DNA of 33,583 nucleotides, from assembly GCA_009840305.1 (NCBI GenBank), contig VXNY01000022.1, positions 78,042 through 111,624 of the forward strand. The letters are read 5' to 3'. This document shows, piece by piece, positions 1 to 33,583 of this stretch. How positions within the stretch are numbered: position 1 is the first letter of the stretch; the number at the start of each line of letters is the position of its first letter. The position numbers and the translations under genes are program-made. Source of the DNA: Gammaproteobacteria bacterium. Its GTDB lineage: Bacteria; Pseudomonadota; Gammaproteobacteria; Pseudomonadales; Azotimanducaceae. The notes under the pieces are model-generated. The model was not told the origin of the DNA. It saw nothing but the letters and a program-made list of their open reading frames with translations, and searched no databases.

Positions 1-538
1 TACCCTCGTCAATAGTGATATTTATCGCCACTCGGTTTGGTTCGAGATTTTCAATCTGTGCGTCTATGTGTGCGGTGTATTGTCCCTGCGCAACGTACTG
101 TCTTTCTAGTTCTAGTGTTACTCGTTCGAGTGTGGCTTGTTTAAAAATTTCTCCTTCTCTAAGGCCTTGTCCAGCTAAGCCTTCAAGTAGATCTTCAGTT
201 TGAATCGCTTTGTTACCCTCAATGGTTATAGAATCGATCCATGGTCTTTCCGTGACTTCTACGACCAGCTCATTCCCTTCTCGAGACACAACCACGTCAT
301 CGAAATAACCCGTTTCGAACAATTCTCGGATCAATGTACGAATCGACAACGCGTCGACTTCATCGCCTGTCTGCATCGTGATCTGATTGAATATTGTTCC
401 GGTAGAAACGCGCAATAGACCCTTTACTCGAATATCCTCGACTTCAAAATTGTCACTCGCACTAATACCCAAAGCAATAGCACATATCCCAATGGCTATC
501 AGTACCCGATGCCAAGAATGCTTGATCGTTGAAACCAT
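1..538 (-). CDS. bamA: BamA outer membrane assembly factor, N-terminal part (truncated by window edge)
   Basis: Omp85-family core of the BAM complex, which folds beta-barrel proteins into the outer membrane. Only the first 179 codons lie in the window; the gene runs off the left edge. Read on the minus strand from an ATG at 538, it starts with a signal peptide (basic MVSTIKHSWHR, then a hydrophobic core to about residue 27). POTRA 1 follows (FEVEDIRVKGLLRVSTGTIF through ELFETGYFDDV and EVTERP, about residues 31-98), then POTRA 2 (IDSITIEGNKAI onward). The phrases 'I.V.GL.R', 'LFETGYFDDV' and 'I.GN' are typical of BamA. TAGGAA lies a short distance upstream as a possible ribosome binding site. 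It directly follows rseP, the usual gammaproteobacterial arrangement, with 146 bases between them that hold two hairpins. Confidence 0.95.
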   Translation of the reverse strand, partial: MVSTIKHSWHRVLIAIGICAIALGISASDNFEVEDIRVKGLLRVSTGTIFNQITMQTGDEVDALSIRTLIRELFETGYFDDVVVSREGNELVVEVTERPWIDSITIEGNKAIQTEDLLEGLAGQGLREGEIFKQATLERVTLELERQYVAQGQYTAHIDAQIENLEPNRVAINITIDEG

Positions 539-570
539 ATTGTTCGTTCCTAAGGAAAAATCTCTCTAAT

Positions 571-616
571 GTTGATGTATTCGAATCGAGCGAACATCAA
601 CAGCACCAGTGTGCTG
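571..616 (-). other. Two adjacent inverted repeats between rseP and bamA
   Basis: Arms at 571-578 and 594-601 are perfect 8-base complements (GTTGATGT and ACATCAAC) around a 15-base loop. A second perfect 6-base stem (601-606 with 611-616, CAGCAC and GTGCTG, loop CAGT) abuts it. On the bamA-sense strand these would form two consecutive RNA hairpins about 30-75 bases before the bamA start. A T-run appears only some 10 bases after the second hairpin, so I do not call a terminator. Possible roles are transcript processing, attenuation between rseP and bamA, or a leader structure. Confidence 0.45.
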
Positions 617-684
617 AGGATACCGCACGATATTAAGTCGTTTTTATCTCTATTCTCCCAAAACACAATGATATCCGAATTCGT

Positions 685-2019
685 CTAGCTAGGAATGAAT
701 CGCGTGATATCGTTAAACAGCAGGAGAATAAACAGACCTCCGATGAAGAAAATCCCTACCATGGAGGCAACTTGTTGTACTCGTAATGGGACTGGCCGAC
801 GCATGATCATTTGGGCTGTCGCGTACACGATATGACCACCATCAAGTACAGGAATGGGTAATAGATTTATTAAACCAAGACTAACAGACAGCATGCCAAG
901 CAAGGTTACATAATCTAACAAACTTGATTGCACCATCGTCCCTGCCGTATGTGCAATCGATACAGGTCCAGCCAAATTACTCGCGCTCATCTGTCCCGTA
1001 ATCATCTTTCCTATCGAGGTGATGATGAGCGTTGTATATTTCCAAGTTTCTTGGATACCACCAAACATACTTCCAAATATTCCACGCTGAACAAGAGTTG
1101 TTGGATGGCCGAGTTCAACTCCTAACAGACCAACCGTAGTTCCATCTGGTTGAATAGATCCTTTTGGTGTAGCGACCACTAGGTGTGGGTTTCCGTTGCG
1201 TTCGAACTGTACAGTGAGTTCTTGGTCCACCGAATTCCTAACGATTTCGACCAGCTCATCCCAAATTCGCACCGGTTGTCCGCCAATTGCGAATATGTGA
1301 TCTCCAGCCTCCAGACCCGCGAGCTCGCCAGCGGATCCTACTTGCACAGCCTTCAGCACAGGCAACCAACCTATAGAAAATCCTAATTCACTGAGAAGAA
1401 TCGGATCTTTCTTGGTACTCAGCCAATTGTTAATTGTGATAGAGTAGGTCTTGTTCGTTGGTCCGATCTGCGTCGTGAGTACTATCGAACCTGAGTCACC
1501 GATTCGACGTAGCAGTTGGGCCGAGACTTCAGTCCATTGTTTCACTGGTACGCCATCAACTTGCACAAGCTCCTCGCCTGGTTGTAGCCCGGCTTGAGCC
1601 GCCGGTGAGTCTGGTTCGACCATTCCAATATAGGGAACCGGTGTCGCTACTCCACCGAGTAGTATTGCCCAGAACAATACAACAGCTAGCACAAAATTTG
1701 CACCTGGTCCAGCAGCGGCGATCAGTATCTGACGCCAAGGAGCAACTTTATCGAACGCCATTGCTTCCATTTCGGGAGTTACATCCGTTTGATTGCGTGT
1801 ATCAAGCATGGAAATGTAGCCACCCAAGGGAAAGATTCCAAGTACGAAATCAGTACCAGCCTTAGATTGCCATTTAAACAATGGGGGTCCAAAACCTACG
1901 GAAAATCGTAAGACTTTGACGCCTAGCTTACGCGCAACAATGAAGTGTCCGAGTTCATGGACAGATACCAAAATCAAGAATGCGAACACCAACGCGCAGA
2001 TATATGTCAAGAGTTCCAT
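685..2019 (-). CDS. rseP: RseP site-2 intramembrane zinc metalloprotease
   Basis: Inner-membrane zinc protease of the site-2 family. In relatives it cuts the anti-sigma factor RseA after DegS, releasing sigma E under envelope stress, and clears signal peptide remnants. The zinc motif HELGH is at residues 21-25 in the first membrane segment. The second active-site motif, NLLPIPVLDGGH, lies near 385-396 with its aspartate at about 393. Two PDZ modules lie between (around 'DSPAAQAGLQPGEEL' and 'GSAGELAGLEAGDHI'), as in E. coli RseP. The 444 residues are close to the usual 450. No clear Shine-Dalgarno precedes the ATG. Upstream is cdsA and downstream bamA; dxr, often found next to cdsA, is missing. 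Confidence 0.95.
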   Translation of the reverse strand: MELLTYICALVFAFLILVSVHELGHFIVARKLGVKVLRFSVGFGPPLFKWQSKAGTDFVLGIFPLGGYISMLDTRNQTDVTPEMEAMAFDKVAPWRQILIAAAGPGANFVLAVVLFWAILLGGVATPVPYIGMVEPDSPAAQAGLQPGEELVQVDGVPVKQWTEVSAQLLRRIGDSGSIVLTTQIGPTNKTYSITINNWLSTKKDPILLSELGFSIGWLPVLKAVQVGSAGELAGLEAGDHIFAIGGQPVRIWDELVEIVRNSVDQELTVQFERNGNPHLVVATPKGSIQPDGTTVGLLGVELGHPTTLVQRGIFGSMFGGIQETWKYTTLIITSIGKMITGQMSASNLAGPVSIAHTAGTMVQSSLLDYVTLLGMLSVSLGLINLLPIPVLDGGHIVYATAQMIMRRPVPLRVQQVASMVGIFFIGGLFILLLFNDITRFIPS

Positions 2020-2118
2020 TTTTGTACTAACTAAGCGCGGTAAATACCAATTTCATTGTATTCACAAGCAAAGACAACAATGGTGCGACGAAGTTCTCGA
2101 TTTTCACAAGTATTTGAT

Positions 2119-2964
2119 TTAAACAACACAAAAATAAGCGCAAACTGAGAGTGCCATGAGGGAGTCAAACCGGTCCAAAAAACCACCATGACCAGGGAGC
2201 AAATTACCCGAGTCTTTCATATCGGCTGTCCGCTTGAGAGCACTCTCAAACAAGTCTCCAAAAATCGCGTAGAGTACGGCGACCGGCCATAACCAAAAAG
2301 TGTGAAACTCTATCCAACCCAAGACCTGGTCAAAGACAAACAAGCACGACAGACCACCGACAAAACCGCCAATCGTCCCCTCCCAAGTTTTACTTGGACT
2401 AACATCGGGGTGTAATTGCCGTGTTCCGAAAAAATTCCCAATTAAGTACGCGAAACTGTCGGTAACGCCTGCGACTGCGATTATGGCAATGAGTGCCTTG
2501 CCACTTGCATCAATCTTGCTGAACGCCAATATCGACCCAACCGCAACGATACCTCCCGCAGGAAGTAACAACGCTCGATTCGACAGCACTCTTCGCAAGC
2601 TTTTGAAGAACAGTACTGCCACGATACCGAACGTCCAAACTACGAGTGCTGCACCAACGATTAAATCATCGAGAATTACTTCCACATAGGGAATAATCAA
2701 ATCATCGTGATTAACTTCGACATAGGTTAAGACCACCGCTGCGAGTATAAACAGACCCGCATACACACACTTAGCCCAGACTGCCTTGATACGTGCGACG
2801 TCACACCATTCCCACAATATCGCGAAAAATATGAAGCAGTAGATAACGAAGAGCCATGTCCACAACCGCAACTCGCGCGTAAGATAGAGAATCGCTATCA
2901 ATGCTAACGGTGCAACAATTAAGACTGTGATCAGCCTTGGGAGAAAGGACTTTGGGATCTTAAT
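2119..2964 (-). CDS. cdsA: CdsA phosphatidate cytidylyltransferase (start uncertain)
   Basis: Integral membrane enzyme making CDP-diacylglycerol from phosphatidate and CTP, the branch point of phospholipid synthesis. The CDS-family signature is clear near the C-terminus: SALKRTADMKDSG, then LLPGHGGFLDRFDS. The motif SPSKTWEGTIGG lies upstream, with about eight hydrophobic segments. The reading frame stays open to a TTG at 3042 (307 codons), but that start overlaps uppS by 83 bases, has no ribosome binding site and adds about 26 residues absent from relatives. An ATT at 2964 overlaps the uppS stop (TATTAA) and puts the protein start about five residues before the conserved RLIT..L..AP segment. 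I prefer that start, although ATT is rare. TTG at 3042, 3033 or 2901 are the alternatives. The product identity is secure; the start is not. Confidence 0.88.
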   Translation of the reverse strand: MKIPKSFLPRLITVLIVAPLALIAILYLTRELRLWTWLFVIYCFIFFAILWEWCDVARIKAVWAKCVYAGLFILAAVVLTYVEVNHDDLIIPYVEVILDDLIVGAALVVWTFGIVAVLFFKSLRRVLSNRALLLPAGGIVAVGSILAFSKIDASGKALIAIIAVAGVTDSFAYLIGNFFGTRQLHPDVSPSKTWEGTIGGFVGGLSCLFVFDQVLGWIEFHTFWLWPVAVLYAIFGDLFESALKRTADMKDSGNLLPGHGGFLDRFDSLMALSVCAYFCVV

Positions 2965-3724
2965 AAGAAGCTCGAGACTTAGTTTCTTGTGTGCGGGTAC
3001 CGAATCGGCGATGCCGAGTTGAATAGTCGTCAAATGCTTCAAGTAGGTGTTCTTGTCCGAAATCGGGCCAATACGTGTCGGTAAAAAATAGCTCCGCGTA
3101 TGCGAGCTCCCACAATAAAAAATTACTTATCCGCAGGTCGCCGCCAGTACGAATGCACAAGTCGACTTTCGGAACATTCGTAACGCTCGGAAGCGCAAGA
3201 TGCCGACTGAATTCCGTTTCATCGATCTCGGCGGATGCTAAATTGCCAGTCTCGACCTGTGTGGCTATAGACTTTGCCGCTTGCACTAAGTCCCAACGAC
3301 CGCCGTAATTCAGCGCAATAATAAGTTGAAACGTTTTATTACTTTGGGTTAGTGTTTCGCCTTCCTTCATATGTCGTTGAACTTCTAGCGGCAGCATGCT
3401 ACGATTCCCAACGAAATCCAATTTCGTATCGCGTTCATGAAGTGCGCTCAATTCTCGTTGAATGGTCTCTGAAACAAGTTCCATGAGCAAGTCGATCTCT
3501 GGCTTAGGTCGTTGCCAGTTTTCTGTACTAAAAGCAAACAGTGTTAGGTGTGTAACACCAAGGTCCCCACATGCTTCGACTACCGGGCGTACATTGCGGG
3601 CACCATGACGGTGCCCAGCCAGTCCGGGCAACTGTTGTTGGCGCGCCCAACGATGATTACCATCCATGATAATCGCGATGTGCTTCGGTATTAGGCGTTG
3701 CGCGTGATTTCGTTTATCGTTCAA
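2960..3724 (-). CDS. uppS: Undecaprenyl diphosphate synthase (cis-prenyltransferase)
   Basis: Cytoplasmic enzyme (UppS/IspU) that adds eight isoprene units to farnesyl diphosphate, giving the C55 lipid carrier for peptidoglycan and O-antigen. The signature HIAIIMDGNHRWA has the catalytic Asp at residue 21. FAFSTENWQRP and, near the C-terminus, LCIRTGGDLRISNFLLWELAYAEL are the other conserved blocks. Length 254 is normal. The start is TTG, with AGGGCGAG a few bases upstream; the next Met in frame is inside the catalytic motif, so a later start is impossible. It lies between frr and cdsA. In E. coli dxr sits between frr and this gene; here only 51 bases do. Confidence 0.95.
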   Translation of the reverse strand: MNDKRNHAQRLIPKHIAIIMDGNHRWARQQQLPGLAGHRHGARNVRPVVEACGDLGVTHLTLFAFSTENWQRPKPEIDLLMELVSETIQRELSALHERDTKLDFVGNRSMLPLEVQRHMKEGETLTQSNKTFQLIIALNYGGRWDLVQAAKSIATQVETGNLASAEIDETEFSRHLALPSVTNVPKVDLCIRTGGDLRISNFLLWELAYAELFFTDTYWPDFGQEHLLEAFDDYSTRHRRFGTRTQETKSRASY

Positions 3725-3775
3725 TCCACTCGCCCTACGCAGTATCTTCGACCCGTAAACAACTACCCAAAATTC

Positions 3776-4333
3776 TTAAAACTCTAAGAGATCTTTGACC
3801 TTCTCCTCCAATAAGGCTTCGACTTTATTGATTTTGTCATCAGTGATTGCTTGAACTGCGACTTCTGCATGGTGTCCTTCATCTTCAGTAGCAAGTTTTT
3901 CCTTGACTAGTTCTCGAACATCAGCAATGGCATCGCGGCGAATGTTCCGAATCGCTATTCTGGCATTTTCCGCTTCGCTGCGTGCCTGCTTGACTAGTTC
4001 TTTTCGATTTTCTTCAGTCAATGGCGGCAACGGTAGGCGGATGACTTCACCGTTATTATTCGGAGTAAGTCCAATATTGCTGGCCAGAATCGCTTTCTCA
4101 ATATCGTTTATTAGTGACTTTTCCCAGGGTGAAACTACTAAGGTACGACCTTCTTCAACGGTAATTGATGCCAATTGTTTAATTGGAGTGGGCGCGCCGT
4201 AATACGGTAGAGTGACCGTGTCCAACAACGCAGGATTTGCGCGTCCCGTACGAATCCGTGCGAATGCTTCCGTAAGAGCGTCGCAACTCTTGCCCATTCG
4301 GGTACTCGCGTCATCTTGAATTTCGTCGATCAT
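3776..4333 (-). CDS. frr: Ribosome recycling factor
   Basis: With EF-G it splits post-termination ribosomes into subunits. The protein has 185 residues, the exact usual length, and contains conserved RRF segments: RTGRANPALLD, YYGAPTPIKQLASITVEEGRTL, LPPLTEENRKELVKQARSEAENARIAIRNIRRDA. Its ATG overlaps the pyrH stop codon (ATGA, 4330-4333), implying translational coupling. It sits in the standard rpsB-tsf-pyrH-frr order. Confidence 0.97.
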   Translation of the reverse strand: MIDEIQDDASTRMGKSCDALTEAFARIRTGRANPALLDTVTLPYYGAPTPIKQLASITVEEGRTLVVSPWEKSLINDIEKAILASNIGLTPNNNGEVIRLPLPPLTEENRKELVKQARSEAENARIAIRNIRRDAIADVRELVKEKLATEDEGHHAEVAVQAITDDKINKVEALLEEKVKDLLEF

Positions 4334-5070
4334 CTTGAGCCACTATCACATGAATTATCGATCAAGGTACCAAAGCGTTCACCAGCGACAACTTTCGTCA
4401 TTGCGTGCGGGTCGTCGTGTTTGTACACAATGATAGGAATATTGTGTTCCTTGCACATGGTGAATGCAATAGCGTCCATTACTTTCAGTCCCCGTTGCAA
4501 CACTTCATCGAAACTCAATGTTTCAAACCGGCGAGCTTTTTTCTCAATCGCGGGATCGACGTCATAGACTCCGTCTACCGTGGATGCCTTGAGAACGACC
4601 TGAGAGGAGAGCTCGACCGCTCGCAAAGCAGCCGCGGTGTCAGTCGTTACCAGAGGATTCCCAGTGCCTCCTGCACAAATCACAACATGTCCGGTGGCTA
4701 AATAATGCAAAGCATCGTGTCTTGCAAAGCCTTTGGTAATGCCGTTAATGGCGTGGGGTGTGAAGACAACAGAATTGACATCTACCATACTCAACGCATC
4801 GCGCAGTAGTGCGGCATTCATTACCGTCGCCAGCATGCCTATGTGATCCGCGGTGAGCGGACTGATTCCTAGCTCTGGTGCGACTCGAGCAAGATCCCGT
4901 CCTCGGAAAATGTTGCCGCCGCCTGTGACGATCGTGATTTGAACACCAGCTTCAATTAACTCGGCGATTTCAGTGACCAGTGCGCGGACGACAGCTGCGG
5001 TAACCACCCCTGACTGCGACGAATTTAACGCCTCTCCCGACAGCTTGAGAGTTATGCGCTGGTATTTCAT
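4330..5070 (-). CDS. pyrH: Uridylate kinase (UMP kinase)
   Basis: Bacterial hexameric UMP kinase of the amino acid kinase fold, phosphorylating UMP to UDP; in E. coli it is activated by GTP and inhibited by UTP. Key blocks are RITLKLSGEAL at the N-terminus, TIVTGGGNIFRGRDLA, the central DHIGMLATVMNAALLRDAL and AGGTGNPLVTTDTAAALRAVEL, and VDGVYDVDP for nucleotide binding. Length 246 is typical. It follows tsf after 44 bases and overlaps frr by 4. Confidence 0.97.
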   Translation of the reverse strand: MKYQRITLKLSGEALNSSQSGVVTAAVVRALVTEIAELIEAGVQITIVTGGGNIFRGRDLARVAPELGISPLTADHIGMLATVMNAALLRDALSMVDVNSVVFTPHAINGITKGFARHDALHYLATGHVVICAGGTGNPLVTTDTAAALRAVELSSQVVLKASTVDGVYDVDPAIEKKARRFETLSFDEVLQRGLKVMDAIAFTMCKEHNIPIIVYKHDDPHAMTKVVAGERFGTLIDNSCDSGSR

Positions 5071-5114
5071 GGTGCAGATTGAACTGTGAGGTCGTTGTTG
5101 TCGATGGACTTAGA

Positions 5115-5912
5115 TTATTCTAGACTCTCTCCCACCTGGTACCGCACGAAGCGTTCGCACTTCGCACCTTCCTTCGCCAACAGAGCACCGACCGTTTGAT
5201 CCCGGTCCCAAATATAGGCTTGTTGGTCCAAACACGACTCACTTTGAAATTTCCGCAGTTTGCCTTTAACGATTCCGTCCACTATGTGTTCTGGTTTCCC
5301 CATCTCCAACGCTTGAGCCTTGTACACTTCTGTTTCTCTCGCAATAACTTGCTCCGGCAGTTCATCGGAACTTACAACAAGGGGACTGTCAGCGGTGACG
5401 TGCATTGCAATGTTTTTGTTGATCGGACCTACATCTTTACTAAGTTCAACAATTGCACCTACGATACCGTTCGAATGCAGATATCCAGAAATCACCCCTT
5501 GATCCGTTTGCAGCGTAGCGACGCGACGAATCGAGATATTTTCTCCGATAGCAGACACTAGTTCGTTCTTCTCGTCTTCGAGAAGGGGGATAGTTGCGTC
5601 ACCTTGTTCTATCGCGACTTCAATCACTCGGTCACAGAATTTCACGAAACGTTCGTTGCGGGCAGCAAAGTCGGTCTCAGTGTTGATCTCTGCAATTGCA
5701 CCGCGCTTCTGGTCATCAGAAATCAGAACTGCAAGGCGACCTTCGGAAGCCGTTCGATCAGCTTTTTTCGCAGCCTTTACCGCACTCTCTTTGCGCAATA
5801 CGTCTAGTGCTTTTTCGATGTCCCAATCTGCTTTTTCGAGTGCTTTTTTGCAATCACCGAATCCCACTCCAGTCCGCTCACGCACTTCTTTAATTTTCGC
5901 CATGTCTGCCAT
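5115..5912 (-). CDS. tsf: Elongation factor Ts
   Basis: Guanine nucleotide exchange factor for EF-Tu. The N-terminal UBA-like module is clear (VRERTGVGFGDCKKALEKADWD), followed by the EF-Tu contact motif in ETDFAARNERF and by IGENISIRRVATL and IAMHVTADSPL. At 265 residues it is shorter than E. coli EF-Ts (283); it ends at RYQVGESLE, so the C-terminal helix is trimmed. Two ATGs (5912 and 5903) could serve as start. I use the first, which has GGAG upstream though rather far away. It lies 34 bases after rpsB, the universal pairing. Confidence 0.95.
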   Translation of the reverse strand: MADMAKIKEVRERTGVGFGDCKKALEKADWDIEKALDVLRKESAVKAAKKADRTASEGRLAVLISDDQKRGAIAEINTETDFAARNERFVKFCDRVIEVAIEQGDATIPLLEDEKNELVSAIGENISIRRVATLQTDQGVISGYLHSNGIVGAIVELSKDVGPINKNIAMHVTADSPLVVSSDELPEQVIARETEVYKAQALEMGKPEHIVDGIVKGKLRKFQSESCLDQQAYIWDRDQTVGALLAKEGAKCERFVRYQVGESLE

Positions 5913-5946
5913 TTCGTCGTATTACTCCGTCGTGTGTGTCTTTAGA

Positions 5947-6978
5947 TTAGTCTGTTGATTCTTCCTCAGGCGGGGAGTCTTCATCAGCCTGTTCGGCATC
6001 TTGGGTTTCTTCTGTATCGGCGTCAGTTTCCTCGGTCGTTGTGGTTTCTTCCTCTGTTTGCACGTCTGTCTCCTCGGTCGTTGCCGTTTCTTCCTCTGTT
6101 TGCGCGTCCAGCTCCTCGGTGCCAGCAGTTTCTTCTCCTGTTTGCTCGGAAGCCTCCTCAGTCGTCGCGGCAGGTTCCTCGGTCTCCGAGGCTGTGTCCT
6201 CTGTAGTCTCGGTAGTGTCTTCCGTAGCCTCGACTACTTCTTCTGCCGCTGCTGCAGTATCGCCCGCGAATTCTTCTGCGGCAACGCCGCCTTCCGCCAT
6301 TCGTTTGCCAACCAGAATTTCGTCGGCAACGGCGGTCACATACAAACGAATTGCCCTGATGGCATCATCGTTCCCTGGAATGACCCAGTCCACACCCTCA
6401 GGATCACTGTTCGTGTCAACAACCCCAACGATCGGGATTCCTAATTTGTTCGCTTCCACTACAGCAATGCGTTCGTACATGACATCAACAACAAATAACG
6501 CATCTGGGAGACCGCCCATGTCTTTGATGCCGCCTAGACCACGCTCGAGTCGATCCATCATTCTTTGCTTTTGCAGTGCTTCTTTCTTGGTAAGCAAATC
6601 AAAGACTCCTCGTTCTTGTTGTGCTTCCAATTCTTTCAGTCGGCGAATCGATTGGCGTATAGTCTTGTAATTCGTCAGCATCCCCCCTAACCAGCGTTGG
6701 TCCACATACGGCATACCGACCCGCACTGCTTGTTCGCGTATCACTCGTTGAGCAGCACGTTTCGTACCGACAAAAAGGACTTTCTGTTTCTGCGCGGCCA
6801 TCGCACGCACAGCCGCCAATGCTTCATTCATCGCGACGAGAGTACGATCGAGGTGGATGATGTGCACATGATTCCGCACACCGAATATGTAAGGAGCCAT
6901 TTTGGGATTCCAGTAGCGCGCCCGATGACCAAAATGTACGCCGGCGGCTAGCATATCCCGAATGCTTAATTCACTCAA
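5947..6978 (-). CDS. rpsB: Ribosomal protein S2 with a long acidic repeat tail
   Basis: Small-subunit protein S2. The core (about residues 1-227) is typical: [90 protein letters not shown]. The frame is open to 7119, but the family start is SELSIRDM. I choose the TTG at 6978, preceded by CTGGAGA, giving 343 residues. The last 115 or so residues are not part of the S2 fold. They are almost only E, T, A, D, S, V and Q and include tandem 14-residue units (DNA period 42, about 6026-6193). E. coli S2 ends at 241. The tail is probably disordered and strongly negative. The gene heads the operon and has a long leader that may carry S2 autoregulation, as in E. coli. Confidence 0.95.
6026..6193 (-). 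repeat. 42-bp tandem repeat inside the rpsB tail
   Basis: Four successive units begin at 6026, 6068, 6110 and 6152, exactly 42 bases apart, each starting near CTCCTCGGT and carrying TTTCTTCCTCTGTTTGC or a variant. The repeat encodes 14-residue blocks such as [14 protein letters not shown] and [14 protein letters not shown]. The first two units are nearly identical and the others diverge, which points to recent local duplication and makes copy number likely to vary between strains. Confidence 0.85.
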
Positions 6979-7150
6979 TGTTGTTCTCCAGGTTGTTGAG
7001 CACCGAAGGTGCGTTGACACGCAATAAGCCATTGAATCCGTCCCTCTAGTGCAATAACACTTTAGGAGACCACCCGCAATGAGCTTGGGTTGTTGCGTAT
7101 CCAGGTATTCGTCAACCAATGCGATCGACGTTCAGTGTCGGGGTATTGTA
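6979..7150 (-). promoter_or_regulatory. rpsB leader with -10-like box and hairpin before the ribosome binding site
   Basis: On the rpsB strand a TACAAT box lies at 7145-7150, putting transcription start near 7138 and leaving a leader of about 160 bases. That is close to the long rpsB leader of E. coli, where S2 represses its own operon. A perfect 5-bp hairpin (GCACC TTC GGTGC, 7000-7012) lies just before the CTGGAGA ribosome binding site. No convincing -35 is visible. The promoter and the S2 autoregulation are inferred; the box, hairpin and spacing are seen. Confidence 0.45.
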
Positions 7151-7215
7151 ACCAACCTAGGTGAAGTTCTCGTGCATTAGGAGCTAAACGAGCAATTTAC
7201 GAGTCACACCACCGT

Positions 7216-7221
7216 TACAAT
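7216..7221 (+). promoter_or_regulatory. Possible -10 box for map
   Basis: TACAAT lies about 30 bases before the map GTG start and would give a short leader. No good -35 stands at the expected distance. It mirrors the identical box on the other strand at 7145-7150 proposed for rpsB. Confidence 0.3.
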
Positions 7222-7250
7222 TCTCGCAATTCATCATTCGTTTTCTTTCC

Positions 7251-8045
7251 GTGTCTGTCTTTACCACCCTCCTTCCCGAGGAGCAAGAAAAAATGCGAGC
7301 CGCTGGCAAAGCGGCCGCTAGTGTGCTTGATATGATCACACCTTTCGTCGTACCCGGTGTGTCGACCGAAGCATTGAATTCCCGCTGCCACGACTATATC
7401 ACGGATGACTTACAGTGTATTCCGGCTCCATTGCACTACACCTCAAGCGCGGATATACCCCCATTTCCCAAGTCAATCTGCACGTCTGTCAACCATGTAG
7501 TCTGTCATGGTATTCCGTCCCCAACAAAAGTCTTAAGGGATGGCGACATCGTAAATATAGATATAACCGTAATTAGAGATGGTTTTCACGGAGACACTAG
7601 TAAGATGTTTTTCGTCGGGAAACAGAAACCCTTCGCCAAACGATTAGTCGATATCACTCAAGAGTGCTTGTATCGGGGTATTCGGGTGGTCAAACCTGGG
7701 GCTAAACTAGGTGATATTGGTTACACAATCCAGTCGTTCGCGGAAGACCATGGGTACTCGGTCGTGCGAGAGTTCTGCGGACACGGTATAGGAAAAAAGT
7801 TTCACACTGCACCGCAGGTGGTACATTACGGTCGCCCAAATACCGGAGCGACATTGATTGAGGGTATGGCGTTTACGATTGAACCGATGATAAATTTGGG
7901 TCGCCGCCACGTGCGCATCCTAGCCGATCAATGGACTGTAGTAACCGCGGATCGGAAACTCTCCGCACAATGGGAGCACACCATTCTTGTGACCGCAAAC
8001 GGGTACGAAGTCTTAACACTTCGAGACGAAGAGCAATTTGTCTGA
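7251..8045 (+). CDS. map: Methionine aminopeptidase, type I
   Basis: Removes the N-terminal methionine from new proteins using two divalent metals. All five metal ligands are present: D104 and D115 (in NIDITVIRDGFHGDTSKM), H178 (CGHGIG), E211 (TIEPM) and E242 (QWEHT); H86 in VCHGIP matches the substrate-binding His. I use the GTG at 7251 because LPEEQEKMRAAG aligns with the family N-terminus, although no Shine-Dalgarno precedes it. An ATG at 7293 with GAGGAG upstream is the alternative but would drop conserved residues. It diverges from rpsB, a common pairing, and overlaps dapE by 8 bases. Confidence 0.96.
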   Translation: MSVFTTLLPEEQEKMRAAGKAAASVLDMITPFVVPGVSTEALNSRCHDYITDDLQCIPAPLHYTSSADIPPFPKSICTSVNHVVCHGIPSPTKVLRDGDIVNIDITVIRDGFHGDTSKMFFVGKQKPFAKRLVDITQECLYRGIRVVKPGAKLGDIGYTIQSFAEDHGYSVVREFCGHGIGKKFHTAPQVVHYGRPNTGATLIEGMAFTIEPMINLGRRHVRILADQWTVVTADRKLSAQWEHTILVTANGYEVLTLRDEEQFV

Positions 8046-9171
8046 AGTTTTAGAGCTCTGCTGCGAGCTGATACGCCGTGAGTCTATTACTCCCGAGGAC
8101 GACGGATGCCAAGACCTTATCGCTAAGCGACTAGTCGCGCTTGGATTCAATGTTGAGTCGTTTCCCGCTGGTGGAGTCTCCAACTTGTGGGCGACGCACG
8201 GCAACGCTGAGCCCCTTCTCGTCTTTGCGGGTCACACGGACGTAGTTCCAGTCGGTTCGTTAGATCGTTGGACCAATCCACCTTTCGAACCAACAGTAGA
8301 TGGTAAGTTGTTGTACGGTCGCGGAGCTTGTGACATGAAATCTGGTGTTGCGTCGATGGTAGTGGCGATCGAGCGATTTGTCCAACAAAATCCGCAGCAC
8401 CGAGGCTCACTTGGCGTACTGTTCACCAGCGATGAAGAAGGTATTGCAACACATGGAACGAAACATGTGATGCAAGTACTCAAACAGAGAAAAATCGACA
8501 TCGACTGGTGCGTAGTGGGTGAACCTTCTTCTTCAAAAACGTTAGGCGATACGATACGCGTTGGTCGGCGTGGTTCGCTCACTGGGACTCTAAGTGCGAA
8601 AGGTACGATCGGTCATGTCGCGTATCCCGAACTCACACCAAACGTGGTGCACGAACTCGTAGCACCACTTGAGATACTCGCAAAAAAAGAATGGGATCAA
8701 GGCAACGAGCACTTCCAGCCGACCACCTTTCAAATATCAAATATTCATGCCGGTACGGGTGCGGACAATGTCATTCCAGGTGAGTTAGAAGTACAGTTCA
8801 ATTTTCGGTTTAATACGGAACATTCCCCAGAGTCTTTACAACGAACTGTGGATGACGCACTCAGTGCGGTAAACCCAAAAATTCATACAGAAATAACGTG
8901 GTGGCAGTCAGGATTACCCTTTCTTTCAAGGCAAGGAATATTGACTCAAACCACAATCGATGTGTTGCAAGACGTAACCGGATGCTCACCTGCGCAATCT
9001 ACAGGAGGAGGAACCTCGGACGCACGCTTCATTGTGCCGACTGGCACCGAAACTGTGGAACTTGGGCACCTTAATGTGACTGCACACAAATACGACGAGC
9101 ACGTTTTGGTGGAAGATTTAGAGGTGTTAGCCCAGGTTTACGAGCGCATCATCGGACGCTTGCTAAGATGA
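8038..9171 (+). CDS. dapE: Succinyl-diaminopimelate desuccinylase
   Basis: Zinc-dependent M20-family amidohydrolase cleaving N-succinyl-LL-diaminopimelate to LL-diaminopimelate and succinate, for lysine and peptidoglycan synthesis. Metal and catalytic residues are seen: H66 and D68 in FAGHTDVVPVG, D99 in YGRGACDMKSG, E133-E134 in TSDEEG; STGGGTSDARFI near the C-terminus is also typical. Length 377 matches E. coli. The start is a TTG that overlaps the end of map, after GAAGAG; it gives the family N-terminus (VLELCCELIRRESITPEDDGCQ). gspN follows with an ATGA overlap. Confidence 0.95.
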   Translation: MSEVLELCCELIRRESITPEDDGCQDLIAKRLVALGFNVESFPAGGVSNLWATHGNAEPLLVFAGHTDVVPVGSLDRWTNPPFEPTVDGKLLYGRGACDMKSGVASMVVAIERFVQQNPQHRGSLGVLFTSDEEGIATHGTKHVMQVLKQRKIDIDWCVVGEPSSSKTLGDTIRVGRRGSLTGTLSAKGTIGHVAYPELTPNVVHELVAPLEILAKKEWDQGNEHFQPTTFQISNIHAGTGADNVIPGELEVQFNFRFNTEHSPESLQRTVDDALSAVNPKIHTEITWWQSGLPFLSRQGILTQTTIDVLQDVTGCSPAQSTGGGTSDARFIVPTGTETVELGHLNVTAHKYDEHVLVEDLEVLAQVYERIIGRLLR

Positions 9172-9896
9172 AACGCTGGTGGATCGTTTTGGGGATGGTA
9201 GCCATGATAGGCATATTTGTGGTCATGATCCCGGCTCGAGCATATAGCATGATTTTGGAAAACTATGGAACTCATTTACTTGCTACGAAAGGAACAATTT
9301 GGTATGGGTCAGGAAACGTTACCGTTGCCGGAAAGACCGTTGGACGTCTTAAATGGCGCATTCGACCGATAGAGATTTTTACGGGCAAATTGGCATTTAA
9401 CGTTACTATGCAAAATCAGAGCATTCACTTGGCCGGTGTATTGAAAAGGAGAATTTCCTCTACCGAATTTCAAGGAACGACAGCTTTGTCGCATTCACAC
9501 GTAAACAGGGTTTTACTACCCTATGAGATTCGCGTCGAAGGTGAGTTTGAAATTAACGATTTATCGGTGAAGATTAACGATAAAAGACAATTGGAAGTTC
9601 TCTCTGGAAGTATTTCTTGGGAAGGTGGGACGTGCCGCTATCGCGCAGATGATGAAACTCGAATTTTCGAAATGCCAGCGGTAGTGGGAAAACTGACTCA
9701 CACTGATGGATTTGCGGTGCTCAATGCTCACGATCAAGAAAAAGACATTCCTTTAATTACCACTCGATTTCAGCCGGACAGTGGACTGTTTGAAACAGCA
9801 CTCACACAACATATGCTCGATTTGTCGCAAATGCATTTAAGCTCTTCGGCTGACTTATCCGCAGTAGTCCTGGAAGTCTCTAGGGAACTTTATTAG
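9168..9896 (+). CDS. gspN: Type II secretion system protein N
   Basis: GspN family: an inner-membrane-anchored periplasmic accessory protein of type II secretion whose exact role is unclear. One N-terminal membrane segment (about residues 4-22, WWIVLGMVAMIGIFVVMI) precedes a beta-rich domain; ENYGTHLLATKGTIWYGSGNV and LKWRIRPIEIFTGKLAF match the family pattern 'G.(L/T).G.G' and 'W.(L/I)(R/P)P..L..G.L'. Length 242 is near normal (about 250). ATGA overlap with dapE, and 40 bases before gspC. Confidence 0.85.
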   Translation: MKRWWIVLGMVAMIGIFVVMIPARAYSMILENYGTHLLATKGTIWYGSGNVTVAGKTVGRLKWRIRPIEIFTGKLAFNVTMQNQSIHLAGVLKRRISSTEFQGTTALSHSHVNRVLLPYEIRVEGEFEINDLSVKINDKRQLEVLSGSISWEGGTCRYRADDETRIFEMPAVVGKLTHTDGFAVLNAHDQEKDIPLITTRFQPDSGLFETALTQHMLDLSQMHLSSSADLSAVVLEVSRELY

Positions 9897-9936
9897 TAAC
9901 CGCGCTCGACAAAGCTTGATACAGGAAATTTAAGAA

Positions 9937-10830
9937 ATGAAAGTACCCGCCGCTATCGACCACTTGATTATTCCGATTCGCGTCATAATCTTGGCGGGGC
10001 TCGCTTACGCCGTAGTGTTAGCTGTCCAATTTTTTTTCTTCGGCGCGGGTATCGAAGAAACCGATTTAGATGACCTCACAGATTTTTCACCGCCCTCAGT
10101 GGTTTCGGTTGGCTCGATCATCAGAGCAAATCTCTTTGGTGAGCTCCCCAAAGAAGAGGTCACCCAAGTGATTGAAGAGACTACACTAAATTTAAAGCTC
10201 CTTGGGATTTCATATAACGAAGCTGATCCCGCTCAGTCTAGAGCGTTTATCGTAGGAAGGACGAAAGCAAGAGCGGTGCGATGCGGCGTGGGGACTCGTG
10301 TGGACGGCGTGGAAGTCACCGACATTTTTGAGGATCACGTGCTTCTTCAGCGCGCAGGAAGGAAGGAATCACTCTATGTCGAACAACGAAAGCAGCTCAT
10401 TACACAGGTAGAAGAAACAACGTTTGTGCCGGAGATTCCAGATCTAGATGAAGGACTCATCACTCAAAGCGAATTAGCTGATTCAGAAGACACTGAAGAA
10501 TTGACGACAACTTCGCAAGACGGTTGGGTTCGTCAATACTACAACACCCACCGCGACCGAATTGAAAACGAACCGAAAGAAGTCTTACACGAAATGGGAA
10601 TATCTCCCGTGGCAGATGAGTCCGCTGCCGGATACCGCGTAGAAGCTGCAATGGCTGAACGTCTCGGTCTCCGCGCTGGCGACATCCTCCTTTCTGTTAA
10701 TGGACACAGTGTTGGATACGTTGAAGAAGACGTCGCACGTCTTAAAGATCATCTAGAAGCCGACTCTCTGGAGTTGGAAATCCAACGAGGAAACACAAAA
10801 ATTACCTTAACTTATAAACCGAGCCAATGA
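9937..10830 (+). CDS. gspC: Type II secretion system protein C
   Basis: Inner-membrane protein linking the secretin to the inner-membrane platform and helping choose substrates. A single membrane segment lies at about residues 12-36. The homology region follows at about 82-150 (LKLLGISYNEADPAQSRAFIV, VGTRVDGVEVTDIFEDHVLLQRAG). An acidic linker separates it from a C-terminal PDZ domain at about 225-297 (GYRVEAAMAERLGLRAGDILLSVNG). The domain order and length of 297 fit GspC. An ATGA overlap couples it to gspD, its direct partner. Confidence 0.92.
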   Translation: MKVPAAIDHLIIPIRVIILAGLAYAVVLAVQFFFFGAGIEETDLDDLTDFSPPSVVSVGSIIRANLFGELPKEEVTQVIEETTLNLKLLGISYNEADPAQSRAFIVGRTKARAVRCGVGTRVDGVEVTDIFEDHVLLQRAGRKESLYVEQRKQLITQVEETTFVPEIPDLDEGLITQSELADSEDTEELTTTSQDGWVRQYYNTHRDRIENEPKEVLHEMGISPVADESAAGYRVEAAMAERLGLRAGDILLSVNGHSVGYVEEDVARLKDHLEADSLELEIQRGNTKITLTYKPSQ

Positions 10831-12815
10831 AACACATACTCAAAAAATCTGCACAAAGCCTAATCTTCTTTTTAGGCGTTTCCCTCATACCACACGTTTT
10901 TGCACAGGAAGAAGAATCGGAATTCTCAATCAATTTTCCCGAAGACGTAGCCTTGGTCGACTTCATTCAAGAAGTGGGCCGCATTACACAAAAGTCGTTT
11001 GTCTATGATCCTGCTCAAGTTCGAGGTGACATAAGCGTCATCGCGGAAACCAAATTGAATGCAGAAGGGGTCTATTCACTCCTAGAAGCGACGCTCCGGG
11101 TACGTAATCTCGTGTTAGTCGAGGGAGAAAATGGTGTTGTGAGCATCATCCGTAATCAAGATGCACGCACATACCACTTCGGCGAAGACGGAGAATTTGA
11201 CACGGATCACCAATTTGTATCGCGCGTTATTAGCTTAGAGCATGTTTCCTCTCAGGAAGCAAGCCGCGTCTTGCGACAGCTTGTTTCCGCATATGGACAT
11301 TTGCTACCAGTAATCAAACCGAACGCGATCGTAATCGCGGACCATGCTAGTAATGTTGAGAACATCGTCAAACTCATTCGTGAATTAGACAGCGACGATG
11401 CTGCACAGATTAGTATTGTGCTCCCGATGAAACACGCGCTGGTCAGCGATATCGCATTGATGTTGCAGCGAATATTCCCGGAAATTCGCACCGGTTTAGG
11501 AGACTCGGGCGTCGGTCGCCAAATCACAGTGTTTGCTAATGAGAATAACAACACTATGTTCGTCCGTGGTACGACAAGGGGAGTCGGGCTAGTTTCAGAA
11601 ACGGTCGCCATGCTGGACCAACCTTACGCAGTTACTAACACCACCAAACATTTCCCGCTACAACATAGTGACGCCGGACCGTTAGCTGACCTCTTGACCA
11701 GCTTATTTGTAGCAGGTGGAGCACCTGGAGAGCTTGCTGACACTGCGGCAGGTTCCAGAGATATAACGATTCAGGCGGACCAGGACAACAATGCCATATT
11801 GGCAAGAGCCAATCCTACGATCCTAGCCGAGATACAGAACATCATCACCGAAGTTGACATACCTAGATTACAGGTATTGATTGAAGCAGCGATTGTCGAA
11901 ATCACGGTCGAAGACAGCTCAAGCTACGGTGTCGAATTTGGTGGAGTGGACGAGACAGGTGAGGAGATTCCATTAGCTTCTACCTCTGTCAACGGTGTTA
12001 TTTCTGGATTGCTTTCTCGGCTCATAGGTACCACCATAAATACAGACGACGAAAGCAGTACTGGCCTTGGTGAAGGTGCCGGTTTGTCTACCATTTCAAA
12101 CATATCCACCCCGACTATTGCTATCGCAAAGATTGATCCGGATGGTATTTCCTTCGGCGCAATCATTGCCGCTCTTACCGAAAATCAAGATTCAAATTTA
12201 CTCTCCACACCACACGTAATTGCCACGGATAACCAGCAGGCTAGGATCTTTGTCGGCCAAAATGTTCCAATTCGTACGGGAACCCTTAATCTCAACGATC
12301 AAACAGGACAGGGTCCTGTGGCAACTGTAGATAGAGTAGATGTAGGAATCACACTGGAAGTCACCCCTCAGATTCGTTCCGATTTAACAGTGCATCTCAC
12401 GGTTTTTAACGAGATTTCAGCAGTAATTTCGCCTAGCTTGGGAATCGGTGAGGCTGGTTTTAGCGACATTGTTACCAATAAACGAGAATTGAACACAGAA
12501 ATCGTCGCACAAAACAGACAAACCATTGTGTTGGGTGGTTTAATACGAGACGATGTGACTAGTACTATACGCCGAGTTCCAGGACTTGGTAGTGTTCCAA
12601 TTTTGGGTCGATTGTTTAGAAGTTCGGCGATGACGACGCGGAAGAATCACTTGTTGATTTTCATTCGTCCGACCGTTATCGAGGATGCTTTAGATATGCA
12701 AACCATCTATGAACGTAAGATGGGACGTATCTGGCAAGTAGAGCTCGACGCTGGTGAACCGCCTGAGAGTGACGAGGTCCCCACGGTCGACGAGTTTTTC
12801 GACGGCCGACCGTAA
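10827..12815 (+). CDS. gspD: Type II secretion system secretin GspD
   Basis: Outer-membrane secretin forming the multimeric exit channel. A signal peptide ends near VFAQ (residue 27). N0 begins at FSINFPEDVALVDFIQEV, and N1 to N3 carry repeated modules (VISLEHVSSQEASRVLRQL, LPMKHALVSDIALML, FPLQHSDAGPLADLL). The C-terminal barrel domain starts about residue 345 (RLQVLIEAAIVEITVE) and includes VPGLGSVPILGRLFRS, the secretin signature. After it only about 50 residues remain, too few for a typical pilotin-binding S-domain helix to be obvious. Length 662 is normal. No gspE or later genes follow; the next gene is convergent. Confidence 0.95.
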   Translation: MKHILKKSAQSLIFFLGVSLIPHVFAQEEESEFSINFPEDVALVDFIQEVGRITQKSFVYDPAQVRGDISVIAETKLNAEGVYSLLEATLRVRNLVLVEGENGVVSIIRNQDARTYHFGEDGEFDTDHQFVSRVISLEHVSSQEASRVLRQLVSAYGHLLPVIKPNAIVIADHASNVENIVKLIRELDSDDAAQISIVLPMKHALVSDIALMLQRIFPEIRTGLGDSGVGRQITVFANENNNTMFVRGTTRGVGLVSETVAMLDQPYAVTNTTKHFPLQHSDAGPLADLLTSLFVAGGAPGELADTAAGSRDITIQADQDNNAILARANPTILAEIQNIITEVDIPRLQVLIEAAIVEITVEDSSSYGVEFGGVDETGEEIPLASTSVNGVISGLLSRLIGTTINTDDESSTGLGEGAGLSTISNISTPTIAIAKIDPDGISFGAIIAALTENQDSNLLSTPHVIATDNQQARIFVGQNVPIRTGTLNLNDQTGQGPVATVDRVDVGITLEVTPQIRSDLTVHLTVFNEISAVISPSLGIGEAGFSDIVTNKRELNTEIVAQNRQTIVLGGLIRDDVTSTIRRVPGLGSVPILGRLFRSSAMTTRKNHLLIFIRPTVIEDALDMQTIYERKMGRIWQVELDAGEPPESDEVPTVDEFFDGRP

Positions 12816-12824
12816 TACTTTTTA

Positions 12825-13580
12825 CTATCGAGTCTGGTACACTTCGAATCGTACTGTTCGTCCATAGACGGTCCAATCGGGTACTAGGCTTCTAGCTTTC
12901 TCAGATCGTCGACGTTTGACAACAATTCGGTCGCGCGTCCTACTCTTAGCAATTTCAATAACTTGATCAATGTCTGATACTTTGCGAGCCATCATCTCAA
13001 GTACTTGCATCCGTCGTGCGGGTTTTGCGCTCTTAGGGTGCACCGGGAACATCGGATCGAAATAGATTACATCAAAGATTTCATCGGTACCTTGCAGGTA
13101 TCGTTCCGCGTCGACACACACAATCTTAGCAGCGCAACCAAGTTCTTGTGCTAAATGTCTCGCCATGGTACAAATCAGTGGATTCACCTCAAGAATCGTC
13201 ACTTCACAACCTAAAGCGCTCAAGGTGAAACCATCGACTCCCCAACCGCCAAAAGCATCTAACACGATCCTCCCTGGCCGCGCCATACAAGCCTTGGCCA
13301 AGTGGGTGCTGCGAGCTTCATCGATCTTAGATCGAATTGAACGTTCCGAGATGACCAATGGAGATTCATTTGAATGGCAAATAGCTAAATCACCATACCT
13401 ACATCCCAGATACCAATGATTTGAGGGTGCGGATTGAATATCCTTAATCTCAAGGTCTAACGTCGAAGCAAGCTCAATGCCTAGTTCATCGTCGGGTTGT
13501 AAAAAAATTGGTGTTCGAGTAAAGTCGATGGAAGTTAGATCGGCAGCAACATCATGAATATTTCCTCTCGCCGAAATCAT
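12825..13580 (-). CDS. rsmJ: 16S rRNA (guanine-1516-N2) methyltransferase RsmJ
   Basis: SAM-dependent enzyme that in E. coli methylates G1516 of 16S rRNA in the 30S subunit. The SAM-binding stretch is VLDAFGGWGVDGFTLSALGCEVTILEVNP; then comes the family-specific YFDPMFPVHPKSAKPARRMQ, and the end carries RIVVKRRRSE as in RsmJ ('VVKRP'). Length 251 matches E. coli (250). The first 80 residues are less conserved. Its ATG overlaps the stop of the upstream methyltransferase (ATGA), and its end is 9 bases from the end of convergent gspD. Confidence 0.9.
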   Translation of the reverse strand: MISARGNIHDVAADLTSIDFTRTPIFLQPDDELGIELASTLDLEIKDIQSAPSNHWYLGCRYGDLAICHSNESPLVISERSIRSKIDEARSTHLAKACMARPGRIVLDAFGGWGVDGFTLSALGCEVTILEVNPLICTMARHLAQELGCAAKIVCVDAERYLQGTDEIFDVIYFDPMFPVHPKSAKPARRMQVLEMMARKVSDIDQVIEIAKSRTRDRIVVKRRRSEKARSLVPDWTVYGRTVRFEVYQTR

Positions 13581-14350
13581 GTCTTTCTCGCGAACCAGAC
13601 TTCTTCAGTTGGCCAACTTTGTGCCCATTCGGCATCAGCCCATTCATATCTACTCACTCCTTTCTCTGGTGCCCCAATTTCAAGTAGTCTTTCGACAACA
13701 AAACCGTTTTCACTAAGTAACTCGATCCACTTTCCATGAGGCAGTTGAAACTCGACTGTTGGAGGATCTGTCCAAGGGAGCCTGTACAGATCCAAATAAG
13801 GTCGAAGCAGCCGAGTCTCATTTCTGCTACTGTCATCATCAGGACAACAGAGTTGCGAGATTACGTGGCACGTCATAAAGACGAGCTGACCAGTCGATCT
13901 GAGTACGCGTGCTACTTCTGGTAACCAGTGATACGGGTCTGCCCACAAGCTCGCACCATATTCCGAAATGGCAAAGTCAAATGTGTTGTCAGGAAACGGC
14001 AAGGCTTCTCCGAACGATTCGATCAGGTGTACCACATTCCCAGAGTCTGCACGGAGTCTATTTGCCGTCACTAGTTGCCGGGGCGTAGGATCAATTGCAA
14101 AACACTCGCCACCTCGAGTGGCCATCCAAGAAGAAACATACGCAGTACCACAACCAATTTCCAAACACCTCTTGCGGGCAAGACTGGCGGGTAGCAGTGG
14201 TACATCTGCATTTGGCCATTGCCAAATCCCCCACACAGGTTCCTGTGATCGCCACTTAGTTTCCGCGTCTTCAACATAGTCCTTCGCTTGGTTGGTCCAA
14301 GCGGCGCGATTGAATTGTTGATGCTGTTGTATCGAGTTGGAAGCGTTCAT
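13577..14350 (-). CDS. Class I SAM-dependent methyltransferase, substrate unknown
   Basis: A Rossmann-type methyltransferase of the UbiE/Methyltransf_11 kind. Motif I is CLEIGCGTAYVSSWMATRGG (about residues 62-81), followed by the acidic residue of AIDPTPRQL. LPFPDNTFDFAISEYGASLWADP gives motifs II and III, and LPEVARVLRSTGQLVFM is the post-motif. Length 257 is ordinary. The N-terminus (FNRAAWTNQAKDYVEDAE) resembles small-molecule methyltransferases. Its substrate cannot be told from sequence. It is translationally coupled to rsmJ and 51 bases downstream of tsaB, so it may belong to an RNA-modification cluster, which is only inference. Confidence 0.85.
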   Translation of the reverse strand: MNASNSIQQHQQFNRAAWTNQAKDYVEDAETKWRSQEPVWGIWQWPNADVPLLPASLARKRCLEIGCGTAYVSSWMATRGGECFAIDPTPRQLVTANRLRADSGNVVHLIESFGEALPFPDNTFDFAISEYGASLWADPYHWLPEVARVLRSTGQLVFMTCHVISQLCCPDDDSSRNETRLLRPYLDLYRLPWTDPPTVEFQLPHGKWIELLSENGFVVERLLEIGAPEKGVSRYEWADAEWAQSWPTEEVWFARKT

Positions 14351-14401
14351 GTCGAAATTGCTAGAACTAAACAGGGCTGATCGTGTCTAATCTGCCAGTC
14401 G

Positions 14402-15010
14402 CTACCCAGATTTCACTTGATAAGGAGAGTCACCAGCCACATATAGTGGTAACGCCTGTTCCGGCGAAACACTCTGCGCTTTGCGCGTCTGAGCTAATTC
14501 TAGTACGGGCTGGGCACTAAGCGTAATTTGCTTGTCCGTGACAACATCTGGGGTTGTCGGAACGTCTTCTTCTGCTACTAGCTTATCTTCGTGTTCACAT
14601 TCCATTACATCGTCTTTCCAGCGAAATCGGGCGACATAGAACCACCCCCGACGAGACCATCGCACCAGAGTACAAGTCTGTCTTTCCGGATGCACTTGTC
14701 GGACCTGCAATGCCATTGCGTAGCTAGTAGGTACTACCACAACGTTTATCCCCAACCCGAAGGCTATTCCTTGTGATATCGATGCACCTAATCGCACTCC
14801 CGTGAATGATCCTGGACCCGCAGAAAACGCTACTAAATCGAGGTCGGCTCTCTTTACTTCGTGACTTTCTAGTAACTCGTCGACCATTTTGAGAACAAAT
14901 TCGTTATGCTTTCGCGGCGCGATCAAACTGTGGCACGCAATCTTCGAACCAATATTAACGGCTACGGAACAAATATCAGAAGTTGTTTCTAAAGCCAAAA
15001 CCTGACACAT
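14402..15010 (-). CDS. tsaB: TsaB, tRNA t6A biosynthesis scaffold
   Basis: Partner of TsaD and TsaE in threonylcarbamoyl adenosine (t6A37) modification of ANN-decoding tRNAs. It belongs to the ASKHA/Gcp fold. Typical blocks: VLALETTSDICSVAV at the N-terminus, RKHNEFVLKMVDELL, and LVAFSAGPGSFTGVRLGASISQGIAFGL. Length 202 is shorter than E. coli TsaB (231), mostly by a shorter C-terminal half, which is common. The start matches the family start. No ribosome binding site is evident, because divergent moeA starts only 6 bases away. Confidence 0.93.
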   Translation of the reverse strand: MCQVLALETTSDICSVAVNIGSKIACHSLIAPRKHNEFVLKMVDELLESHEVKRADLDLVAFSAGPGSFTGVRLGASISQGIAFGLGINVVVVPTSYAMALQVRQVHPERQTCTLVRWSRRGWFYVARFRWKDDVMECEHEDKLVAEEDVPTTPDVVTDKQITLSAQPVLELAQTRKAQSVSPEQALPLYVAGDSPYQVKSG

Positions 15011-15016
15011 GAGAAT

Positions 15017-16231
15017 ATGTTATCTGTAGAAACCGCCATTAAGAAATTAAGTGCCATCGTACCTCAAATAAAGGAATATGAGACCGTCCCACTACGCGCC
15101 GGCGTCGGCCGCACACTCAAACAATCGATCACCGCACCACGACATTCGCCACCTTTCGATAATTCCGCCATGGATGGCTATGCCCTCTGTGGTCCTAAAC
15201 TAATCAAGCCTGGCACAAGGTTCGAAGTTGTTGGCGAGAGTCGCGCAGGACACCCGTACGGCGAACAGCTCAATGAAGGACAAGCTTGCCGTATTTTCAC
15301 TGGCGCAGTTGTACCAACCGGTGCAACTACTGTAGTTTGTCAAGAAGATGTTTTAAACGGTGAAGGAAATGTCATGGTAAATCGCGAATGTGTCGGCATG
15401 GAGAACATTCGTAAGAAGGGAATGGATGCAAAAAAGGGTATGACCATTGCATCAAATCGGGATGTACTTTCACCCTATTCTATCGGCTGGTGTTCCGCTT
15501 TCGGGATCACAGAAATTGAAGTCGTCCGGCGAATCAAAGTTGCAGTTTTTTCGACAGGGGATGAACTACGCGATCCTGGTCAACAGCTCCAACCAGGGCA
15601 AATTTACGAGTCCAATCGCACCGCCTTAATCGCGCTGTTGCAGTCTAAATCGGTTGAACTCGTGGATTTAGGACAACTCTCCGATAACCCTGATGAGATT
15701 AAACAGAGCCTACTATCCATCGCCAGTGAAGTAGATTTAATCATCACTAGCGGGGGAGTTTCCGTTGGCGAGTCTGACTTTGTGCGTCCCGTGTTAGAAG
15801 AGATTGGAAAGCTCGAATTCTTTAGTCTCGCGCTGAAACCTGGGAAACCTCTCGCTGTAGGAACCATAGAAAGTGCACTGTTTTTTGGTCTCCCAGGGAA
15901 TCCTGTGTCGACCATCGTCACCTATCTACTTTTTGTCGCACCTACTGTTGATTCGATGTCGGGTATCCCATGGCATCGGCCGACTCATTTCAGGGCAAAG
16001 CTTACCAGCAAAATTTCACATAAATCTGGGCGCTGTGAATATCAACGAGGGGTTTTCGTGGGCGATAATCGAGAACTACGAGTCGCAACGACAGGGGATC
16101 AGAGTTCAAATCGTTTGGGTTCTTTTAAAGATTGCAACTGCTTAATAGTCGTGCCCGCGCACCGAGACGACCTAGAGGACGGAGAAATGGTCGATATTCT
16201 GCTACTACCCAATCAAAGAAGTGTGTATTAG
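15017..16231 (+). CDS. moeA: Molybdopterin molybdenumtransferase MoeA
   Basis: Inserts molybdate into adenylylated molybdopterin, the last common step in molybdenum cofactor synthesis. Recognised by SPPFDNSAMDGYAL (about residues 43-56), IFTGAVVPTGATTVV, KVAVFSTGDELRDPG, GQIYESNRTAL, IITSGGVSVGESDFV, LKPGKPLAVG and FFGLPGNPVS. Domains III (MPT-binding, central) and IV (C-terminal) are both present. Length 404 is typical. Its ATG is 6 bases from the tsaB ATG on the other strand, so its promoter must lie within tsaB. No other Mo-cofactor gene is in the window. Confidence 0.95.
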   Translation: MLSVETAIKKLSAIVPQIKEYETVPLRAGVGRTLKQSITAPRHSPPFDNSAMDGYALCGPKLIKPGTRFEVVGESRAGHPYGEQLNEGQACRIFTGAVVPTGATTVVCQEDVLNGEGNVMVNRECVGMENIRKKGMDAKKGMTIASNRDVLSPYSIGWCSAFGITEIEVVRRIKVAVFSTGDELRDPGQQLQPGQIYESNRTALIALLQSKSVELVDLGQLSDNPDEIKQSLLSIASEVDLIITSGGVSVGESDFVRPVLEEIGKLEFFSLALKPGKPLAVGTIESALFFGLPGNPVSTIVTYLLFVAPTVDSMSGIPWHRPTHFRAKLTSKISHKSGRCEYQRGVFVGDNRELRVATTGDQSSNRLGSFKDCNCLIVVPAHRDDLEDGEMVDILLLPNQRSVY

Positions 16232-16396
16232 ATACAGAAGTTATCAAGTCAGAATCCGAAACCTCCCTACTGGTAACCGTAGAGTGTTAGAGCTAGACAC
16301 TTCCGGCAGAATTCGCGAGCAAACACGAGCCTTCTTTTCATTCCTCAAGTGATACCGATTGAAGTTCTCATAAATCAAGTCGGTCGTAGAAGAGAT

Positions 16397-17236
16397 TTAA
16401 CACTTCAGTTCTACCAAGATCCGACAGTGGTCACTTGGACCCCAAGTCTCAGGTTCGTTTAAAGCTCGTACCCTTAGATGGTCAGCTAAGCTATCCGAAG
16501 CGAAAACAAAATCTAGTTGACGCGCGGCTGTAGCTGGCGACTGTCGGTTGGAGTGAAACGTCGGAACTGTTTTGCTGTCTTCAGGGAGTTCGGATGGCCA
16601 CGGCTCTGCCTGTTTGCCATTTGGGTGCTGCGGTCCGACAAACGGTAATCCCATCGCATCAAATCGAGCAAAAACTGTGTCGTAGCGAGCACGCCAATAC
16701 TTGCTACCACCTTCACCATAACCTCGCAATATGTTTAGGTCTCCTGCCGCTATTACCCTATGTCCTTTCTGACGACCTACAAAAATTGCGAGATCAGAAA
16801 CTATTCGGTGAGCAGATGCGTCAGCATAGATCCAACTGCTACCCGTAGAGAAATGAGGACGTTCCCACTCGCTGCACATCGAAACAACCACGATTGGATC
16901 TCCCGAAATTGGGTAAATTCGTGCCGCGGAGAGAGTACCGGGCGTGCTTACCGCGAACTCTTGATAAGAGGTGCTCGCAATTGGCTTTGGTTCTAGCCAT
17001 TCCACGCACACCCGGTCCGACAGTTTAGCAATAGCCGTACGCCAGCGTCCTCTAACACCAGCTCTCCAAGGAGCCGGGTCGATCTCAATGTGCTCGGCAA
17101 CGTCCGACGGAGGTTTGCATGTTTCCTGAAGTAGAGCTAAGTCTACTTTCATTTCGGTAAGAGTGCGCCACGAGTCGTATTTGTGCGCCATATTCCACGA
17201 CACGATTTTCAACGGGTGTTCCGGCCTCTGACTCAC
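16397..17236 (-). CDS. Endonuclease/exonuclease/phosphatase (EEP) family hydrolase
   Basis: Metal-dependent hydrolase of the EEP (DNase I-like) fold. Expected motifs are present in order: KIVSWNMAHK (the N of the first motif), LALLQETCKP (metal Glu at about residue 36), VIAAGDLNILRG (catalytic D.N), LDFVFASDSL, and WGPSDHCRILVEL with the terminal SDH motif. The fold includes nucleases, phosphodiesterases and lipid phosphatases, so the substrate is open; there is no signal peptide, which suggests a cytoplasmic enzyme. Starts at GTG with GGTGAA just before. It stands alone, convergent with moeA (165 bases apart) and divergent from the TonB receptor. Confidence 0.85.
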   Translation of the reverse strand: MSQRPEHPLKIVSWNMAHKYDSWRTLTEMKVDLALLQETCKPPSDVAEHIEIDPAPWRAGVRGRWRTAIAKLSDRVCVEWLEPKPIASTSYQEFAVSTPGTLSAARIYPISGDPIVVVSMCSEWERPHFSTGSSWIYADASAHRIVSDLAIFVGRQKGHRVIAAGDLNILRGYGEGGSKYWRARYDTVFARFDAMGLPFVGPQHPNGKQAEPWPSELPEDSKTVPTFHSNRQSPATAARQLDFVFASDSLADHLRVRALNEPETWGPSDHCRILVELKC

Positions 17237-17686
17237 TTCACCGAACCGACGCCGTATACGAGTACGAATCCGTTGCCTGAAATAAGTCCAGGAGTCTTGT
17301 GATTACACCTGATTTCTAGGCGACACTGACACAAAATACCACCTCATGAAACTTTTGGGCCGCAGGTGTATATGGGTGGATTTCACTTCTCGTCATCATC
17401 TGTCATTTTAGGAAGCGAACAATTCAACGACTCTCCCAAGAACGGCAATGCGTTTGAAGAAACAGAAACACTATCTTTAATTTGACTTAGAACCACGCGT
17501 AGCCGATTAAATCGGATTTGAACGGACTCAAGGTCCTCGCACTGGTGAAGTCAAAACGAAAGGCTAGTATTCTCCGCGATCCAGACGTGGGATTACGAAC
17601 ATGTAGTCCTTCAATTGTTTGCGTAAGCTAAGGAGGTCGCACATTAGAATTTCAGACTACGAACGCAATATTCCAAGGGAACCCGA
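17237..17686. other. 450-bp divergent intergenic region before the TonB receptor
   Basis: No convincing protein gene. It contains an inverted repeat (17503-17515), a TTGACT -35-like hexamer (17482-17487) followed 17 bases later by GATTAA, a near-perfect Shine-Dalgarno sequence AAGGAGGT (about 17630-17637) and, just before the receptor, AAGGGA at an appropriate distance from the TTG start. I see no Fur box matching the usual 19-base consensus. Confidence 0.5.
17503..17515. promoter_or_regulatory. Inverted repeat near a promoter-like element upstream of the TonB receptor
   Basis: CCGATTAAATCGG is a perfect 6-base inverted repeat around one central A. It overlaps the -10 position of a possible promoter with TTGACT at 17482-17487. 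This position suits an operator. The -10 itself (GATTAA) is weak, so the promoter is tentative. Confidence 0.4.
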
Positions 17687-20248
17687 TTGACAGCTGAAAC
17701 TTGCTCCAATAGTTTTTTCAAACGAAAGTGGCCATTAAATACGAACAAATCTCCTGCATTGAAACGTTGTCGCACATACCGCGCTGGAGCTCTATTCGCA
17801 GTAGTTCTCTGTGTCGTTTCAACTATCGCTCAAGAGTCTGAAGAAGATTCAATAGAGGAAGTTGTGGTTGTTGGCAATCTAGGTAGCCTTCCTATTGAGG
17901 AAGTGGAAACGGTCTACGGGTTCGGAAAAACACTACTGCTTACGCCTCGTTCGGCCTCTTCAGTCAGCGATGAAATGATCAATCGCTTCGGCATTCGAGA
18001 CATCGATGAACTGATTGCTGTAGCTCCAGGTACTTTCACTCAGTCTTTCTTCGGAGTTGCGGGAGCGTTGGACATACGTGGTACTCCTGGTGAAACATAC
18101 TTTCGCGGAATCCGGCGATTGGATAACCCAGGCAATTATCCAACTCCTATTGGAGCTTCCGATCGCATTGACATAGTACGCGGCCCTGCTTCGCCTATAT
18201 ATGGTCCGGCTAAGATTGGAGGGTACCTAAATTTCAATCCCAAATCTGCTAGGATCGAACACACCGGTGAAATAGTTAACAAAAATATCGGTGCAGTAAG
18301 TCTGGTCGTGGGTAGTTGGGATAAATTAATTGTCACTGCAGAAACGGGCGGCGCGACACAGTTCAACAACGAAGACTTCGGTTACTACCTCTATGCTGAA
18401 GTCGAAGATTCTGAATCTTACTATCGCAACAACGACGATGAACAGACCCTGCTGCAAGCGTCATTTGACGTCGATTTAAGCGAACATGTTCACCTACAGT
18501 TCGGCGGTATGTTTCACGCATACAAGGGACAACAAAACGCCGGTTGGAATCGCCTGACCCAGGAACTTATCGATCAGGGAGTCTACGTCACAGGGCAACC
18601 GTTTCCTTTGGATACAAACGGGGATGGTTTCATTTCACACCAAGAATTCGATCTCGACGGCGACGGTTTCACTGACTTAAACCCATTCGCGGCCGGGTTG
18701 TTTCCAGGGAATTCAGCTGCGTTAGACCCCGGCACACCGGATGGTAATGTGTGTTCTATTGGCGATACGCTTATATTCGGATGCCGGCCCGACCTTCTGC
18801 GACTAGTGAATGTCGGTTCGGCAATTATTGATGGTAGCTATAGCTTGACTGCCCCCGATGACACTCTTGAGAACGACGTGATTACGCTGTATTTCGATGT
18901 AATCTGGTACCCAGAAGATCGCAACGGCTGGAAGTGGGCTAACCAGGTGTTCTTTGAGGCTTACGATAACTTGAACGAGAATGCCTACGGGTTCTCACAA
19001 TTCCATGACACTTGGGTAGTAGAAAACAAACTTGTTGCATCCAATTCTTGGCGAAGAACTAATTTGACGATTGATGTTCAACTGTCGCCTTCGCTAAGGT
19101 ACACAAATTTTGACCATGCCGACGATTTCACTAACGAGTACTTTGATCGGAGGGATCTAACACAACCAGCGGGACCTTTAGACACCCGTTTGCTGTCAAC
19201 GCAGATAGACGACGATTACACCGAATATTACATCGGTAATTACTTAGATATCGGACTAGCCGCACTAGCTGATCTCACTTGGAATAATGGGCTTAGCATA
19301 CTAGCGGGTATTCGCTGGGACACCATCGACATGGAGAGTCGGCAACCAGTAGACAAGCTGCTGTTTGCTAGTGCGAACAATTTCTGCGCGCCTCCAGGCG
19401 ATTCTTGCGTTCGCGAACAAGCTCAGAACAGTTTCGACGGTTTCTCTTGGACTCTCAGCGTCAACTATAACCTTGGATCGGGACTGATTCCCTACGCTAC
19501 TGTTTCAACGCAATCCACTGTTATTGCCGGACAAGGCGCAGAGATCACTACGGACAACATCGCAGATGGTGGTGCATTTGACACGTCCAAGTTGTTGGAG
19601 ATTGGTCTCAAAGTGAGCCTCATTGAAAATTCACTATACGGTGCTGTCGCAATCTACGAGCAGGATCGGACAGACTTTTCTGCCCAATCAATTGTTACGA
19701 ATCAAGCAACACAAACCGAGGGCGTGGAGTTCGAGATGCGCTGGGTCGTCACCGAGCAATTACTCGTCACTGTAGGTTATTCGGCAATGGAGGTGATTAA
19801 CTTGAACACTCTTAACTGGGGTTCTCGTTTCAGTTTCATTGGCTCAGATGACATACCCGGTGTCGCACCCGAGACGTTCTACGGAGGATCGCTGGTGGGC
19901 ACGGTGATCCGACCTGGTGAACGAGGCGCGCGTCGCGCCGGCATGCCGAGCACAATCGGTTCTATTACCGCAACTTATGATTTTGGTAATGGATTTGCGA
20001 TAAGCGGTAGTGCCGTCAATGTGGATTCAGTACACTCGGGATTCTCCAATTCCGTGTTACTACCCGCATATACGCTGATCAATGCCGGATTGGTAGTAGA
20101 GAAAGGTAAGTGGATGCTAACTGCCACCGCTAAAAATCTATCCGACGAGCGTTATTTCAGATCGAATTTCCCAAACCTATTTGGGGGCGCGATCGTACTA
20201 CCCGAGCTACCTAGGAACTTTCAGACTCGCGTACAGTATTCTTGGTAG
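17687..20248 (+). CDS. TonB-dependent receptor with an embedded EF-hand loop
   Basis: Outer-membrane active-transport barrel driven by TonB. A long basic N-region and signal peptide end near STIAQ (about residue 49). EEVVVVGNLGSL is the TonB-box region. The plug follows at about 70-205 (SSVSDEMINRFGIRDIDELIAVAPG, LDIRGTPGETYFRGIRR, DRIDIVRGPASPIYGPAKIGGYLNF). The rest is the barrel, ending in aromatic W (VQYSW). Residues 309-320 are a canonical EF-hand loop (DTNGDGFISHQE) followed at once by DLDGDGFTDL, in what should be an extracellular loop, with a Cys pair at VCSIGDTLIFGC. The plug resembles siderophore receptors, but the ligand is unknown. The start is TTG with AAGGGA upstream. It is 16 bases from convergent adk. 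Confidence 0.9.
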   Translation: MTAETCSNSFFKRKWPLNTNKSPALKRCRTYRAGALFAVVLCVVSTIAQESEEDSIEEVVVVGNLGSLPIEEVETVYGFGKTLLLTPRSASSVSDEMINRFGIRDIDELIAVAPGTFTQSFFGVAGALDIRGTPGETYFRGIRRLDNPGNYPTPIGASDRIDIVRGPASPIYGPAKIGGYLNFNPKSARIEHTGEIVNKNIGAVSLVVGSWDKLIVTAETGGATQFNNEDFGYYLYAEVEDSESYYRNNDDEQTLLQASFDVDLSEHVHLQFGGMFHAYKGQQNAGWNRLTQELIDQGVYVTGQPFPLDTNGDGFISHQEFDLDGDGFTDLNPFAAGLFPGNSAALDPGTPDGNVCSIGDTLIFGCRPDLLRLVNVGSAIIDGSYSLTAPDDTLENDVITLYFDVIWYPEDRNGWKWANQVFFEAYDNLNENAYGFSQFHDTWVVENKLVASNSWRRTNLTIDVQLSPSLRYTNFDHADDFTNEYFDRRDLTQPAGPLDTRLLSTQIDDDYTEYYIGNYLDIGLAALADLTWNNGLSILAGIRWDTIDMESRQPVDKLLFASANNFCAPPGDSCVREQAQNSFDGFSWTLSVNYNLGSGLIPYATVSTQSTVIAGQGAEITTDNIADGGAFDTSKLLEIGLKVSLIENSLYGAVAIYEQDRTDFSAQSIVTNQATQTEGVEFEMRWVVTEQLLVTVGYSAMEVINLNTLNWGSRFSFIGSDDIPGVAPETFYGGSLVGTVIRPGERGARRAGMPSTIGSITATYDFGNGFAISGSAVNVDSVHSGFSNSVLLPAYTLINAGLVVEKGKWMLTATAKNLSDERYFRSNFPNLFGGAIVLPELPRNFQTRVQYSW

Positions 20249-20264
20249 CTTCAACAATAAGACT

Positions 20265-20909
20265 CTAGGCGTTGACCGCGATGAGTCGTTCCCTAATGCG
20301 ACTTCGAATTTCTTCAACCGCGGCATTTCCGTCAACTTCGAAATATCGAACACCACTGTTCTTGTAGTAATCAATGAGTGGAGCAGTTTGTTCCCGGTAA
20401 ACATCTAAACGAGATCGTACCACAGCTTCGCTGTCGTCGTGACGTTGTATTAGTGGCTGCCAAGTCTCGTCATCAAGATTGTCAACTTTTGGTGGATTGA
20501 ATTCGATGTGATAGATTCGACCACTTGCTTCGTGCACTCGACGACCAGAAATTCGACGCACAATGAGTTCATCAGATAGCTGGAGTTCAAAAACAACATC
20601 CACAGAAATGTTCGCTTCATTCATTCCATCGGCTTGTCCGACTGTACGCGGGAATCCATCGAACAAGCAACCAGTTTCACAATCTGGTTGACTTAATCGC
20701 TCTCGTACTAGTCCAAGAATCACCTCATCGGGAACCAGTTCCCCGCGTGCCATTATTCCTTGAGCTTCTAGGCCTAGTTTAGTGCCTTCAGCGATCGCGC
20801 TACGCAGCATGTCGCCGGTGGAAATTTGTGGTATGTTGCGATCCTGACAAATGAACTGCGCCTGTGTGCCCTTACCGGCTCCAGGAGGTCCTAAGAAAAC
20901 TATTCTCAA
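20265..20909 (-). CDS. adk: Adenylate kinase
   Basis: Interconverts ATP + AMP and 2 ADP. P-loop GPPGAGKGTQ at residues 7-16; TGDMLRSAI and GFPRTVGQADGM for AMP binding; the long-form LID starts at GRRVHEASGRIYHIEFNPPK and has no zinc cysteines, as in E. coli. Length 214 is identical to E. coli Adk. The start is TTG with AAGG about ten bases before. It lies 12 bases after relA in the same direction, an unusual place for this gene and perhaps meaningful, since RelA releases AMP. Confidence 0.96.
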   Translation of the reverse strand: MRIVFLGPPGAGKGTQAQFICQDRNIPQISTGDMLRSAIAEGTKLGLEAQGIMARGELVPDEVILGLVRERLSQPDCETGCLFDGFPRTVGQADGMNEANISVDVVFELQLSDELIVRRISGRRVHEASGRIYHIEFNPPKVDNLDDETWQPLIQRHDDSEAVVRSRLDVYREQTAPLIDYYKNSGVRYFEVDGNAAVEEIRSRIRERLIAVNA

Positions 20910-20921
20910 ACTCGCGCGGCC

Positions 20922-22901
20922 TTATTCCGACGGAGTTTCTTCATCGTGTCGTTTCACATCTACAACATCGGGAACCGCGCGTAATCGATTGATCACGTTA
21001 CGCATACTCTCCAAGCCGTCGACTTCAACCTTCAAGCGCAACAAAGCTGGTTCTCCAGGCACCGGTGCGTGGATATGAGCGCCGACGACATTAATAGACA
21101 TAGCAGCCAAAGCAAACGTAATATCTAGTAGCAGTTGTGGCCGGTCAGTTGCGTAGACCGCGAGTTCTTCTACGATCCTTTCTGGTTTGTCGGGTTCGGG
21201 TTGTACTACCTCGGTATCTGTGTCGGCTGGTGTAGCCAAACGCATGGGAAGCAATTCACGAACTGGTTGATCACCGACTGCGACCGCGATATACATTTCT
21301 TCCACATTCGAGTAGTTGAACGCATGGGCGAGCGAATCCATATCGACTTCGATCTTCATTCGCTGACACTCTTCTTCCAACCAGGCCTTCCCTTCACGCG
21401 CGTTGGTGTCTGCTAGTTCTTCACGGAAATAGTTCTGAATGCTTTTACGTACGCGTGAGGTACGTACATACCCTAACTCTTCATCTAACCACTGACGCTG
21501 CGGAGTCGCGCGTGGTGAAGTGATTACCTCCACTACTTGACCAGTTTCTAAAGGTTGATTCAGTGGTTTTTGCTGGCCATTGACTTTTACCCCACAGCAA
21601 TGATTACCGATGTCAGTGTGTATGCGGTAGGCAAAGTCTACCGCAGTTGACCCCGCGGGTAGATCAATAACGTGCCCTTTTGGTGTCGAGATGTAAATAC
21701 GTTCTGGCGCTTCCAAACGTCGGGTAACGTCGATGAATAGATTTTCGGAATACATTTCATCCTGCCAGTGCAGGACTTCTCGCATCCAGTCGATCTTGCC
21801 CATTTTGAATGCTTCATCCACGTCCTTGTAAGCCCAATGGGCACAGACGCCGAACTCAGCTTCTTCGTGCATCTTGTAAGTGCGGATTTGTACTTCAAGA
21901 TTGCGTCCTCGAGGACCTACTACGGCGGTGTGCAATGAACGATAACCGTTCGCTTTGGGGTTCGCGATGTAGTCGTCAAATGCTTCAGAAATCGCGGGCC
22001 AGGAAGTGTGTACAACCCCTAGCACGGAGTAACACTCAGACACTTCGTTAACGACAACTCTCACAGCTTCGGCATCGTATACGGTGTCGAATGAAATCTT
22101 TTTCTCATTCATTTTCCGCCAGATTCCATAGACGTTTTTTGCTCGACCCGATACCTCTGTTTTGAGTCCTCGCCTATTCAATCGCCACTGCAGATCTTCA
22201 CACACTGCTTCGACTTGTTTCTCGCGCTCCACACGACGGTCCTTAAAACCAGCTACGATTTCACGGTAATCATTGGGATGTAAATAGGAGAACGCTAAAT
22301 CTTCAAGCATCCACTTCAATTGCCACACACCAAGGCGGCTGGCTAGCGGACAATAAAACTCCATTACTTCCTTTGCGACTTTCTTTCTATATCGTTCCTC
22401 TTGTTCCTTCGCGAACTGCATCGCGACTAAGCGTTCGGATAACTTCAAAACTGCAACTCGAGGATCATCAATCAGCGCAATCAACATGTGTCGAACGTTC
22501 TTTCTATGATCACGAGATTGTCGATCAAGGAAAGGTGCGCTGGTTTCTGCCACATCGTCTGCTTGCGCCATGCGATCTAACGCGGTAACGAGCTTCAGTA
22601 CGCTTGCTTCCTCAAACTGTACGAGTTTGTCTTCGGACTCGCGATTAGCATAAAAAAGAGCTCCCGCAAGTACGACGGGGGTATCAACGTTCAGTTGCAG
22701 CAATAGATTTGCAAGGTACGATGCTTTTTCTTTGTCAGGTGACTTTGTGACCTGTTTTTCCACTTCTAAAGTAGTCGCCCGATCGCGAGTGTCGCGACGG
22801 ACGAGCGCTGACACCCAATCTTGTGTTTGAAGTTTCTTGAGCTCTTCAGTGTCAAAAATTCTCTTGGGAGTGGTACCTCGCTTACGGAGAGGGGTAAACA
22901 T
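20922..22901 (-). CDS. relA: RelA-type (p)ppGpp synthetase lacking the zinc-finger domain
   Basis: Ribosome-linked stringent-response enzyme moving pyrophosphate from ATP to GDP/GTP. The hydrolase-like domain (about 20-200) lacks the HD motif, as in RelA. The synthetase (about 240-360) shows GRAKNVYGIWRKMNEK, D276 in VYDAEAVR, ANPKANGYRSLHT and EVQIRTYKMHEEAEFGVCAHW. TGS lies at about 402-463 (YISTPKGHVIDLPAGSTAVDFAYRI), a helical part at about 464-550 (QWLDEELGYVRTSRVR) and the ACT domain at 579-650 (DRPQLLLDITFALAAMSINVVG). Between them only a Pro/Asp/Glu-rich linker is found: the cysteine-containing zinc-finger domain, CCQPIPGD in E. coli, is missing. Length 659 against 744 fits that loss. 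The RelA signature EXDD reads AFDD at 307-310. It sits between recO and adk. Confidence 0.9.
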   Translation of the reverse strand: MFTPLRKRGTTPKRIFDTEELKKLQTQDWVSALVRRDTRDRATTLEVEKQVTKSPDKEKASYLANLLLQLNVDTPVVLAGALFYANRESEDKLVQFEEASVLKLVTALDRMAQADDVAETSAPFLDRQSRDHRKNVRHMLIALIDDPRVAVLKLSERLVAMQFAKEQEERYRKKVAKEVMEFYCPLASRLGVWQLKWMLEDLAFSYLHPNDYREIVAGFKDRRVEREKQVEAVCEDLQWRLNRRGLKTEVSGRAKNVYGIWRKMNEKKISFDTVYDAEAVRVVVNEVSECYSVLGVVHTSWPAISEAFDDYIANPKANGYRSLHTAVVGPRGRNLEVQIRTYKMHEEAEFGVCAHWAYKDVDEAFKMGKIDWMREVLHWQDEMYSENLFIDVTRRLEAPERIYISTPKGHVIDLPAGSTAVDFAYRIHTDIGNHCCGVKVNGQQKPLNQPLETGQVVEVITSPRATPQRQWLDEELGYVRTSRVRKSIQNYFREELADTNAREGKAWLEEECQRMKIEVDMDSLAHAFNYSNVEEMYIAVAVGDQPVRELLPMRLATPADTDTEVVQPEPDKPERIVEELAVYATDRPQLLLDITFALAAMSINVVGAHIHAPVPGEPALLRLKVEVDGLESMRNVINRLRAVPDVVDVKRHDEETPSE

Positions 22902-22917
22902 AGAAATTCAGCTCGTG

Positions 22918-23607
22918 TTACACAAAACTTTGAAACAAGGCGCGCGATACCAACGGTTGCTCACCGATAAAGTCCTGTAATGCTGTGCGCAGTACAAGCT
23001 TAGCTGCCTGCCGGGAAGCCGAGGTCGAGTAATCGTCTTTCGCCACGGCCAACAACGAAGATCCTTTCATCCCACCCGTCGCGTTGTTTGGTAATCGTTG
23101 AAAACCTTGTTGAGGGCGGAATTGGTAAGACTGCTTTGGATCAATAGGATTGCCTTGCGGCATTTCACGGTCAAATTGAACGGCTAAACCCAAGGATTCT
23201 AGCAGTCCACGTTCGAAGGATCGTAGAGGTGGTTCTAAGTCTTCGTTGTCTTGTAACGCGTAGAGAGCGCTGAGATAGCGATCGAAGAGCCCAGACACAA
23301 GTTGCTTAGATCGAGTCGTTCGCATGACGAGTTCGTTCAAATACAACCCGGAAAACAGACCCCGACCTGAAAGTCGATAGGTATCGACAGGTTCACAATG
23401 TGATACATTTACGAGTTCGTTTCGACCACGCCAGGAAAGTTCATATTTGACAAAGAGTTCAGCTCGAGACGCAGCCGATGCACTCTGACGCAATACTCCG
23501 CTAACTCGACCATGGCTAGCGGTCAACAATTCCACAATCGTACGTGAATCTGAATAGGGTCGTCGGTGTAACAGGACACCGCGATCTTTGGTACCGGACG
23601 CGATCAT
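22918..23607 (-). CDS. recO: DNA repair protein RecO
   Basis: RecFOR-pathway mediator that anneals strands and loads RecA onto SSB-coated DNA. The N-terminal OB fold shows the family pattern: GVLLHRRPYSDSRTIVELLTASHGRVSGVLRQSAS. The helical part includes GLYLNELVMR and RSFERGLLESLG. The C-terminal zinc cysteines are absent, as in most gammaproteobacterial RecO. Length 229 is usual. The ATG overlaps the era stop (ATGA). In E. coli recO follows era and precedes pdxJ; here relA takes that place. Confidence 0.93.
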   Translation of the reverse strand: MIASGTKDRGVLLHRRPYSDSRTIVELLTASHGRVSGVLRQSASAASRAELFVKYELSWRGRNELVNVSHCEPVDTYRLSGRGLFSGLYLNELVMRTTRSKQLVSGLFDRYLSALYALQDNEDLEPPLRSFERGLLESLGLAVQFDREMPQGNPIDPKQSYQFRPQQGFQRLPNNATGGMKGSSLLAVAKDDYSTSASRQAAKLVLRTALQDFIGEQPLVSRALFQSFV

Positions 23608-24509
23608 TGATATCCGAGCGCCGCTAACTGTACTCTTTCATCGGTCCAACCCGGGCGTGTTTTTACGAGCAAGTTCAAAAAAACTTGACGTTCAAGTAGC
23701 AGTTCTATTGACTTGCGCGCCGCGGTGCCGATGGACTTCAATCGCTCGCCACCCTTCCCGATCACGATACCCTTTTGACTCGTTTTTTCCACGTAGATTA
23801 CTGCATCGATATGCGTGATGTTTTCTTCGTCGGTGTAGTTTTCCACTGCAACCGCGGTGCGGTAAGGTAGTTCATCGCCTAGTTGTCTAACGACCTTTTC
23901 CCGCAGCATTTCTCCGACTAAGAACCGTAACGAACGATCTGTGATTTCATCATCGGGAAACATTTTTGGTTGTGCAGGTAACCACTTGGCAAGCTGTTCA
24001 ACGACGATGTCCAACCCGCGGTTTTTCAATGCTGAAATCGGAATTATTTCTTGGTAGTTGTATTGCTTGCTAGCCTCTTCAAGAACTGGAATGATCCTCG
24101 ACTTGGGGTGTATTTGGTCAACTTTGTTGAGTACGCAGAACACTCGTTCTACTTCGGCAGCTTCAAGGTGTTGAACCACGCGTTGGTCAGCTTCAAGCCA
24201 TCCGGCCGCGTCGATGACATGCAAACAAAGGTCCACTTCCCGTAGTATTCCAATTGCTTGTTGGTTCATGTACCGATTCATCTCGTTATCCGCACCCTTG
24301 TGCAGCTCATGCATACCAGGGGTATCCACGAAAATCATCTGCGTATTGTCTATGGTGTAGATACCCAATATTCGTTGGCGTGTCGTCTGTGGCTTGCGCG
24401 AAGTAATACTGAGTTTGGTTCCCAGAATGTGATTCAATAGCGTCGATTTGCCTACATTGGGACGACCTACAATCGCGACATATCCTGTTCGGTCAGTACT
24501 CGCGTTCAT
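23604..24509 (-). CDS. era: GTPase Era
   Basis: Essential GTPase that binds the 3' end of 16S rRNA and helps 30S maturation. G1 is GRPNVGKST, G2 region KPQTTRQRILGI, G3 DTPGMHEL, G4 NKVDQI, G5 SALKN. A C-terminal KH RNA-binding domain contains VEKTSQKGIVIGKGGERLKSIG. Length 301 equals E. coli Era. It is coupled to rnc and recO by 4-base overlaps at both ends. Confidence 0.97.
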   Translation of the reverse strand: MNASTDRTGYVAIVGRPNVGKSTLLNHILGTKLSITSRKPQTTRQRILGIYTIDNTQMIFVDTPGMHELHKGADNEMNRYMNQQAIGILREVDLCLHVIDAAGWLEADQRVVQHLEAAEVERVFCVLNKVDQIHPKSRIIPVLEEASKQYNYQEIIPISALKNRGLDIVVEQLAKWLPAQPKMFPDDEITDRSLRFLVGEMLREKVVRQLGDELPYRTAVAVENYTDEENITHIDAVIYVEKTSQKGIVIGKGGERLKSIGTAARKSIELLLERQVFLNLLVKTRPGWTDERVQLAALGYQ

Positions 24510-25186
24510 AAGGGAACCAGCCTGAGCATTTCAATTGCTGCAGCGGTCTCGGCTTCTTTTCGCGTCGCACCAGTACCCTCAGTTTTAAGTTCCAAAGCAT
24601 TGACCACACACTGCACATTGACTGTTGCGTCGTTGTGGCGTGCGTTGGTATCGGAACTCATGACTTCGTAGCTTGGGAGCTCACCTAGTTGTTGCATTAA
24701 GCGCTCTTGCAACAGAGTTTTGGGGTGTTTATGGATGGGGAGATGAGGTACGATGTGGGTAAACACTACATCGCGAACTGTCGCTAAGGAACTATCGAGA
24801 TAGACCGCAGCCAAAAGTGCTTCCATTGCGCCAGCAAGGCTGGAATTTGAATGTCCGCCTCCATCTCGTCTTGCGCCTTTACCTAACAGCATACACTCGT
24901 CTAAACCAAGATTACGCGCAATCTCCGCAAGGTGCACATTGTTCTCACATTCAATTCGTTGTTGAGTGAGCGTACCTGGATCGGCAGACGGCAGCGTATG
25001 GAAGAGTTCATCCGACAATATAAGACGCAACACCGAGTCGCCGAGAAATTCCAACCGCACGTTGTTGGTAGCAGAAAAACTGGAATGAGTCAACGCTAAT
25101 TTAAGATACTGAGTGTTCGAAAACGTATATCCGAGTCGCTCTTGTAGTGCTTCGAGAGTCTTGACATCATGCGGATTAGAAGCCAT
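24506..25186 (-). CDS. rnc: Ribonuclease III
   Basis: Double-strand-specific endoribonuclease processing rRNA precursors and other structured RNAs. The catalytic signature is RLEFLGDSVLRLILSDEL with its acidic residues; the second acidic pair is in GAMEALLAAVYLDSS. A C-terminal dsRNA-binding domain starts near HPKTLLQERLMQQLG and ends ATRKEAETAAAIEMLRL. Length 226 matches E. coli. It leads the rnc-era-recO run; lepA and lepB, usually just upstream, are not here. No good ribosome binding site is visible before the ATG. Confidence 0.97.
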   Translation of the reverse strand: MASNPHDVKTLEALQERLGYTFSNTQYLKLALTHSSFSATNNVRLEFLGDSVLRLILSDELFHTLPSADPGTLTQQRIECENNVHLAEIARNLGLDECMLLGKGARRDGGGHSNSSLAGAMEALLAAVYLDSSLATVRDVVFTHIVPHLPIHKHPKTLLQERLMQQLGELPSYEVMSSDTNARHNDATVNVQCVVNALELKTEGTGATRKEAETAAAIEMLRLVPL

Positions 25187-25215
25187 TAGTGGTGTCTGTT
25201 GATTCGATTCGTACT

Positions 25216-25235
25216 AACTCACTCGCTCGTGAGTT
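25216..25235. other. Perfect 7-bp hairpin upstream of rnc
   Basis: AACTCAC and GTGAGTT flank a 6-base loop (25223-25228), between the permease stop and the rnc start. No T-run follows on the minus strand, so an intrinsic terminator is not supported. It is in the 5' leader of rnc if transcription starts above it. In E. coli RNase III cuts a hairpin in its own leader; this stem is shorter than those substrates. Confidence 0.35.
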
Positions 25236-25255
25236 CTAGCGCGGATAACAGAGTA

Positions 25256-26512
25256 CTATCGGCCCCGTCGCACACCACTGAATGCTGGTCGAAAGTTAGA
25301 GAACATTTCTTTCCAACCTCGAACCAGAGCTCCGTCCAGCGAACGCCAAATTAACAAAGCCGCAAACAGTGCCACGCAAGCCCAAGAAAGAATATTTACA
25401 TCTTCATGTTCATGTCCTGCGACCGCGAACAACTCAAAACCAGTCATGAAAATGAGCACGTCTACGGTAATACCGAATAACGTGGTGACTACAACTACCG
25501 AGGAAACGTAAATCGTTGCGAAGCGCGCACCGAACTGTTTGAGGATCATTGCGATCGTTGTTGTGTTGGTGGCTGGACCCGTCATGAGAAAGATAAGTGC
25601 CGCGCCCGGGCTCACGCCTTTGAGGACCCAAGCAGCCGCGATCGGCGTACTTGCGCTTGCGCAAATGTATAAAGGTACGCCCATGAGCAGCATCGCGGGA
25701 TACTGTAACCAAACTGCATAACTGGAACTCATGATTCCTTCGGGTACGGCGAACGTAATGACCGCACCAAGGACGATCCCTATCAACATCGCCGTCAGTA
25801 TGTCATCAGCAAGGTCAACAAAACCGTACCGAAACACATGTTTACTTATTCGTCCAAGCGTTAGTCGTCTCTCACTAGGCTCGTACGACATCGCGCTTGT
25901 AGGTGCCATCTTGGTCTTTGGTCGCAACCAAGTCGCCAGTCTCACTTTCGTCTGCGTGAACGTATTCGCCGTCGCATGCTTGAGCTGCCTTAATGAAATG
26001 TGGCAGTCTTGCTCCGCAGGTATCAGATAGTCGTGAGATTCTTCCTCGCAACAATCGTCCTTTGCGTTACAAGAGGCTGCGGTATTCTCTTGCGGTAACT
26101 CATACGGAGTCTTTTTCAACAAGCCGATAGAAGACAATCCAGCGACCACTGCAGTAACGAAAGAAACCAGAGGGCGTACCACTGCCGCGACCCAACCAAA
26201 CAACGCGTTTGTGATGAGAATGGAGTCGACTCCAGTCTCCGGAGTGGTGATAAGAAAGGACATACATGCAGAACGAGACGCGCCCTTATGGCGCATCTCA
26301 GCCACAACTGGTACCACCGAACAGCTACAGAGTGGCAAGGGAATACCAATAGCTGCACTCGTAGAGACAGAGCCTATGCTATCCTTCCGCAACCAACGCA
26401 GAATCGCGTGGCGAGATACAAAAACGTGAATAACGCCTGCCAGCAATAGACCCAATAACAGCCATGGAGGTAACTCGAGCAAGAGTTTGCCAAACTGTTC
26501 AATTTTTTCCAT
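25256..26512 (-). CDS. Permease of the SO_0444 Cu/Zn efflux group (DUF318/ArsP-like)
   Basis: Multi-spanning inner-membrane permease, thought in relatives to export copper or zinc. It is built as two membrane halves, each with a conserved loop: IPLPLCSCSVVPVVAEMR (about residues 56-74) and VPLYICASASTPIAAAWVLKG (second half), followed by LIFLMTGPATNTTTI. The hydrophilic link between halves is rich in metal-binding residues: ASCNAKDDCCEEESHD then AEQDCH. Length 418 is near the group's usual size. Function is inferred from the CSC motif and the Cys-rich loop. It follows yejE after 252 bases, without a recognisable metal regulator beside it. Confidence 0.8.
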   Translation of the reverse strand: MEKIEQFGKLLLELPPWLLLGLLLAGVIHVFVSRHAILRWLRKDSIGSVSTSAAIGIPLPLCSCSVVPVVAEMRHKGASRSACMSFLITTPETGVDSILITNALFGWVAAVVRPLVSFVTAVVAGLSSIGLLKKTPYELPQENTAASCNAKDDCCEEESHDYLIPAEQDCHISLRQLKHATANTFTQTKVRLATWLRPKTKMAPTSAMSYEPSERRLTLGRISKHVFRYGFVDLADDILTAMLIGIVLGAVITFAVPEGIMSSSYAVWLQYPAMLLMGVPLYICASASTPIAAAWVLKGVSPGAALIFLMTGPATNTTTIAMILKQFGARFATIYVSSVVVVTTLFGITVDVLIFMTGFELFAVAGHEHEDVNILSWACVALFAALLIWRSLDGALVRGWKEMFSNFRPAFSGVRRGR

Positions 26513-26764
26513 TTATTACGTCTGTACGGGGCGATACCGGATCTAATCCTAGAGTAACAAATTATAAGTCCGTAATTCTGTTTGATTCGAGGGTACTTCG
26601 TAGTCGATATGGGGCCAATTACTGCAATGAAGCACGACGATCCAAATCTCTGGTTTGCTTGATCTACGCCGATACGCACACCGGTTACAGACGGACGATG
26701 CAAGAATTAGCACAATTGGTTCAATACAAGCTGGCGACGCCGTTATATCGCCAATGAGGTTGCG

Positions 26765-27841
26765 TTACGCGTTTTGAAACATCTTGCGCGGATCAAACGC
26801 GTCACGCACCGCCTCACCAATAAATATCAACAGACTGAGCATGATTGCTAAAACAAAAAAGGAAGTCAGACCCAACCAAGGTGCGTGCAGATTGTTCTTT
26901 CCTTGGTTAAGTAGTTCTCCTAGAGATGGAGACCCCGGTGGTAGTCCATATCCTAAGAAGTCCAAGGAAGTCAATGCGGTGATCGAACCAATCATCACGA
27001 ACGGTAAAAACGTCAACGTAGCCGTCATTGCATTCGGTAGGACGTGTTTAAACATGACCACTGCGTTGTTAACTCCTAAACTTCTGGCAGCGCGCACGTA
27101 CTCAAAGTTTCGCGTGCGTAAGAATTCCGCCCGGACGACACCAACCAGAGACATCCACTCAAACAGTAGAAGCAGACCGAGTAACAGCCAGAAACTTGGA
27201 TTAAATATGCTCGCGAGAATGATCAGCAAGAACAATCGCGGCATACCGGACCAGATCTCGATGAAGCGTTGGAACAACAGATCAAGCCACCCGCCAAAAA
27301 ATCCTTGTACTGCACCTGCGGCAACCCCGACAATTGAGGATAGCGTAGTGAGCACGATCCCAAACAACAACGATATGCGGAATCCATAGATCACGCGGGC
27401 GAGTACGTCTCTCCCCGTGTCGTCAGTCCCGAGCAGATTTTCGCCGGACGGTTTGGCTGGATTAGATTCCTGTCTACCGAAATTGACTGTTTTGTACGAG
27501 AAGCGTATCGGCGGCCACAACATCCAACCCTTTTCATTGATCATGTCTTTAACTTCTTGCTCCCGATACTCAGCCTCTGTTTGAAAAAAACCACCGTAGG
27601 TGGTTTCTGGGATAGGTTCTTGAAATATGGGGAAGTAGAGCTTACCGTCAAAGCTGACGATCAAAGGTTTGTCGTTTGCGATCAGTTCGGCGAAGAGCGA
27701 AACGAAGAACAAGGTGATGAGAATCCAGAAGGACCAATACCCCCGTTTGTTCCGTTTAAAGTTTTGGAGCCGGCGTTTTGTCAGTGGGGATAGTTTTAAA
27801 CGATCCCGAATACCACGCAATGTATTGCGTTCACCGGCCAT
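26765..27841 (-). CDS. yejE: YejE-type ABC transporter permease (oligopeptide/microcin C)
   Basis: Second permease subunit of a Yej-type peptide importer. N-terminal basic segment, a membrane span, a large periplasmic loop characteristic of YejE (KPLIVSFDGKLYFPIFQEPIPETTYGG; GWMLWPPIRFSY), then GTDDTGRDVLARVIYGFRISLLFG, which starts the permease core. The EAA loop for ATPase contact is EYVRAARSLGVNNAVVMFKHVLPN. The C-terminal LTSLDFLGYGLPPGSPSLGELL is typical. Its ATG overlaps the yejB stop (TAATG). The ATPase gene yejF, expected next, is absent: the next gene is the metal permease. Confidence 0.92.
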   Translation of the reverse strand: MAGERNTLRGIRDRLKLSPLTKRRLQNFKRNKRGYWSFWILITLFFVSLFAELIANDKPLIVSFDGKLYFPIFQEPIPETTYGGFFQTEAEYREQEVKDMINEKGWMLWPPIRFSYKTVNFGRQESNPAKPSGENLLGTDDTGRDVLARVIYGFRISLLFGIVLTTLSSIVGVAAGAVQGFFGGWLDLLFQRFIEIWSGMPRLFLLIILASIFNPSFWLLLGLLLLFEWMSLVGVVRAEFLRTRNFEYVRAARSLGVNNAVVMFKHVLPNAMTATLTFLPFVMIGSITALTSLDFLGYGLPPGSPSLGELLNQGKNNLHAPWLGLTSFFVLAIMLSLLIFIGEAVRDAFDPRKMFQNA

Positions 27842-28947
27842 TAGGTTGCACGACTCTCGAAATCGATTCTGGGATCGACGAAGGTATAGGTTAGATCTCC
27901 TATTAGATTCATCACTAGACCCAACAGCGTGAAAAAGTACAACGTCGCGAACATGACCGGATAATCGCGTTTGAGTACAGCTTCATAACCGAGCCTCCCG
28001 AGACCGTCTAAACCGAAGATAATTTCAATTAACAACGATCCTGTAAACAAAATTCCCACAAACGCTCCGGGGAATCCAGCGATCACAATCAGCATCGAAT
28101 TTCGAAATACGTGCCCGAATAGAACTCGTCCTTCTTTGAGCCCTTTGGCGCGCGCAGTCATCACATATTGTTGATTTATCTGGTCAACGAACGAATTCTT
28201 GGTCAGAAACGTTAGTGCTGCGAAACCTCCAATGACCATCGCGAAGACCGGGAGCACGAGATGATGAACGCGATCCAAGAATTTCCCGATAAAGGACAAT
28301 TCCTTGTAGTTCTCTGAGGTTAGCCCCTGTAACGGAAACCACTCAAAGTAACTCCCACCAGCGAAGATCACAATCAGCATGACTGCGAACATGAAAGCCG
28401 GTATGGCGTTCCCTATGATCACCACTGCGCTTGTCCAGACATCAAACGGCGAGCCATCCCATACAGCTTTACCAACGCCCATCGGGATTGAGAATAAGTA
28501 CACGATTATCGTGGTACACAACCCTAGAGATATCGACACTGGCATCTTCTCGAAGACCAGATTCACGACGGTTTGATCACGAAAGTAGCTAGTACCGAAA
28601 TCAAACTTGAGGTAGTTCCCAATCATGAGAAAGAACCGCTCCCAAAGCGGTTTATCAAAGCCGAATTGTTTTTCAAGCTTCGCGATGAATTCCTCGTCTA
28701 AGCCTTCGGCACCGCGGTATCTTGAACTACCACCGGAACCCATCGATCCTACTGTTTCAGATTGAACCTCGCCCCCTCCGGCACCTGTGATCCGCCCAGT
28801 TACGGAAAGATCGGGATCGGTCAACTCGGAGATAGCCTGTTCGATCGGACCTCCAGGCGCGAACTGAATCACGACGAAATTGATCACCATGATCCCAAAT
28901 AATGTTGGGATGATGAGTAGCAGTCTACGAACGACGTAAGCTAACAT
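27841..28947 (-). CDS. yejB: YejB-type ABC transporter permease
   Basis: First permease subunit of the peptide importer. It opens with YVVRRLLLIIPTLFGIMVIN and FAPGGPIEQAI, and carries the Gly/Ser-rich periplasmic insertion before YRGAEGLDEEF that marks YejB against DppB. Core permease blocks are FDFGTSYFRDQTVV, AIPAFMFAVMLIVIFAGGSYF, YVMTARAKGLKEGRVLFGHVFRN (EAA loop) and GYEAVLKRDYPVMFATLYFF. Length 368 compares with 364 in E. coli. It follows yejA after 63 bases. Confidence 0.94.
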   Translation of the reverse strand: MLAYVVRRLLLIIPTLFGIMVINFVVIQFAPGGPIEQAISELTDPDLSVTGRITGAGGGEVQSETVGSMGSGGSSRYRGAEGLDEEFIAKLEKQFGFDKPLWERFFLMIGNYLKFDFGTSYFRDQTVVNLVFEKMPVSISLGLCTTIIVYLFSIPMGVGKAVWDGSPFDVWTSAVVIIGNAIPAFMFAVMLIVIFAGGSYFEWFPLQGLTSENYKELSFIGKFLDRVHHLVLPVFAMVIGGFAALTFLTKNSFVDQINQQYVMTARAKGLKEGRVLFGHVFRNSMLIVIAGFPGAFVGILFTGSLLIEIIFGLDGLGRLGYEAVLKRDYPVMFATLYFFTLLGLVMNLIGDLTYTFVDPRIDFESRAT

Positions 28948-29010
28948 CGTTCTCTATTCAACCAACCCTATGCGACAGGTTCACATCGACGTCAATAAAA
29001 AACTATAGTA

Positions 29011-30849
29011 TTAATTCGCGAGCCCGTGACTCTTTGCCTTGGCTTCATCATACCACCATGTCGAAGCACCAGTGGTATAGATGGGTCGAGTTTCCGGTTG
29101 CCCAAATTTGTCCCACCAAAGAAATCGAAATGAATTGGTGTGCCACGCCGGAATAACATAGTGGTTCCAGAGCAGAACACGATCGAGTGCGCGACAAACA
29201 ACGATCAGTTCTTCCCTAGTCGTCGCCGCCACGATTTTTTCTATTATTTCATCAACCACCGGGTTTTTAATGCCAATGTGGTTGTCTGTTGCTTTTTGAT
29301 CTGCGGCTTCAGACCCCCAGTCGCTTCGCTGTTCGTTTCCAGGAGAAAGGGACTGCGCGAATACGTGAACGAGCATGTCAAAGTCTCTTTCGTTATTCCG
29401 TCGGTGTATATAGTGTGATTGCTCGACGGTTCTGATGGAAGCCGAGATTCCTACGCGGTTCAAGTTTTCGATAAAAGGCGTGATAATTCTTTCAAAGCCT
29501 GGGGATCCCAAGAGAAATTCAATTTCCATTACTTCGCCAGTTTCTTCGTGCGTGAGTTTGTTGTCTTTAATCTTCCATCCTGCTTCGTCCAACAACATGG
29601 CTGCTTTGCGGAGATTTTCTCTTATATTTCCACTCCCATCGGTGGTGGGCAAAGTGTATTCTTGGGTAAAGACCTCTTCCGGCAGCTGGTCTTTGTATGG
29701 GCTCAAGATATCGTATTCTTCTTCAGATATCAAGCCTCGAGAGGCCATATCGGAGTTTTCGAAGTAGCTTGTAGTGCGTGTGTACTGACCATAGAAGAGT
29801 TTTTCGTTCGACCATTCAAAGTCAAAACAATACGCTAATGCTCGACGCACCCGAGGGTCTTGGAATTTTGTTTTTCGGATATTGAAGATAAACGCTTGCA
29901 TGCCAGTTGGACGTTCATGTCGTAACAGCTCCTTCTTCACTAGTCCCTCATGAAGTGCTGGAAAATCGTATGATGTTGCCCACTTTAAGCTTGAGTTCTC
30001 TAGTCGTACGTCATACTCGCCAGACTTAAATGCTTCAACTGCTACTTCAGCATCTAGATAGTAGTCATATCTAAGGAAGTCAAAGTTGTTTGAACCGACA
30101 TTTACGGGTAGATGTTCGCCCCAGTAGTCCTTGTCTCGTTCAAGTACAACATAACGACCAGCTTCAAATGATGAAATCTTGTAGGGACCGCTTGAAACCG
30201 GAGGATCTAGTGTGGTTTTTTCAAAATCCAGATCTTCCCAATAGGCTTTAGAAAAGACTGTGACTTGACCCACAATTTGAGGAAGTTCACGGTTCGGCGG
30301 TCCGTCGAATTCAAACTTTATAGAGTGCGGGCTGAGTACCACTGCGTCAGTAACATTCTTGTAATAATGCGCGTATCTCGGGTGCCCGTGATCGACGAGC
30401 GTATGAAAGCTAAATTTGACATCTTCAGCAGTAATTGGAGTGCCATCGCTAAACCGCGCTTCTGGTCGCAAATGAAATATCGCAAACGACAAGTCTTCCG
30501 CTACTTCAAGAGATTCTGCGATTAGTCCGTATTGTGCTTGAAAATCGTCTTCAGCAGTCATCATCAGTGACTCGTAAAGATTACCATTTGCCGCTAATCC
30601 TGCAGCGAAGTCTCCTTTCGCGGTGTATGGATTAAAGGTATCGTATCCGCCGATCACGGCAAACCTCATAGTACCACCCTTTGGCGCACTTGGATTTACG
30701 TATTCGAAATGTTCGAATCCAGGGCCGTATTTGGGGGCGTAGCCCAGAGTTGTGGCATGAAGTTTCTTGGTCTTGACTTCATCGCTCATACCCACACAAC
30801 AAAAAAGAACGGCTAAAGCGAGGACAAGTGTGTTTTTTACAATCTTCAT
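29011..30849 (-). CDS. yejA: YejA-type extracellular solute-binding protein
   Basis: Periplasmic SBP_bac_5 receptor feeding peptides (in E. coli microcin C) to YejBE. The signal peptide is MKIVKNTLVLALAVLFCCVGM. Mature blocks include LGYAPKYGPGFEHFEYVNPSAPKGGTMRF, GGYDTFNPYTAKGD, LRPEARFSDGTPITAEDVKFSFHTL, SSGPYKISSFEAGRYVVLERD, and RRALAYCFDFEWSNEKLFYG. Length 612 is typical of YejA. AGAGGAA lies about 12 bases upstream of the ATG. The cysteines at the end of the signal peptide do not form a proper lipobox, so I infer a soluble periplasmic protein. First gene of yejABE; a palindrome lies over the likely promoter. Confidence 0.93.
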   Translation of the reverse strand: MKIVKNTLVLALAVLFCCVGMSDEVKTKKLHATTLGYAPKYGPGFEHFEYVNPSAPKGGTMRFAVIGGYDTFNPYTAKGDFAAGLAANGNLYESLMMTAEDDFQAQYGLIAESLEVAEDLSFAIFHLRPEARFSDGTPITAEDVKFSFHTLVDHGHPRYAHYYKNVTDAVVLSPHSIKFEFDGPPNRELPQIVGQVTVFSKAYWEDLDFEKTTLDPPVSSGPYKISSFEAGRYVVLERDKDYWGEHLPVNVGSNNFDFLRYDYYLDAEVAVEAFKSGEYDVRLENSSLKWATSYDFPALHEGLVKKELLRHERPTGMQAFIFNIRKTKFQDPRVRRALAYCFDFEWSNEKLFYGQYTRTTSYFENSDMASRGLISEEEYDILSPYKDQLPEEVFTQEYTLPTTDGSGNIRENLRKAAMLLDEAGWKIKDNKLTHEETGEVMEIEFLLGSPGFERIITPFIENLNRVGISASIRTVEQSHYIHRRNNERDFDMLVHVFAQSLSPGNEQRSDWGSEAADQKATDNHIGIKNPVVDEIIEKIVAATTREELIVVCRALDRVLLWNHYVIPAWHTNSFRFLWWDKFGQPETRPIYTTGASTWWYDEAKAKSHGLAN

Positions 30850-30910
30850 AGTGGCGTAGTTCCTCTTGGCAAGTCTTTAATTAGACATCAATCTGTCAGC
30901 TTTCTCTCAC

Positions 30911-30944
30911 GTGTCCAACAATGTGTTCGACACTCTACATTGTA
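30911..30944 (-). promoter_or_regulatory. Putative yejA promoter with operator-like palindrome
   Basis: A 23-bp imperfect palindrome at 30911-30933 has 10-base arms (GTGTCCAACA and TGTTCGACAC, one mismatch) around ATG. Directly upstream on the yejA strand is a TACAAT -10 box (30939-30944), so the palindrome would cover the transcription start about 60-80 bases before the yejA ATG. The arms look like a binding site for a dimeric repressor. No good -35 is seen, and the regulator is not in the window. Confidence 0.5.
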
Positions 30945-31019
30945 AAGTATTTGTCTATAAACGGATACCATTATCTGCCAAACTCGGTACTTGCCGTTCC
31001 CGAAAGAGAGATCGATGAT

Positions 31020-31697
31020 TCAATTCGTTTGAATGGTCGTCGAGTCGCTCAGTGGTAGTTTTTTTACTCTTCTTATGTTTTCTTTAAGATCAGGTATTGC
31101 TCGGTTGAGAATGCCCTCGGAAGCGGTTCTATTGAGGAGGTGAATGCGTTCAACTAGGCGAGGGTACCAACGCCAATGGTCAAGTAGCGATCCATCTTCC
31201 GCGTAGCAGCATTCGTCGGGATTGGCAAGCGTCGGTAAAAGTGCGTTAGACTTTTCATTAAAGGACTCAATTTCCTTCTCTAGAATTGCCAATCCATGGG
31301 TTCCCAAAATAATCTCGTCGAAGTCATACTCGAGAGACTCAAAGTGTTTAGTGTAGAACGCAGCATCTCGGACAAATCCCGGATAAACGAAAAGCAGATC
31401 ACTCGAAGGAATCCGCGGGCGTTTTCCTTGTTCAATTTCTTTTACGACTTGCAAGTGTGCTTGAAGCTTCTGTTCCTCGAAATCGAGCGTGGAAGCTAGT
31501 ATTTGAAGTTCTATCGACAAGTACTCGTAATATTGCACCTGTAATCTGCGTTCCCTCAAATCTTCCTGGTAATCGGTGAACAAAAAAGCTAGATATACGC
31601 CTAAAAACACGACAAATAACTCAAACACATACTTTATCCATTCTGATTGGAAAACTTTCTTCGTTATTGCAACTACAGAAGCAAGTATGGCATTCAT
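31020..31697 (-). CDS. Membrane-anchored protein of unknown function
   Basis: Not recognised with certainty. 225 residues: a short N-terminal stretch, one membrane segment at about 22-41 (KYVFELFVVFLGVYLAFLF) and then TDYQEDLRERRLQVQYYEYL, followed by a largely helical soluble part. The layout of a membrane helix followed by a charged helix recalls the DUF6090-type small bacterial proteins, but the resemblance is by eye only. DECCYAEDGS and DHWRWYPRLVERIH are distinctive spots near 160-185. Its start overlaps a perfect palindrome, GGAGCGCTCC (31699-31708), that contains the likely ribosome binding site. It precedes yejA by 170 bases in the same direction but is probably a separate unit. Confidence 0.65.
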   Translation of the reverse strand: MNAILASVVAITKKVFQSEWIKYVFELFVVFLGVYLAFLFTDYQEDLRERRLQVQYYEYLSIELQILASTLDFEEQKLQAHLQVVKEIEQGKRPRIPSSDLLFVYPGFVRDAAFYTKHFESLEYDFDEIILGTHGLAILEKEIESFNEKSNALLPTLANPDECCYAEDGSLLDHWRWYPRLVERIHLLNRTASEGILNRAIPDLKENIRRVKKLPLSDSTTIQTN

Positions 31698-32011
31698 GGG
31701 AGCGCTCCAGACAATTCAAAGAAATCCTATTCTATCAACGGTATAGGTCGATAGGAGGCTCAAACGAAGCTTATTTAGGGCTCTTTTAAATTGCCCAGAA
31801 CGCTACAAAAAAATTAATTCGGTTTTCGCCATCGCACTCAAACGCGTCTAGGGCAGCGCGATGGGAAGAGTCTGCTGAAGGTGATGAATACTGTACATCG
31901 AATTTGGTGGACGATCTTTCACACACTAGTTAGACACTCGCGGAAAATCGAATAGCTAAGTTAGAATATCTCGGCACAATCGTTGCTTGTAGTCTCAGTG
32001 GAGGTAAGGCT
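31698..32011. other. 314-bp divergent intergenic region without a recognised gene
   Basis: Between the unknown membrane protein (minus) and the TM2 protein (plus). It holds the palindrome at 31699-31708, a TAGAAT -10-like box at 31962-31967 for the plus strand without a clear -35, and a strong ribosome binding site (GGAGGT, about 32000-32005) before the TM2 gene. I see no RNA gene or repeat in it. Confidence 0.4.
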
Positions 32012-32314
32012 ATGACAGATCTAGACGTGAAACAATTTCTGGAGTATCAGGAAGAAAAGAAATCGCTTGCGGTAAGTTATTTGCTTTGGGGATTCTTAGG
32101 TTATTTCGGTGCGCATCGGTTCTACCTCGGAGAAACTGGTACTGCCGTCGCGATGTTGATTCTTACACTAACGGTGGTCGGAATTCTAGTGACCTTCGTT
32201 TGGTGGATTGTCGATGCGGTCCTTTTACCTGGAATAGTGAAAGACATCAATAGGGACATACTTGACGATATTACGGACTCGTATAGACATGGTGTATATT
32301 CAGATAGATATTGA
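32012..32314 (+). CDS. TM2 domain-containing small membrane protein
   Basis: 100 residues with two membrane segments joined by a tight turn. The TM2 pattern is clear: YLLWGFLGYFGAHRFYLGETGTAVAMLIL, then VGILVTFVWWIVDAVLLPG. The G..G.HRFYLG motif and WW.(I)D in the second half are the family hallmarks. The function of bacterial TM2 proteins is not known. It has a charged cytoplasmic N-terminus (VKQFLEYQEEKK) and a polar tail. GGAGGT before the ATG is a strong ribosome binding site. The tnpB element begins right after its stop codon. Confidence 0.85.
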   Translation: MTDLDVKQFLEYQEEKKSLAVSYLLWGFLGYFGAHRFYLGETGTAVAMLILTLTVVGILVTFVWWIVDAVLLPGIVKDINRDILDDITDSYRHGVYSDRY

Positions 32315-32348
32315 GTCCCAATGAAAGTGACGGAAATTATTAAGATAG

Positions 32349-33545
32349 GTGCACAAGTATAATAGGACTATGTCCATTAGAGGCATAACATATCGTTTAA
32401 TACCCGGCACTAAAGCCCGAGCGCGACAGCTCACATGTTTAGCTGGTGCCTGTCGTTGGATTTGGAACGAAATGCTGGATTTACAAAACGAAACCTACGA
32501 ATTGTCACAGATGTATCATTGCCAGTGTCCGAACCCAACTTTTTTCACGCTCGGCAAGGTCTTCACGCAGATTCGTAAGCATACGCCTTGGCTCCAAGAC
32601 TTATCCTTTCCGGTCGTTCGATATACACTAAAACATCAGGCGGACGCGTGGGCGCAATACTTCAAAGGAGTTCGAGGTAGACCGAAGTTTAAAGGTAAAC
32701 GCGGCGACGATTCGTTCACTATTCCTGAACAAGTTAAGCTCCGATCCAACCATGTTCATATTCCAAAAATTGGCTGGTTAGTCGTGCGGGGTAACAATCC
32801 CTATCCTCAAGGGAAACCCATCAAAGCAACCGTGAGGCAGTGCGGTCGGAAATGGTTCTGTAGCGTCATCTATGAAGTCGATTTACCCGAACCCGTCGAT
32901 AACGGCTTAGCCGTGGGTCTTGATCGTAATGTCGGTCAGGTTGCCACGAGCACTGGAGACATTATTCCGTTGCCGGACACTAAGAGTTTAGAAACCCGGA
33001 AGAAACACTATCAGAGAATGGTGAGTCGCAGACAGAAGGGTTCGAATCGTCGAAAACGCGCCAACCAGTTGTGGGCGAGAACTGCTCGCAGATTAGCGAA
33101 TCAACGCAAAGACTGGTGCCATCAAATATCTCGCGTATTAGCTCAATCGGCTTCGGAAATAATAATTGAAGACTTAAACACGCAGAGTATGACGAAGTCA
33201 GCCAAGGGAACGATCGAAAATCCTGGTAAGAACGTCAAACAAAAGTCAGGACTAAATCGAGAGATACTGAGGAGCGGCTGGGGAATATTAGAAAACTTTT
33301 TGGGATACAAAGCGCATACAGTCACGAGAGTGCCAGCAGCTTACACCTCGCAGAAATGTAGTCAATGCGGACATATCGCAAAAGAGAATCGCAAGACGCA
33401 ATCCAAGTTTGAGTGCGTCCGTTGCGGACACATTGGCAACGCGGACATCAATGCTGCGTTGAATATCTTGGCCTCGGGGACTGGGGCGTCTGGACGTGGT
33501 AAAACGAATGACCTTTTAGTGATTTCGTGGAGCGTCAACACGTAG
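32349..33545 (+). CDS. tnpB: TnpB RNA-guided nuclease of the IS200/IS605 group
   Basis: IS605 OrfB/TnpB protein, a RuvC-type nuclease that in characterised relatives is guided by an RNA from the element's right end. All active-site residues are present: D192 (VGLDRNVGQ), E274 (IIIEDLNTQSM), D366 (GNADINAALNIL). The zinc ribbon is complete (C337, C340, C356, C359 in KCSQCGH and CVRCGH). The N-terminal helix-turn-helix part starts ITYRLIPGTKARARQLTCLAGACRWIWNE. Length 398 is full size. The frame begins at GTG 32349; an ATG at 32370 is the other choice, with AGGA just before it and a perfect TATAAT (32358-32363) between the two. No tnpA is nearby, so it cannot move unaided. Either a remnant or a domesticated copy, but not decayed. 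Confidence 0.93.
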   Translation: MHKYNRTMSIRGITYRLIPGTKARARQLTCLAGACRWIWNEMLDLQNETYELSQMYHCQCPNPTFFTLGKVFTQIRKHTPWLQDLSFPVVRYTLKHQADAWAQYFKGVRGRPKFKGKRGDDSFTIPEQVKLRSNHVHIPKIGWLVVRGNNPYPQGKPIKATVRQCGRKWFCSVIYEVDLPEPVDNGLAVGLDRNVGQVATSTGDIIPLPDTKSLETRKKHYQRMVSRRQKGSNRRKRANQLWARTARRLANQRKDWCHQISRVLAQSASEIIIEDLNTQSMTKSAKGTIENPGKNVKQKSGLNREILRSGWGILENFLGYKAHTVTRVPAAYTSQKCSQCGHIAKENRKTQSKFECVRCGHIGNADINAALNILASGTGASGRGKTNDLLVISWSVNT

Positions 33546-33570
33546 CACAACTACGATTTGTGTAGTTATG
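33546..33570 (+). ncRNA. Right-end hairpin, candidate 3' part of the TnpB guide (omega) RNA scaffold
   Basis: CACAACTAC (33546-33554) pairs with GTAGTTATG (33562-33570) over 8 of 9 positions around a 7-base loop, starting directly after the tnpB stop codon. In IS200/IS605 elements the right end carries such an imperfect palindrome, and the guide RNA runs from the 3' part of tnpB through it into flanking DNA. That this one is transcribed and functional is inference; alternative pairings such as GTAG with CTAC (33542-33554) compete. Confidence 0.4.
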
Positions 33571-33583
33571 TATATAAGTCCCA

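Follow-up and report, generated by a model that had tools for sequence, protein, structure and literature searches.

RelA proteins usually follow a six-domain plan that includes a zinc-finger domain (ZFD, also RIS or CC). To judge from the available text of a 2011 survey, RelAs without ACT or SpoTs without the helical and CC domains are rare exceptions; a RelA lacking the CC/ZFD alone is not among the exceptions given there (PMC3153485). As excerpted in PMC3153485 and PMC7058999, the RelAs of Francisella and Methylotenera naturally miss one C-terminal ribosome-contacting domain, the RRM, and in a reconstituted system the behavior of F. tularensis RelA, which has no RRM/ACT, resembles that of E. 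coli RelA. In the SpoTs of Haemophilus ducreyi and Actinobacillus pleuropneumoniae, an internal deletion removes the CC/ZFD and keeps ACT, the helical domain being gone too (PMC3153485, in excerpt). In Moraxellaceae, RelA makes the alarmone and SpoT[Hs], its synthetase residues lost, only degrades it; on the ZFD of moraxellacean RelA, the excerpts mention HEL-ZFD linkers for RelA generally (PMC3153485, PMC9974481).

On the E. coli ribosome, as described in excerpts of PMC4974054, the docking site of the ZFD in the A-site finger is formed by 23S nucleotides 883-885 and 892-894; the domain also packs against S19, and the RRM contacts A896 of 23S rRNA and L16 through a surface of its own. Crosslinks place the ZFD at U884-C888 and the RRM at U894-A896 (PMC8012599, in excerpt). 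The RIS/ZFD region is reported as the major ribosome-binding domain (PMC4974054), and according to the excerpts of PMC5829649 it is the A-site finger that serves as the key point of affinity between RelA and the ribosome. An initial annotation of the DNA studied here had pointed to the contact between ZFD and A-site finger; it agrees with PMC4974054, where S19 and 16S rRNA are contacted as well.

Here we describe a RelA that has lost the ZFD while retaining the RRM/ACT domain, whereas in Francisella and Methylotenera it is the RRM that was lost. The case also differs from H. ducreyi and A. pleuropneumoniae, where SpoT rather than RelA is affected and the helical domain has gone with the zinc finger, and from Moraxellaceae, in that this RelA has lost its ZFD while the SpoT of the same genome keeps one. 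A natural, strongly conserved and apparently convergent ZFD-less RelA, in a cell with seemingly no other alarmone synthetase, makes it directly testable whether the ZFD is required for ribosome-dependent activation or for pre-loading only. One lineage, moreover, combines ZFD loss in RelA with synthetase loss in SpoT. Our literature search, with most subscription papers and all bioRxiv preprints outside its scope, returned no earlier description of a ZFD-less RelA and no biochemistry of one.

Domain organization and gene neighborhood

The window, a 33,583-nucleotide stretch of the gammaproteobacterial contig VXNY01000022.1, holds on its minus strand an open reading frame with an ATG start (20922-22901) that encodes a RelA ortholog of 659 aa, 85 residues shorter than the 744 aa of E. 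coli RelA, as the initial annotation had counted. Like E. coli RelA (RelA[hS]), it has a pseudo-HD domain, an active synthetase site, and TGS, helical and RRM/ACT domains, in the same order; unlike E. coli RelA, it has no ZFD. The degenerate hydrolase domain (residues 52-193, 22323-22748, minus strand, HD_4 match) lacks the HD motif, with ALFYANRE at the position where the genome's own SpoT has LLHDVIED. The (p)ppGpp synthetase domain follows at residues 252-360 (21822-22148, minus strand; RelA_SpoT, 131.4 bits), its catalytic site intact, with equivalents of E. coli G251, R252, K254, D275 and E335 all present. The TGS domain occupies residues 402-461 (21519-21698, minus strand; Pfam TGS, 81.8 bits) and conserves the histidine equivalent to E. 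coli H432, which in E. coli meets the CCA end of the tRNA. The helical (AH) domain, at about residues 482-554 (21240-21458, minus strand), is assigned by its alignment to E. coli RelA, which runs up to residue 550; a Pfam search of this part gave no match, and a low-confidence structure model has helices here. A Pro/Asp/Glu-rich linker without a single cysteine (about residues 555-578, 21168-21239, minus strand) stands at the site of the absent ZFD in the alignments, and the RRM/ACT domain closes the protein at residues 579-651 (20949-21167, minus strand; ACT_4, 50.7 bits in Pfam). The positions proposed earlier for the end of TGS, the helical domain and the start of ACT agree with those from Pfam and phmmer.

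The protein scores nearer to RelA than to SpoT (PRK10872, 478.6 bits; PRK11092, 337.2 bits). Unlike E. coli RelA, it falls below the NCBIfam cut-offs, with 478.6 against 728 for PRK10872 and 456.6 against 499.2 for TIGR00691. The locus is orthologous as well: the adk flank is common to ZFD-bearing relatives, and the genome has a separate SpoT. The minus-strand gene order is rnc-era-recO-relA-adk, with recO upstream of relA (22918-23607, minus strand, RecO_N and RecO_C in Pfam) and adk downstream (20265-20909, minus strand, ADK match). E. coli relA lies beside rlmD. Within the window's family, relA is flanked by rlmD and adk in many relatives, whether their genus bears a ZFD or not, scored as presence in the flank and not as order. 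Because they are common to both ZFD states, the flanking genes agree with orthology. In the window's lineage recO replaces rlmD in the relA flank; this recO flank (window 22918-25186) is common to genera g1, g7 and g50 and to two of the three g46 genomes read. In family f43 the flanks hold rlmD and mazG.

The alignments demonstrate a clean absence of the ZFD from the predicted protein, with the other domains retained. With phmmer, window residues 67-550 match 66-556 of E. coli RelA (PDB 5iqr) and 581-651 match 670-740; nothing is aligned between these two blocks, and E. coli 557-669 has no counterpart in the window RelA. In a MAFFT alignment, E. coli 557-665 (109 aa) correspond to 26 aa. This alignment comprises 71 RelAs including that of E. 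coli, of which 42 lack the ZFD, 28 have it and one (L050) is unreadable owing to a run of N. The stretch from helical domain to ACT measures 92-109 aa with three or four cysteines in the ZFD-bearing rows and 13-39 aa in the ZFD-less rows, with zero cysteines in the ZFD part; the cysteine motif that the initial annotation reported missing is indeed missing between the helical domain and ACT. Loss of the zinc finger with retention of TGS and ACT is thus what phmmer, MAFFT and Pfam agree on.

Searched to E = 10, the Pfam model RelA_AH_RIS does not match the window RelA. As controls, E. coli RelA scores 56.8 bits and reaches position 180 of the 185 in the profile, and the SpoT of the window genome scores 60.9 bits over two stretches, of which the stronger covers positions 2-89, the AH half. 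Two ZFD-less relatives (L074 and L041) match the AH half only, up to positions 82-87. Even ZFD-bearing relatives match weakly and best in the AH half (L026, 26.4 bits; L064, 14.9 bits); we therefore treat this model as a supporting test only and the alignment as the main one. The structure prediction that had been named as a check gave coil in place of a zinc finger: residues 555-575 are coil, pLDDT is below 50 over 549-574, and beta-alpha elements follow at 576-651, with ACT block means of 61-75 over 571-650. It counts little, because its mean pLDDT is 45.9 and its input consisted of six sequences, five of them 91-96% identical to the first.

Distribution among relatives and origin

Relatives had been proposed as the place to look for the same deletion, and many genomes have it. 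We scanned 200 genomes of the family: 85 of the 150 RelA matches listed show the ZFD-less architecture, contiguous to residue 645 or beyond. Eight, all from genera g34 and g42, end at residues 602-635 and are ambiguous; 57 stop before residue 600, a class that takes in G127 (the genome of L050, with its N run), G173 (a fragment) and G169 (a short frame). Genera sort cleanly, 14 without the ZFD, 14 with it and one mixed, the last solely because G127 has its N run at the ZFD site. ZFD-less RelAs also occur in the single-contig genomes G066, G068, G090, G103, G105 and G144. Outside the family, a scan of 293 genomes of the order found at least six genomes of f43/g79 contiguous to residues 651-655. 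A scan of 370 genomes of the class found no ZFD-less RelA elsewhere among the matches listed, which leaves room for rarer cases. Matches in G318, G390, G391, G264, G335 and G442 reach residues 617-619 in open frames of at least 758 aa, and these six are classed as ZFD-bearing by alignment reach and frame length alone. Recurrence in so many genomes makes the absence neither chance nor an assembly deletion, the latter having been put forward as a possible refutation.

Several family genomes at least 90% complete, for example G042, G053, G055, G061 and G065, had no RelA row and matched at SpoT level only. Beside ZFD-less g79, the f43 genera g95 and g138 had no match at 1e-90 among the matches listed.

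How often was the zinc finger lost? A tree was built from the columns of the HD domain through the helical domain, excluding ZFD, linker and ACT, for 67 rows (L050 and the near-copies L004, L006 and L007 removed), and it requires three state changes in ZFD presence. For the topology test, L005, L014, L015 and L016 were removed in addition. A single origin of all ZFD-less RelAs was rejected (AU p = 2.2e-5), and there were therefore at least two losses. A single origin confined to the family is compatible with the data (p-AU 0.64) and even has the better likelihood; in the free tree, a ZFD-bearing sequence on a long branch (L064, from G060) nests among ZFD-less rows with support of 86. Two independent losses are the simplest reading of these trees, and within the family the ZFD was probably excised once, in an ancestor shared by roughly half the genera sampled.

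The A-site finger and the mode of activation

How might a RelA without its zinc finger be switched on? With a probability of roughly 0.6, we consider it a functional RelA, its ZFD excised, that would still be activated by the ribosome and deacylated tRNA without pre-docking and that would very probably be the sole synthetase of the cell. In such an enzyme the short linker would join the helical domain straight to RRM/ACT. The TGS domain would read the CCA end and the helical domain grip the tRNA, with the RRM seated on the A-site finger and L16, and (p)ppGpp would still be made when the A site holds deacylated tRNA. What would be given up is tRNA-independent pre-docking to bridge B1a, where the ZFD meets the A-site finger, S19 and 16S rRNA; loading would then take place mainly on ribosomes already carrying deacylated tRNA. 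The initial annotation had suggested a different mode of ribosome sensing, which is plausible. We favor a reduced form of the known mode over departure from the ribosome because the TGS, helical and RRM domains are kept and the finger is unshortened in relatives.

Published results, as excerpted, bear on both sides. E. coli cells with the A-site finger deleted show residual RelA activity and are SMG-positive (PMC5829649), and the E. coli RelA ZFD mutants C612G, D637R and C638F complement a relA deletion on SMG (PMC6719525); we count both as support for activation without the ZFD. ZFD changes that disrupt docking counteract the toxicity of E. coli RelA-deltaRRM, and the toxicity of B. subtilis Rel is slight when RRM and ZFD are both absent (both PMC7058999), so loss of the ZFD could cost most of the ribosome-driven activity. 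The RRM itself also counts against the preferred reading. Its contact residues R670 and Q705-Q706 are conserved in neither the ZFD-less nor the ZFD-bearing group, and it is more variable in ZFD-less RelAs (mean identity 0.30 versus 0.40).

Was the ribosomal docking site altered together with the enzyme? Helix 38 was aligned for E. coli and 43 of the 45 genomes with any 23S match, the partial sequences of G009 and G024 being excluded; the window genome itself gave no 23S match, and the finger data come from its relatives. A finger shortened along with the ZFD is rejected, helix 38 being 106-109 nt long where the ZFD is absent and 106-108 nt where it is present. The RRM-contact nucleotides 894-896 are unchanged in all 43. 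All 14 ZFD-bearing genomes, counting E. coli, have AUC(C/U)C in the apical loop (nucleotides 886-890), as do 7 of the 22 that lack the ZFD and 5 of the 8 that have no RelA row. This loop drift, seen in the L111-L161 set, is suggestive. It belongs essentially to one clade and is absent from the second loss (G241 and G396), and the close relatives G010 and G015 differ from each other in the loop, where misbinning is possible in draft genomes. For its confinement to one clade and the disagreement of G010 and G015, we do not accept it as proof of a released constraint.

A rather unlikely alternative is that the enzyme has left the ribosome and is controlled in solution, for example through autoinhibition within the molecule or through a small ligand or partner protein acting on the RRM/ACT domain thus freed. 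The domain it lacks is the major ribosome-binding one (PMC4974054, in excerpt) and its RRM contact residues vary; the departures from the loop consensus, in 15 of 22 ZFD-less genomes and 3 of 8 without a RelA row against none of the 14 with a ZFD, look like a released constraint. Yet finger length and nucleotides 894-896 persist, and the loop change is one clade's, is missing from G241 and G396 and comes from draft genomes whose rRNA can be misbinned. TGS identity within the ZFD-less group also stays near the ZFD-bearing level (0.576 versus 0.632), and the TGS histidine is kept in every ZFD-less row. That histidine is no proof of tRNA sensing, because 27 of 30 SpoTs also retain H432.

Common to activation on tRNA-loaded ribosomes and to control in solution would be that a lineage with alarmone synthesis and breakdown divided between RelA and SpoT has also uncoupled its RelA from the idle ribosome; the enzyme would load only with deacylated tRNA or work off the ribosome with RRM/ACT as its sensor, the finger tip having drifted later. 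We regard this broader proposal as possible though doubtful; loading only together with deacylated tRNA would reverse the sequence of events that the excerpts of PMC5829649 report for E. coli RelA.

Selection on relA and the SpoT partner

Is the shortened gene on its way out? The initial annotation had offered weakened stringent control as one outcome, and a relaxed or decaying RelA in the course of being lost is improbable. Some family genomes do have a SpoT-level match only (e.g. G042, G055, G061 and G065), and each of the five domains compared varies somewhat more among ZFD-less RelAs. Against this, dN/dS is lower for relA than for four neighboring genes, 0.022-0.026 against five relatives (L034-L038; dS versus L038 is near saturation), compared with 0.040-0.111 for adk, 0.064-0.096 for recO, 0.034-0.050 for era and 0.054-0.096 for rnc. 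The equivalents of G251, R252, K254, D275 and E335 are invariant in all 39 ZFD-less rows of the tree set. These substitution patterns demonstrate purifying selection on a ZFD-less relA that is not decaying. Of the 39 rows, 31 have an intact EFDD motif; the window RelA reads AFDD, a difference to which we attach no meaning.

The SpoT of the window's genus, which has lost the synthetase residues that RelA keeps, likewise speaks against weakened control. In the window genome, SpoT (L002, 752 aa) keeps its HD motif and ZFD, and its G-loop glycine and catalytic glutamate are replaced. All 17 readable SpoTs of the genus (the 18th, from G012, is a fragment and was left out) keep HD and have lost both G251, which became Y in 16 and V in one, and E335, which became K in 16 and N in one. 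By its residues, the SpoT of the window genome would be a hydrolase only, like that of Moraxellaceae. In 14 SpoTs from other ZFD-less genomes, E335 is kept in 13 and is D in G066, and G251 is kept in seven, with S in five, A in one and P in one. Both residues are kept in all 11 SpoTs from ZFD-bearing genomes and in the three from f43; the loci read outside the window's genus include L082-L092. From the G251 losses outside the genus we conclude that drift of the SpoT synthetase site has begun elsewhere in the family's ZFD-less clade.

The window genome has two RelA_SpoT domains, those of RelA and SpoT, with no third seen in a draft that is 95.6% complete. Because the SpoT synthetase residues are lost and no third domain was seen, this genome probably has no (p)ppGpp synthetase other than the ZFD-less RelA. 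A further one could be missed, since the genome is a draft and three genus members have a third domain: two RelA_SpoT domains occur in 15 of the 18 genomes of the genus, and a third in G005, G009 and G017 (G005:C4:4914-5303, G009:C61:8969-9355 and G017:C20:4614-4931). The open frame around the third domain is about 1000 aa long in two of these genomes and 256 aa long in the other.

Could the genus SpoT, with its own ZFD, or a separate small protein take over the missing function in trans? The SpoT ZFD motif is intact in 17 of 17 cases in the genus, but according to the excerpts of PMC9974481 A. baumannii has a hydrolase-only SpoT that is monomeric and ribosome-independent, and we consider such complementation very unlikely. 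An assembly or frameshift artefact, for which the draft state of the genome might speak, is refuted by recurrence in relatives and can be set aside almost entirely, with 85 of the 150 matches listed alike, single-contig genomes included, and a continuous frame under purifying selection.

Two further genes of the window, both unrelated to relA, were identified with Pfam: a MoeA protein is encoded at 15017-16231 and a family-5 extracellular solute-binding protein at 29011-30849.
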